DNA of 64,000 bases, from assembly GCA_010093485.1 (NCBI GenBank), contig MU001492.1, positions 1,597,122-1,661,121 of the forward strand, written 5' to 3'. The stretch comes from Karstenula rhodostoma CBS 690.94 (lineage: Eukaryota; Ascomycota; Dothideomycetes; Pleosporales; Didymosphaeriaceae). Below, one piece after another: positions 1-64,000 of this stretch (position 1 is the first letter of the stretch; each line of letters begins with the position of its first letter). The notes beneath the pieces were generated by a model. The model searched no databases. It had not been told where the DNA came from and was given only the letters and a program-made list of their open reading frames with translations. A program made the position numbers and the translations under genes.

Positions 1-3000
1 GAAGCTTTCGTTGCGCGAGTTCATCTCATGAAGTACCGTTATACAAGACTTGTGTCAAACCAGCCCGGGAAACCTATTGGAAACGATGGGGTACGGTAGC
101 AGTTGAAGGGATGAACCGGCGTTGCGAGGCGTTCGGTGGAATGGGCGATTTTTGCCATTCGTGAGCAAGTTGGCTAATGTTTTGTTCGTGGTGTTTATCT
201 TGTGGCCGACCGCCCAAAGACAATAGGCGATGATATGCCTTTGGTCTACCATGTCGTAAGAAGTTAGGGGTCTGGGGAAGAGGCGTGCGGTGCTCGGCAT
301 GCCCTCCGGGGACCCGCGCAGAAACCGCAGTTGAGTGCCAGATCTGGTAGATTGTATTGTATAGACGCTTGCTTATGACTGACTGGAGGGGTCGCTGACT
401 TTTCTCCTTATAGGGTATATACCGAATGCACGAGAATGTTTCTCGTGACTGACCGAAGACGCCGTAATTGCCGTTCTTCCGGGGTTTTGTTTCCGCGGTA
501 TCGTTGTGAGGAAGATGCACTCTGGGGGCAGAAACATAGCTCAGGCGGGAGTCGGATTTGATGCGAGCACCGTATGGATAATTAAGTAGCGATTCATACG
601 CTTTCTCCACAGAACATGTCGGGTTGAGAAGTTGTGTCTTTCTACGACATGATATGTAGTGTTCGGAGATATGCCAGATCCGTACAGCACATGGAACAGG
701 TTTTTGAGCCCCCCAGCACATCGATCGTCTCCTTTTGTGGTTTTGGTCCGCTCCTTTCACATGTATACACTTGTGTACTGCTTGCAATCTCCAGCACATT
801 GCGAAGAAACGTCCTTATTTGTAGTATTGTCGTTCATAAGGACCGACGGTGTGGAGACGGAGACAAAGAGCCGCGCAGAAGTTTTATTGCACTCAGTTCC
901 GAGGTACGAGCATAGTGAGAAGAGGACGCCGTTTTTAAACGACCTTCCTCCAGAAAGACATCACGTTGCTCAGATTCATCTTTGGTCCCCTCCCCCAACA
1001 TGAGTTGCTTGGTATCGTGCTTCGGAGTCTGTAATAGGTGCTTTGGAATGCCTGCAGGCTCACCCCAGACATGCCATAGCGTCCACATTGGTTATGGTGC
1101 GTTCGCCATGTGAAGGATTCACTGATGAACCGCCTTCTGCTCCGACACGCACACAATGCCTGGTTGCATGCTTTTGGTCAATGCCCTCCAGCATCAAGTT
1201 TGACAAGGTTAATTTTGGACAGCCTGCCCCGGCGCATGCGACCACGCTCAGTTCGTTTGAGAAGCTCGAGAGAAGTGAAATATTGCGTGGACGGAAGGAC
1301 GGCCACAGCGAGCATGTCTTCATCCAACTGTACTTTTCATGTGTGTTCCCCATGTGTGCATCACTAGCGCTGCTTCTTCTCTTCCACCAGCTTTAGGAAT
1401 CTTGGTGTACCTTCGGTCGTCTAAACGCATTAGGTCCCGCACGATGTTGGTGTAGAGTCCACGCGGCATATGATTTTCCTTCTTACCTTGTTCCTAGTAG
1501 ACGGACGATACTGATAGCTTGTACCGAGCTAGAAGAATCGCTATTCACAAGCATCCGGGTCTTCGAGAAGGTGTTTCAGAGTGCACTTCGACAGGGCATT
1601 CCAATAGCACCGCAGGATATCTTCCAACAGAAAATGTAGGTAGAAGTGGATCTTTTCGATTCTCGAGCCCATATTTGCCTATGAATCGATGTCTTCTAGA
1701 GCGCACCCAATGCATGACTTTTTCGGCACGTTGTTTTTAGTATACGGACGGTACTGACAGATTGTGCCGAACGAGAGGTGCGAAGGGCTCAGTATATATA
1801 TATTGATCGTGAAGTTACACACAGCTTATAGAGTGTGGAACTTTGTTTGCTCTTCACTCCATAACAGGGCCTAATTACTCATTATAGATAGCCTATCCAC
1901 GGAGACGCGCATATTCTGTCCAGGCCATCATTTCTGTTTCTTCGATGTGATTTCGAATGTTGAAGGCGATGGGCCATAGAGTGCAAACTAAAAGCTTCGG
2001 AGCAATATCTCGGCACCTTGGGTGGATATGTTTAGGCCCCAAACAGCGCGTATCATTCTTCAGATTGCCAGCTTTTAGATCGACGACACTCGATGTTGTG
2101 AATCTGGGCTACTTTGGGAAACGTAGGAATGGTCTGTGAAGGCAAGGACGGACACAGACACATATATCCGTCGTGTTTCTCTTTTAGAACAGGGTCGTCG
2201 TGCTCTCCCGAATGTCCACGGCTCCGGGATCCGCACATGTCAAGCTCGACCAAGAATTTGAATATTTCCATCCACGATTGAGCCGCAGAGGACATAAATC
2301 CTGCTGCGATGAGATACGCGACGCGGGCATACGTCTCCGGACAGAGAGTCGCTTACTGGCATGGGTTGTCTTAAAGTTGTGCTTTAGCGCTTAGGGCTTC
2401 GTACAAACGCAGAGTCCATGAGAATCGCCTCTGATGATTTTACACCGGCACGACAAAGACATTCGATGTAACCTGGCCAGTTTTTGAACTCCCGTGGTCG
2501 CATGGCATCTGGTTATTTGGCTTTTTAGCCCACACTGAATTGCTTGAAGGTTGTGTGAAGAAGCTCTCGTGGAGATGCGGTACCCTTTATACCCTTCCAG
2601 GAACATTTATTCGTAGATCTTTCTCCACTCGGGACTGCCTATCGAACAGTCTCATTGGTGTTTTGAAAGCTATTCCCGGCCGAACCTTGGGCGAGAGCAC
2701 ATCCCCACATGCATCGGTGCCACCGCAACTTTTGCATCCCACATGAATAATTAGCGAGAAGTGGTAAGAGTGAAGTCCTCTTGGGCCGCACAGAGCCATG
2801 GGACTGATCTTGTTCTGTTTCAAGCACGCCAGCAAACACATTTGGTGCACCGCCCGGTTTTTTTAGCACACGCAGCACATGGCCTTTTAGTGCTTCCTGT
2901 TCTGAGACTTTTAGAATACTTTGAAAAGTGTGAAGAGCAAGAAACATATAAACTTGACGCTTTCATGCCCCCCAGTTATCCCAACTTCACGTGTAGGCAT

Positions 3001-3985
3001 GGATCTTGCACGCATGAAACATAATTGCCACCCTAAGCGTTTCGATCTGCTTCGGAGTGACCGGAAAGGACATCGTGATGGCCTTTTAGAGGTCTTTCAG
3101 ACCTACCACTTCACATAGAGAAGAATGTTGAGAATTTGGTAGCTGTCCACGTATCATCGACCTAAGGCTTCTTCAGCCGGGGAGCAAACACATGAACTCG
3201 CTGTGTGATAGTTCCCAAGGACACACATATGTCTCACTTGGCATGGTTTCTCGAAAACACTTGGACGCGCTACCACAAGGCTTTAATATAGTTCAAGCTC
3301 TCGCAGAGAAGCTACGGGTGAGTGGAATACGTTCCATCTAAAAAACATGGCCACGAGCATCTGTTTTCTTTTAGAAAAGTGGGACTTTGCTCGCACAACG
3401 AACAGTCCATGCCGTCTAAGCAAGATTTATCCTGCGGGAGAAGCTTGATCTTAAAGAGGGAAATGCATTCAGAGGCGCAGTATCGTTTTGGGGGTTTCTC
3501 CGGACCATGAAATGTGGATCGTAGGTTTTTTGTACTCGGGCGAGGAACATACACAGTAATGTTGTCGTTTTGTGAGGGGCGTATCTTCAAGTCGTAGATC
3601 GAGAGGTGGATGACTTAGAGGCTGAAAACCATGTATTTGTTCGTTTTCATGTTTGGGTGTATCGTGGACTCCTATCCACTTGAATAATGCATCGATAACT
3701 TTTAGTTTTCTTTGCAGGCTGGTTCAGAACTGCTGTAAATTTGGTACAAGCAACTCTGTCTTGGTTTTCGCAACCACACAGAGAAGAACATGTATACCCT
3801 TTAGTATCAATTTGGAGATTGGAGGGTCCTCCAAGAAGTCCCACATGAGAAAGAACCCATAATGTTTTGGACCCGGTAGAAAGGTCATCATAAAAGTGCG
3901 TCGTGATTTCAGCCCAGGGGGAGCGGAAGTTGTGTGAAGAAAGGAAGTGTGGCAGAGTCGATAGCTAGCTATTTATACATCCATC
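1..3985 (+). repeat. Gene-free zone of degenerate promoter-like repeats (zone 1)
   Basis: No credible gene is seen; the open frames here are short, overlapping on both strands and resemble nothing known. Short boxes recur: T-runs ending in TTTTAG (for example near 2521 and 2863), AGCACATG or ACACATG, and GTGTGAAGAR at 2553, 2928 and 3932. At 2553 a TTTATACC follows 33 bp downstream; at 3932 TTTATACAT follows 40 bp downstream, then CATCCGAT. This is the same box order as in the array at 42.9-46.2 kb, but older and less regular. A partial tandem duplication (about 243 bp) lies around 1501 and 1744. The zone runs off the left edge. Confidence 0.6.
1501..1770 (+). repeat. Approximately 243-bp imperfect tandem duplication inside zone 1
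   Basis: A 27-bp stretch at 1501-1527 beginning ACGGACGATACTGATAG recurs at 1744-1770 with four substitutions (23 of 27 identical). Both copies follow a TTGTT...TAG box, so the duplicated unit carries the same T-run/TAG element as the other repeat zones. The 243-bp period matches the roughly 250-bp period of the array at 42.9-46.2 kb. Confidence 0.6.
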
Positions 3986-4043
3986 CGATTCCATCTCATC
4001 GTATACAGGCTATGATGACTCTTTAGCTCTCTAAAAACGCCAA

Positions 4044-5207
4044 TTACAGCTGCTCAAGCCACTTTCGCACTTCATCGGCGCCCTTTCCCCACTCCTCGTG
4101 GTTTTGTAAGTGATGCGCGACCCCATCCACCACCCTAAATCGTACCCGGTTCTCCATATCATCCTGCTTCAGATTTGAACCCTCCAGATCGTTACTTGCC
4201 ATCTCTTTGAACGCGCGTCTGTACCGCTGCGCTGCATCCTCGAGAATGGCCGGGGTGCAAAGGACGTCTTTCTCCGCGGCGAGGATGAAGAGTCTTTGGT
4301 TCGACTCTGACATTGGTCTGTCGCTTGTTGACGTCGATGGCACAGATCTGCGGTGTGCCCAGCTGGTGATAGAGGAGAGTACATCCGGGCCCGTGACGAA
4401 GGCATTTAGCGCCTGCATCGGCCATAGCATAGACTCGTAGGGTGAAAGAAGCTTAGCAAAGGTCTGAACATGTCGCACCGGTGTTTCAGCCGTGAAAAAC
4501 GCATCTTGCACCTGTTTGACTGTCGCTAGGAGATATCGCGAATGGTAGCCGCGGTATGTGAAGTGAATCGGTGCAGTCAAAGCCCAGAATCTGTAGCAGC
4601 CCCAGCTGCCGAAGCCCGGAACAGCAGCAAACATACAGAAGCCCTGTACCTGGAACAAATTCCTGCTGAGGGCATACTGCGACAAGGCTCCTCCTGCCGA
4701 ATGTGCGATGAGGACAACCTTCGTCCCCGGTGCACCTCTTCTCGCAGCTTCCAATGCTTCGACATACTTGATACCAGCGGTCAGGTCCTCCACCATGGTG
4801 CCTCGCGTGGTGAAATACAGGCGCCAGAACCAAGGGTACCAACTCTTGCCGTGGCCGCGGTAGCTAATTGCATAACAAGGGTAGCCAACCGCAGCAAAAT
4901 ACTGCATGTAATTGAGCCACTGCTCTGCACAGCCAAAGGCTCCGTGGGCAAAGAATAGCGGAGGCTTTTCTCCATCAGAATATGCGGCGGATGTCGTGGG
5001 TGATGCCGTCAGCAGTTCAAGTGGGCCTGATGGAGTGTGGATTGAGGAACGTGTTATGCCTTCAGGGAGGGGTGACGATGGTGGGGGATTTGGCGAAGGT
5101 CGCCGCCATTGGAGCGCAAATGGACCGAAGGACATTCTAGTGCCTAAACACAAGTCGATTCGAGTGAAGTTGTAGGATCCCTCTGGGATGCCCGAATTGG
5201 TGCCCAT
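4044..5207 (-). CDS. Alpha/beta hydrolase family protein
   Basis: A 387-residue single-exon gene. The fold's landmarks are in order: an HG oxyanion pair near residues 88-89 (FFAHGAFG), YRGHGKS near 116-122, a nucleophile elbow AHSAGG with Ser170, an acid candidate Asp314 (AAEKDVLCTP) and a late histidine at 365/366 (VAHHLQNH). This is a complete Ser-Asp-His set, so an active esterase, lipase or related hydrolase is likely; the substrate cannot be read. There is no signal peptide, suggesting an intracellular enzyme. Met25 (position 5135) is an alternative start, since the first 24 residues are not hydrolase-like. The gene sits at the right edge of repeat zone 1, whose last promoter-like core points toward its 3' end. 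Confidence 0.9.
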   Translation of the reverse strand: MGTNSGIPEGSYNFTRIDLCLGTRMSFGPFALQWRRPSPNPPPSSPLPEGITRSSIHTPSGPLELLTASPTTSAAYSDGEKPPLFFAHGAFGCAEQWLNYMQYFAAVGYPCYAISYRGHGKSWYPWFWRLYFTTRGTMVEDLTAGIKYVEALEAARRGAPGTKVVLIAHSAGGALSQYALSRNLFQVQGFCMFAAVPGFGSWGCYRFWALTAPIHFTYRGYHSRYLLATVKQVQDAFFTAETPVRHVQTFAKLLSPYESMLWPMQALNAFVTGPDVLSSITSWAHRRSVPSTSTSDRPMSESNQRLFILAAEKDVLCTPAILEDAAQRYRRAFKEMASNDLEGSNLKQDDMENRVRFRVVDGVAHHLQNHEEWGKGADEVRKWLEQL

Positions 5208-6593
5208 GTGATGTGTTTTATGCTCAACAATTCTCCATCATAGAGTTCGACGATGAAAAACACGGAGGTGCGCGTGATGCTCCGTTACATGTGAGTGTGA
5301 GCCGTTGAGGTATGCCCAGAAATGACGAAAATAGAATGGCTGTTCTGTATTGTTGCACGAAAATGCGAGCCGCCCTTTAGCTGAAAGAGGCATCTACACG
5401 CGGCAGTTCCTCAGCCGCACCTGCAGCTTTTCGTGACTCAAGGGAATGTCGCATGCTGCACGAGAAAGTTTCGAGGGCGCTCTTGCCCTTCAGAACTGTG
5501 TAAGACGTATGTCTAGGAAGAGGAAGGATTGTTGGTCGCGTACGATCACATCCAGTCCATATGACGCTAAGCCCTGTTGGGTGAACGGTGGGGTTAAGCC
5601 AAGGTAGGCGCAACGCGTCCTTTCGTTCCCGCCTTCGCCTTCATGTTTTTCTGGTGATATCGTTGATTCACATAAGCTGAAGAATCCCTGTGAGTACCGT
5701 GGGCCGCCAAGGATACAAGATACCGACCCACAGTTCATCGAATCCACCAGCAAATGCCTCCCCTTTACGTGACAGGGGGAACTCTATTCGAGAAGTCAAA
5801 TTCCATTCATCTACCGAGAGGATACTTCTGCTAAGCTTGGATGCTATACTCTTGTCAGGTTTGTGGATAAGATTTGGCCCTGTTTCAGGAGCTCGGGGCG
5901 CTGGCAAAACCTGCAGGGGACAACGCGAGGGTCAAGAAGTTTGGAAAACAGCGAGATTATGCGTAAAGAGTGGCCCAACTATAAGACTGACCTGTGAATC
6001 TGTGAATATGGATCTGTGGAACTGTAACAGTAATATTTCCTGGGACGGCAGTATCAGTCGACACTGTCGACATTTATTCGACAGTACCATTGTATGTAAG
6101 GACCATGAGCAATTTGTTCATGGCAAGATACCTGGAGATATATGTGGACCGCTAGATGATGCGTCGATGTATACGATTACGCTGGTTTGATATTGGCCGA
6201 CACACGACTGCAGGTGCCTTCTCGGGCGTCTTGAGCACCTCAAAAGCAATGACATGGCAGCCTCCTCTTCTACAATATCCGCTTACGCTCACATCGTCAT
6301 CAAGGCACCTGCAGTAAGCAACGTCAATACACCGACCAAATAGAGCCACATGAGCTTTGTGGCGATGCGTCTGCTCAAAGGGAGAAATTGCATCGCCACA
6401 ATGCTTTGTCTCCCACTCTTGAATCCTCACCCCAACGTCAGTCAGCCGACTAGTTTAAAATAACACTGAAACTGGAAACGTCATACAATACTCTAAATGT
6501 GGCCACACAATCGGTCTATATAGCCTCGAGAGGTACCCGGATTTGAAAAGCGACCAACGAGTCTGACATCCCGTCCCCACAGGACCCAACACC
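5208..6593. other. Intergenic region, no gene seen
   Basis: This 1.4-kb stretch separates the start of the hydrolase gene (reading left) from the secreted-protein gene (reading right), so it must hold both promoters. A TATA-like TATATAG lies near 6518, about 75 bp before the secreted protein's ATG. Open frames here are short and show no coding character on either strand. Confidence 0.5.
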
Positions 6594-7328
6594 ATGCAAC
6601 TCCACACTGCAATCTACCTATCAATACTACCAGCCCTCCTCCCAGGCACCCTCGCAAACTTCGACGTCTACGCCGACCACTACAGAGGCTGGAGCAACAC
6701 CTTCCGCCAACCCCCCGGCTTCCGCATCTTCGGCCGCACGCCCTCCGACGCCTGCAAATACGTGAACAACGTACGCACTCCCCCCTCCCTCACTCCCTCT
6801 ATCCCACACCCTTACTAACCCCCCACCCAGAAAACCTACATCCGCTGGCCCGCGCGCCCCGACGTCTCAGACGAAAAATTCGGCATCCGCTGCTCGGGCC
6901 CCGGCTGCACGTACGACGCCGCCAACCCCGCCGCCATCACCACCTTCGAGATGCACTTCGCCAACACGCCCGCCTACCACTGGACGCTCTACGCCGACAA
7001 CCAGGGGTACGCGCCGCCGTCCACCAACGCGCGTGGCCTGTGGATGATGCCGGCCGAGGTCGGCACGCGCGCTCCGGGGTACTGTTTTCCGTATCCGGGC
7101 GACGAGTATGATTGTGAGCGCAGTAGGCCCGAGGGGCCCGGTGGGGAGACGTTCGTTGTGGGGAGTCGCGGGAGGAGGCTGTTTAGGTGTGTGACGTATA
7201 ATGGGGAGGTGGAGAGTGATGATATTAATGGGCTGAGGCTGCAGGGTGGGGATATGTATTATCCGTATCCGGATGATGACGGGGAGAAGAGTGCGGGGGA
7301 GGGTGGGGTGGCGCTGGGTGAGAGTTAG
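6594..7328 (+). CDS. Small secreted cysteine-containing protein (effector-like)
   Basis: Two exons, 6594-6770 and 6831-7328, with a 60-bp phase-0 intron (GTACGC...CCCAG), give 224 residues. The N-terminus is a classic signal peptide: hydrophobic residues 2-20 ending LPGTLA before NFDVYADHY. The mature part has six cysteines (in DACKY, GIRCSG, GPGCTY, GYCFPY, YDCERS and LFRCVT), enough for three disulfides, and an acidic C-terminus. I recognise no catalytic domain. By size, secretion and cysteines it fits the loose class of fungal secreted or effector-like proteins; this is inference. It converges on ESF1, with 217 bp between stop codons. Confidence 0.85.
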
Positions 7329-7545
7329 GGGATGGTTGGGCAGTAGAAGGGAATGCGTGTTGCTTGTGCAGTGTTTCGTGGCTTATGCTGTGTTCATATA
7401 TTGTTGAAAGATGTTGTAAATAGTTCTGTAGAATTGGGATTTGAGATCTTGTTTGCATGTGTCGAGACGTGGAAGAAGCCTCCCCATGCACGGGCGCCTC
7501 GCACCGTTGAGATTGATACATTGGGTATATTTCTATAGGAGAAGC

Positions 7546-9600
7546 TCACCGCTGTGACTTCGCTTTGACTCTTGCAGCCAGTTTCTTCACGTCATCCGGC
7601 TCGCCGGCTACCTCCTTCTTAGGCTTCTTCAGTTCTGGCTCGTCCTCCGTATCCCGCTTCCTCTTCTTACGTCCTTCTTCGAGTAGTTTCTTCATTCCCG
7701 ATGTCTCTTTAAACCTGGGATTCGTCGGATCGATGGCAAAATCGTGGCTTTCGAACAACTTTGAGAAACGAGGATCGTTGGTGTTCAGCTCAAAGTTGTC
7801 CACTGGGACTTCTTTCGCTGCCTTCTTATTCTTCTTCCCCTTCTTCTTCGCCTTCTCTGCCTTCATAACCTCGTTCATGTCGAAGTGCTGCACCTTTGAG
7901 TCCTTCTCGTCGATCATGAGGAGCTCCAGGTTTGCGCGCTCTTCAGCATCGGCCTTCTCCTGCTTCTCCCGCTCTTCCCGCTTCTTCGCCCTCTTTTCTT
8001 TGTTCGACTTAATCTCCAAAGCCTTCTCTGCTTCGGGATCCGAGCCGAAGAAAGGATCATTCCAAGGGTCTTCTTCGTCTGCCTTAGCGGGCGCATCACC
8101 CTCTGATACGGGCTTCGCGTCAGGATCCCGACCCTCCTTGGTGGCTTGTGACCTGTCTTTCCGCTTCGCCTTCCGCTCTTTCTGCTTTCGCACGTACTTC
8201 TCGAGCGTGGTTTCTTCAGGCTCATTCTCAAAGACTGAGCCTTTCGCCCCGTCTGCTGCGAAACCGGATGTGAACGTGACTTCCATCTCTGCGTTCGGCT
8301 TCTTCATATCCCGGTCCCTCTTGGAGGAGGACTTGGACTTTGGCTGTGTCGACTTGCTTGTCGCGTCTAGCCCAAGAGCTGCACGCAAGCTAGCAGCCTT
8401 TCCAGCTTTGTCAGCTTCGGCCTCATCTTCAGATGACGAAGAGTCGGTTCCGAGATATGCCTGAAGTTCATTCTCGTCGATCTCTTTCCTGGAGAATGCT
8501 CGCTTTTGCACTTCCTTCCTTGTCGTATCGTCTGCGTCCCATGTGAGTTTGACTTTCGAGTGCGAAAGCGCATCAGTCACGAATTCGTTGGGCTTGTATC
8601 CGTTTGGCAGCTTCTCACACTCCTCGTGTGGCTCGGCATCGAATTCGACTTCGTCGGGCACAAATCGCAGGTCGAAGAAGTTGGCGCTAGAGAGGTACTC
8701 GCGGCCGTCCAAATTGTCGTAGATGGCTTTTGCTACATTGGGCGACGAACAAGCTATCACGGCGTAGTAATAACGGAGACGATCCAGCTGGTAGGTTCGC
8801 AGTGCTTTGGAGTCAAAGTCTTCGACATTGGCCTCGTTCAGAGCATCCTTCTTTTTCTGTTCTTCGCCTTCAGAGTCAGACCCTTCCAGCTGGTCCACGG
8901 ATTCTATGTTCTGTTCTCGGTCCTTTACAGCTGCACTGAAGATTTCTTTGGGTGGCCCTTCGATCTCCTCGCGCTGCATTCGCTCCAAGCCGAACTCGCT
9001 AGGGTATATGGTGACGTTCAGAATGCGCCCGTCGGCAGGAACGAAAGAGTTGGCGACAGCCATGATGTCTGTTGCGCGGATGCTGTCCCAATCCAGGTTC
9101 ACGGCGGCTAGCCTCGCGGTGACGTCTCCCATGGGCACCTCGTTGCCCTGGCCTGCCAATTCGGTCTGGTCTTCCACCTCAGCCTCGTCGCCGTCGTCGT
9201 CGCTGTCGCTCTCGTCGGAAGACGACTCCAGGCCACCATCGCGAATCGGATCAAAGCCCTTCTGCTGGACCCTCGCCAGCTCGCGCATGACGCCCTTGTC
9301 CTTTTTCGTCTCTTTGGGCGCATCTAGCTCACTGCCGCTCCCCTCTGAGTCCAGTTCGAACATGCGCTCCAAGTCCTTCTTGCCTGCATCTTTGGATACG
9401 GGACGTCCATACTTGTCAACAGAGGCCTTGTTGTAGAAGTCGGAATCGGTGCGCAGCCGCGAAAATCGAGGATCGAGCTTCGTCTTCGCATGCTTCTTGG
9501 AGGGGAGGCGGAATTTCGGGTCGGTTTCGAATGCAGCAAATCTGCTGTCGCTGGAGTCCTTGGTGGCCTTGAGGACCGTCTGGCGCTTCGGCAGTGGCAT
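7546..9600 (-). CDS. esf1: Pre-rRNA-processing protein Esf1
   Basis: A 684-residue single-exon gene, close to the yeast Esf1 length. The N-terminus has the family hallmark DPRFSRLRTDSDF followed by KYGRPV; acidic tracts and Lys/Arg-rich coiled regions fill the middle; a NUC153-type motif (NDPRFSKLFESHDFAIDP) lies near the C-terminus, followed by a basic tail. Known role of the family: a nucleolar factor needed for early 18S pre-rRNA processing in the small-subunit processome. I start at MPLPKRQ (9600) because the upstream 21 residues to 9663 look non-coding and the family begins with this basic segment. It shares a 351-bp divergent promoter with the mini-protein at 9952. Confidence 0.95.
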   Translation of the reverse strand: MPLPKRQTVLKATKDSSDSRFAAFETDPKFRLPSKKHAKTKLDPRFSRLRTDSDFYNKASVDKYGRPVSKDAGKKDLERMFELDSEGSGSELDAPKETKKDKGVMRELARVQQKGFDPIRDGGLESSSDESDSDDDGDEAEVEDQTELAGQGNEVPMGDVTARLAAVNLDWDSIRATDIMAVANSFVPADGRILNVTIYPSEFGLERMQREEIEGPPKEIFSAAVKDREQNIESVDQLEGSDSEGEEQKKKDALNEANVEDFDSKALRTYQLDRLRYYYAVIACSSPNVAKAIYDNLDGREYLSSANFFDLRFVPDEVEFDAEPHEECEKLPNGYKPNEFVTDALSHSKVKLTWDADDTTRKEVQKRAFSRKEIDENELQAYLGTDSSSSEDEAEADKAGKAASLRAALGLDATSKSTQPKSKSSSKRDRDMKKPNAEMEVTFTSGFAADGAKGSVFENEPEETTLEKYVRKQKERKAKRKDRSQATKEGRDPDAKPVSEGDAPAKADEEDPWNDPFFGSDPEAEKALEIKSNKEKRAKKREEREKQEKADAEERANLELLMIDEKDSKVQHFDMNEVMKAEKAKKKGKKNKKAAKEVPVDNFELNTNDPRFSKLFESHDFAIDPTNPRFKETSGMKKLLEEGRKKRKRDTEDEPELKKPKKEVAGEPDDVKKLAARVKAKSQR

Positions 9601-9951
9601 TGTGTTGCGCAAGTTGCTACTGGGCAATTGCTGCGATATGCGGCAAGCTCGAAATATTTCCAACTTTCTGCGGGCGGTAACAATTTTCTGCCGCGGGCTG
9701 CATGCTAGCGTGCCAAGCCTCTCTTATCGATTACGAACCTTGTGCACCCTCGGCTAACCGAGGCCGGGAGCGCCAGGGTCTAGAAGTCGCAAGTCCTGGG
9801 GCACGCGCCAGAGGGAGGGGAAGGAAGGGAAAGAGATCGCGTGAGCTGCTTGACGTTGCCCATCAAGGTTGGATGTCTACTTCAAGTGCCCCACGCTCAC
9901 CTTTCATCATACAACTTCAATTCCTCAAAGATCAACTCTCAGACCACCACA
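9601..9951. promoter_or_regulatory. Divergent promoter between esf1 and a small membrane protein gene
   Basis: Only 351 bp separate the two ATGs, so both genes must be driven from this stretch. It contains GC-rich sequence and purine-rich GGGAGGGGAAGG tracts around 9815-9830, and no obvious TATA box. Shared control is inferred from the spacing alone. Confidence 0.5.
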
Positions 9952-10312
9952 ATGGCATACTCTAGGCTGTTCACGTGAGTACCCATGTTCGGAAGCCCCA
10001 TTGCGCCTTTCTGTGCCCTGTGGGAGGCTGCGGGAGCTGTGCTGTGCTAACATCTGCCCCAGACCTCGCAACCTTGCTCTCGTCTCCATCTTCTCACTGG
10101 GTGGAGGCTACCTGGCCCTAAAGTCCCGGGCGCTCGCCATCAAGCAGCGCGAAAGCGGCGACTACAGCGTTACCGTGGATCGCTCGGGTAAGTAGTACAG
10201 CGCCGTCCCTTGCGTCATCCAACCCAAACACCAGCTCCCCCGTGGTCATGATGCAGCCAGCTTTGGAATCTCGTCGAAGGCTGCTAACAACGGCCCAGGT
10301 GGCGGTATCTGA
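9952..10312 (+). CDS. 53-aa single-pass membrane mini-protein
   Basis: Three exons, 9952-9974, 10063-10187 and 10299-10312, encode 53 residues beginning MAYSRLFTPRN and ending VDRSGGGI. Both introns have good signals (GTGAGT...CCCCAG; GTAAGT...GCTAAC...CCCAG) and the phases join cleanly. A hydrophobic stretch (LALVSIFSLGGGYLAL) after a short basic start, followed by KSRALAIKQRE, suggests a mitochondrial or other small membrane protein; no family is assigned. The last exon codes only four residues. The regular splicing and frame argue that it is real despite its size. Confidence 0.7.
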
Positions 10313-11345
10313 AATTCGGCGAACAAAATGGCGTCATGGAATCCGCATTGTGGCTTCGGCACGGCTCGCATCAACTTGCATGAGCGAACTCTCTCTGTAT
10401 TGGGTGTCGTTATGAAACGGCCGTAAACAAAGATGGCTTTAGGCACACAGCGAACTCTTGTGCCCACTGTGCAAAAATGGCCGAATGATGCGTTGGCTCA
10501 CAGACGCTGACCGCAGGCTTCAAACACGCCCACTCTCCGAACGCAAGCAGCACATACCACCTACGGAAGTCGGACAATGGGATCATCGGCGGTCGGCGGT
10601 GATTTGGTCCAGTACCGCGCGCACCTATTTTGAAGGAGAATCGTGCGAAAGGAAGGATACGAAAAATCTGCCTCTCAAGCATCGTCATCCAACTCTCGTC
10701 AAAGAGAAACAAGTGTTCCAGAAAGTGCTACAAGCGATGCGTAGTTGTCGCGTGGTCGGGCATGCACGTTTATTACTCGGAAAATGGCAGCTGCAGTCAG
10801 CCTCCCAGGCGCGGGCATCCCGTTGCTAAAATAAGCACCTCAGCCTCAGAGTCGCCCCACTCGATCCTACCAGTCCGCAAGCAACACCGCAGCCCTAGCA
10901 ACACACACATCTCAAGCGAAGAAATGCACCAGCTCAATAGCGAATCGATATCCTTCCTCGCGCGTGGCTAGTTCTTGGCTGCGTTGCCCTCCCAGCGGGC
11001 CCTACACTACGGTTCCCCGTCATGGAAGCTGTCTACCCTGCGGCCAATCGCTGCGGCCTTCATGTAGGCCAGCTGCAAAGAACCCGCGTGGCGTAGTCCA
11101 CGTTGGCCCGTGGTAGGCCTGACATTTGTTCCCTAAATCAGGCGTTCGGTCTCTTACCCCAAGGGCGCTTCTACGACCAACTTTTCTCTGTGTCATTCTC
11201 AGTCTTCCCATATTACTGATTGCTTGCCCCGAGCCCATGCCTATCTGTGATGCTCCATACTGACAGTAAACACCACGAACGAAAAGCGCATGCGCTTGGT
11301 CTTCCTGTCTCCGTTGCATGATAGACCCAGCTACCGCCCGTAAAC
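10313..11345. other. Intergenic region, no gene seen
   Basis: A 1-kb stretch upstream of the gene at 11346. Frames on both strands are short and uncharacteristic; the longer minus-strand frame near 11020-11616 overlaps the real first exon of the next gene and is rejected. No repeats or RNA genes were recognised. Confidence 0.5.
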
Positions 11346-14300
11346 ATGGGTCAAGATCAGAAGTATTACGATGTGGACGACTACTTGGGATGGAAGAGGA
11401 GCCAAGGCAAGAACAACAAGGTCGCACCTCGACCAAACCTGCTAGCAGCAACGAACTGGTTGCGCAAGTTTTTCGATGCGCGCAAGACGAACTGGGCCGC
11501 CATGGGTAGCCTAGCCATGCTTTGCCTTGGTGCGCGACGAGAGATACCCGACATACATATTGTCTACGATGACAAAGACTTCCAGCGCATAAGGATGAAA
11601 TTACAGAATGACCCAAGGTATGTCCTCCGATGACCTACTCTGTGTAGCATCTAATGATTATAGGGTACGGCTGCCCAAGGACATGAACTCCATGTTCTCT
11701 TCGAAGCTCCTGATATCGACCGGACCGAAGTACAACGACGCCGGATGCACTGAGAATGCAGATATTGAGGTAGAAATGATTCCACCAGGTAATACATCGG
11801 GGTAGGACAAGATAGAGCCGAAGCTGACGGCCTCCAGGATCTCACGGCACGCCGCCCAGCGATATCCTGCGCAACAACCAAGCCATGCTGTCTCTCAACC
11901 TGGATGGTAAGATTACCAACATCAAGGGCTTGAACATCACATACCTAGTCAATACCACTGTCCACCTTTGCACCAGCCAAGACCTGCTCTGGGATCCCAA
12001 AAAAGATTTGTTGTGGTTATGTCGGAAATATGGCAAGGAAATCCAGTTGGTACGTGGGCAATTGAATGCTCGGCAGGCCAAAGAGAATTTTCTGGGCACT
12101 GCATTCTTCTCCAAAATGTCTGCGGAGGAACAGCGACTATGTTATCATGTTTTGCTCGGCAAGGAACCTCCACCGTCAATGTTCCTCACTCCGGCTCCGG
12201 CTCATGGGCAAACAGCAGGCCTAGCCAGACCGCCTATCCTGTCACACAAATCCGCGCCATCACTGAAAGATAATGCGCAGCAACAGTCCAGTTTCTTGAG
12301 GCCCCCTATTCAAGGCAAGTCCAAGACAGCAACAGGCCCAACTCCTGGTGGACTTTCAACGAGAGCTTCTCCCAACGCGAATACGAGCTCTCATACCAAA
12401 GGAGTCGCCCCCGAATCTTCACGAGACTCTCGCTCCAGATACCGCAATTTGAGTGCACCGACAACCCCAAGCGCAAGTCGGAACGTCAGCCCTGACGCTG
12501 CCGCAGCTCGACCAACAAAGGGCATAATGGAATTTAGATCGAACCACATGCAGCAGCACAGCATGATATACCAAGCGCAATCAGTCAATATACAGAACTT
12601 GGCACCTGCCACAAAACCGCAGGTAGTGCGGACGAAGAAATCGCTCCCTCGCGTAGATGGCCATCCGAGGAGCGTGCAAGCGGTGCCAGTATTTGCGCAC
12701 AAGACGACAACCACACCGCATGAGAATGCCCAAAAGACTCCAGCGGCTGACTCTAAGCCATCCAAAACAAAGACTGGGCCCCATGACGATGTTCCAAAAG
12801 CGCACTCCCATAATAGCGTCTTTCCGTCAGCAGCGAGTACTCAGCCACACCTAGCGGCGCACACGCACCCAGCTCATAAGATCATGGCCCAGCGCAACTC
12901 AATGCTTCCTAAAAGCCACAGCACAAGCATAGCCACCCCTAACGTGTCGCACTCAGAAAACGGGAAACCTGAATCACCCTCAAGAAGCCTTATTCTTGTA
13001 GGCCCGGAAGGATTGTACCCGACTCCTGCTAAACCCACAATCCAGCCTCAGCCCAGTCAGCCTGCTGCGCCGACCATGCAGAACAGGACTCAAGAGGCGT
13101 CTGCAAGTTTCGTTTTTGAACTTGATGCTGCCTCTCCTCAAGTCAAGACTTTTGACCAAGCAGCTTCCAGTGCGAAGTTTGTCGCTGAACTTCCCGCTGA
13201 TAATAACCCTTTATCACAACCTGCACTTCAGAAGTCCGACGCTCTACCCGAGACACCAATCAGCCCGCCACAAGGTCCAACTCACCTCGCATCTGTACCG
13301 GCCTACAGCAACTCACCAGTGAGCCCTCCAACTACTTTCGCTTCGCCCGCGAACATGATCCAGCCGATCCAGCCATTATCAATGACTGAAACACCGAATA
13401 CTGTACCTGCATCGGAAGCTCCAAAGCTTGCCCCTTCCCCTCCTGTCTTCGACTCGCTCCCCCCGAGTCTCATGATCGGCTTTCGTGGTCCTCATTATCC
13501 ATTAAATGGAAAGCTTCGGGCGCGTGCAGAATCGCAGTCCTCGAACGGCTCAAACTCACCAGCAGCCCTTAAGAAAAACCAACGTTACTATTCTCCACCT
13601 GACAGTAGAGAAGCTTCTCCCCACACCGTTTCGGCACAAACGCCAAATAGTAAACACCCATCGCCAAGTCGAAACCTAGTGTACAAAGCGTATACGCCTC
13701 CCCTTACACCGCCAATGGAACCAAAACCGGAATCTGTACAACTCCAACAACTACGCCCGGCAAGGCAAAGCCTAGGTCTTACGCCTCCAGCCCTGACATA
13801 CGCTACAGTGCCCGCCCAAGAGCAAGTGCCACCAGTACCCATGGATCGCGCTTCCGAGTTTGTAGGACGTGTATTGCCTCCGACTATGATAAGGGCAGGA
13901 GTAAACATAGCCCAACCGCTGAAGTATACGAAGACATTCCAGCTCCCTAATCCTCTCGCCGCCAACCCACCAAAGCCCCAGAATGCTTCCCACGTGAAGC
14001 ACGACTCACACCAGGAGCACCGAACCGTCGTTGCAAACCATGACGTCTCAGCAAATGCATATTCTGCCAGCATCCCGCGACAATCACCTCCGCAAGTACA
14101 GGCATACCGCCCGCTCTCTCAATCTACAGCGCCACAGTACATCGCATTCAGCGCCCAACACGCCGCACCAACGGAGCCACGTCGCAAATCCTCTCTTCAC
14201 CAGCGCAACGTGTCTACCGAATCAAACACATCCACGACATCGCACGACTCGGAGAAGCTAGCGCAGGAGTACCAACTAGACCTCCCTTCGTTCGATGATG

Positions 14301-14464
14301 GGTTTGGCGCGCAGCAAAAAGCTAGCCATGCTGAATCCGAGTCAAGGAAGTCGTACCGCCCTTCGTATGCGGGGACTGGGTACGGATCGCAGTATCAGCT
14401 GGGGTCTCCGGATTTTGGAAACAAACAGGGGAAGTTCATGGATGAGTTTCATTTTTCGTCATGA
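11346..14464 (+). CDS. Large protein with nucleotidyltransferase-like N-terminus and disordered tail
   Basis: Exons 11346-11617, 11664-11788 and 11838-14464 encode 1007 residues. The first ~275 residues are ordered: a segment reading MGSLAMLCLGARREIPDIHIVYDD near residues 54-77 resembles the GS...DxD/DxH start of minimal nucleotidyltransferase folds, followed by strands and helices through LLWLCRKYGKEIQLVRGQ. The remaining ~730 residues are Pro/Ser/Thr/Gln-rich and probably disordered, ending in an acidic segment around SFDDGFGAQ. The second acidic residue of the motif is a His (DIH), so catalysis is uncertain. The family is otherwise unknown to me. Both introns are short (46 and 49 bp). Confidence 0.8.
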
Positions 14465-14861
14465 TTTTATGAGTGTAATGTATAGGCATGGTTTGCATGG
14501 GTTTGTCATTGGGCTTGGATCTGGGTTTGGGGTTTGGATTGGGATTGATACCATGGAGGGGTGTAGGCAACTTGGATTTTTGTAAGGATGGTTTTGGGGC
14601 GGGAATCTTGCAAGCTACTGCTTAGTATAGAGGAATGGTTTTTAGAAGTTGCTACTTATGCATCAATGTCTATGTTGCACATTGTTTCGAAGCGGCTGGC
14701 AGGAGCATGAATCGTACACATTTGGCTTCGCACCATGGTCTCCAGTAATTCCACATTCAAACGTTCCTCTATCATCCTAAGATCTATTTTTCTAGTTCGT
14801 AGAAACAGGTTCGTAGTAAACCCCCTCACAGATTCTCCCAACTCAACATCACCGCACCTCC
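14465..14861. other. Convergent intergenic region
   Basis: About 400 bp between two stop codons of converging genes. It contains T-rich and G-rich sequence of the kind found in 3' UTRs (TTTTGGGG near 14590) and no coding signal. Confidence 0.5.
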
Positions 14862-15757
14862 TCACCCCAACAACGGCGCCCTCTCCCCCTCCACCACCCC
14901 CTCACGCTCCTCCCTCAACCTCGCCCTAACATAAAACACCGTCCACACCGCCACCCCACCCACCAGCGGAAACGGCCCCGCCCACCCAACCGCATACACC
15001 GCAGCCACGGGCAGCCTAAACACCAGCGCCGCAAACACCCCCGCAAAGACGTAAAACCACAGCATCCACACCACGCTCAACTCAAACATCATGCGCCGGA
15101 ATACAGCACTGCTCTCATACCTCTTACAAAACGCCTCGCGGTACTCGACACCCCCGCCACCATCAACAGCAACCACATCCTCGACGATGTAGTACACCGC
15201 AGGCCTCAGCACGTTTCCAGCAGGCACGCTACCGAAGCGGAAGGGGAGGCGCCAGCCGCTGACATTCAGGACCAGGGAGATGAGCGTTAGCGTAGCGACG
15301 AGGGACATGAGGAGTGCGGTAGGCAGCGACAGCAGGCGAATTTGAAAGTCGTGGTCCGCGTCGTTGCGGGCTAGAGCGGCGGTGATGAGCGCGGAGATGG
15401 CGGCGAGGACGGCGAAGTAGCCCCATTGGAAGATGTCGAGGGCGGGGCGGGGCGCGTGGAGCGGGCGGTAGAGGGGGGTGGGTTGGGTTAGTTTCCAGAC
15501 GCGGTCGAGGGTTGCGAGGGCGGTGAAGAGGCCGAGGATGGCGGTGGGGAGGGTTAGGACTGGCGAGGTTAGGGGATTTTTGGTTCGCTGGGGAGGGTTG
15601 GGGGTGTACCGAGTATGCGGTCGAGGTCGGGTTTGCCGTACCAGAGGCCGTAGAATAGGCTGAGATTGAGGAAGATGGGCGGCGTGAGGATGACGCTCCA
15701 GGCTGTTGCTATTGAGGCGTAGCGTGTGTGTAGGGTGTAGGGTAGTTCGACGGTCAT
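14862..15757 (-). CDS. Six-transmembrane fungal membrane protein of unknown function
   Basis: Exon 1 is 15610-15757 and exon 2 is 14862-15559, separated by a 50-bp intron, giving 281 residues. Six hydrophobic helices are evident, beginning with SVILTPPIFLNLSLFYGLW in exon 1 and ending with FPLVGGVAVWTVFYVRARL. A polar loop between helices 4 and 5 (PAVYYIVEDVVAVDGGGG...YREAFCKRY) looks conserved in style and may be the functional part. The tail ends ERAPLLG, a possible dileucine sorting signal of endosome or vacuole proteins (inference). The start MTVELPY was chosen because upstream residues are basic and non-membrane. The gene's C-to-T poor wobble use is strongly GC-biased. Confidence 0.8.
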
Positions 15758-16754
15758 TTTTGCAGATCTTCTTTTTGGGAGAGTCTTTTGGGGTTGTTGG
15801 CGCAGACGTAGGAAGGCAGGTAGGTACGTCGGTGGTTGGATCCGGAAGGTTCCGGTGCTACGACTAGGCTCTGGCGAGGAAAACAACAACATCAATCAGC
15901 ATCAATCACAGTCTTTTGCTCAATTTCATTTCGAGGTTACGCATACTGAAATCAGAGCAGCACTCAAAGCCCTATCTGACACGAAGCTCTAAGTTTAGCT
16001 TATTGTCATAAGTGTCATTCATTGCATTAGCCTTGCTTGCTTACCTAACTTGGTCTACTCACCTACAATGCTTTATTTTATATTACTTGTAGGTGGCAGT
16101 CTATATTTTAGTCCATTACTTTACGGGACACCACTTCGTGGTTCGTGTCAACAATAAAAAGATTATTCATTGCATTGGCACTCGACGATGCAAAACATGA
16201 ATACAATCACCTGTACCAGTAAGGACAGGAACTATGCAGCATTCATTCGGCCCTCCTCCACACAAAACATCCTACCAGACTAATCCTTGGTCACGTGCGG
16301 TTCCCATCACCCCGAATTCGTGAAGGGCCGACTGGGGCGCATCCCCACAAGATTCCGACCAATCAGAGGAAGTTCGTGAATTGCCGACAGTGCAGGTACG
16401 GGCGGGGAACCACATCCTCCACAACACCAAGCTCGACCCTGAGTCGTGAGAACGCCATCCCCAAGCGTGGCTTACGAGCATCCCGTGCCCCACACATTCA
16501 GCCAGCCAATAATGTCTCAAGGCCAAGCAAGAGTGAAAAAGATGAGCGAATTGGATGCGTGCGGGTGCGCTAGGGAACATCCAGGTCTGGAGAACGTGAA
16601 GCCTGGTCGCTGGATGTAGTGATGTGAGATGGTGGGGTAGTTCAGGCGTATGCATGGGGGAGGCACGGATCACCGTGGTGGAGGAGACATAAGTCTACGC
16701 ACCCCATGTCTCACCTTTCCCGGAGCTTTTCGTTTTCAAAAACTCGCAGCAACC
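15758..16754. other. Intergenic region with AT-rich patch
   Basis: A 1-kb divergent intergenic stretch. 15980-16180 is noticeably AT-rich; the string ATTCATTGCATT occurs near 16015 and again near 16163, possibly the edges of an old insertion. A CCAAT box lies at about 16359. No gene is seen. Confidence 0.4.
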
Positions 16755-17804
16755 ATGGCTACCAATACAACGACCACGCATCACGAACCCATCGTGAATG
16801 ATGCAGAGTCCGACAGAATCACGAACAACAAGCCGCATCTCTCGCACACCACGACCAACATCTCCCTCAGTCCAGAGCAGTTCGAGCGCCTGTATCTTGC
16901 GCCCAAAGTCCCGCACGCAAGCCAGAATGTTGCGAAATACGCGAATGCTGTGCCATTGGGTTTTCTTGGGTATTTGAAGTTGCCATGCACAGTAGTTCCC
17001 TTGTACTAAGAGAATTGACAGATTCGTGATCTCTACATTTACGTTTAGCATGGTCCTTATGGGCTGGGGCGGCGCATCCGGGCTCCAAGCCGTCGTGGGC
17101 ATCTTCTTCTTCACAGGCCCCGTGCTGCTCCTTCTCTCGACGATATTTCTCTGGATCCAGGCGCAGTTCTTCCCGATGATGGTAAGTCCTCCTTACCCTA
17201 GTGGCCTCTCCCACTTTCACCCTTTTCCTATCCGCACGTCTCCCATGCTATCCGCTGATGCAAGACGAAACAACAGGTCTGCGGCCTCTTCTGCGTCTTC
17301 TGGCTCTCGTTCGGCGTCCTACAACTGCCCACACTCGGTCTAGCGGCTTCGTACGGCGGCGGCGACGCCGCTGTGGGCGCAGTCTCCAAGGAGATGAACG
17401 CGGTGATAGCACTGTACCTGCTCGTTTGGGGCTTCGCACTCGGCACGTTCTGGCTCTTTACGATTCGGATCAACGTCGTTTTCGCGGGCATCTTTGGTTT
17501 TGTGACCATCGGCGTGTGGGTGCTTTCCGGCGCGTACTGGGCGTTAAGCAATGGTCACTTCCAAAAGGCGTTGCGATTACAGAAGGTGAGTTGGAAGTAG
17601 CAGAACTGAAAACAGAAGAGCTAACGGAGTCAGGCCGGCGCAGCGCTGCTCTTTATTGTGGGGCTGCTGGGGTGGTACATGCTGTTTGTGATTATGACGG
17701 CGGAGATGCGCTGGAGAGTTTGTCCTCCGGTAGGTGATTTGAGTCATTACTGGGGGGACACAGATGTGGAGATTGGGGCGATGGAAGGAGAGAAAAGAGA
17801 GTAG
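16755..17804 (+). CDS. GPR1/FUN34/YaaH-family acetate/ammonia transporter
   Basis: Four exons (16755-16969, 17022-17181, 17277-17585, 17634-17804) encode 284 residues. The family signature region is present as NAVPLGFLGF (normally NPAPLGL) just before helix 1, followed by six membrane helices: MVLMGWGG, GIFFFTGPVLLLL, CGLFCVFWLSFGVLQLP, VIALYLLVWGFALGTFW, VVFAGIFGFVTIGVWVL and LLFIVGLLGWYMLFVI. The hydrophilic N-terminus is typical. Members export ammonia or import acetate at the plasma membrane (Ato/Gpr1/AcpA); substrate cannot be decided here. The altered NPAPLGL motif (N-A-V-P) is worth noting because its first proline is replaced. All introns are phase-consistent and 52-95 bp. Confidence 0.93.
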
Positions 17805-18168
17805 CGGACCTCTGTCAACCACACCACTGGCAAGTGAGTGAACAGAAAGCCTGCGCAAGGCTCGTTTCAGACTTGTTGAGTGTTCAGTTGCCGTCGGTAA
17901 TACAAACCCTTGCAAATATACGACAACACTATAAAAAGGTGCATTTTGACTGGGCTGTAGTAGTTCCGATATGCACGATTTCGGAAAAGATATAGTGTAC
18001 TGCATATCGTCGGCCCCCAGCTTGTTGCCTGCTTTTGCAGGCAATGGGGCTTGTCAACGTATATAGCATCACACTTCTGTTCCAGCCTCGTGGTCATCAC
18101 CGTCACCATTCTTCGTGAAAAATATTCTGCGGACCAACACTCTCTCTTCCTTTCCACCGAGACTAGTC
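17805..18168. other. Intergenic region with a perfect hairpin
   Basis: A 364-bp stretch between the transporter and the broken paralog. Apart from the inverted repeat at 18025-18044 no features were recognised. Confidence 0.4.
18025..18044. repeat. Perfect 8-bp inverted repeat with TTTT loop
   Basis: TTGCCTGC, then TTTT, then GCAGGCAA: a perfect stem-loop. It sits about 125 bp before the start of the paralog pseudogene. It could be a protein-binding palindrome or a hairpin in a 5' leader; nothing in the sequence decides. Confidence 0.6.
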
Positions 18169-19441
18169 ATGGGGCAACTCTTCCATAGACATCCATTCCA
18201 TGGCTATCCATCCCAGTATGGGTGCACAGTTAGCCCAGACTATACTTTTGATCCGTCTATCTGCTGGAATGTCCCTCACACCGCCTCTGTTGTTACTACT
18301 TACTCAGATGGTGCTACAGTAAAAGTGTTGAACTCTGGATGCAATGTCCCATTCGGCCAGAACACGTCGCGCCCGCAACCTACTGGCAGTGATATATAGT
18401 CTTGCGTGGTAAACCTGTTGACGATCCACAACGTATGGGAACGCTATGAGTACATAACAACCTCTTTCACCGACTCATCCAAATTCTATTACGAGAGAAT
18501 CAAGATACCCTCTAGTCTGGAAAGATGCCTTCCAGGTCCAACAAGCTGCCTCTACCAATATGAAGGTACAGGATGCCCTGCTGCCCACACCGTATTAAGT
18601 TCAGGAGTTCAGGCCAGTACCTCTTTACTGTCCTGCTGTCCACAGTGAGTGTTACAAGTGCGTTTTGCTATCATGTTCAACTAACCAAAGACCGCAAAAT
18701 CCTAGAGCACAGAATCTCAGGTCAACCTTTTCAACAGTAGGTCTTGACTCTGAGACGTTGGGAACAGTGGAATTACAAAGAGTTAATACATGGAGTTGGG
18801 ATGACGGGACTCTAGTAGCTTGTGGTGCGTATACGAACCCTGGAATCGGCCCTCCAATGGGTTCTAAATCTTACCAAGTTTATGAATTTGGCATTGCCGG
18901 AACATGGACGAGTGGTCGATTCTCGACGACTTCATAGAAGCCTTCCAGGTCTGCCGCAACTATAGCGTACGATACCTTGTTACTCAAACCCATACAGGTG
19001 CTAATGGCCGTCACACCCTCGCCGACGCTTTCGCCTGGGACCACACAGCTCAGTGCCCCATCAAGGTTAGGAATCGGTCTTGGCGTTGGCGTTGGAGGGG
19101 CGCTCGTGCTGGCTGTTATCGGATATATGTTCCTTCGTCGGAGAATTCGAAAGAGAAACTCCCTAAGAGGCAACACCTACACGGACAAGCCTGAACTTGA
19201 CGGACAGGTGAACAGCAATGTTACAAACGCTCATGAAGTCCAGGATGATCAAATACATGAGATAATGAGCGGTACAGTTGAACCGGTGGAGATTGATAGG
19301 TCAAGGCAGATACACGAGATTGAAGATACTGGTGCACCAGTGGAAGCTCATACGACGAGCAATGTCCCAGAAATGGAGGCGGCACATGGGAGGACCGAAA
19401 TCGGTACAGCTTCAACATCTGACGATCAGAACCATTCTTGA
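18169..19441 (+). pseudogene. Broken copy of Cys-rich single-pass membrane protein
   Basis: This is a paralog of the intact gene at 20202. Matching landmarks in order: GCTVSPDYTFDPSICW, then LERCLPGPTSCLYQYEGTGCP, a CCP motif before a GTGAGT intron, DDGTLVACG before a second intron, a membrane helix (GIGLGVGVGGALVLAVIGYMFL) with RRRIRKR after it, and the shared cytoplasmic TDKPELDGQ and PVEIDRSRQIHEIEDTGAP. Relative to the paralog it has two in-frame TAG codons, at 18397-18399 and 18935-18937. The exon structure and splice sites are otherwise kept, so the loss appears recent. It could still make a truncated N-terminal product. No signal peptide is seen at the ATG (18169). Confidence 0.75.
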
Positions 19442-20027
19442 TGATGGAACATATCTATCGCACTAGAAGAAAGTCAAAAATTGCACATGCATGGCTATCA
19501 ATAAATATCATGAACCACGTTGGTGACTTTCGTCCACAGAAAGCAGCATAGGCGCCGATGTTACTACAAACGTCAATTTATGGATAGACAGACTTCTGAA
19601 GGCTTACAGTGATTTAAACATACTTAGTCTCCCTAGTTCACATATCCATATTCAGAAACCCCGAGTTGGTTAGGACCCTGAGTCAGAAAATAATCGAAAA
19701 GACGAAGATAGGATAACCGGTATCTCAAGGGTGGATGCTCTCTTCAAAACACACAAAATTCCTTCAGCAAATCGAGTTTCATCGGCTATGTCCAACCCAC
19801 ACCTGACCTGCTTCACATCACAAACTTTCACAAGCGCCAAGATAATCAGGTCGAGCCAGTAAAGGCGATGCGGCTAAAGGAATAAAAAGGCAGATATCTT
19901 ATACGGCTAGGCGGTCAATGATAGCAAAGACGTATGCGGCTTGCAGACCAAGGATCTTGATTGGATGCAGGCGGTATCGATATGCAAGACTCTCCTCCTT
20001 GGGTATTATGTTGTGCTTACTTGGATC
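19442..20027. other. AT-rich intergenic region between paralogs
   Basis: About 590 bp with no coding signal, leading into repeat copy A. Confidence 0.4.
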
Positions 20028-20135
20028 CTCAGTGGTTGCTTCATCTGCTGTGCTACCTCACGACCTTGGTCAGGCTCTATATGAGATGTGCAGCCCCCAG
20101 CCTTATCATCTTATGCTAAAATTCCTATAGATTTC
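20028..20135 (+). repeat. Short dispersed repeat, copy A
   Basis: Around 100 bp that match copy B at 22862-22962: shared strings are TCATCTGCT, ACCTTG.TCAG, CTCTATAT, AGATGTG.AGCCCC and AGCCTTAT. Differences include CA in this copy versus TA in copy B (CAGCCCCCAG versus TAGCCCCTAG), the direction expected if copy B suffered repeat-induced point mutation. It ends about 65 bp before the ATG of the intact paralog. Probably the remnant of a mobile element. Confidence 0.6.
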
Positions 20136-20201
20136 TTCACTAAGTTTACCCACGTACGTACCCAAATTTGCAGCTACTAAGCTCGAATATTGCGTATCAC
20201 T

Positions 20202-21468
20202 ATGGAATTCACCAAACCAAGTGTCTCCGGATGCACGATCCGATCGGACTATAGCTTCGATACCTCTGCCTGCTGGTCTGCTCCTCCATCTGAAGCGGAT
20301 ACTTCTGAACAAGTTTTTACCAACGAGAAAACCGTGGCCGACGGCTCCGAATGCGACAACCTCAACGGAGCATCTTTTCGAACGGGGACGTGGCAGGGTG
20401 ACACCGCCATTATTTGCTCCTTTACACAATTGTACATCGAAAGCTCCTGGTCGCAGTGGTCATTGACCTTTTTGACCAGTTCATGGTCATCTGTGAGCGG
20501 CGCCGGTCCTGGGAGTGCAGGGACATCGACACTCGAGGTGATGAGGCTACCATCGAGCCGAGAAAAATGCCTTCCAGGCTCAACAGATTGCATGTACAAG
20601 TATGAAGGCACATGTTGCCCGGACGGACACACATCAATCAGCACGGCTTTCCAGAATAGCGCCTCGACTCTGTTTTGTTGTCCCTTGTAAGCTACAGAAA
20701 GGTTTCGTGTTGATACATGCTCACCTAGGCTGCAGTGCCAAGAATCTGGATTCAATACTTCAAACAGTAGGAAGCTACGGTACGGTCGATGTGGAAAGAT
20801 CGCAAACTATAACATGGTATGACGGGCCCCTTGTAGCCTGCGGTACGTAGATACCCCGATTGTTAATGTGATATCCTAACCAATGTTTAGTGTACAGTGG
20901 AGGCAAGGTGGTAGATGAGGTGTTTGACACTGCCGAAATTTTATTGGATTATAATGCTCCAACATATTCGGCATACTGGATGCGGATAAAGCCCATCTCG
21001 ATCGAACTCACCGGCACTCCGTCGCTCTCGTTCCCAACTACAAATACAAATGCAACACCTGGATCAACACCCTCCTCAGCCGGCCCATCATCTACCAACA
21101 CAACGCTCACAGACTCAAGCGCAGGCCTCAGTACGCCATTGAAGATAGGCATAGGCGTAGGTGTCAGCCTGGGCATCTTGTTTCTATTGGCTATCACAGC
21201 AACGATGATCTTCTTAAGACGACTACGGAGGAAACGAAATCCGGAGGATGGGACATACCATAGCAAGCCTGAACTCGATGGCCAACCGGCCAACAAAGAG
21301 ATCCCCATGGATGTCCATGAAGCACAGGATGATCAGGTAAACGAGTTGGACGGAACAACCGAACCAGTGGAAATCGAGAGGTCGAGGGACATCCAAGAAA
21401 TAGAGGATACTGGTCTGCCTGCAGAGGCTGATAGGAGAAGCAACATTCCCGAAATGAGAGTGCGATAG
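20202..21468 (+). CDS. Cys-rich single-pass membrane protein (intact paralog)
   Basis: Exons 20202-20686, 20736-20842 and 20891-21468 encode 389 residues. An N-terminal cysteine-rich region (SGCTIRSDY, SACW, SECDNLNG, REKCLPGSTDCMYKYEGTCCP, LFCCP) is followed by a Ser/Thr/Asn-rich stalk, one membrane helix (LKIGIGVGVSLGILFLLAITATMIFL), a basic stop-transfer RRLRRKR and an acidic tail. The plan is that of a surface sensor or receptor-like protein (inference). Oddly, no signal peptide precedes the Cys-rich region; an upstream leader exon may have been separated or lost, since a repeat copy lies just upstream. Compared with the neighbouring broken paralog the cytoplasmic tail is well conserved. 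Confidence 0.75.
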
Positions 21469-21869
21469 GACGCACAGAACACCTAGCCGTCGTGTATCTC
21501 CCATCTTGATTATGAGGGAGTGAAAAGATGATGTTCCCAGGCAGACACATTCCTGAACGCAGAACTGCGCCTTAGCCCCCTTTTTGTGGATCAGTATAAT
21601 CTTCTAGATGGATACATGGTGTTCAACTAACCAAAGCCCGGCGAGGGTGGCTATCTATGGCGAGCTAGCTCAGGTGCACTCTGGGAAATAGAGAGAAAGA
21701 AATAAATGGGAAGGAAAGCTACTATATTTAACTATAATACATATAAATAGGTCTTTGTGGTTTGGCACCCCACTGAGTTCTTTTACTGTGTTTTTCCGCG
21801 GCTTGACCGAGCGTGCGAAGTATAAAATTTGACATATAAACAGGGTACAAGACTTTTGCCTTCCAAAAC
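21469..21869. other. AT-rich intergenic region
   Basis: About 400 bp, AT-rich around 21690-21750. The string GCGCCTTAGCC followed by a C/T run near 21568 recurs near 41015, suggesting an old dispersed element. No gene is seen. Confidence 0.4.
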
Positions 21870-22690
21870 TTACTCTATGTCCTCAACATCCTCTATAAAC
21901 CCTAGAACCTCCAGTGCCGCTCTTACGTGGAGAGCGAGTTTAGGCGGTACCTCTGGTCCAGAGAAAGAAGCCAAATTGTTCTTGAGAAATTTATCGTTCT
22001 CCTGGAATTCGCCAATTTCCTTTGCCAGCTCTTTCAGCATGGACTTTGACACCCATTTTTCTAGGGTCGCCCATATTATTGGAGGGAACATATTTTCCCC
22101 ACCCTGCAATATTGTACCGCTTTCTACGGAACAGAGTCGTAAGGAAGGAAAAGTACAAAAATCTCCTTCTTAGCCTCGTAGTTATATGATCGGGCCAGGA
22201 TAGCTTCTTCATATGCAGATCGCCGTATATTCCCAGAATTTTGCTATGCTTGTCGAGCGGTTTGTCCTTGAGTGAGTCATCCAGAAGAACAACACGTAGA
22301 TGCTTCTTCCAGGTTATAGGACTGGTAGGATCGGGAACCAAACCAGACCTCCTTGGTCCATAGCATTTCCAATGCTAGGTTGTAGGAGCAGACTATTCTC
22401 TACGGACCAAATAATGTCGTAGCCTCTAGTTGGGTCTACACCGAAGATGTACGCTGCATGATCCTCCCTAAGCGTATGGCATAATATGCGTCGCAGTCAG
22501 CAAGTAACTGCCTTGATATTGCTGACGCACTGGGTCCCAAAATATCGTGTGATCTTCAAGATGTCCGGAGGCTTTTCGCAAGCGCTCTTTTCATGGCTCT
22601 TGGTCGTCTTTTCAGCCACCACCAGAAGGTCGCATCTCGAACTGATCCCCTTTGATGTGCCGTACCTCTCACAGGAAGGTGAACACCGGC
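21870..22690 (-). pseudogene. HNH-nuclease-like gene relic
   Basis: Read on the minus strand, fragments in successive frames give a fungal HNH-type protein: THIMPYA (22473-22490, the HIIPYA-like metal-site motif), IWSVENSLLLQPSIGNAMDQ, then LDDSLKDKPLDKHSKILGIYGDL, RFLYFSFLTTLFRRKRYN, and finally WVSKSMLKELAKEIGEF to the stop near 21870. At least two frame changes are needed: just after HIMPYA (about 22472) and near an A-run at about 22055. Coding-like sequence continues weakly upstream to about 22690. The family assignment rests on the motif order and is fairly secure; the exact 5' limit is not. Confidence 0.65.
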
Positions 22691-22861
22691 GATGCAGTAT
22701 TAAGTTATGGATTCAAATTGGTATAGTAGTATGAGTTACTCTAGGATTAACTTATATATCTATCGGCAAAGGCATTAGCTTACATTCAGTCTTCATGTTC
22801 CCGTGATAGCTGTACGTACGTACTTGACTCTAGTACGGAGGGGTGTATGGTACGTTTACCG

Positions 22862-22962
22862 CGCTGAGTGGTGGTCCCATCTGCTATACTGCCCTACTAC
22901 CTTGATCAGACTCTATATAAGATGTGTAGCCCCTAGCCTTATGCTGAAGTTTCTGTGGACCT
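22862..22962 (+). repeat. Short dispersed repeat, copy B (RIP-like)
   Basis: Matches copy A at 20028-20135 (shared TCATCTGCT, ACCTTGATCAG, CTCTATAT, AGATGTG, AGCCTTAT). It carries TA where copy A has CA at two sites and AA where A has GA, a CpA-to-TpA pattern. It ends 15 bp from the stop codon of the MFS gene. Confidence 0.6.
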
Positions 22963-22976
22963 CCCAACCGCCCAAC

Positions 22977-24718
22977 TCACTCCTCAGACAGCACAATCGC
23001 CCGCCTCGCACCCTCTGCATCCACAACCTTCCCCCGGCCCTCCCTATTCTCCCTCTTCCACATCCACGCCACCAACCCAGTGATCACCCCTTGCGCCCCA
23101 AACGCAACAACACTATACGCAAACCCCCTCCGAAACCTCGGCGCCTCCCCCGCCGGATACGTCACCAGCGGCACCCACGCATGAAACGCGTACCCGAGAC
23201 TATTCATAACGCCGATGACCACCGCGCGCTCCTCTGCATCCTTGCCGCATATCTCGTTCGCCCACGCCATGCTGAGCGGGCCGTAGGGAACCGATGCGCG
23301 CTGCAGGAAGAACGCCGTCCACTTGAGGCCGGATGGGATAGTCCAGATGGCGAGGCACAGGGCGGAAAAGAAGCCCAGGAGCGTGGAGAGAGACATTATG
23401 CTTGCGCGGCGACGGAGGGCGTCGGAAAACATGGCGAAGACGACGGTGAGGATGAGCTGGATGGCGGCGGCGGCTGTGGGAATGATGTTCTGGCGTTTTG
23501 TTAGCTGTTGCGCTGGTGAACGAGCATGGGGGCGGACGTACGATTTTCTCAACGGAGTAGTGCTCGCTCTTGAGCCAGAGCGAGAAGGGGTTCACGCTGC
23601 CACTGGGACCGGTGTTGATGAAGATGATGTACAAAATGGTCAGGAGGTAGATGTGCCACCGCCCGAAGATGCGCTTCAAGGCGGAGCGGCCAAGACGGCT
23701 GCGGGGGGCGCGGCCGGCGGACAGCATGCGCTTTTTTGCGAGGGCGCGGTCGTCCTGGGTGAGGTAGAACGCACGAGTGTTCTCAGGCAGGTCGGGGATG
23801 AGGAAGAAGCCCGCGATGCAGATGGGCAAGCTGATGATGCCGTCCATGATCTGTGGGAGCGTTAGTATCGGAGGTGATGACTTGGGTGCTGAGCACTGGG
23901 AAAGGATCCTACAAAAAGCCATTGCCAGCCCGCAAAGCCGTGTGCACCATTGAGGCCTTTGTACACGGCTGCTTGGAGGTACCCTGAGAACATGCCTGCC
24001 GCGGCGGAGCTTGCGTGGAATATACACGCTCTTTTGCCCAGCTCTGAAGGTTTGTACCACGATCCAAGGATGGTGTGCGCAGCTGGATAGAAGATGCTTT
24101 CTGCGAGCCCTACGAAAAACCGGATGACAATGACTTGTTTGGACGTCTTTGCCGCTGCCAGACAGAACGTCAACATCGTCCACACGAGCTCGCAGCTGGG
24201 CACCCAAATGCTCGGTCGCACTTTGGTGATGATTATCTACATTTAGTTTGAGTACGTAGCAATAGCATCTCATCAGCTCAGCGCACCTGTGAGGGAATCT
24301 GCCCAATGACGTATCCCACCGTCCATGAAGAATCCATAAGATTAACTTCATTTCCGTTCATCTTCAGATCCTCTTTCATGCCGCTGACGAATGCGGTCGC
24401 GATATTGGTCTGATCCAGATTCTTTATGAAGTAACCCAGCGAAAGCAGGGTGATTAAATACACGTCCAATTTCGAGATGAATCTGCGTTCTTCCTCTGTC
24501 CTCCCAGGCTCATAGTCCCAGATATACGACCACCATGGCACCTTCTCTTTGATGTTCCTCTCATTCTCAATGGACTGGTCTTCGGGCGTAGGCACCCGTG
24601 TTTCTTCCTCAAGTTTGCTATCTGGGATGATATCAGCACCTATGGCAGAGGATACGCCGCGGGACGAGGCAAAGGTGCCATAGGAAGTCGCGGACCCAGA
24701 CGATGCAAACGTAGACAT
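22977..24718 (-). CDS. MFS transporter, Dal5/Liz1 (anion:cation symporter) family
   Basis: Exons 24287-24718, 23913-24236, 23542-23850 and 22977-23489 (transcribed leftward) are all phase 0 and encode 525 residues. Family landmarks: a cytoplasmic segment ending RRFISKLDVYLITLLSLGYF, then NLDQTNIATAFVSGMKEDL after helix 1, GYVIGQIPSQ in helix 2, FFVGLAESIFYPAAHTILGSWY in helix 4, and GWQWLFIMDG in helix 6. These are typical of the fungal pantothenate (Liz1/Fen2) and allantoate (Dal5) group, plasma-membrane H+ symporters of small organic acids or vitamins; substrate is uncertain. Twelve helices are accounted for. Intron lengths are 49-62 bp. Confidence 0.93.
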
Positions 24719-25344
24719 CTTCTGTGGAAGTTATTGACGCACACCTGTACCTGCTGGGCCCCACTTCCTCCCACAATTTAACGGCGAAAGATCGCAATTG
24801 CTCCATAGACGCGTCGATTGCGTGCGTATCACGGGGGCCGTACTGCTCTCTCCGGCCGCATACTGACCACTTTGAGTGGCTTGTAGGGAATGATGTGGGT
24901 CCCTGCGATAACGTAGGCAGTGGAGGGTGTTTGAGAGAATAGAAGTAGCCGTGGTGAGGTCGCACGGTCTACCGTCATCCATAGTGCGGATGAGGTGCTC
25001 GCGAGTCGCATATTCGCGCTTCTCATTGGCCAGCACACGCAACACCTGAGACATGCACATCAGCAGGACGAAGACAGTGGGTTGGTAATACAGTGGCCGA
25101 GTTCAATGTATATATTCACCGGTTACAGCCGTGTGAGAATGTCGTAGTATATGAACACACCGTGGAATCCAGAGCCAGAGAGCCGCTACGCCCGTGGCTG
25201 CGACCTGTAAATCATACAGCTACAGCATGGAAAAGAGAAGCCAGATCGCACTCATCCACCGCCTATCACAATGCTCACTTCTTGTCGCTCCCAGGAAGCC
25301 AGCCCTATTCGACATTAGCCTACGTCCAGAACTGCACGATACCT
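24719..25344. other. Intergenic region, no gene seen
   Basis: About 630 bp between the MFS start codon and the 3' end of the small gene transcribed the same way. No coding signal or repeat was recognised. Confidence 0.45.
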
Positions 25345-25813
25345 TCAACACCCTACCTTCTCCTTCATCTTGTCCCAGTACTTGTGGTCCCTGTCCGCCC
25401 TCTCGACGTGCCCATCGCGAGTACTTGGGGTAGCGTAGATGCTTCCTTTCGGACGCTGGAACTGAGACGGTGGCACCTTGGAAGCATCCCATTCGCGGCT
25501 CAGACGGCGAGCTTGGGTGGGAGACTGCTGAGTTTGCAGGAGGGCCGTGCCATCGCTGCTGGGATTCTTGTTGGTCTTGTCTTCGGCTGAGGGGTCTGTG
25601 AGAATCAGTGAGACAAATAGAGGAAGGTGTAATGCGAAGAATCCGTGTCGTACTGTCAAGCTCCTCGCGCTGGGCGGGGGAAGGATTCTTGTCGATAGAG
25701 TTCTTGCTTGCAGGCGATTTTTCATCGCCTGAGGGTCAGAACACAGTGTTTTCATGTGGTTCGCGGGCGTACCAACCTACTTCATCCGGGAACAACATAC
25801 TGTTGGAAGCCAT
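25345..25813 (-). CDS. 109-aa small hydrophilic protein, three exons
   Basis: Exons 25801-25813, 25654-25728 and 25345-25586 join to an uninterrupted 109-residue frame beginning MASNSDEKSPASKN. The first exon is only 13 nt and ends at a GTATGT donor; the second intron runs GTACGA...CCTCAG. The C-terminal half (REWDASKVPPSQFQRPKGS, then IYATPSTRDGHVER and KYWDKMKEKVGC) has the look of a conserved small fungal protein, but I cannot assign a function. It is highly charged, with no signal peptide or membrane segment, so probably cytosolic or nuclear. Simple single-exon prediction would miss it or start it wrongly. Confidence 0.75.
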
Positions 25814-27083
25814 GCTATATCACCTTTACCTTTCGCTTTCAGCGTGTGACTTCTTGTTGCTGTGACAGACGTCTGTGTATTCGGAGGACGTGCGAGGTCG
25901 TCTCCTATGTGTTGTGTCGATGAAACCAAGTCCACAGGCAAAGAAAAGACCTGATATATCCACTCCAGACAAACGGAAGGAGCAACTCGTACACATCATT
26001 GCATCACACACCATCTCGTTTACTCCATGCAATACGTGCATTGTCCAAGCCCGAGATGCAGCAGCCACAATGCTAGTGCCTCTAGGTCAAGCGTTCGGCA
26101 GCGTGCATCTTTTCCCGTCGCGGCGTGGATGGACTACGCACTTATTGGCCGGGTGTTGAGCGTTGGACGAACCCGATGGGTATGATGTCACGCGAATTAC
26201 ACAGTCCCGGGGTCTGTTCGTTCTGCAGCAAGGGATCGATCTAGAAGGTAGAGGTACATGGAGGCAGAGCAGGGGTCAGTACATGGATGCAGTACCTAGC
26301 ACAAGCTCAGGTTAAAACGGGGCTTGTCTGAAGTCGTTACCCAAGAACCGCCACGCCGATCGCCCGTGTACGTCGCGCAACACCCATTAGCCTATACCAT
26401 CGTGACACCGCGGCATCTTCATTCCGCATACATTGCGCCGTGCCGGGAACCAGGCGACGTTTACTGTTGTCCATTAGAAATGTCCACACGAGGCCGCCCG
26501 CAACCGCCCAACGGGTCAGCGAGGCGCAGTGCTTGCGTTGTGGCGCTGTTTCGTTTCATCTCGCGTGCCGCACCGCATGCACCCAACCCGTAGTCAGACC
26601 GAAAAGTGAAATCTTGATGAGACAGTCTTTGAGTATTTTTTGAGGAGCAAAGTTTCAATATATGACATCCAGATAGAAGAAAACTCGTTTGGGGTGCCCA
26701 TCATGTCTTGTGTGCAGCAGCAAAGCGTGAGCTTCACGCTGTCGCACAACCCATCCAAGCCCGCCCATTTGATCCATCTTTTTCCTCAACCTGATTCCCT
26801 CAACCTGACAAAAGAAATCCTTCGTGCCAGCTTCGTCCAGCCCACAGTGTTATCCTTCATTTTAAACCACCCACAGGTATCAACGCCGGGTATGCAACTA
26901 GGTATCCACCTCGAAGTATGTGCTTGGCACATTCAAATCAATCCCCATCAGGGGCAGAAGAAAAACATTTACACACGCGAGCAAAAGTTGAAGAGTAAGT
27001 GAGGAGCAGGTGATACCGAGAACGCCGTAGAATGCATAAAGAGAGAGAGCCTTCTTCCCTGTCTATGCAGGATCGTTAAGTCG
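25814..27083. other. Intergenic region, no gene seen
   Basis: A 1.27-kb stretch between the 109-aa gene's start and the end of syf1. The frame at 26640-27002 has no recognisable similarity or good context. No repeats of note. Confidence 0.45.
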
Positions 27084-29649
27084 TCATAGATCATCGTCGA
27101 GGTTGATAGCGTCTGGGTTGGCTGCAGGAGCTGCGGCGTCGGATTTAATGGCACCGCCTTGAGGACCTGTGCTGGCAGCGACGAAGCCGGACGGAGCTTT
27201 TGCTTGACGTTCGAAGGCGGCCATTGCGTCTTCGCCCTCGGCTGCATCGCCGTTGATATTCTCACCGTTTCCGTTCTGTTGACCCCGTGCAACTGCCTGG
27301 GAAGCGATGAAACTGACGTCGGTGCTATATGCTGGTTAGCGCTAGAAACACAAACAGGCGTCGAAGTGCTACGTACTTATACTGGGCTTGAACACTCCGC
27401 TTGATCCGCAGCATCTCCTTGTAAGTGTCCTCGTTTCCGTGCTGAACTTCGAACGATTCCCACTTTTTCCAGAACTCTGGGCTAGTCCTCGGATCGCAGA
27501 ACTGGCTCGCGTGGCCATAGATGGCTCTGGCTCTGTCAATTTCTCCCAATCGTCTTTCCATCTCGGCGAATTTGAGACACATCTCCTTGGCCTCGCCGTC
27601 AGGCAACGCTGATATGGCGCGTTCGTAGATTGGCCTTGTAGAGGTAAGTCCGAAATTGGAGGCCGACTTGGTGATGTAGAAGTTGAACATCTCCATGCGG
27701 TCTTCGTCGGCGACTGCCTCGGTAGCACGCTGGTAGATGCGCATGGCGTGTCGTGCCAAGCCGCGGTCTTCTTCCAGTGCACCGTACATGAGGTACAGCA
27801 CCTTTGCGAACTTAGGTGGACATCCTTCCACAGCCTGCTCAAACAGATCTCTTAACCGCTCCATGCCGATCTTCCGGTCCACCGCTTTAGTAAGATACAG
27901 GTTCCATATTTCAAATGCGACAGGGTAGCTGAACAGATCCAGTCCTCGTTCGTAGACCTTGAAAGAGTCTTCAAAGTAGCTGTTCTCTTCAAGAAGGTTG
28001 GCGTAATTTACGACAGTCTGCGGCGTGGCGATGCGAAGCTCGAATACCCGCTCATACACCTTCTTGGTCTCTTCCAACGTGCTCACACTCTCGACGAGAT
28101 CGAGATAGACACTCCACAATTTCCAGCTCTTGTGTACTCTTTGCTGCGGGGTCAGCGACTCGTCGAAGTAATCCACGGTAGACCTCTTCGGGGCCTGTGT
28201 TGCCTTGGCGATAATCTCAACAGCTCTGTCGAAGTTCTCGTGGCGCAGCTCCATCTCAACCCACTCACACCACATCTCGGCTAGTTCGGCGACCGACTTG
28301 AAGGGCACCTTGACCGCTTTCTCCATGATAACACGGGCGTTTTGAAGGTCCCCGCCGGCGTCGTAAAATTTTGCATATGCAGTCCACAGCTCATGAAACT
28401 TGCCGACTGCCTTCTTGGGATTTATGGCGGCTATGGCGTCGGTGTACGTCTGCACCACCTCTTTACTGTTGTCGCCCCACAATGCGACGCGCTTCTCCCA
28501 TTCAATGACATTATGCGGGTTCTGCCGTAGCATAACATCGTTCAATAGGAAAGGTCGCCGCTGCATTAGCGACTCGAAGCGAACCATACGGATGTCCAGA
28601 TCGGCGTCGGCGTCTTGATCCACTTTGTCCTTATCGGACCGAGCAGCAGCCTCTTGCAGCTTGATTCCAATTAAGGTCTCCTCAGCCTCCACGTACGTGT
28701 CGAAGACAACGGAGAAGTCGCGGACCGTCATCACGGTGGTGATGCCCTCCTCGAAGACATCACGGGCTTTCTCGTACTCGTTCTTGTTCATCCAGTAGCG
28801 CGCCAGTCCGACCCACAAGATGCCGCGCTGGTCAGGGAATTTGGAGATGCCACTCCTGATGATCTTCTCGACATCGATGCCGCTGTCGTCGCCAGTTTCT
28901 ATCTCCTTGGCGTAGTCGATGAGCAGGTCAATCATCTCGGTCCAGAACTGGAAGGGTCCCTTTGCCTCCTTGCTCTTGAACTTGGGGTTGTTGAGAATTT
29001 CCATGTACTTCTTAACGGCCTCTGTATACTTGCGCATGTCTTTGAGCAGCTCGATGAAATCTTCCGCGTCTTCCGGGTGGATCTGCATGTAGCGTCGCCA
29101 TATCTTGACGGCTGTTTCTCCGGACGCGGAGGTTGCGAAAGGCCTGTAGAGCGCCCAGATGCGGTTGTGCTGCGTCAGGGGGAGTGCTCGCAGGGCGCGG
29201 TCGAAGGTGCGACGCGTAGTGGTGACCAGCGGTTGCTGCATGAGGAAGTTGAGGTACATTTCCCAGATGCGCGGCATCTTGTTGAGCAGCACGAGGGCGC
29301 GCTCAAACAAGGCATTGACCTTGACGTAGTGCGGCGCGTACTTGGCGGGGTTCTTCTTCTCGAGGTGCTTGGTGCGCAGCTCGAGGTAGAGCTTCCAGAG
29401 CTTGTAGGAGCGCGGCAGCGTGGTGCACGCGCGCTCGAGGACGAACGCCTGCTCCAGCAGGCTGCCGCGCGACTTCTTGAAGCCGTAGTAGTCCAGCCAC
29501 GGCTTGACGCTGCCGGGGTTGCGCTGGATGTCCTGCTCGTAGGCGACATCCTGGTCGTTGATGAGGAAGAGGTCGCTGGGGCGCTCCATCTTGCGCTTGG
29601 GCGGCCGCGAGAGGCTCGCCGTCACGGTTCGGAGCAGCTCGCCTGGCAT
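27084..29649 (-). CDS. syf1: Pre-mRNA-splicing factor Syf1 (HAT-repeat protein)
   Basis: Exon 1 (27377-29649) and exon 2 (27084-27324) encode 837 residues. The protein is a chain of HAT/TPR-like helical repeats (NPGSVKPWLDYYGF, SYKLWKLYLELR, MPRIWEMYLNFL, HNRIWALYRPFA and many more), the signature of Syf1/XAB2, a scaffold of the Prp19-associated complex acting in both catalytic steps of splicing. The short second exon supplies the conserved end TDVSFIASQA and an acidic tail ending NLDDDL. Met at 29589 (MERPSDLFL) is an equally good start and closer to family N-termini. Its promoter is shared with the V-ATPase gene. Confidence 0.95.
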
Positions 29650-30036
29650 TGTGTCGCCGGCACAGGCGTAGGAGAGCCCGCGGAGGCCAGGGACGAGGAT
29701 ATCGTACGTACTCGACGTGGCCGTGAAGGGTGGAGACGAGGTCAAGAATCTGAGGGAGCACTTCGGACGGGCGGTCAGCACATGGGCCCGTGCGCAAAAC
29801 ACGGCTGCCAACGCCAACAGCAAGCGCAAGCGCAAGCAACGCCCGGGCGGCCTAACTGCAGCCGTAGCCGTGCAGCTGCTACTGCTGAGCTGTGCCGTCA
29901 TTAGCAACGTGCAATTCACCCACGCTGCGTCGCCCCGATCCTGCACGCCGTACTCGCTCCAACTCTGCGACCTGCACTCCCGCATAGTCTCCGTTCGCTA
30001 CTCCAGTCTCTCACTCGGTCGGCCCAGTATCTCGCC
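29650..30036. promoter_or_regulatory. Divergent promoter between syf1 and the V-ATPase D subunit gene
   Basis: The two ATGs are 387 bp apart. The stretch is GC-rich with AGCGCAAGCGCAAGC-type direct repeats near 29821-29838 and no clear TATA box, as usual for housekeeping genes. Confidence 0.5.
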
Positions 30037-31040
30037 ATGTCAGGCAGCGGGGTACGTCGCAGCTGCATCAGGCAAGCTATGCTGCAGCACCACTGACACC
30101 ACCATCAGGCGAGAGAGGCCGTCTTCCCCACGCGCCAGTCGCTGGGGTTGATGAAGACCAAGCTCAAGGGCGCCCAGATCGGCCACGACCTGCTGAAGCG
30201 CAAGAGCGAAGCGCTCACAAAGTATGCTCTCTTCGTAGTCCTGGAATCGACCGCACAGGACCCTTGCTAACTCAACTCTCACAGACGCTTCCGAGGTACG
30301 ACCACGCCACACATCTGTCCCATGTTCCTTGCAGCTAAAACGTTTCCCAGAGATCACCCGCCGCATCGATGAGGCAAAGCGCAAGATGGGCCGCGTCATG
30401 CAGGTTGCTGCCTTCTCCCTCGCCGAAGTCACTTACGCCGTTGGCGGCGACATTGGCTACCAGGTCCAGGAGTCGGCCAAGCAAGCACGCTTCCGCGTAC
30501 GCACCAAGCAGGAGAACGTCTCGGGTGTCATCCTTCCCCAGTTCGAGAGCTATACCTCCGACAGCGCCAACGACTTCGCACTCACTGGTTTGGGCAAGGG
30601 CGGTCAACAGGTGCAGAGGTCACGCGAGACATATGCGAGGGCAGTAGAGACTTTGGTAGAACTTGCGAGTCTACAGACCGCGTTCGTTATACTCGACGAA
30701 GTTATCAAAGTCGTAAACCGTCGCGTGAATGCCATGTGGGTATCATCCATCCGTCAACGCCAAAATCCATGCCCTAACAATCAACAGTGAGCACGTCATC
30801 ATACCAAAAACCGAAAACACGATCAAGTACATCAACTCGGAACTCGACGAGGTCGACCGAGAAGAGTTCTACAGGCTGAAAAAGGTGTCCGGCAAGAAGC
30901 AGAGGGATGCCGCCGAAGCGGACGCTGAACGCGAGGCATCAAAGAAGGACGCTGAGGCAGAGGAAAGGGACAATGCTGGTGCAGAGGCGGACACGCAGGA
31001 CTTACTTGGTGATCAAGAAAACGAAGATGTGATCTTCTGA
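30037..31040 (+). CDS. vma8: V-type ATPase subunit D (Vma8)
   Basis: Five exons (30037-30051, 30109-30221, 30285-30295, 30351-30735, 30788-31040) encode 258 residues, matching the yeast length of about 256. Family blocks are unmistakable: REAVFPTRQSLGLMKTKLKG, HDLLKRKSEALTKRFREITR, MGRVMQVAAFSLAEV, YQVQESAKQARFRVRTKQEN and NAIEHVIIPKTENTIKYI. The protein is the central rotor stalk subunit of the V1 sector that couples ATP hydrolysis to proton pumping into the vacuole. Exon 1 codes only five residues and exon 3 is an 11-nt microexon needed to give KRFREITRR. The acidic, Ala-rich C-terminus (to DVIF) is typical. Confidence 0.97.
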
Positions 31041-31053
31041 TCATACTTCGTCT

Positions 31054-31278
31054 TTAGTACTGGAGAGGAGGGTGGAGCACGGTGGGATCAACCTCCATGT
31101 CGTCAACCACCCAAGTCGCCCTCCTGTGCTTCCTCCTCGGCTGCGGCGGAGGCTTCGTACGCAACCTCTCGTACTCTCGCTGCTGTCGCAGTGTCTCGGG
31201 AGTACGGAAGTCCACAAAGCCGTTCGTGTTTGTATTTGGGAACACGCTTGAATCAATCCTAGATGTGCGTGAGTACAT
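31054..31278 (-). CDS. Possible 74-aa basic protein, hypothetical
   Basis: A single-exon frame starting MYSRTSRIDSSVFPN and ending TVLHPPLQY. A TATATAG box lies about 19 bp upstream of the ATG, and the middle is charged (RQQREYERLRTKPPPQPRRKHRR), unlike random frames. It is wedged between the stop of vma8 (14 bp away) and the 3' end of the two-RRM gene. I recognise no family. It may be a real small gene or only chance coding character. Confidence 0.35.
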   Translation of the reverse strand: MYSRTSRIDSSVFPNTNTNGFVDFRTPETLRQQREYERLRTKPPPQPRRKHRRATWVVDDMEVDPTVLHPPLQY

Positions 31279-31401
31279 GTTCCGGCAGATGTGGCAAGAC
31301 TATATAGTTGAAGAAACCCTGTATTGAGTTATGGTATCATAATAGCATCATCGCAGCATCTTGGCTGCGGAAGATCAAACGCCCAATCCACATGCAATAA
31401 C

Positions 31402-32305
31402 CTACGTCCGCTGGTATGTGACCTTGAGGGGCTTCTGGTCCTTTCCGACGCGAGCATCCGCCGTCTGCTCCTTGGCGGTGATCGAGAATTGTTCGTTCTC
31501 GAATTCGACGAAAGCGACCGCCCTGAGCTTGACGTAGCGCACCTCCTTGAAGCCTTCGAAGCGCTCGAAGATGGCCGTGAGGTCGGCCTCCTCGGTCTCG
31601 TAGGGGATTTGCTGCACGAAGAGAGTCTTGTTCGGTCGCACGTACTCGTCCGGAATCAAGGCGGCGGCTCCTGGCTTGCTTGCGCGCGGCTTCTCTGCGG
31701 CGGCCGCAGGGTTGGCCTGCGCCTTCGCATCCTCCTGAGCACGCTTGAAATCTATGGCATGTCAGCAGCCACAAACAGACAATCCAAATCGCAATAGTGT
31801 AGGTACCTTTCTGAGTGAGACGCTTGCGCTTGTGCTCATCGAACATCTCGGGCGCCTTCCTCTTGATTGTCTCATCGCTGTGAGTCTTTGCGCGCGCGAC
31901 CTTCATGTTCTTGCCGAACAACTCGAAACCATCCATCTCCTCGACAGCATCCAAGCAGGATTTCTCACTGTCGAAGACGATGAAGGCCTGGCCCTTGCGC
32001 CTCAGGCTACTCTTCGCGACGATCTCGAGGATGGTGCCATAGTGCTTGAAGATGACGTCGAGAGCTTTCTTGAGGTAGTCGATGTTCATACGCTCCTCGA
32101 GGTTGTTGACCTTGCAACGTTAGTATGAGCCGCGCGGGGTATAATGTGAGCTGCATGCTGAAGGCAGGTGCAACTCACGTAAACGCTGCGACAAAGTTAG
32201 CGCGTGTGCAACAACATATTTGGGTACATACGTTTCAATTGGAACCCCATACTTGGGGTCGACCGCGCCGCCGCTGGGAACTACGCCCTCCATTTTGTCT
32301 CCCAT
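31402..32305 (-). CDS. U1A/U2B''-like snRNP protein with two RRMs
   Basis: Four exons (32232-32305, 32179-32185, 31807-32110, 31402-31751) encode 244 residues. RRM1 starts at VYVNNLEERM (RNP2) with RRKGQAFIVF (RNP1); a charged linker HKRKRLTQKDFKRAQEDAKAQ precedes RRM2, with LFVQQIPYET (RNP2) and RAVAFVEF (RNP1). Two RRMs joined by a basic/Ala-rich linker is the U1A/U2B''/SNF plan: binding of a U1 or U2 snRNA stem-loop in the spliceosome. Exon 2 is a 7-nt microexon (CGTTTAC) that completes ETVYVNN; the intron before exon 4 ends at CCATAG, giving QKDFKRAQ. The alternative acceptor AAG|CGTGCT would break the frame. Confidence 0.93.
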
Positions 32306-33329
32306 GGCGAGAGGTGTGGGACTGGTGTGTTGTGGTGTTGTCGGAAAGCTCTCTGAAGCTGTTTCCGAACCATTGAATATCGCCGCTAGTGACCCCGCTA
32401 GTGCCGCGCTAGCATCACGTGACTGCGTTTGCCTGTCGCAACAGGAAGGCGCGCCATTGTTGCCTAGCAAACGCGTCTCCACGGCACAGGATGATGAACC
32501 GCTCTGGGGGATCACCGTGGAGTGGGTTTTGCAATTGCATATTCAAAACCTCGACCACACTATACAAAGCTCAGCGGCGCCTCCTATGGCTCTGGCATCT
32601 CACACGAACAACCACCGTCAAATCACTTAATTTTCTAAAATAACGTCTCAATGGTCCTCTCAACTTCTTTACATCTTTTCACCTGGCTGAAAGATGGTCA
32701 GGGACGATTCGCCCTTGCAATTTCATATCAAAGTATCCTCTCAGATTATACTATACCCTTGGGCGAGCTGTGAACTGTTCCATGATTGTTGCCCGCCCTT
32801 CCATCGAGACCTGATTTTTACTTTCTATCATCATCACCACAGTCCCAGACCTGGAGATATCCGAAAGCAACGAGCCCATCTGTGTGAGGCGCCACCCCCC
32901 CCCGGACGGTAATCGACTTGTCTCTGCCGCCAATGGAGCGATACAAGTCTCCCGCGCGTATCCAGGCTGAAAAACTACGCTCGTTATAGGGTTTCCTCGA
33001 TAGCTTGCTGCTGAAATGTGGTGTTCCTCCGAGACTGATCAAATCTGTACACATGGTATCGCGAGTGGTATTGCGCCGGATACACGATTCAGTCATGGAC
33101 CCGAAAGCTGGAGAATGACGTGGTGTAGAGTGTACCGTTGACTGCTAACTGAGCCATATAAAGGAACCAGAGAATGGTTAATGGTTGGACCAAAAACTCA
33201 GAAACCACAGTGGGTCTCTGTTGCAGCCAAGGAGTCTGACTGCTCTTGAGCCGGTACAGCACATACGCGAACATCGTCGCAGACGATTCAGTCCAAGCAA
33301 CTCAAACTATTATATCTTCGACCCCGGTG
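32306..33329. other. Intergenic region, no gene seen
   Basis: About 1 kb upstream of the two-RRM gene. A C-run (nine Cs) lies near 32895. No coding signal was recognised. Confidence 0.4.
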
Positions 33330-33902
33330 CTTAACGCCTACTCGGGTGAGAAGAGGTGGCAGCACCTCTATGAAGCGCTCTTCCCTACTTACGAAAGAGT
33401 GCGGTAAGCATATAAATTGTACCATTCAGGGGAAAGAGCTTCGCTGACATTGTTTCGAAGATGCAAGACCAATTATAATCCCTCAGCTCCAACATCCTCT
33501 CACAGCCTCAATTGAAGAAGTGCTGATGATTGGGGCTCGTTTGTTTGCGAGACGTTCCATACGTTTATTGATGATTTGAAAGCGAAGATGCTGATGATCT
33601 TACAAAAAGCACGAGAGGAGGTTGACTCCCTCCATGCACTTCAGACCTTGGAAGGACGTAGGAGATATCTACAGTCGAGCTATCACATCATGAGAATGGC
33701 AAAGGAAAAGCTACGGACTGGATGATGCACCCAACACATGACGTATCGCGATTATCTATTACTAGCCTAGTCAGCGTCTCCCCAAGTGAGCCGGATGAGC
33801 TGCCGCTTCAGCACAGAATCCAAAGGGATACCTGGCTAGATCCGGAATACCTTCCATTCAAAGGAAACGACGTTTTGCGCATGGGTGACGTCGCCAAGTA
33901 GT
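33330..33902 (+). pseudogene. Possible gene relic with coding-like fragments
   Basis: Translated fragments look coding: AYSGEKRWQHLYEALFPTYERV (33336-33412) followed by a GTAAGC donor-like site, then after CCTCACAG a fragment SIEEVLMIG, then in another frame TFHTFIDDLKAKMLMILQKA...LQTLEGRRRYLQSS ending in TGA near 33724, and a further fragment ending at TAG near 33902. The fragments need at least one frame change, so this is more likely a decayed gene than an intact one; the WxxLYxxLFP pattern recalls fungal proteins of unknown function. Evidence is modest. Confidence 0.3.
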
Positions 33903-34319
33903 AGAAAGATAAGTTATTAGTTGTAAGAAAGAGTTGCCTATAGAAGGTTGAGTAATGTCAGATATGAACTCTGGTGTCGTGCTGTGGCAGTTTATGAGTT
34001 TTTGTGAACACAGACGTGTAGGCGAAGAGGAAAGGATGAGGACAATGTCCGTCCAGCCTCCGAGTTAGTCAAGCCCGGCAAGACTGATATCGCGTGAAGT
34101 TGGAAGCTAGTGATAAGTCCAACTCGTGGGTGAACTGATTGGAGCGCGGAGCGCGTCATCATCTCGCTTGCTTGGCACAGCTATCTCTAAAACTTCACAA
34201 TAGAGGTTCCGACAATCACATCACGACCCGAAACCCCGCGCAAGACACACAACACTCGACTGAGCAGCATCCCTGAGCTCAGTCTTTCGCGAACGCCCGC
34301 CACCTGCTTCTTCAATTTT
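33903..34319. other. Promoter region of the F-box gene
   Basis: About 420 bp with no coding signal, immediately upstream of the F-box/UIM gene. Confidence 0.4.
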
Positions 34320-37300
34320 ATGCAACCAGAGCCTCCACACGCTTCCCAGAACACACTGTCCCAACAACTTGCCCCCGAACACCCCGCCACCACCTCCCAG
34401 CATGGCCCTCAGGATCGCGACCAGCAGCTCTTCCCGCTCTCTCACCACCTTGGGGAGCCGGGAGAGCCAGTGCCTGCGAGTGCCGCTGGTGAGCACGCGT
34501 CGCGCGAATCCAGTCGCGACCGCGACCCCTACGCCGCCACTCGACTGAACCCCGCGAGCCCCCCGCCCCGGAACAAGATCACAGAATATGAGAATGCCTT
34601 AGTACAGTCGCCCAAGAAACGATCTCATGGCCCAGTATTTGAGGTGATCAAGTCTGCGAGGAAGCCCGACGACAAGAGCTGTCCAATTGCTAAGCTGCCG
34701 AATGGTGAGTCAACATAGTGTGCAGCACCTGCAATTCGACATCTGACACCCACACAGAAGTTTTGACCCACACCCTCTCCCACTTGTCGCCGCATGACCT
34801 GGCTGCCGTGTCTCTTGTCTCGAAACGTTTCAATGGCCTCGTTACCACCCCTCATGCCTGGCGTGAAGCCTTCAGTCGCTACTTCCCCGGGCCTACAGCT
34901 CTTGTCGACGCGGATGTGCGATTGGCCTTGGAAGAGGCCGGCGACAGCTTCCGCTCTGAGAAGCGTGCTTTCACCCGTCTCACAGCGCTGTCTTCCTGGC
35001 GTAGCGAATACATACTACGCACCCGACTGCTGCGCTCGCTGGCCAGAGGCAAACCCGTCCAGGTTGAACCCGTCACTGCTGCTCGCTCTGGGCAGCCGCA
35101 GAACAACGCCCCGGTGAACATGTACAATGCCTTCACATACACCACCATTAACCACTTGCACGCTACATTCGGCGCAGGGGGTCTGAACAAACGAGTTCCC
35201 CGCTTGATTCACGGAGCAGACGACGTAGGCATGTGCACCAGCAGCGACCCCACTATCACCAAGGTCGATCCATGGGGCCAGAGCGACCCCAACTTTTACG
35301 CCCAATTCTCTGAACGCTTCCCTGGCGTCCCCGAGTGGGGTTTAGGATCTGGCGAAATAGTCGGTCGACCGAATGTTATGGATGTGTCACAGCAATACGG
35401 CATGGTATACGGCCAGGGCTGCGCCGAAGGATCTTGCTACTACCGTGCTACCGATGAGCAGCGAGGTCGTTTTATCGCCGAGCCCACCGATTTCTCGATG
35501 CCCGAAGCCGGCATACCTAAGCTTGGAGTGGACGGCGGTGCCATTTGCAGTGTCTGGATCGCTAAATCAAACGTCATTCCCAACCGGACCGATGGTTTGA
35601 TCGGAGTCCTCATGGGTTCCGCAGCCGGTGTCGTATCAGCATGCAGCCTTGGATCTGATGGCCTTCGTGGTACCCGTCTTCACCGTGGCGAGATCGTCGC
35701 TCGCTGGATGCTCAGCCCCGGCGTGCCGATCGTCGCAATTGCTGTCGACGAGAACTACTCTCAACAGCGCCAAGCTCAAAATCGTATCTGGGCTGTGGCA
35801 CTCAACGCCTTGGGCGAGCTGTTCTATCTGACCAAGTTCCCCACGAGGAGTCGAGCGCCAAATGACCAACTCGATGAGTACTTCCCTGAGTACCTTGCTT
35901 GGCTCACCGGCCGCAGCGTCTACTGGAACATTGTCGAACCCAGCAGACGGACCGCGAGACCGGATCCTTACAAGGACGTGGAAATGGACGGAAGCTACTC
36001 GCCAAGAAGCTCGTGGGATGGCATGTGCTTGAGCAAGGATCAAATCCTAGCTGAAACGAGAGAGATTCAAAAGTTCATTTCCAAGACACCCAAGGAGTTC
36101 CGCAAAACGTGTCTTGGGTGGGATATGCGTAGACGCCTTGAGGTCGACTTTGCAGGTGACGATGGCAACTACGCGGGAGAAGCCATGGTCATTGTTGAAT
36201 GTGGGCTTGAAGAGGGGGATGTCGCCAAGCTCACTCGGTTTACGCGCTGGAAGACTCGTGAGACCACCAAAGGTAGCACCACCTCGACTCGAGTCGCTTC
36301 TCAGCAAGCATCTAAATCTGCGTCACTGTTCGGCGGGTCTGGTGCCGCTACTCCTAACGTACAACAACAGCGACTCCCCCATCGGATGCGTAGCCAATCT
36401 TACGCCTCCGACAACAGCTCTCCTGAGCGGGCCAACCTTGTCGAAGAGTGGAGAACATCTGATCTGACCCTCGGCGGCCTAAAGGTTGTTCAGATTGCTA
36501 CTACTGCCATCGACTGCTCTACCTTTGCTACAATGACTCACTCAGAGGATCCTGCCTTGGGTTTCTCAGCTGCTTCGACGGCCTCTTCACCTTATGCTTC
36601 GCCCATGTCAGTAGCCAGTCAACCGGCATCTCCTTCAGATATTCCCGGTCAACGTGCTCGCTTTGTTGCTGCCGGTACGAAGACTGGCGAAGTCCTTATG
36701 TGGGATCTACGGGCTCCGGTCTCACGAAGTGCCGAGTATCCGAATCGCCTTCCTCCTGTGCGGATTATTTACACTCAGTCGCCTGAGATCAGCTGCCTTG
36801 CTCTGACAGCTTTGCACATCGTAGTCGGTGGCTACGACGGACTGGTCCAAGCCTGGGACCCTTTGGCTTCAGACACTAAACCTGTTCGTACATTGCATTC
36901 TCGCCATGCTACCCGTGCTCGCAGACGCATTCAACAAGCTCAAGCTTCAGTTCAGGGCGTTGGCGTGAACATGTATGCGGCAGGCGCCATCGTGCTCGAC
37001 CCCGATCCAACAGTCCTGCGTGGAGCAGTATCTGTTGGAAACCAAATCCGCTATTGGAGTTACAGTTCTTCGGCGGCCGATCAGTACAAGAGCAGCAAAC
37101 GCCGCCTTCGCCGTGGTGAACGTGGAAGCAATAACGTGGGCGAGCGCGTCGTTGGCGCGACGCGCCTCAACCTGAAGAACTACATCGACAACGAGAAGCA
37201 CGAGCTCGAACGCGAGAAGGTGGAGCGTCGCAAACAGGCCGATCGCCTTGCTGGCCGCTTCGGTGTCGACCTCTTGGGCAGCGAAGAGGAAGCTCTGGCT

Positions 37301-37792
37301 TACGCCACGATGCTTTCGCAAGAGGCCGCACAGGCGGACGAAGCCAAGCGCATAGAAAGTGAGAGCAGCTTTGCCCTCAGCAGCGATACAGCGACACCCG
37401 AGCCCAGCATTGCGCATTCTAGCTCGCCCACTATGGCCATCGACCCCGAGCTCGACGCCGATATTGCCGAAGCCATACGTCTCTCCTTACAAGACAGTCC
37501 CGCGTCCGGCATTTACGGCGCTGGGTCGCCGGCTCCGAACGAGGAGTGGGACATTCCAGTCAAGTACACAAAGGGCAAGAAGAACGGTAATCCGAAGCCG
37601 GGCGGCAAAGCGGGCGGCGCATCGGGGTCAAGCAAGGATACAGAGATGGATGATTTGGAGTTCGCGCTGCAGCTTAGCCTTGCAGAAGAGGCGAGCAGAA
37701 AGGAAGTGACAGCGAGTGAGGATGCTTTTCCGCCGCTCAGTCCGCGGTTAGGTGGTGGGAAGGGCAAGGGCAAGGCGAAGGCGCCATGGTGA
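34320..37792 (+). CDS. F-box protein with C-terminal UIMs, Ufo1-like
   Basis: Exons 34320-34704 and 34758-37792 encode 1139 residues. After a disordered Pro/Ser-rich N-terminus, an F-box lies near residues 127-175 (LPNEVLTHTLSHLSPHDLAAVSLVSKRF is split by the intron). A long beta-propeller-like region follows, with WD-like pieces (GTKTGEVLMWDLRAP, HIVVGGYDGLVQAWDPL). The C-terminus has ubiquitin-interacting motifs: ALAYATMLSQEA, DADIAEAIRLSLQDS and LEFALQLSLAEEA. F-box, then WD repeats, then UIMs is the arrangement of yeast Ufo1, an SCF adaptor that brings substrates for ubiquitination and Ddi1-assisted degradation. The identification rests on architecture, so orthology is likely but not proven. 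Confidence 0.88.
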
Positions 37793-38039
37793 GCGGTTGT
37801 TGCGGGTATTTGATTTTCTTTATCTTTCTTCCTGACTGGTTGCCTTATGGTAGCGAACGTCTTGCTTCGGCCTAGTTTTCTTCTTGTTTCCCGGCACCTG
37901 AAGGTTGCTTGGATTGTTTGTGCTCTTTGGATTCCTCGATGACACGCTGTTTAATACCTCTTTTGCGAGTTACTTTACCTGCTTTTTTCGGATTCCCTAG
38001 GTGGAGGCTGAAAGAGCACTGCATATCTAAAACTTTACA

Positions 38040-40850
38040 TTACTTCTTTCAATTTGACGGAGACTGATGATCCTCTCCACTATCATGTTTGGTGATGATG
38101 ACTACAGTGCCTGAGCACACACGCTGAACCCTATCGCTATCTTCCCTTTCGTCTTTAGTGACTGACGCAGATGACTCGCCCTAGACATTGAACATGTGTT
38201 TGAGGACTTTGGAAGAGGGGAACAGCACATCAGATCCTGCTGTGTTGTCTTTAGTCTGATAACTACGGAGCCAATTCGCTCACCACATCTGTTTCTTGGC
38301 ATATATATCCTTTGAGAAGGAGACAGCACATCACGTCTTTTATGTAGAGTTTGAATATCGCGGTGACTCCCAAGTAGAAGCCATCGCGACGGCCTGTTGT
38401 CGTTTATAGATGGGACAGCCATGCACATGACTTCAATGTACCGGGGATCTGGTGAGAGGAGCAGCCAGGAACTTTCATGTTTGGGTTTGTTATGATGTTT
38501 GGTATGTGGTACTGAGGTTTTTAGGGGAAGGTATAGGCAGGTGGGCTGGAATGTTGGACTGCAGAGCGGGCTCCGGATATGCAATCCGCACGTGGTGGTT
38601 TTGGAGAGGGGCAGGAACGGAGCACGGCGAATTTGGCTAGTTGCTTTGCAGTCCTTCTGATGGGAAGCTTCATGTAGGTGAGAGGAGACGCGCTCCGGAT
38701 AGTGTTTTAGGCTTGATAGTTTTGGAACGAGAGCAACAGAGACATCCGATGGAGGTGCATATCTTTTTCAATGACATGTGAGACGATGAAGCGCGAGGCA
38801 GCACGCGTAACCTGGGTAGATTTGCTTTTTAGATGTCGACACACGCGCTCTGGACATGGCCCACTGATCCCGCGGGTTTTCGAGGCGAGAGAAGCAAAAC
38901 ATGTAATCATCGTATCGCGGTTTGGAATACAGTGGATGGGATGCTGGAGCGAACAGCACACATTGTATGGTGCTGTGGCGTTTTTGAACACAAACGACAC
39001 GTCCTCCGGACATAGTGCTAGGATCAAGGGGTTTTTGGAACGAGACGAGAGAGCCGAGGTATTAGACGTTGCGTCAACAATTTAGAGTCGGGGTTGCTGG
39101 GCTTACAGAAGAGTCGCCGTAGATTTAGATTGGCTAGGCTTTATATTGTGGACGAACGGGCAGGCTCCCGATATAAGACACTTTGGAGCGGGAGAGTAGA
39201 GACATGCATACGTATCCTCAAAAGCTGGATTTGATGAATCGCTCGGCTTACGGCTCTCGGTCCCATGTTTTGGCGACGAAGGTACGGGCTTCGGACATGA
39301 GGATAAGTTGTAACGGTTTGGAGCGAAATGAGCAGAGACATCGCGTGCATTGCATTGCACTTTTAGTTCAAAGGTTGAGGAGAGCAGCAGCTGGAGACAT
39401 CATCCACTTTTCGTCTCAATTTTAGAGTGTGGGATTGGGACGTGTGCGAGAGAGGTGTTTTCAGACAGGTGTCGTTGATGTACCCCAGTGATCGCTTGTT
39501 TTAGAAAAAAAGAAGCGCTCCAGACATTTGGTGACTGGCACGTAGTTTTGTGCAAAGGACACTTCAGGCACATGGAGTCGTGGTTTGCAATCTTTGTAGC
39601 GTGAAAGTCGGAACGGCGGCACAAGATGTTGGCGACACATCGCTGCGATTTGAGTTGCAAGGTTGAAGAGAATGCAAGAGAAACGTTGGCTGATAAGAAA
39701 ACGACCGTCCTCGTATTGCCATTTATAAGTGCCAGCGCATCACAGAGACATCAATCAACAGCGTGATCATTTTGAGAGAAAGGCAGAACGGAAGACGTAT
39801 GCCGTTGTAGTACTTTCTTTGAAACTGAAGTGTGCGCCGATTTTCCGCCAAAAGCAATAAGAGAAACTCGCAATGGCTTTTCGATCGTGGGAAGAAAGCA
39901 TCGGAATGAATGTCTCATAGTTTTTTATTGACTCAGCGTTCCCATAGTACGTTCTGCACGGCTTTTTGATTGCGGGTCAAGTGGCTCAAAATATTGAACT
40001 TTCCTGAGTTCGTGTCAGTATGAGCTCCACTACTGTTTTCTTTTTTGGCAGAAGGAAAGCAGGAAAGACATGGAAGGACCATTTTCGTCCTTAGAGCGCT
40101 ATGCGCCAAGCAGATCGCTCACGAGGAACATAACCTGTGCTGTTTTGTCTTTGGGGGTCTATGCGTTCTACAGGGAGACCTAGAAGTGAGCTCAGTCTCT
40201 TCGAAGTTGTGAAGTTCGTTGTGTACAAGCTTGAGCAATATTTCGATCCGGGCGGGACATGAAATGACCGGGATTGCCTTTTTAACACGGCAACGAAGCA
40301 GCGGAGAACATAATACTTTCGAATGAGCTCTTCAGAGTATGGATAGAGGAGAAAGTGATAGGAGGGAGCATAAAAGCTGCAAAATGCGCTTTTGATTGCG
40401 AGAGCTTGAGACAGCATGCTCCATGGAACACCTTCATGCCCTTGACGAACCAGCACTCCCATGAACAGGATTCTGAAGTACTTTTGGTGACATAGAATGC
40501 GTGGGGAAATCGGAAGCGCGAGGCCTGGTCCAAATCAGGCTTTGTGTGGGATTCCTGTGTGTTTATCCCAAGAGTTCTCCTCAAAAGGGCTCTCTCTTCA
40601 TACAGCGTCATTTTCTACATACCTCTGCTGCCTTCATCACGTGAGAGCACGCCAGTCCTGGAAAATATCACGCTCATATGCCGCCACGCCACCTGGGCAG
40701 TGCTTATGCTCAGTAAGAATTGGTTTTCGACTGAAAACTGGATATGAGTATTCTATATCTCGTGAGTGTGTTGCTAACATGATGAGAGGTGAAAAACACA
40801 TGGCGTTGAGGACGGATGCTGTCACCAGTGAAGCTCTAAACTAGCGCCAC
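38040..40850 (+). repeat. Gene-free zone of degenerate repeats (zone 2)
   Basis: No gene is seen in this 2.8 kb. A recurring element reads roughly TTTTGGAACGAGAGNAGAGACATC, with copies near 38719, 38930, 39034, 39182, 39318 and 39358; it resembles the T-run/AACACATG box of the array at 42.9-46.2 kb. TGGTGATGATGACTA near 38088 resembles that array's palindrome box, and many TTTTAG strings occur (38704, 38828, 39360, 39420, 39501). Regular GTGTGAAGAG-TATA cores are not kept here, so this is the weakest of the three related zones. Confidence 0.5.
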
Positions 40851-41869
40851 GCCAGCCTCTACTCCTCTTTCCTTAGCGGGCAGCGGATTGGCGGCCCGAT
40901 TATTTTAGCTAATCAGAACTTAGAAATTCATTACACGTTTCAAACTTTCCATGTGCGTATGTATATCAAGAGCTGATCGGAGAGTTCACATGGTCACTGT
41001 ATATATAAAGTGACGCGCCTTAGCCGCTTTTTTGGTCCCCCTTTGTTCGTGCATTGGCAAAGCACAACGCGCCTTTTTGTCCCCCCTACTTAATCGAGTC
41101 ACCCTACCTCATAGTGAATCTCTACAATATATATTTTAAATCTTGCCGGTACTCGACAGTCGACGAGGTCGGTATGCGTGGTCTGCCTGCTACAAAGACA
41201 CACCTGAAGGTTCTATGGGATGTCCTGGCGCTGAGACTCAAAATGCATGCCCATTTTCGAGCCCCGGCCACAGACTTAGAACATACTCCGCAAGATGCTT
41301 CCAAACTTACTCTGTAAATTGTGGAAGTCGGGCCAAAGGAGTGCGCGCTCACTCCCACTGTTCCAGCTGTGGTCCCCAAAGCAGAGCTTCATCATAGCAA
41401 GACAAAGATGCAATGTGCTGCCCGTGGATGGGGCCAAAGACTACTCGAATTGACTCATGTGCGGTTCTTTACGCAGAGATTCCACCTTAGGCATGTACAT
41501 AGGGACTGTTTGAAAATGATCGACAAAGGGCATGATGGAAATAATGTGTTGTTTCTTAACTTGAACTCAATGCATTTGTTTGCAACCTGATCTTTTGTCC
41601 GAGTCCAACACCTGGTCGGATGCGAAGTAAAGGAACCTTGGCGCTATACTTATCTTCCCACGGCTCCCAAGAGGTCCATGCTACAATATTCTGCGGTCCT
41701 ACTGTGCGAAATGGGACACGAACTCAATAAAGGGGACGTATGCTCGTGCTTTCATGTGGCACGGCACTCGAGCGAGGTCAAAAGTGAAGCCGCATCGTGT
41801 TGTTACACACCATCCCAGGCCTAGATGATGCCTCAGAGGGATTTGCTACTATAAATGACCAAAATATGC
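40851..41869. other. Intergenic region with possible mobile-element debris
   Basis: About 1 kb with no convincing gene. GACGCGCCTTAGCC with a T-run near 41012 is partly repeated as ACGCGCCTTTTTG near 41066, and a similar string occurs near 21568, hinting at a small dispersed element. 41230-41285 has weak resemblance to Pol III A and B boxes (see rejected items). Confidence 0.35.
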
Positions 41870-42372
41870 CTACAACTTGCTCGGAATTTTCTCTTCCCTC
41901 CCCTTCAGTCCCGGATGCTGCTTGGTAATCGGCCTCGTAACCGCATAGAAAGCTAAGCCCTCACTCTGGGTGCTAAACTGGACCTTTGCGCCTACATGAA
42001 AGAACGCAAAATCGCCTGGGACCAAATGATGCGTGACGCCTGTTGCCTCGTCCAGGACGTCGATTTGTCCTGTGAGAACGTACTTGGTTTCCTCGTAGGC
42101 ATATGGTCCGGCATTGCGCGCGGCGCCGGCCTGGATGCGGTAGAAGCCCGAGGTCAGATAGGAAGGATTATCTTTGGTTTGGGTTCGGGTGCTACAGAAC
42201 GGTCGGTCAGTTCGTTGAGCGCGAAGGTGCGAGTTAATGAAGATAACGTACGAGTGGAAATCTGCGAGGGTTGCGCTCTCGCCCTCAGGGATAGGGATGT
42301 ATTCATTGCCTGCGCCTTTTATGACAGTAAGCGGAACGGCTTTTTGAGACACTGGAAAGCTGTTAGCCGATG
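41870..42372 (-). CDS. Cupin-domain protein (EutQ-like), 5' end unresolved
   Basis: The reading frame gives VIKGAGNEYIPIPEGES, ATLADFHS, then after a 60-bp in-frame intron (42192-42251, GTACGT...TGTAG) TRTQTKDNPSYLTSGFYRI, followed by the cupin core AGPYAYEETKYVLTGQIDVLDE and VPGDFAFFHVGAKVQFS. This matches small fungal cupins related to the ethanolamine-utilisation protein EutQ; the role is unknown, possibly a small-molecule isomerase or binding protein. No ATG exists in frame: upstream is a GTGAGT donor-like site at 42406 and an acceptor CTAACAG or TTTCCAG at 42351-42360, so a first exon must lie further right, but none with an ATG is convincing. The gene may be 5'-truncated by the adjacent repeats. 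Confidence 0.65.
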
Positions 42373-42803
42373 TTACCCACCTCCTATAAGAGAATGCTTC
42401 ACTCACTGATCGCTTGTGATTCGTGAATTACAAATAAATAAAGCCAGTTATACAGAAGGGATGGCGAGTATTGTATGAACTTATATCATGCTTATCCTGA
42501 GCACGTTATATGGTCCCATCGCTCGTAATTGTAAACCCTATCAATATACTTGTTAGTAATTGCGTCATCTTCTCCTCTTCTCATGGCCGTGATTTATTTC
42601 CGCATTGGGTAAAGCGTCCTTGTGATCTTCTAATTGTTGACACGAACTACGAAGTAGTGTCCCACAAAGTGATAGACAAAAATATGGACTGCTACTGCCG
42701 CCCAATAGTAACACAAAATGAAGTGTTGCAAATGGTTAGACAAAAAGCGGCCTTGTCCAGTGCCACGATATCCACGTATCGAAGGTGCGAATCCAAGCCG
42801 AGC
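42373..42803. other. Intergenic region between cupin gene and repeat array
   Basis: About 430 bp, AT-rich, with no coding signal; it could hide the missing first exon of the cupin gene. Confidence 0.35.
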
Positions 42804-42869
42804 ACTCTATCGGGATGCTCGCCGAACCCCAGACCCACTCTATCGGGATGCTCGCCGAACCCTCCAGAC
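42804..42869 (+). repeat. 33-bp tandem duplication
   Basis: ACTCTATCGGGATGCTCGCC followed by GAACCC occurs at 42804 and again at 42837, nearly identical, so the copying is recent. It lies directly before the first unit of the promoter-like array. Confidence 0.85.
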
Positions 42870-42930
42870 CCACAAAACACATGAGGGAATTCTTCCTCCC
42901 TTTTAGTCCCTAAACCAAATAGACGGAGAA

Positions 42931-45900
42931 GTGTGAAGAGCAATACACCTGCAGATAGGACAGCTTATATACGCCAAAATCATCCGAATCTGGAGTCTGA
43001 AACATCTTGTGAGCCATGGTGATGATGCTCACCACTCCTGTGTGCGAATGTAGTGAGCAGCGCCCAGGCCGAGGCTCAGTCCGAACAGCCCCATCAGCAT
43101 GCTGAGAGTGCATTTCTGAGCAGCCAATCACATGTCACCGGATCCATGGAGCTTCTAGTTCATAGAGGAGCTTAAAAGTGAAGGGAAAGATTGCTGCTGA
43201 TGAGAGAACTCTATATACGTCGGACTCATCTGAAGCTCGATACCGTCGCACTTAGGAAATGGTGGTGGTAATCATTACGTCCATGTACATTTATGGCGGG
43301 ACGCTGGAGGTCCAGACAGAACGTTCCCATGAGATCGTACGTGCTACTTTTAGAGCTGGCAGAACACATGTTGAGTCCAGAATTCATCATTTAGTCCACC
43401 TATAGGAGTCTGAACAATTGTGAAGAAGGGAGGTACCGCGGATTGGAATGATTTAAATAATCAGCAGGCACCTTCAGCTTGATACTTGGTTCGAGGAGAT
43501 GATGATGATAGTGATAACTGCCACCACCACGCGCTGATGCATTGATATGTGCGCTTCCACACGTCCAGAACCAACCGCAACACTTCCATAGCGGCTGTGT
43601 CGTATTGCTTTTAGACCTTGCGCAACACATAAGGTTCTTGACCCGGACATGTCAATCCCCCGATATAGAGGTGTGAAAAGAACAACACCCAGCGGACTAG
43701 AATGACGTTCTGTATACACGATGACCAACTGAACTCCGGCACTCGAGGCATTTCTGGATTATACTGGTAATGGTGATAAGCAGCATTGTCGTATATACAT
43801 CCTGCAGCAGCCGCCAATGCATATCTTACATGTTCGATTCCCACGCGAGCCACCCAGCTCCATGTGTTGCGTGTATGTAGATTTTTAGAAGCCACACAGA
43901 GCATGCGTCTGCGCCTATAATGGTCTAGAACCCCAGGCAGAGCTCATATCATCATCGTGAATTACGTTTTAGTTCCTCCCCAGAGCGACGTAGAAGTGTG
44001 AAGATCACATAGAGCGCGACAGGTACCGGATTATATACACTCTACTCATCTGATCCCTATATCCCGACTTTTCGCTCACAACAATGCCAGTAGCCGTGGT
44101 GAAAATCACCATCATGTACGAACACCGCGAGTCAAATGAGCAGCGTGTTTTCGCACGGTCGGAGACACTCCCATACGTTTCTGCTGGCTAGGTTTTTTAG
44201 GACCGAACAGAAAACACATGATATGCCCAAAGGAACTTTTTAGTTTCTCCCCAGAGAAATTTACCAAAGTTTGAAGATCCTCTAACCGCGGAGAAAAGCG
44301 GGTTTATATGCCCAACCCTCATCCGAAGCCCCCATCAAGATGCCCGGTCTACAGTGGTGCTAGCAGCAGTGATTAACATCACCGTAAACACCACGCACAA
44401 AACGCGCTAGACACGAAAAGCTCAGCGCTCGCCGACTGGAGGAACCCTCACATGTCCATGCCAGACTGAACATTCGAGCCCAAAGGCAACATTATGCGTA
44501 TTTGATTAGCCTCTTAAAGCCAGGGAGAACACATGTTAAATGTGCTATCTTGTTTTTAGTGCCCAGCAGAAGGGCAGAAGTGTGAAGACTACCTTGAGCA
44601 CTGAGAGGAAGGGTTTTATATCTAGGTATCGTCTGATGTGTTAGAGATTGAACGGCTTATCGAAACGTGGGAACTGGTGATGCGTACCACCACCACGAAC
44701 GCACGTTCTAAGTAATCTATGCCTAGCCACGGAACGAAAGTCTCCATGACGCGGCGCTCTGAATTTTTTGGATCGCAGGACACATAGAACTTTTTTTCCA
44801 ACGCCTTTCGCCACCCATTAGAGAAGCGCAAGTGTAAAGAGCACAAAACCGCCAAAGGAGGTAGTTTATATACTTGCGCCTCATCTAACCTTCTAGAACC
44901 TGCTAAACACACTATTATATTATCGATGGTGGGCATCATCATCAACATCCCTCACCATGCGAGGCCCACATTACGAACTTTCCCAGCGGGAGGCCGCCCA
45001 TGCAATCAAGATCTATGTTGTTTTAGACGCGCGAACGGCAAATAGGTGGTTTGCGCTCAAATCTTTAGTCTTCCATAAAAAGTGTGGAAGTGTAAGGGGT
45101 ACGACACTGCGAAAAGACGGGGTTTATATACTCAGATACCATCCCTTAACTGCAGATCGCAGATGTGGTGATGTGCGCCATCACCCCGTACGAGCATGTC
45201 GACTCCCTGTTTCACAGAACTTCAAGCCAGCAGGCCTCCCATGGCTCAAGAAGATCGGGGTTTTTAGACACGCGGAGGCGCCATTGAGCTTCTTGGATTC
45301 ACCTTTAATCTTTCCTCAAAAGCGCAGAACTGTGAGAACCAACAGCGTGCGAAACGAGGGGGATTGATTATATACCCACACACCATCCAATATCCTCAAA
45401 CCCATCTACAGCTTAGAACAGTGGTGGTGCGTATCATCACTCTGTACGGGGAATACGGAGGCCCGGTGGAAAGCTCTAAGCCAGCAGACCTCCCATACTT
45501 CTTGAAGAACAACCTTTTAACACGCGGAGGCGCCATAACCGCTTTCATATCCACTTTTACTCCTCCCCCAAAAGCGCAGAACCGTGCGAACCAAAATCCT
45601 ACCAAAGATACTGCTTATATACCCAGCCACCATCCAACATCCCCAAACCTCTCAGCGAATTAGAACAGCGGTGCTGGCTATCATCACTCGTCCTGCGGCA
45701 TACGGAGGCTACGTGGAAAGCTCCGGGCCGGAAGGATTCTCATCAATAACAAAGGAAAGTGTTTTCGACGCCCAAAACGCCATAAACAAAAAAGAACACA
45801 GTCTTTTAGCCTTTCGTAGAAAGAGTAGAAGTGCGAGGAGCAAGAGAGCAAAAGGAGGGGATTTTATAGATGGGAATGCGTCTGATGTCCTCGGCTCGGG

Positions 45901-46130
45901 GTGGGCGGGGGAGTGGTGATGAGGATCATCATCATAAGCCATGGCTACGAGGTACGTGTCGTGGGGTAGCGTTGTCGAGGAACGGGCAGGAGCGCTCCCA
46001 TGGAGTCTGGATGAACAGCATTTTAGACCTACGCGCAAAACATCATTGCGCGGAGCGTTTTTTAGTAGCCATTGAAGGCTTGGAGGTGTGGGGAGAATAG
46101 GAAGGGTGGAAAGGGAGCGGGTTATATAGA
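42931..46130 (+). promoter_or_regulatory. Thirteen core elements: GTGTGAAGAG box plus TATA at fixed spacing
   Basis: Core and TATA starts: 42931/42964, 43178/43211, 43418/43451, 43671/43711, 43996/44031, 44269/44303, 44580/44615, 44832/44865, 45090/45123, 45331/45368, 45582/45614, 45831/45862, 46086/46122. The separation is 31-37 bp in twelve of thirteen. A T-run (TTTTTAG or TTTTTTGG type) lies 134-176 bp after most TATA boxes, where a Pol III terminator would be for an RNA of roughly 110-150 nt. An upstream element at fixed distance from a TATA is known from snRNA-type promoters in other eukaryotes; its use here is inference. Confidence 0.55.
43018..45185. promoter_or_regulatory. Recurrent palindrome GGTGAT...ATCACC in array units
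   Basis: Clear examples: 43018-43033 (GGTGATGATGCTCACC), 44098-44110 (GGTGAAAATCACC), 44369-44382 (GTGATTAACATCAC) and 45167-45185 (GGTGATGTGCGCCATCACC). The other units have imperfect versions (for example near 43261, 44670, 45422 and 45911). The loop differs in length and sequence while the arms stay complementary, which suggests selection for a dimer-binding site or an RNA hairpin. Confidence 0.6.
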
Positions 46131-46167
46131 TGGTGTTTGTCTGGTGTTCTCTGTTGCAAAGTGTGAT

Positions 46168-46203
46168 GGTGGTGGTGGTGGTGGTGGTGGTGGTGGTGGT
46201 GGT
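46168..46203 (+). repeat. (GGT)12 microsatellite
   Basis: Twelve perfect GGT triplets. It occupies exactly the palindrome slot of the thirteenth array unit (followed by GAGTATCATCG), so it looks like a slippage expansion of the GGTGGTGATG box. On the minus strand it encodes a His run in a spurious frame. Confidence 0.95.
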
Positions 46204-46463
46204 GAGTATCATCGAATGCACCTCTGCAAAATAAGCAGTAGAGGTGGTGTAACATGAACCATAGGCAAGGCCAGCCTTTTATGTATGGTCCGTGTTGCAC
46301 CACAGCCACTACTTTACTTTCTAGGGGCACATGTGACAATGCTCTACGAAGCAAGCAGATGCTGAGAATGGGTATCACGCCTTCTCAAGAACAGCCAAAC
46401 ACAATCCGCTGAACACTCTATCGCAAGATTACCGGCATTCATCGATCCATCTCAATGAACGCT

Positions 46464-48548
46464 TCACGCCCTCTGCTCATCCATCGCATTCCTCTCCTCC
46501 GCAGCCACAACCGCACCCTCCCAGCTGGCCCTATAAATGTAAAAACCCTCAATCGCAGCAACGAAGCCCAACGCAACCGCGGGCCCCTACACATTGTCAG
46601 CAACCCATCTCCCATCATCACGCACGCGCAGGCCAAACTCACCGTCCACAAGCCCCAAAGGCCCCACCCAGCGCCAAACGCGAGCCCAAAGCTTATCGGC
46701 ATCCCGATAATGTAGTACGAAAACAGCGCGATGTACCCGCCGATTTCCTGCTTTCCGATCCCGCGCAGGATGCCGTTGGAGTTCGCCTGCATGCTGTCGA
46801 AGAGCTGGAACGCGGCGCACAGCGGGAGCAGCGAGGCCACGAGATCGATGACGTCGTCGTCTGGGGTGAACAGTCTGGGGATGTAGTTCCTGAGCAGAGA
46901 CAGAAACAAGAGGTTGAATATGCCGACTACGACGGAGAAGACGATTGCTACTTTCGCCGCCATCTTCGCGTGCTCGTGCAGCGTGGCGCCGATGAGGTTC
47001 GCTATGCGCGTCGAGGCTGCCACGCTCATGGGAAACGGGATTTGGAAGGTGAGACCTGTCACGGATCCCAGTACCGACTGCGCGGCAAGCGTGGTAGGAC
47101 CTAGCCAGCTCGACGACAGGGTGAGGATCTCGAACGCGAGGAACTCGGCGAGAACCATGACGAGTCCTGGGAGCGCGAGCCGGATCATGGGACCCCAGTT
47201 CTTCAGCGCACGCCGGTCGAAGCCGCCCCAGCATTGGTACCCATCTATGAATCGCACGTAGCAGAAGAGCATCAGCGGCATGATGTTCTCGGTGATGGCT
47301 ACGGCGATGGGAGCGCCCACAAAGCCCCAGTTTAGGCGCCACACGAAGATGTAGTTCATGAGGGCATTGAGCGGCGCGCAGAAGAGTAGGATGTACATGT
47401 TGGCGGAGAAGAGACCCTGGGCTTGTAGGTAGCGTTTTCCGCCTTCGAACGCGGCGTAACCTGGTGCCCCGGCAATCAAAATGCGTAGGTAGAGACCGGC
47501 CAGTCGTGCGGTTTCTTTGTCGGGGACGATGTGAGATAGAATTTGCTCTCCGCAAGCCCAGATGATTGCAATTGGAATGGTAATCACCCAGAGGAAGCAA
47601 AGCATTCGCTGCAGCTGTAAACCTACGAGATGGGGGCGACCGGAGCCGTACGCTTGCGCGCAGAGAGTGTCGAGTGAGGTGGCGAGTCCTTGGTATACTG
47701 CATATCCAGTGATGCTAGCAGTCACTGTTCCAATCAGTAACGTTCGTGAAAATCCTTCAAATTGTTTCTGGACACTTACTGCTCGCCAGACTCACGGCTC
47801 CAAGCTCGATCGTTCCAATGTGTCCGACCGTGAAGATACTCGCGACCGGCAAGCTATACTGCAACACAAACGTCAATATGAGTGGTGCCGAGCTCTTCAG
47901 CAAAACCTTTGTTTCTCGTTGCCATGTTGTTTTCAGTCGCCCCGATGCAACCGCCTCATCGAACCGCTGTGCTATGGCCCTGGGCGTGTCCAGCCCAGCA
48001 TAGGGCAGGTCTGGGTCTCCCAGAAGCGGATTCCTCTCATTCGGCCCTTCATGCTCTTGCCGGTCGTCGGCTGTAGCACTGTTCGTTTTCCGCAGCCCAG
48101 GTAAACTCAGTCTCCGGGCTATGGCGCCGTAGCCTCCGCTTTCACTTCCACTCCTGGGATGTTTTGGTGGAAGTAGATCGTTATCGCGGAGTAGGCTCCG
48201 TTCCTGCTCGAGCACCTCCTCGCGTTCTTTCTTACTTAAATAGCTATGCTTCTTCCAACTCTGAATATCCGAAACATAATTCTGGCTCGGCACACTGGAA
48301 GAAAACACGGTTCCACGGGCGCCTGGATTCATGTAGCTCGGCCGTTGGTAGGAGTTGACCATGGAAAATTGGCGGACAGTGGACGAGCCATCCGTGTCTG
48401 ACTCGTCGGAGGGCGAATCATCCTCTTCGTAATCGCGGGCGATTGCTTCCTCGGCTATCCGTGGCGACGAAGAGAGGTGCTCCAATTGCGATGTGATATC
48501 TGATATGGGGGCAAACTCGCCGTTATCGTGATCCCGTGGTGGCGCCAT
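46464..48548 (-). CDS. MATE-family multidrug/toxin efflux transporter
   Basis: Exons 47780-48548, 46643-47724 and 46464-46586 encode 657 residues. A disordered, acidic N-terminus of about 200 residues precedes twelve membrane helices. MATE landmarks: SAPLILTFVLQYSLPVASIF (helix 1), GLATSLDTLCAQAYGSG (the ALDTLCGQAYGAG motif) after helix 2, and QSVLGSVTGLTFQIPFPMSVAASTRIANLIGA in the second half. MATE proteins export cationic compounds by H+ or Na+ antiport, usually at vacuolar or plasma membrane. The last intron (46587-46642) restores the usual ending GPAVALGFVAAIEGFYIYRASWE; without it the frame reads into a basic non-homologous tail. ATG at 48548 was preferred to an upstream non-conserved in-frame codon. 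Confidence 0.94.
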
Positions 48549-49359
48549 GATAGGGGTGAGCAGCGGGGTGGCTCGGACGTCACACAACACCGCCCTCTGT
48601 AGTAACGGTGAGATGCTGAAAGTTGGATTGCAGGTGTTGAGGGTCGGAAAGCAGTGGAGCTAGAAAAGCAGTGAAGGCTATGTATGTGGAGTCGGAGCAG
48701 GATCGCCGTGTGAACTAGGATTGTGGTGCAGCTTAGAAGCTAGATGCGGCAGTTCCATGCGCGGCCCCTACAGCTTCTAAGCTTAGCTTTCCGCCCTTTT
48801 TCTTTAATGCATCGAATGCAAGCGAACTCCCAAGATCGATAACTCAATCCTCATCATCCTTGGCTTTATATGCAGCTCGCTGCTCACCCTGTTTGGGGTT
48901 TCTCACTGGCGATGTGCTGCAGAATTTTCGTGCAAACCCCCGGTCTCCGGTAGGCGAATCTTGTGGCCCGCGCGGTGCAGGATACCTCAGAGACAAGACC
49001 ACGGCATCCATGCGAGACCCCATTGCTGTCGAAATTCAAGCGTCTAGTATGGCTGGCCGATAGACCCGTTCGCTGTATGTTGTGGAAAAAGGGTGATCAT
49101 GCGTCACCAATGTCGAGTCCAACCGACATGTCGTGTAACAGCAGAGGGACCATGGATCCATTCAGCTTCTCTCCAAGCTTCAGATACCACCCGAGTGTGT
49201 TCAGGTTTCACAGGCTTTGGGAGGTATATCTGATGACGAATCAATACTGCGAATGGGCGGTGGCTGGTTCCATGGCTGTTCAGCATGACCTAGGTATGGA
49301 ATGTGCTACTCGAGCGCATAAAAGAAGTTTGCAACACTACGCATGCGATCGATTATCCG
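48549..49359. other. Intergenic region, no gene seen
   Basis: About 810 bp: promoter of the MATE gene and the 3' flank of the PQ-loop gene. AAGCTTAGCTTTCCGC near 48780 and a near-copy of TTCTAAGCTTAG on either side suggest a short palindrome. No gene is seen. Confidence 0.4.
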
Positions 49360-50337
49360 CTATCTACCAGCTGTTCCATTACCAATGAGCGGTGTTTGCT
49401 CAGTATCCTCAGTGATAGAGGCCCCAGCCGGGGTGCTCCCGGCCTTTGCCGCTTTTCTGTCCCTCCATATGAACCACAGGCTCATCCCCAGGAGAACTCC
49501 CTGCAACAAGCCTGTAAAGATGAAAAGGCCCCACGCGCTCCATCCCCCAGGACCCAGTCGTACTGCTAGGCTTGCCGCAAAGACAAAGCTCCCCGGTGTC
49601 TGTATCAGCATCATAGGCACCGACAAGCTTCCCGTTTCTTGCAGCCTCCATGTAGTAATGATCTGGGGTATGTACTGGACAGCCGCGAGTGTTGTGGCTA
49701 GCAGCCCCAGGAAGTTGGCCCAGCCTCTGGTATGGGAGGGTGCAGCGTACACGAAGATGACGGAACCGAGGAACGCAAAGACGAAGAAGGCGAGGGATAC
49801 TGCGAGGACGATTATAGCTTCCTTCCAGGTTGGGAGGTTGGCGTCTTGCGATTCGGTGTCCTCGGCGTTACGTGGGAAGAAGATCAGGAACAAGAGCATG
49901 CTGGTGCTGGTCAGCGCTTGAGGTAGACAGATTCGCTGTCGAGCTCACATGAAGAAGAAACACGTCCACTGCACCCCTATCTGTGCGATGCCCAACAGCG
50001 CTGCTGCGCAGGGGAAACGTCCAATGTCGCTGCAGCATGCCATGTCGCGGGTGCTTTCAGGCAGCGTCAAGATGTTGGCGATGCTGGCGGTGCCCGATAC
50101 GGTGCCGAGCAGCACAAACAGCGGGCTCAGGCCGCGCGACGAGCGGCGCATTATTATCTTTGCATGTTGCGGGAGGTAGGACACGAGGATGCCGACGAGA
50201 ATGAAGCTGTGCAGCTGGTCAGCTCCTGTTGAGCTCCTGGTCGAGCTTGAACTTGGGTAGACTCACACTGAGATGGAGAAGTTGGCGATGTCGGGATGCT
50301 CCAGCTCCCGACACCTCGCAGAACCAGCAGATAGCAT
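49360..50337 (-). CDS. PQ-loop repeat membrane protein
   Basis: Exons 50267-50337, 49949-50206 and 49360-49900 encode 289 residues. Two PQ-loops are present: [20 protein letters not shown] in the first half and [20 protein letters not shown] in the second, with seven hydrophobic helices overall. This is the plan of the PQ-loop family (cystinosin, Ypq and related fungal proteins), which move amino acids or sugars across vacuolar, lysosomal or other membranes; substrate is unknown. The C-terminus is polar and ends near [11 protein letters not shown]. The start MLSAGSAR (50337) follows from the first intron (GTGAGT...GCACAG). It is head-to-head with PEX12, 232 bp apart. Confidence 0.9.
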
Positions 50338-50569
50338 TATTGTTGTTGTTGAGCGTGTTGTGGTTGTCCAACCCGCTGTGAAAGGTGAGCTTCGGTGCCT
50401 ACGCGCTGCGCGTGTTGGGGAGCTCGAGCTTGTGACGTCGGCCTGGGGAATGGCAGGTGCAGCCGACGGCGCCTTCCGTTTCGATGCCTCGGCCCAGCGC
50501 GCCATAGACTGTTCACCCATCCTCACGGCCACAGCGGGCTGTAGATGTACCTCAGTACACTCGGGCGCC
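50338..50569. promoter_or_regulatory. Compact divergent promoter for PQ-loop gene and PEX12
   Basis: Only 232 bp lie between the two start codons. It contains TTGTTGTTGTTG near 50340 and a TGACGTCG element (CRE-like TGACGTC) near 50433. Shared regulation is possible but not shown. Confidence 0.5.
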
Positions 50570-51967
50570 ATGGAGTTCCTCCCCAGCCTCCAGCACGGCA
50601 TAGACGACCTCAAGCCCTCGCTCTTTGAACTCCTCTCCGAACAGCAGCTCGCGTCGCTGCTCCCGCCCTCGCTCCGCTACCTTCTCGCCGTCTCGACGCA
50701 TCGCTACCCGCGCTACCTGCTGCCCGTGCTCAATTCCTTCGATGAGGCCTACGCATTGGTCATGCTGCTCGTGGAGCGCCACTTCCTCCACACCTACGGC
50801 GGCTCCTTCACCGAGAACTTCTACGGCCTGAAGCGCGCGAAGGTGCTGCGCGTCAAAGGCGGAGAGGTCCCGCGCGCAGAGCTGGGCGCAAGCGACAGCG
50901 TGCGAGACGCTGTGAGGCTAGGAGAAGGAGACATATGGCGCAATCTGGCCGTCCTCGTGGGGCTGCCGTGGCTGAAGAGGAAGCTGGATGAGGGCTACGA
51001 CGTGCACGCCGCCCACTCCAACATCCTCGGCGCAGGATACAACCGCGAGCGAGACGGGCTCCGGCCCGGTGCCACCATCAAAGAGCGATTACTGTTCTAC
51101 TACAAGTGGTTTCTGCGGAATGTCTACCCCAGCGTCAACGCCGCCTACTATTTCTCCATGCTGGTCTTCAACATGGCATACTTGTTCGATGGGACCAAGT
51201 ACTCGTCGCCCTTTTTGTGGTTGATCGGAACGCGGATACGGAGACTGGGCGAGGCAGATCACAAAGCCATTGCGCTGGCGACGCAGCCGCGGAAAGTTGG
51301 CCCGGCGCGGCCAGGAGAGGGCGGCTCCATGTTTTCGCCCAGGAACATGGCACGCAGCGTCAAGCCTCGCTTGCTATCCTCGTTGAAAATACTGCTGCCT
51401 ACGAGCATATTCGCGTTGAAGTTCCTTGAGTGGTGGTATGCCTCCGACTTTGCGCGACAACTATCGCAGAAAGCTGCCGAGAATATCGAACTACCGCCAC
51501 CGATACTTCCTAGCCTCCCTCCTTCGACCAAACGAGGAACCACCAAACAGGCGTCCACAGACGAGAAGCAACGACCTTCGTTATCCTCGTCAGAGAAGAA
51601 CAAGCGCATCGACCCGCCTATATCTTCTTCATCGCTACTACCGATCTTCACTGTACCAATGCCGGCCGATTCCCAACTATGCCCCATTTGCACCACCCCT
51701 ATTGTAACACCCACCGCCTCTCCGACAGGATTTGTTTACTGCTACAAGTGCATACACCAGTGGGTCGAGGGTACCCACGAACGCCAGGTAGCTTTCATGG
51801 AGGGCGCAGCAGGGTTCAAGAATGAAAACGGAGAACAGGAAGACGAAGGTTGGGAGAGTGAGGAAGGTAGTCGAGCAGGACGATGGGAGGACGGAAAAGG
51901 GCGAGACGCCGTCACGGGCAGGAAGATACTCGGGGGCACCGAAGCCCTCCGACGCGTCGTAGTCTGA
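50570..51967 (+). CDS. pex12: Peroxisome assembly protein 12 (Pex12)
   Basis: A single-exon gene of 465 residues. The N-terminus ([26 protein letters not shown]) and the following membrane segments ([33 protein letters not shown]) match Pex12. A C-terminal RING-like zinc finger starts at Cys371 (CPICTTPI) and continues with [10 protein letters not shown]; as usual for Pex12 the RING lacks the full set of zinc ligands. Pex12 forms, with Pex2 and Pex10, the peroxisomal E3 complex that ubiquitinates the import receptor Pex5. An upstream in-frame extension to 50273 is open but lacks family character, so the start at 50570 was chosen. Confidence 0.95.
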
Positions 51968-52275
51968 ACAAGCTGAGACGTGGAGCAGATACGAGTACAG
52001 CGACGTACATACAACAATGATACCCAGATTGAAACGTCAGAGCCTTGACGGCATTATATTCCGAGTCCATGTTCCCACCTGGTCCCTTAGGCATATTCCA
52101 AAATAACCAGTCGCCTGCAGCAACTCCAGCGCTCCGCGAATCGACACACATGATGGAGTTGTCCAGCCGATATGTAGACTTGGTTTGTATGAGCACAACC
52201 CCCGAACTCGAACGTCCCAAGCGAGAAGAAGGTCAGCTCCATCTATCGAGATGTCTACAAAAGCCATCACCACCA

Positions 52276-53160
52276 CTACTCAAAATAGCTCCCCTCCCTC
52301 AAATCCTCAATCAACCCCCTCTCCCTCGGTTCCCACCCCAGCACCTCCTTCGTCCTCGCATTCTCCACGGGATTATCAATCCCCACCACCCCAGCAAACC
52401 ACCCAAACCACTTCTCCGCCTCCTCCACCGTCTTCGATTCCACCCGCACACCCACCTTCTCCCCAATCGCCGCCGCAATCTCCCTCACCTCCACGCCCCC
52501 CTCCGCAACCACATGCAGCGTCGACCCAGGCTGCACCTTTTTCTCGACGGCCAACCGATACGCCACGACCGCATCCCTCACATGCACCGCAGGCCAACGA
52601 TTCCTCCCCTCGCCAATATACGTCGCCGCGCCGTGCTCGCGCGCAGCAGCAATCAGCCGCGGCACGAACTGCGCGTCCCCCACCCCATGCACCACAGGCG
52701 CAAGCCGCACCACGACGCCGCCCAGCGCCCTCGCTAGCTCCTCGCTCGGCCCCCGCACCGCGAACGGCGCCGTAGACGCATCGAAGCTGTCGTCCTCGCG
52801 GCCCACGTGCCCGTGCTTCAACAGCAACGTCCCGCTCGTCACGAGCAGCGGTTTTCCCGTGCCTGCGACCGCGTCGGCGAGGGCGCGGATGGCGCGCTGG
52901 TCGACGGCGGCGCTGGCGGCGAAGTCGGCGAAGTCGTGGATGAAGGCGAGGTGGATTACCGCGTCTGCTTGTGCGGCGGCGGCGGCGAGGGCGGGGAGGT
53001 CGGTGAGGGAGCCTGGGGTTGGGGTTGCGCCGAGGGAGGTGAGGAGGTGTGCGGAGGTTGGGGAGCGGGAGAGCGCTGTTACGCTGTGGCCGGCGGAGAG
53101 GAGCGAGGGGATGAGGGCGCGGCCGATGAAGCCTGTGCCGCCGGTTAGGAAGATGTGCAT
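52276..53160 (-). CDS. NAD(P)-binding epimerase/dehydratase family protein
   Basis: A single-exon gene of 294 residues. It starts with the Rossmann glycine motif TGGTGFIGRALIPSLLSAGH, followed by the LGATPTPGSLTDL segment and a DAVIHLAF strand, typical of extended SDR/NmrA-like oxidoreductases. A canonical YxxxK active site is not obvious: the expected region reads SFDASTAPFAVRGPSEELAR with no Tyr, so catalysis may be altered. The region PAVHVRDAVVAYRLAVEK and the C-terminal LGWEPRERGLIEDL are typical of the family. The gene is very GC-rich. It converges on PEX12 with 308 bp between the stops. Confidence 0.9.
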   Translation of the reverse strand: MHIFLTGGTGFIGRALIPSLLSAGHSVTALSRSPTSAHLLTSLGATPTPGSLTDLPALAAAAAQADAVIHLAFIHDFADFAASAAVDQRAIRALADAVAGTGKPLLVTSGTLLLKHGHVGREDDSFDASTAPFAVRGPSEELARALGGVVVRLAPVVHGVGDAQFVPRLIAAAREHGAATYIGEGRNRWPAVHVRDAVVAYRLAVEKKVQPGSTLHVVAEGGVEVREIAAAIGEKVGVRVESKTVEEAEKWFGWFAGVVGIDNPVENARTKEVLGWEPRERGLIEDLREGSYFE

Positions 53161-54170
53161 TTTGGTGTGTGGAGGGGGAATGTTGTTTCGATGAAAGCAG
53201 GTACTTGCTGGCTACGCTCTTCCTTTATATCATATCTATACTCCCTTCATGGGGGCTGCCCTCCCAATGCATCGCCAGATCTATCTCCCCCGTACCTCGC
53301 GCTCATTCGTACACCGACGCAGCAACCAATGCCGATGACATATTCCGTGATAAGTCGGCCCACCCTACTACACGAAGCCCCGCAAGTACTATGTCTTCGG
53401 GGTCCTACGAGGTATGGTCATTCGCTGTCGATCAGCACAGCAGCAGCGGCAGGCTGACGTAAGTGTACAAAGGTTTCTTGTGCATGCCATGTAGTCTTGG
53501 GAGTTGCATCATCGGGGGTTTAAAGCCCACGGCTATTCGTTGTCAAGCGTAAGCCAAGAGCCACCCTGTGTTGCTGACAAATATGGTTGCGGACGATCAG
53601 GAGAGATGCATGCTACGATGAGGAATATCTCCGCACACGGGAAACTTGGGAGATCGTGATGCGGTAATGATTTTAAGTGCTGTGATTTGTCGCTCCAAAG
53701 GTGAATGGAATTCCTCCGCGTATTCACGTCTGCCTCACTCGAAGTATTTCCTCCTGGAAAGAACTTGACACCCAGAGTGTGCTATATGATTTCAGTTGTA
53801 CACTGACTGCATATTCTTTATGTGTTCCAGTATGTTCAGCTATACCCTTCCAGGAGGTTCGGGTGCGTAGCGTGGTAGGGGTAGTCTATTATGAGGAAAG
53901 TCGGATCCTACCTCCTACGAAGGTGTACACATGTAGTAAATGCAGTAAGCATTTCCCCATTCAACATATAAAAGCAGCAAAAGGACTTACCGTATCCGTG
54001 TCGGGACCATGACTCGCAACCAATTGCATGTCGCGCAACGAGAGTCGGGGCCTAGCGCGACGGCTTTCCCTCGGCCCCGTTTTTCCTGACCGTTATTCGC
54101 CCGTGTTCGAACCGTCGTTCACCGTTCTATCTTTTCCTGCATCCGGGGACTCGCCAATTGAAGACTGCAG
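53161..54170. other. Intergenic region, no gene seen
   Basis: A 1-kb divergent region between the epimerase-like gene and the Zn2Cys6 factor. No coding signal or repeats. Confidence 0.45.
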
Positions 54171-55777
54171 ATGACATCCGAAACGCCGATACGGAAACGT
54201 AGAGCTTATCGAAAATCCCTCTTTGGGTGTCGAAATTGTAAATTACGGAGGGTCAAGGTACGTTGCTCCTCACGGGTTTGGTGCTATGGCAAGTTCCAGT
54301 GGCTGTCGTACGAACGTGTGAAGTGGTTGCTTGCAGCTGACAGTATTAGTGCGACGAGACGAAACCGCAATGTCGAAGTTGCTCCACCTACGGCGTTGTC
54401 TGCAATTACGTGAGCAATACCCCAGATCTACAGGTTTTGGCCGTAGGGCTGCATGCGAACAGACCCGGCCGACGTCCGGACCTGCATGTTCGACAATATG
54501 TATACAATCAATTGCCATCACCTGTTCAGACCTCTCTAAAGCCAATCATTGTCTGCTCCGACGAAAATTACGAGTTCCGTATGGATGAGCGGTGCTTCGC
54601 GGGTCTGGAGCGTTTTGCTTCGAGAGCCATTCCCGCATACAGCAGAGAGGTGATGAAAGTATGGCGAGATCATATTCCGTTGCTTGCGTTCAAGGTAAGT
54701 CTGGAATCACCCGAAAGAAACGGATTCGGCATCATCATCGATGTGGGAAGCGATATTTTGGACTTCTGACAAAGCTTGCAGAACCCATACCTGATGCACA
54801 CAATGTTAGCCGTAGCTGCGGCACACGAACGAAACAACGACATGGTTGGTCAAAACTCACAGCTCCTGCCATCCGAGGGCAATCTGACGTTTCAATACCA
54901 GGCGGACGACGCCCAGAGGACACTGAACGAAATTTACCACACCACACGCGCCCTTTTCCTCTTCAATGAAAAGCTCTCTTCACGCCTCGAACCCGCCGAC
55001 TATGACCCATTATGGGCAACATCTGCTCTTCTTGGTCTGCTGTCCAGCAGCGCCATCGACACATTGCCTGAGAATTCGTGGCCACTCACGACGCCTTCCC
55101 CCTCAGACCTGGCATGGTTCATTCTCACCGACGGGAAGAAAGCTGTCTGGGAACTAACAAACCCATTGCGCCCTTCATCCGTCTTCTCGTTGGTTGCACA
55201 CGAGTACGCGGCGTGGGACGTGCCGATACCTGCATCAGGTGTAGGGAGCATGGATGCCCGGCTCGCGTCACTGTGCGGAATCACCGAATCCAGTTCGGTG
55301 GAAAACAACCGGTACTTTGCAGCTGCGCACCTGTTGGCGAGGTTGCAAGCCCTGGACTCAGATGCAGAGCCAAGCTCGTATATCCAGCCGAAGGAGGCAA
55401 AGTCGGCAGGGACTGGAGGTGTGGCTTTCGTCAGCCAACATCAAGTACAGCATATCGATATGTTGAAGCAAAGAGACAAAGTCTCTCTCGTGTTGCTCGC
55501 CCTGTGGTATGAGCGGTGTCAAGGCGTGTGCTGGTGGCTCGATCGGAGGGCCAGGATTGAGGGATGTGCTATCCGTCTCTTTCTCAAACAACAATATCCG
55601 GACGACAAGGGCATCTCGGAGCTGTTGCCGGTTGTGGATTTGAAAGAAGGGTCTGCTGTAAGCGAATTTGAAGAGGGTGGCAGCGTGGGATCCCAAAAGA
55701 AGTTCATGGAGACGTTGTTGGCATGGGAGGATCTACGGGTCACTTATCAGTCAAATAACTTCTTTCTAGGCTTATGA
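54171..55777 (+). CDS. Zn(II)2Cys6 transcription factor
   Basis: Exons 54171-54257, 54350-54694 and 54782-55777 encode 475 residues. The N-terminal binuclear zinc cluster is complete: C20-x2-C23-x6-C30-x6-C37-x2-C40-x6-C47 (GCRNCKLRRVKCDETKPQC and then CSTYGVVC), interrupted by the first intron after VK. The C-terminal part (NPYLMHTMLAVAAAHER...DYDPLWATSALLGLL) matches the fungal transcription-factor domain seen in Upc2-like regulators. It probably binds DNA as a dimer at CGG-type sites. Its targets are unknown; the downstream neighbour is an ammonium transporter, but no direct link is visible. The first-intron acceptor used is TATTAG, needed to restore the cysteine spacing. Confidence 0.92.
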
Positions 55778-56632
55778 GAAGAGGAGGTTGGAGTAACTAT
55801 GTAAAACCGGGGTGATGGCGTGGTTGGAGACGAAATGGTGGGGGCTAAGGTTGGACGGTGCCTTCCTTGTTCGACCGGTTGCATCTTTCGGTGCTGTCCA
55901 CGTTCCAAGCAGTCTTGGCTCCCCTACGGCGACGGAACCAACATGACATGGATGGTGAGGTCATGGAAAGCGCATCGCAGCGGTCGCCGACGGTCACAGA
56001 TAGGGTGGTATTTGGACGTTACGAATCATACCGACAGGCAAGACGGCTATCGCTGCTGGCAGAAGGGCGAGGTTTTGTGCTGTAAGGGGAACTGATAGAC
56101 CAGACACGAACTGGCAGCCACGGGCAGTGAGTGCATCTGACACATGGAACCGGCGCTGCAGCAGAGGCCCGTTATCGCTCGCCCAACGTCACCCTAACCG
56201 TTCCCGGACTAGTCTCCCGTACCCTTATCAACACCATGCATCCGCGACACAAGAGCCCGAACATGCATGCTTGCGTCTATACCTTGGCCGTACCTGCACT
56301 GCGCACCCGCCGCAGCAACCCATGCACGCTTTCCCGCACCGTGCCCCATCCGGTCTTGCTTTCCGCCGAGCCCTCGGCGCTGCACCACCTGAGTGAAAGG
56401 ACGCGACAACACACGGTCGCACCAGAGCGCCCTTATCTTTGCCAAGGGCCTCGCGTGGCGTGGTCAAAGGATGCGGGCGAGGATGGGGGTGCCTTGTTCC
56501 GTGCTTTGAGAGTTGACGGCCTGCCTATATACACGCGAGTAGCCCCCCTGCGGCCTACCTCAGCATTGTCCGCGACCCCAGCTGTGTACTCGAGTAAGCT
56601 GACCAAGGACTCTGCTCGACGACACCCTCACA
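55778..56632. promoter_or_regulatory. Promoter region of the ammonium transporter with clustered GATA sites
   Basis: Six HGATAR-type sites: AGATAG 55998, CTATCG 56047 (CGATAG on minus), TGATAG 56093, TTATCG 56173 (CGATAA), CTTATC 56224 (GATAAG) and CTTATC 56432 (GATAAG). AreA/Gln3-type GATA factors act on such sites in nitrogen-catabolite-controlled genes, and a Mep/Amt gene is a classic target. Chance occurrence of some sites in 855 bp is expected, so only the two GATAAG sites are strongly suggestive. Confidence 0.45.
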
Positions 56633-58212
56633 ATGTCAAGTGCTCCCACTCCGGTAAGTGTACACTTCCCTGAGCCCAGGACACCATGTTGACCACAAAC
56701 GCAGCCCGAGTATGACCCGGCGAAGCCCAACGGAGGCAACTCCCTTGATGAAGATGTCAACGCCCAATACGCCGGTCTCGAGGTCCACTATGTCTACCTG
56801 ATGGTGTGCGCCTTTCTCGTGTGGCTCATTATCCCCGGTATCGGTTTTCTCTACAGCGGACTTGCGCGCCGCAAGTCGTCTCTCTCGCTTCTATTCCAGT
56901 CCTTCGCTGTTGCGGCCGTGTAAGTGGACCAACTCCAACATTCTCTGAGCGTTGAAACTAATAGAGCGTAGTGTATGCTTCCAATGGATGTTCTGGGGCT
57001 ACTCGCTCGCATACTCTCGCACAGCCAACGCATTTATTGGTGATCTCGCCAACTTCGGTCTGAAGAACGTGGTAGCCGCTCCATCTCCTGGCTCGGTACT
57101 TCTTCCCGAGATCGTCTTCTGCCTGTACCAGATGCTGTTCTGTATCTGTACCGTGGTCCTCGTTACTGGCGGTAGCTTCGAGCGTGGCCGTATCCTACCT
57201 TCCCTGATCTTCTCCTTTTGCTGGGCTACCATCGTATACTGCCCCATTGCGTGCTGGACCTGGAATGCCAATGGCTGGCTGTATAACCTCCCCTCTCTCG
57301 ACTTTGCTGGCGGAGGCCCTGTTCACATCGCGAGTGGCTGGTACGTGGCCTACGGTGTCCTGTATGATATGTCGTGACTAACGCAGTACGTGTAGGGCCG
57401 CTCTCGCGTATGCCTTCGTCCTCGGAAAGCGCGTCCACAAAGGGGAGAAGCTTCACGGAAAACCCCACAACACGACTTTGGTGTTCATTGGAACTGTCTT
57501 CATTTGGTTTGGATGGTTCGGCTTCAACGGTGGCTCTGCACTCAATGCTTCGGTCCGCTCCATGATGGCAGCCTTCAACACTAACACTGCTGCCTGCTTC
57601 GGTGTCCTCGGCTGGACTCTTGTCGAATACATTCGCACCAAGGGTCATTTCTCACTCGTCGGTGCCTGCTCCGGAGCCATTGCTGGTCTTGTTGGTATCA
57701 CACCAGCCGCTGGATTTGTTAGTGTTTGGATCGCCGGCCTCATCGGTTTCCTGACTGGTGCCATCTGCTCTTCAGCCAAGAACATTGACAAGCTCCTCCG
57801 TATCGATGAGGGTATGGATGTCTTCAAGCTTCACGGTATCGGCGGCATGTGCGGATCCTTCTTCACCGGCATCTTCGCCCAGAAGTGGGTTTCCGCTTTG
57901 GACGGCGCGTCCATCTACGAGGGCGCTCTGGATGGCGTTGGTGTCCAAGTCGGCCGCCAACTCGCTGAGATTTGCGCCATCTCAGCTTATTCTTTCACGG
58001 TGACATGCATTCTACTGTTCGCGCTCAAGTTCATTCCCGGAATGCACTTGCGCGTTACAGAGGAGGCGGAGATGATCGGTCTGGATCTGGACCAGTTTCT
58101 CGACGAGCAGATTGGTGACTGGAGCATCCTGGAGCAGCACTCACGGCACGGTGTCACCCAGCCGAATAGCGTCCATGCAAGCTCAGAGGCTGTGACAGCT
58201 AAATCGGCTTAG
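56633..58212 (+). CDS. Ammonium transporter (Mep/Amt family)
   Basis: Exons 56633-56653, 56705-56919, 56972-57340 and 57396-58212 encode 473 residues, within the usual family range. Landmarks: GIGFLYSGLARRKSSLSLL at helix 1, FQWMFWGYSLAYS, FERGRILPSLIFSFCWATIVYCPIACW, WFGWFGFNGGSALNA, KGHFSLVGACSGAIAGLVGITPAAGFV with the ammonium-pathway residues, and HGIGGMCGSFFTGIFA containing the twin-His pair's second His. The protein imports ammonium at the plasma membrane; Mep2-type members also act as ammonium sensors. Which paralog (MepA or MeaA) this is cannot be said from sequence alone. The first exon codes only seven residues; splice phases all agree. GATA sites lie upstream. Confidence 0.96.
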
Positions 58213-58570
58213 GAAGGAGAAGCAACTGAAGCTGCGCAAATTGGTATTTCTGATAGATCGTGACTGTATACCCTCGAGTTTCCCGCAGTATATTTAATAG
58301 ACTCTGCAGCTAGAATGCACTTACTGCCAGTCGTGCTTGCCATTATGGACTGCGACGCTCTTTCCACAAATCTTACGTCACCGCATACCATACCAAAGAA
58401 TATCGTTGTCGTTCAGTCGATGATGCGTACCTCTCCCTCCACGCTCTACCTCTTCTCTCCCTGTATTCCTCTTATTTTTTCACTCTCCCTACCGTTGCGA
58501 TGCACTCCCCGGTCTCGGACGAAAACATCTGTCAAGTTATCCCAAGGTCCTGCCTAGCCACACACCGTCG
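58213..58570. other. Intergenic region, no gene seen
   Basis: About 360 bp between two genes on the same strand; it carries the 3' flank of the transporter and the promoter of the next gene. Confidence 0.45.
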
Positions 58571-59730
58571 ATGCCAGCACCATGGGTTTTATTTGATAGC
58601 TCCGCCCCGTACGGCGGTGATTGTACCACGAGAGCAGACCCCGACATCGCTGGAGTTGGCGTAAATCTCTTGCGGAGTGTGCTGCGAGCTATCTGTTGAT
58701 CTCTATAGGTGGTGCTTTCCTTCGTGCTCGCGAGCTTCATGGCCACGACGGCGTCGATTCTCGCGATGATCCTCGACCAAGCGTTCGATACCAAGGGCCA
58801 ATTCACTATACGCGCGCCGGTGCGGTTTATAAGGGATCGAATCTTGGATACGGAGTGGAAGAAGAAACATGCTTGGAGACCATTCCTCGACCCGCTCATC
58901 ATCGGCTTGGGAGACCAGCAGCTCATCACTGGATATGCGGTGTTGCTCAGCGGGTGGATCAAGGTTTGGGAATGCGCACCCCAGGTCTACCGGAGCTCAC
59001 TGAGCGTCTCCAGGTCTTCCAAAACTCCTTCGAAGTCCAAGGCGCCCACTTCGTCCTCGTCCTCTACATCTGCGCGCTGTCATCCTCGTCTCACCTCGCC
59101 GCGCTCATCACCCTGCGGAAATACTTCCGTCGCTACCGCCTCATTGCCAAAATCCGCCTCACACTCGTCATCATCTTCGCGTTCTTCCTCCTCGCGTCCA
59201 TGATCGCTGCAATTAGCATGCCAGAGCTGGTCCGACTAACACCACAAGGCGCAGCAGAAAAGCAGTCCCGTGCCCAGCGCCTGTCGTTCCTCGTACCCAT
59301 GTTCTTCATAACCGTGGGTTTCTCGACCGCACTCGTGTGCATCATGTGGACGAAGACGGCATCGCCACGCGGCACGAACATCTGGAGTCCCGACGGCCGA
59401 GGGGCGCCTCCCAGACTCGAAGCAAGGCGCAGATCCATGTCTGTCCCTGCAAATTTCGGCATCGGGCTGTTCTACATACTCTTCCTGAACCCGCTGGTTG
59501 CGTTCATCATACAGCTTATTTTGGCCTTGCTGTCGACGATATTGGTGTTGAGTCAGAAGTTCTCGGTGCCGGAGGAGCCGGGGAAGTGGTGCGGGTTGCA
59601 GGATCAAGGCGAGAATGAGTGGGGATTCGGTCAGACGTTGAGTGTGGTGATGTTGCTACTTCCGGCGATGAGCGCGGCGCAGGCTTACCTGGAGGGAAGA
59701 CAGCATATCCAGGAAGGAGGGAAACCTTGA
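58571..59730 (+). CDS. Seven-transmembrane-like fungal membrane protein
   Basis: Exons 58571-58660, 58709-58963 and 59014-59730 encode 353 residues. The start (MPAPWVLFDSSAPYGGDCTT) leads to CTTRADPDIAGVGVVLSFVLASFM, a pattern typical of a lineage-specific fungal membrane family of unknown function with DIAGxGV before helix 1. Helices follow: ITGYAVLLSGWIK, HFVLVLYICALSSSSHLAALITL, IRLTLVIIFAFFLLASMIAAI, LSFLVPMFFITVGFSTALVCIM, GLFYILFLNPLVAFIIQLILALL and a final VVMLLLPAMSAAQAYL. The second intron (GTTTGG...TCCAG) has a non-standard donor; it is supported because only it rejoins GWIK to VFQNSFEVQGAHF. Confidence 0.8.
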
Positions 59731-59938
59731 ACGATCGGTATGATGATGTGTTCCGGCGATCGGTAGAAAGTCATACATACTATAGTTAGAGTCTTGCTCT
59801 CGGGCACTTTTCCCCGTCCTGCATCTGACCTCGCTGGTGACACGGAAAGTATTTTTCATTCACTGATTCAGCATGGCGCTTGAATAGATACAGAAATCAT
59901 TTAGACATTACGTACGCGTGAATATAGTCACATCCTAC

Positions 59939-62888
59939 CTAATACAGCACCCGCCTCTCCCACAACGGAGCCTGGCGCGCATTCTCCTCGACCCACTCCA
60001 CCTTCCCCTTCTGATTGACAACCGCCCCCTCATCCGTAACCTCGACCCCAAGCTCCGCAAGCTTCTCCCTCAACTCCACCACCTCCTTCCTACTAACGCC
60101 CAGCGCATCCCGCGCCAGCCAAATCACCGGCGGCTCCGCCACAACCGCGGGATGCAAATACGCCTTCCGCGCATCCTGCACGTCGTACGGCTGCACAGGC
60201 TCTCTGAACCGCGGATTCAGCGCCGCCGACAGCCCAGCCGCCGACTGCGACTGCGGCACGAACAGGCGCTGGACCAGCGAGCGCTTCTGCGCCCGCGGCG
60301 CCACGTTGGCTATATCGTGCGTCTCGGCTTTCGTCCTGTAGTCCTCTGCGAAATTGGCCGCGGTGCCGGACACAAGCCCCGTCCCGTCCGGCCCGCTGGT
60401 GACGAGGTCCTGCCCTGCGCCGCCGTAGCCGGGGTGCAGTTCGTTGCTGTCTGTCCGCGCCGTGCCGTCGTTGCTGAGCGTCTTTGCCACGCCGGCGGCG
60501 GGGTGTGGGCGGCGGGGGTCGGCTTTTTCGAGGAGGTTGAGCGGCAGGGTGGAGACGAGCGGGGCGAGTTTGCGCTTTAGGGCGATGTGGAAGGCGAGGG
60601 TGGCGATGATGAGGATGGCTTGCAGGATGACGGGGCCGACGGCTACCGCGCTGGAGCCGATGTTGATGGCGAAGAGGCCGAGCAGGCAGAGCTCGGCTAG
60701 GTAGACGCCGACCATTAGTTGTTGCATTGCGCGGGCGTAGCAGGCGCCGCGGGTGTCGATGTTGGTGGCGTAGACGTAGCTGGGTGGGGTTAGAGATTCG
60801 TGGTGGGCTGGGGGAATAGGGGGGACTCACAGCATGTTGTACTTGTACGCGAGGTATATAAGACCCAGGCCTACCGTTGCAAAGCCCAGGACCAGCGGTG
60901 CAATGATGGCGTACGAGATAGCGATGACACCCAAGTTGGTCCACTTGGGGTATTCTGACCCCCACGACGGAGCCGTCAGCGCCATCCACTTGTCGTACTT
61001 CTTCCTGGGGGTGCCGGCGAACTTGCTCAAGACGAGCACGCCGATGAGGCCGCCGATGTTGATGAGGTGGCTGGCCGTCTGGGCCACGCCGAACAGCACA
61101 AAGTACGAGATGTAGAAGTTGCTCGCTTTAGGGAGGTTCTCCGCGAGCAGCGGCACAGCTTGCGTGGGGTCCGAAACAATCTGCGAGGCTACCGCCGTGG
61201 CGCCCGAGGCGAAGGTTGTGATGAGGAAGACCTGGACGACTTGGAAGGCGAAGTACCAGGACTGCGTTTGCTGCTCCACCTCGGATAGACTTATCGCGCC
61301 GGCGAGCTTTGCGATGACTGCCAGGAATTAGCTGTGATGTTGTGTATGGAGGTAGATGACTTACTACGGCAGATTATCGGGACCAAGGACATGAGTACCG
61401 CGAGCAGAACCGACGGCAGGAGACCCGTCACTACGCCCAGGATTGCCTGCGGGATACTATCTATCCAGCGGAGGAACGGCACGTTCTCGGTTAGATAGTT
61501 GACGTTGCTGATGATGCCAACGAGGGCTACGGGGAAGCTCCAAAAGAGAATCATGGCGAAGATGAAGGCGGTGGCGAGACCGCGCCGCAGCGAGCGATCC
61601 CAGGAGTTCATTTTCAGATTCTTCCAGATGACTTCGCCGGGCAGGATGCCTGTCTGGCGGGCGATGAAGGTCGCAGGCTTGTCGTGGACCGCAATGGCGC
61701 TCGCTGTCTGTGCAGCAGCCATAGTGTCGAACTCGATGAAGACGGCGTTGAGGAGCTCTTCTTTTCCGGCGATGTGAGAGCGCTGGCTTGCCTGCATCTC
61801 TGGAAGGATTTCTCGCAGGTGGTCTTTACTGTAATCGATTGTATCAACTTTATGCCCAACGAGTAGTTTAAGCCGGTGTGTCGGCCTGTCCTTTGCTTGG
61901 AGGAATTCATTCCAAGACGTTGGTTTAGGCTGTCTTCCCTGGCCTTCCACACCGTCTCCCTTCTTGTTCTTCATTGCCGCCTTCACAGCCTTCTGAATCA
62001 ATTTCATCTCCCCACCTTCGAGCTTGAGCGCCGTCTTGTTGACATCGTCGACTTGCTCTTCCAGATCTGTAAAATCGGATACGAGCCATACCTGCGACAC
62101 GCCACTGAACATGCGGTGCAGGCGCTGGTGCGTGAGGTATTCGCTCGGCACGTTTGTGAAAAGTACGGTACGAGAGGAGATACGGGACGAATTCCATGCG
62201 GAGAGCAGGTATGCTTGTCGTAGTTTGATCAGATACGAGATCTCGCGCCATATCAGGTACAATACAAAACCTGTGTTTCACTGTTAGGCGGGCTTTATGG
62301 AAAGACGCCAACTGAAATTGTAGTCCTGCACCCACCAAAGAATATCCAGGCAATGATCGCATGCGCGAAGAACCGTGCCGGCTGAGCCACGTTGCTGAAG
62401 GACAAGATATCCAAGTTTTGTTGCCCGGCTCCTCCTGTTGCATTCACGGGGAAGAGGACAGGCCATGTGATCAAGCAGCCGACGAAACTCATAAAGACCA
62501 TCATCTTGAGGAATCGCACAAAGAGGTAGGCATCGAGTGATTGGTGATTGAGGATATAGTCATCATTGGTAGCGCGAAATTCGGAAATCCAACTGAACAA
62601 GCCCGGTTTGGCAGAGGATGGTGTTTTTTCGCTGTTCAAACGGTTAGAATGTGCCAACCAAACCGCAGACGACCGCGCAATGCCAACATACTAATTGCTT
62701 AATTTTTCGTGGACTGTGCGTGCCTGGTATAGGCGCTGCTGCTTCCTGCGCAGTATGAGGAAGAATCCAATGTAAACGGCCGCGAGCGCAGCGCATGGCA
62801 CAAGCGTGGAGACGAAAGCTGATATCGAAGACGACGAGTTTCGGGCGCTGCCCTGGCGTGAGTCGCCTGTTGACGAAGGGGACGACAT
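59939..62888 (-). CDS. Csc1/OSCA-TMEM63 family calcium-permeable channel protein (DUF221)
   Basis: Five exons (62692-62888, 62336-62631, 61365-62270, 60831-61317, 59939-60779) encode 908 residues. Domain order: N-terminal membrane part (VPCAALAAVYIGFFLIL, then SLDAYLFVRFLKMMVFMSFVGC), a cytosolic PHM7-type segment (TVLFTNVPSEYLTHQRLHRMF...GKEELLNAVFIEFDTMAAAQTA, APxDIxWKNL-like PGEVIWKNLKM), the RSN1 seven-helix core, and a C-terminal extension with AYLHPAVVAEPPVIWLARDALG. Family members are osmosensitive or mechanosensitive cation channels, or lipid-scramblase-like proteins, at the plasma membrane or Golgi. All splice junctions are phase-consistent. It converges on the 7-TM gene with 208 bp between stops. 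Confidence 0.93.
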
Positions 62889-63703
62889 GGCGACGAACAA
62901 AGCCTCACATTGTGAGGTAGAAGTGGTGCAACTCCACTGTTTCTTATGTTCGCTCCGCAACCTACTCACATGCCATCGTCATCCCCAGACCCACTTCCAA
63001 CTTCACGAAACAAGGCCATGGTACTGGCGTTGAGTTAGGTCTCCCGCCGCGCACCGCCAGCGATAGTGTGGATTCGCGGGCGTGACGGCCAATCGAATGC
63101 ATTTCTTGGTCCGATCGGTTGTTTGAATTTTGATAGGTGGTTGGGATAGGGCCGGTACATGTAGTGGTTTGAAGCCGTGGCTTGTAGCGGGGCTACGGCG
63201 TGTGAAGCTAGCGGTGGTAGCATTGACGGTTGTGGTGATGTTCTTTGATGTCATCAGGGTCTCATTGCATGTGGGAAACCGCATGCGTAGAGCGTTGAGG
63301 ATAAACAGCTCCCAGCTGCATCAGGTATTCGTGCTGGGTATTCCAAGCGCAGACTGTGTGAGAATGCAGGACCCAAGAACCACTGCTGCTGCATTCGAGA
63401 CAAGGTAGACCGACGAGCTGTGAGCTTCGAGATTGTCTGGGCAATTCCCCCTGAAACTTTATCGAAACCGCCAGTTCAATGACGATTTTACTGACAACAA
63501 AGAAGTTGTGTTTCGGGGACAACCTTGATTGTTAACCGCCTCGGTGGTATTCGTTCTCGCCAATTATTGTAGCCTATTGTCAAAGCTAGAAGGCATTAAT
63601 AGCGAACGATGACTGCTAAACGCACCATCCCGGATGTAATTCTAGAACACTTACACATATTGATACAGTACATCTATAGATCGTATGCGCCTTGAGTCAA
63701 ACC
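62889..63703. other. Intergenic region, no gene seen
   Basis: About 815 bp between the start of the channel gene and the 3' end of the thioredoxin-like gene. A minus-strand frame of 93 aa (63003-63284) has no recognisable similarity and is not called. Confidence 0.45.
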
Positions 63704-64000
63704 TCATTTGCCAAATATGCTACCAAACAGACCGCCTCCTCCACCTCCAGTCCGTCCGCCTCTTCGTGCTTCATTCAGCAGCCATTCTCGCAAGCGATCC
63801 TTATTCTTCATCTCTTGAGGGCTCGTAAGCTTCGTATCGAACTGCGCTTCCTGTCTGCTGAACGCCAGCAGCGTAGGCATCGATGTGATCTACACGCACC
63901 TAGTCAGCACTGATCCAATCGTCCATTTTCGATTCTGAAATCACCCACCATATATTTCACACCCAGGTCTCCGATCAATGTACTGTCCAACTCCACCTCG
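63704..64000 (-). CDS. Thioredoxin-like protein, 3' part (5' end outside window)
   Basis: The last exon (63704-63889) and part of the preceding one (63949 to the window edge) are visible. The partial sequence LDSTLIGDLGVKYMITSMPTLLAFSRQEAQFDTKL matches the second half of a thioredoxin fold: the cis-proline loop is TSMPTLLAF, followed by the final strand and a C-terminal helix (NKDRLREWLLNEARR). The end is Gly-rich (RTGGGGGGLFG). The CxxC active-site region lies off the right edge, so redox activity cannot be judged. Many fungal proteins of this type are mitochondrial; the targeting part is also outside the window. Confidence 0.85.

Follow-up and report, generated by a model that had tools for sequence, protein, structure and literature searches.

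Diverged, single-orientation arrays with core-promoter-like units form a genome-wide non-coding family in Karstenula rhodostoma

Introduction

What is retained in a tandem array whose units have lost nearly all resemblance to one another, and what might such an array do? The question is raised by a stretch of contig MU001492.1 of Karstenula rhodostoma CBS 690.94, analysed here (64,000 nucleotides; hereafter the window). A sequence-only reading had described an array within it, termed A1 here, as 13 strongly diverged units that keep an ordered set of promoter-like boxes in drifting spacers.

Results

Units of array A1

A1 is composed of 13 tandem diverged units of about 250 bp (Table 1), and the distance between the TATA anchors of the units is 242–321 bp. 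When units were left out of the profile one at a time, 12 of the 13 were recovered with E values from 1.7e-5 to 6.3e-20, U13 being the exception. U10 and U11 share 74% identity over a 258-column alignment and represent a recent duplicate. Tandem Repeats Finder did not report A1, because the units of these arrays are too diverged for it. The profile results bear out the 13 strongly diverged units that the sequence-only reading had proposed, and the absence of A1 from the Tandem Repeats Finder output indicates that its phrase "almost no continuous sequence" was right. A further profile match (41039–40970) was judged by eye not to be a unit; the sequence is common to L066 (approximately 2030–2110) and has the look of a small transposon.

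Table 1. Arrays, A1 units, and recognised neighbouring genes in the window
Feature	Positions	Strand	Evidence or remark
Array A1, 13 diverged units	42869..46231	-	TTTTAG/CACAT boxes read on +, promoter reading on -
U1 (profile core)	42869..43070	-	profile match; held-out E 1.4e-17
U2	43123..43313	-	profile match; held-out E 1.1e-7
U3	43356..43558	-	profile match; held-out E 1.7e-5
U4	43617..43819	-	profile match; held-out E 3.6e-6
U5	43933..44139	-	profile match; held-out E 7.8e-20
U6	44209..44412	-	profile match; held-out E 2.1e-10
U7	44519..44723	-	profile match; held-out E 6.1e-17
U8	44773..44976	-	profile match; held-out E 2.8e-18
U9	45029..45219	-	profile match; held-out E 1.5e-16
U10	45271..45476	-	profile match; held-out E 6.3e-20
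U11	45523..45722	-	profile match; held-out E 2.9e-10
U12	45778..45961	-	profile match; held-out E 9.7e-14
U13	46028..46231	-	profile match; GGT/GTG run in palindrome region
Array A2, more diverged than A1	300..4035	-	left edge uncertain; box pairs and G boxes
Array A3, most decayed of the three	38050..40850	-	box pairs
Alpha/beta hydrolase gene	4044..5207	-	Pfam Abhydrolase; 3' end toward A2
F-box gene	34718..37792	+	Pfam F-box; 3' end toward A3
EutQ-like cupin ORF	41870..42427	-	Pfam Cupin_3, weak; 3' end to A3, 5' end to A1
MATE transporter gene	46439..48590	-	Pfam MatE; 3' end toward A1

Boxes and their spacing

The arrays share one spacing rule: a CACAT or CCCAT box stands 23–24 bp before a TTTTAG[AT]C box. 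The order and the promoter-likeness of the boxes listed earlier stand, but their number does not, since the list merges into fewer elements of fixed spacing: TTTTTAG and CTTTTAGT each represent a copy of TTTTAG[AT]C, and C[AC]CAT has the variants AACACATG and CTCCCATG, the latter absent from the list. Exact matches to the fixed-spacing patterns numbered 78 and 64 in the genome, compared with 5 and 0 for the reversed-pattern controls, and a wrong-spacing control of the box pair gave three matches genome-wide. With a box pair defined as [AC]CAT followed at a fixed distance by TTTTAG with at most one mismatch, A1 contains 15 pairs, compared with a mean of 0.5 and a maximum of 3 in 200 dinucleotide shuffles. 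The other strand of A1 holds no pair, and three control stretches of the window hold 0–2. In approximately 34 kb of array, TTTTAG[AT]C occurs 67 times on one strand and never on the other.

BLAST yielded 17 pairs of recent duplicates inside arrays, some of them overlapping, with mismatch levels of 0.141 in the boxes (n = 488) and 0.237 in the spacers (n = 1199), which confirms that the boxes are better kept than the spacers. Like a satellite, A1 has head-to-tail units of similar length and local duplication. Unlike in an ordinary satellite, however, divergence is uneven: the boxes and their spacing are kept and the spacers drift. The GGTGAT...ATCACC palindrome noted earlier is present but is the weakest element, exceeding the 95th percentile of shuffles in only 4 of 37 anchored units in an automatic search.

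Coding, RNA, and damage signals

The arrays lack a coding signal. The longest open frame stayed within the shuffled maximum in all but one of the 14 segments, C14b being the exception (244 versus 185), and the box spacing has no codon periodicity, 23 and 24 both being common. Translation from the conserved ATG was rejected, because frames 0, 1, and 2 are alike, with medians of 19, 21, and 19 codons to a stop. The base following ATGTG is A in 3 of 90 in-register cases and in 13 of 76 out-of-register cases. The apparent avoidance of ATG-TGA was nevertheless dismissed, because A is also depleted at several positions further on after in-register ATGTG and a stop directly after ATG is equally common in register (5 of 187) and out of register (22 of 708). 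A splice-site reading of TTTTAG or CTAAAA was also rejected, as inspection of the contexts by eye revealed no conserved branch-point or AG partner.

The earlier statement that no known RNA gene lies at the array agrees with the Rfam search, which gave no match at the gathering threshold in the window and none at E ≤ 1 in 42700–46400; ARAGORN found no tRNA in the window. Folding energies were near those of shuffles (mean z of 0.03 on the minus strand, 41 units, and −0.29 on the plus strand, 39 units). The palindrome stretch showed a slight fold excess on both strands (z of −0.57 with s.e. 0.19 on the plus strand and −0.49 with s.e. 0.17 on the minus strand; 39 units). We rejected an RNA hairpin at the palindrome because this excess is alike on both strands and A-C mismatches are at least as frequent as G-T mismatches; the palindrome may instead be a DNA dimer site, for which support is weak. 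Damage by RIP is unsupported, as the two indices (0.79 and 1.18 for the pooled arrays) are near the values for two other window stretches (0.72 and 0.68 for the first index, 1.21 and 1.20 for the second), with single arrays leaning slightly further.

Genome-wide distribution and neighbouring genes

The sequence-only reading had treated A1 as a lone array. This proved incorrect: the window holds three such arrays (Table 1), and approximately 35 same-strand clusters, 24 of them with at least three sites, are spread over 13 of the 29 contigs of the 44.3-Mb genome. For this count, all matches of six pattern sets were pooled and matches no more than 100 bp apart were merged, giving 163 sites; at least two sites were taken as a cluster, which gave 35 clusters. 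Without merging, there were 40 clusters, with a strand agreement of 338 to 0. Among sites within 3 kb, the strand agreement was 191 to 0. The arrays are dispersed over both strands, each with one orientation. A2 contains 10 box pairs (shuffle mean 0.7, maximum 4) and 7 G boxes (mean 1.9, maximum 6). A3 also contains 10 box pairs (mean 0.4, maximum 3), with 2 on the other strand, and its 2 G boxes are not above shuffles.

Six pattern matches in viral contigs and one in an archaeal MAG were judged to be chance, since each has a single box pair and no GTGTGAAG word; their few further composite matches (at most 5 per strand) are attributable to AT-richness (G+C 0.27–0.37). A single match at C20 405028 lies beside an SDR-like gene (recognised by eye), and no array was seen there. 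A centromeric identity, for which a single site on each chromosome would be expected, was rejected, because clusters occur on 13 contigs and several lie on each of C3, C4, C5, C8, and C13.

The dispersal over 13 contigs and both strands would suit an old mobile element, now in remnants, whose tandem ends (LTR-like monomers, for example) carried promoters; after its spread and decay, the boxes would have survived either by chance or because movement required them. Tandem promoter monomers do occur in some retrotransposons. However, BLAST between 12 array segments found no match of at least 50 columns, compared with 17 within arrays, there is no clear coding or RIP signature, and the spacing is fixed in units that are otherwise unalignable. 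We regard this origin as highly unlikely. The ORFs scanned near the arrays contained no transposition domain.

Of the 15 flanks with a named gene, 13 turn the 3' end of the gene to the array (one gene, a thiolase, was recognised by eye); adding five unnamed ORFs as genes brings the count to 13 of 20, short of significance. A3 sits between two gene 3' ends and is therefore no promoter of a recognised neighbour. This tail-to-tail position and the count for the named genes, together with the fixed spacing of 23–24 bp, the strict orientation within arrays, and the little RNA fold, would fit a chromosome-structure element, that is, a platform for a protein or complex that reads C[AC]CAT-N18-TTTTAG with fixed geometry and acts as an insulator, pairing site, fork barrier, or anchoring site, the TATA resemblance being secondary. 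Besides the non-significant count with unnamed ORFs, the specific, strand-biased grammar of TATA box, pyrimidine tract, and initiator described below counts against such a platform, since a structural site could do without it. We consider the platform rather unlikely.

Core-promoter-like composition on the minus strand

Roughly half of the anchored units, when read on the minus strand, resemble a filamentous-fungal core promoter: TATAWA is followed by a pyrimidine tract, by CTTCACACTTC approximately 35–38 bp downstream, and then by CTAAAA-N17-ATG[TG]G modules. At 89 places anchored on G boxes, some of which are chance (13.7 expected per strand), TATAWAWR was found in the expected window in 25 on the minus strand and 7 on the plus strand, compared with 2.6% and 1.1% of random array windows. 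The shorter TATAWA was found in 45 and 24 of the 89, respectively, and in 28 of the 45 rows with a minus-strand TATAWA the first A of CACAC lies 35–38 bp downstream. The stretch between the TATA box and CACAC is 72% pyrimidine; at least 70% pyrimidine was found in 25 of 41 distinct units, in none of the 41 stretches upstream, and in 7.9% of random windows. These arrays also served as training data for the box matrices; the positions used in the tests of TATA orientation and pyrimidine content lie outside those matrices but for a few overlapping bases.

Several points count against a promoter. An exact minus-strand TATAWA is missing at 44 of the 89 anchored places; those that are not chance G boxes would have to be regarded as dead or variant units. 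Tens of copies are more than core promoters require. We know of no downstream element like CTAAAA-N17-ATGKG in fungal promoters. Finally, A3 retains no G boxes above chance and, from its position, does not serve a recognised neighbour as a promoter.

The clustered and oriented boxes could alternatively be ordinary transcription-factor sites, in arrays acting as enhancers of neighbouring genes or as decoys soaking up a factor. In units with an arm score of at least 6, the palindrome arms tolerate A-C (15) and G-T (10) mismatches, as two independent DNA half-sites would. However, the arrays mostly face the 3' ends of their named neighbours, and a decoy has no need of a complete core-promoter grammar; we find this explanation barely credible.

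Discussion

The retention of boxes in drifted spacers points to a functional non-coding element. We give about an even chance to the explanation that the arrays are minus-strand RNA polymerase II core promoters whose boxes are kept by selection and which probably make non-coding RNA. The family of non-coding, single-orientation arrays to which A1 belongs extends across the genome, and its repeating unit would be a promoter on the strand opposite to that of the sequence-only reading. Upstream would lie the imperfect palindrome GTGRTGATG...CATCAYCAC, a possible site for an activator dimer. Next would come the TATA box (TATAWAWR), the pyrimidine-rich tract, and the initiator-like CTTCACACTTC, followed by CTAAAA-N17-ATG[TG]G modules, single or in a series of several, whose internal spacing is fixed; the first is located at approximately +25 and +50. 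Both the palindrome and these modules are putative protein-binding sites. Units may multiply through local duplication, after which the spacers would drift and the boxes would be kept by selection because a common trans-acting machinery reads them. We infer that the promoters fire and that their non-coding RNA products each differ in sequence.

An extension of this proposal, which we consider unlikely, makes an RNA gene with its own promoter out of every unit of about 250 bp, or even out of every CTAAAA-N17-ATG[TG]G module, with promoters under selection and products that diversify, as in animal piRNA clusters. A small-RNA explanation, in which each unit or module is its own transcription unit for a different short RNA, seems to us distinctly unlikely. 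It would account for constant boxes around unique spacers of near-constant length (65 spacers have no common 10-mer), and the genome encodes RNAi genes (eight Piwi-domain matches at seven places, two of them weak, and RdRP matches at three places). Nevertheless, fungal small RNAs usually require no such promoter. Nematode 21U-RNA (type I piRNA) loci are described as clustered, independently promoted units with a conserved motif at a fixed distance and a unique product (PMC4015492, PMC11262695). The arrays likewise have many clustered units and a conserved motif at a fixed distance, a small-RNA product being only proposed; they differ in their motifs, their tandem-duplicated origin, and their fungal host.

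The core-promoter explanation draws on its likeness to xylP-type promoters; in xylP, a mould promoter, the TATA box is described as lying 34 bp upstream of the start site, with a functional pyrimidine tract in the interval (PMC9703631). In contrast to such promoters, the A1 unit occurs 13 times in succession; no gene was recognised behind the individual copies, and CTAAAA-N17-ATG[TG]G modules follow. Repeats of rDNA intergenic spacers measure about 240 bp and stand in tandem and in one orientation, each with a duplicated spacer promoter. The arrays resemble them in having tandem units with a promoter-like copy each and a single orientation, but lie at approximately 35 places, have a Pol II-like TATA box, and have diverged beyond alignment; Rfam detected no rRNA gene in the 64-kb window. 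Tandem monomer promoters form the 5' ends of LINE-1, and with these and Sirevirus the fungal arrays have in common a tandem series of promoter- or motif-bearing non-coding units. The units of LINE-1 and Sirevirus are parts of mobile elements with alignable copies, unlike the fungal arrays, which do not align with one another. Sirevirus motif arrays are described as tandem, motif-bearing, non-coding units (PMC2829016). The literature searches brought up no account of such arrays among the matches listed. We could not match them to a known repeat or gene class, eukaryotic repeat libraries and related fungal genomes lying outside the comparison, and no element class of this kind is known to us.

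If the core-promoter explanation is true, long intergenic regions would hide a functional, non-coding compartment that a tandem-repeat finder misses, and the arrays would constitute a natural experiment on the selection of promoter architecture with free spacers. They would also permit a direct test of whether fungi possess clustered, independently promoted RNA loci like piRNA clusters. Should each unit make its own RNA, the arrays would represent an undescribed class of fungal non-coding gene.

Conserved boxes of the A1 array

The 13 units of the A1 array (U1–U13) could be aligned, with TATA anchors spaced 242–321 bp apart. Read on the plus strand, the boxes are C[AC]CAT, TTTTAG[AT]C, the G box, and TATA, in this order. 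Leave-one-out profiles regained 12 of the 13 units (E ≤ 1.7e-5, 19 to 66 bits); U13 was not found by profile when held out. The top profile score outside A1 was 10.2 to 15.7 bits, at two places only: at 41.0 kb, in a transposon-like sequence, and at 2.87–2.99 kb, within array A2. The top score in one randomised window was 5.9 to 7.9 bits. A1 was absent from the Tandem Repeats Finder output. Box pairs, defined as [AC]CAT followed by TTTTAG at a fixed distance with at most one mismatch, numbered 15 in A1 (200 shuffles gave 0.5 on average and 3 at most) and 0 on the opposite strand, and the G-box matches numbered 14 (1.9 in shuffles, maximum 8). The sequence-only reading had proposed ordered boxes kept in drifting spacers, and the shuffled sequence indeed contained no similar box arrays. 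U13 also carries a GGT/GTG run, which seems to have arisen by expansion of one arm of the palindrome.

Coordinates of arrays and associated features (C, contigs; L, extracted stretches elsewhere in the genome)
Feature	Location	Strand	Remark
A1	window 42869–46231	minus	13 units
A2	window 300–4035	minus	
A3	window 38050–40850	minus	
33-bp tandem duplication	window 42803–42873		27 bp identical; directly at A1 left edge
GGT/GTG run	window 46163–46204		14 copies; within U13
Small transposon-like sequence	window 40950–41180		part also interrupts L066 array at ~2030–2110 (by eye)
Three interstitial telomere-type TTAGGG repeats	L054 1748–1765		edge of C3 array near 231 kb
AT-rich stretch	L051 about 2570–2780		within or ending C25 array
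C14b open frame	L038 7961–8692	minus	244 aa
Unnamed ORF	window 74–799		5' end to array
Unnamed ORF	L034 857–2746		5' end to array
Unnamed ORF	L036 4093–4791		5' end to array
Unnamed ORF	L038 9433–9957		5' end to array
Unnamed ORF	L044 1–711		5' end to array
Array-rich region	C13 0.188–0.218 Mb		
Array-rich region	C5 1.71–1.80 Mb		
Array-rich region	C4 2.52–2.73 Mb		

Further arrays in the window and the genome

A2 and A3 contained 10 box pairs each (0.7 and 0.4 in shuffles, respectively), with 2 on the opposite strand of A3, and three control stretches of the window contained 0 to 2 on either strand. A3 possesses 2 G boxes, not above shuffles, and is a decayed array. The genome (44,326,383 bases, 29 contigs) was searched with exact patterns and reversed controls, and the resulting counts are lower bounds; an exact match is absent from most units. 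The window itself lies at C1 1597122–1661121.

Pattern matches in the genome
Pattern	Matches	Reversed control	Used for clustering
GTGTGAAG-17/36-TATATAC	10	0	yes
TTTTAG-8/20-CACATG-8/38-TTTTAG	18	0	yes
TTTTAGWC-6/21-CACATG	26	5	yes
CACAT-18/19-TTTTAGWC	78	5	yes
CCCAT-18/19-TTTTAGWC	64	0	yes
TTTTAGWC-8/20-GTGTGAAG	7	2	yes
Palindrome GTGRTGRTG-2/8-CATCATCA	3	1 (thus uninformative)	
AAGTGTGAAGAGCA, one mismatch allowed	30	16 (control)	
CACAT-8/9-TTTTAGWC (wrong spacing)	3	0	

Merging all matches of the six clustering patterns within 100 bp gave 163 sites in 70 same-strand groups, comprising 35 clusters of at least two sites (24 of at least three) on 13 contigs and 35 singles, A2 being counted as a single. 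Site pairs at most 3 kb apart lay on the same strand in 191 cases and on opposite strands in none. Part of the 35 clusters were inspected by reading; the C13 cluster at 370–371 kb may be due to chance. Among the singles inspected, L070 was an array and L071 was not. Arrays gather regionally and on both strands, with several lying in stretches of some tens of kb up to 200 kb.

Across 12 array segments, which total about 34 kb, TTTTAG occurred 126 times forward and 7 times in reverse, TTTTAG[AT]C 67 and 0 times, and GTGTGAAG 17 and 0 times. Of the 64 pairs of CACAT followed by TTTTAG less than 40 bp apart, 51 were spaced at 23 or 24 bp (51/99 at less than 70 bp). The distances peaked at 23–27 bp from TTTTAG to the G box and at 36–40 bp from the G box to TATA, and that from TTTTAG to the following CACAT was loose. 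The minus-strand form of the module is CTAAAA-N17-ATG[TG]G. The box matrices were trained on the same arrays. No common 10-mer was found among 65 extracted spacers.

Divergence and coding capacity

Array-versus-array BLAST (plus strand, E 1e-3, alignments of at least 50 columns) gave 17 alignments inside arrays and none that joined two of the 12 segments. In these within-array alignments, mismatch was 0.141 in the boxes (n = 488; T 0.132, H 0.113, G 0.184, TATA 0.079) and 0.237 in the spacers (n = 1199), in agreement with the earlier claim of conserved boxes rather than uniform divergence. The restriction of alignments to within arrays, with the boxes better kept, led us to conclude that the units spread by local duplication. 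There is no detectable sequence exchange between arrays, and the boxes are their common content.

The pooled RIP indices of the arrays differed little from those found in the rest of the window. The longest open frame did not exceed the shuffled maximum in 13 of 14 array segments, the exception being C14b (maximum of 185 aa in 50 shuffles of that segment). The AT-rich stretch of L051 is probably a transposon remnant. Several Argonaute-type loci (PF02171; C1, C10, C11, and C20) and three RdRP loci (PF05183; C3, C12, and C16) were observed; two of these matches contain internal stop codons, which may be introns.

Gene surroundings

Open frames, with no introns modelled, served as the basis for gene calls. 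The genes are judged to be of fungal type, DUF1774 being named as a fungal protein. The core genes near A1–A3 encode MATE transporter, cupin, F-box, SYF1, PEX2/PEX12-type, and ESF1-type proteins. The 3' end pointed towards the array in 13 of 15 named-gene flanks: MATE, hydrolase, cupin (A3 side), F-box, squalene epoxidase, CLPTM1, SAS4, PH_24, DUF1774, GMC (C14b side), MFS, ThiF, and thiolase (by eye). The exceptions were cupin towards A1 and GMC towards the array segment C14a. At the cluster at 1.783 Mb on C5, a WD40 gene also points its 3' end to the array; an unnamed ORF lies between the two, and this flank was left out of the count. Inclusion of the five unnamed ORFs, which have no Pfam match, as genes changes the count to 13 of 20 flanks, and the 3'-end trend is therefore only suggestive. 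Since A3 sits between two gene 3' ends, an array need not be the promoter region of a recognised neighbour.

Promoter-like layout on the minus strand

With 89 G boxes as anchors (a few overlapping, about 14 expected by chance), TATAWAWR was present in the expected window at 25 anchors on the minus strand and 7 on the plus strand (2.6% and 1.1% of random array windows), and TATAWA at 45 and 24, respectively; about half of the anchored places have no exact minus-strand TATAWA. The first A of CACAC lay 35–38 bp downstream of the minus-strand TATAWA in 28 of the 45 rows. The tract between the two, examined in 41 distinct units out of the 45 rows, was 72% pyrimidine, and a content of at least 70% was reached by 25/41 tracts, 0/41 upstream sequences, and 7.9% of random windows. 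RNA folding showed a slight excess only, at the palindrome and on both strands, and no Rfam match was found in the whole window or the A1 region.

The layout is that of the mould xylP promoter, in which the most distal start site is reported to lie 34 bp downstream of TATA, with a decrease of activity to 22% upon replacement of the pyrimidine tract (PMC9703631). On the strength of this layout, the array unit is best read as a putative Pol II core promoter on the minus strand, present in tandem copies. We regard the chances as evenly balanced that this promoter-like sequence would also function as such.
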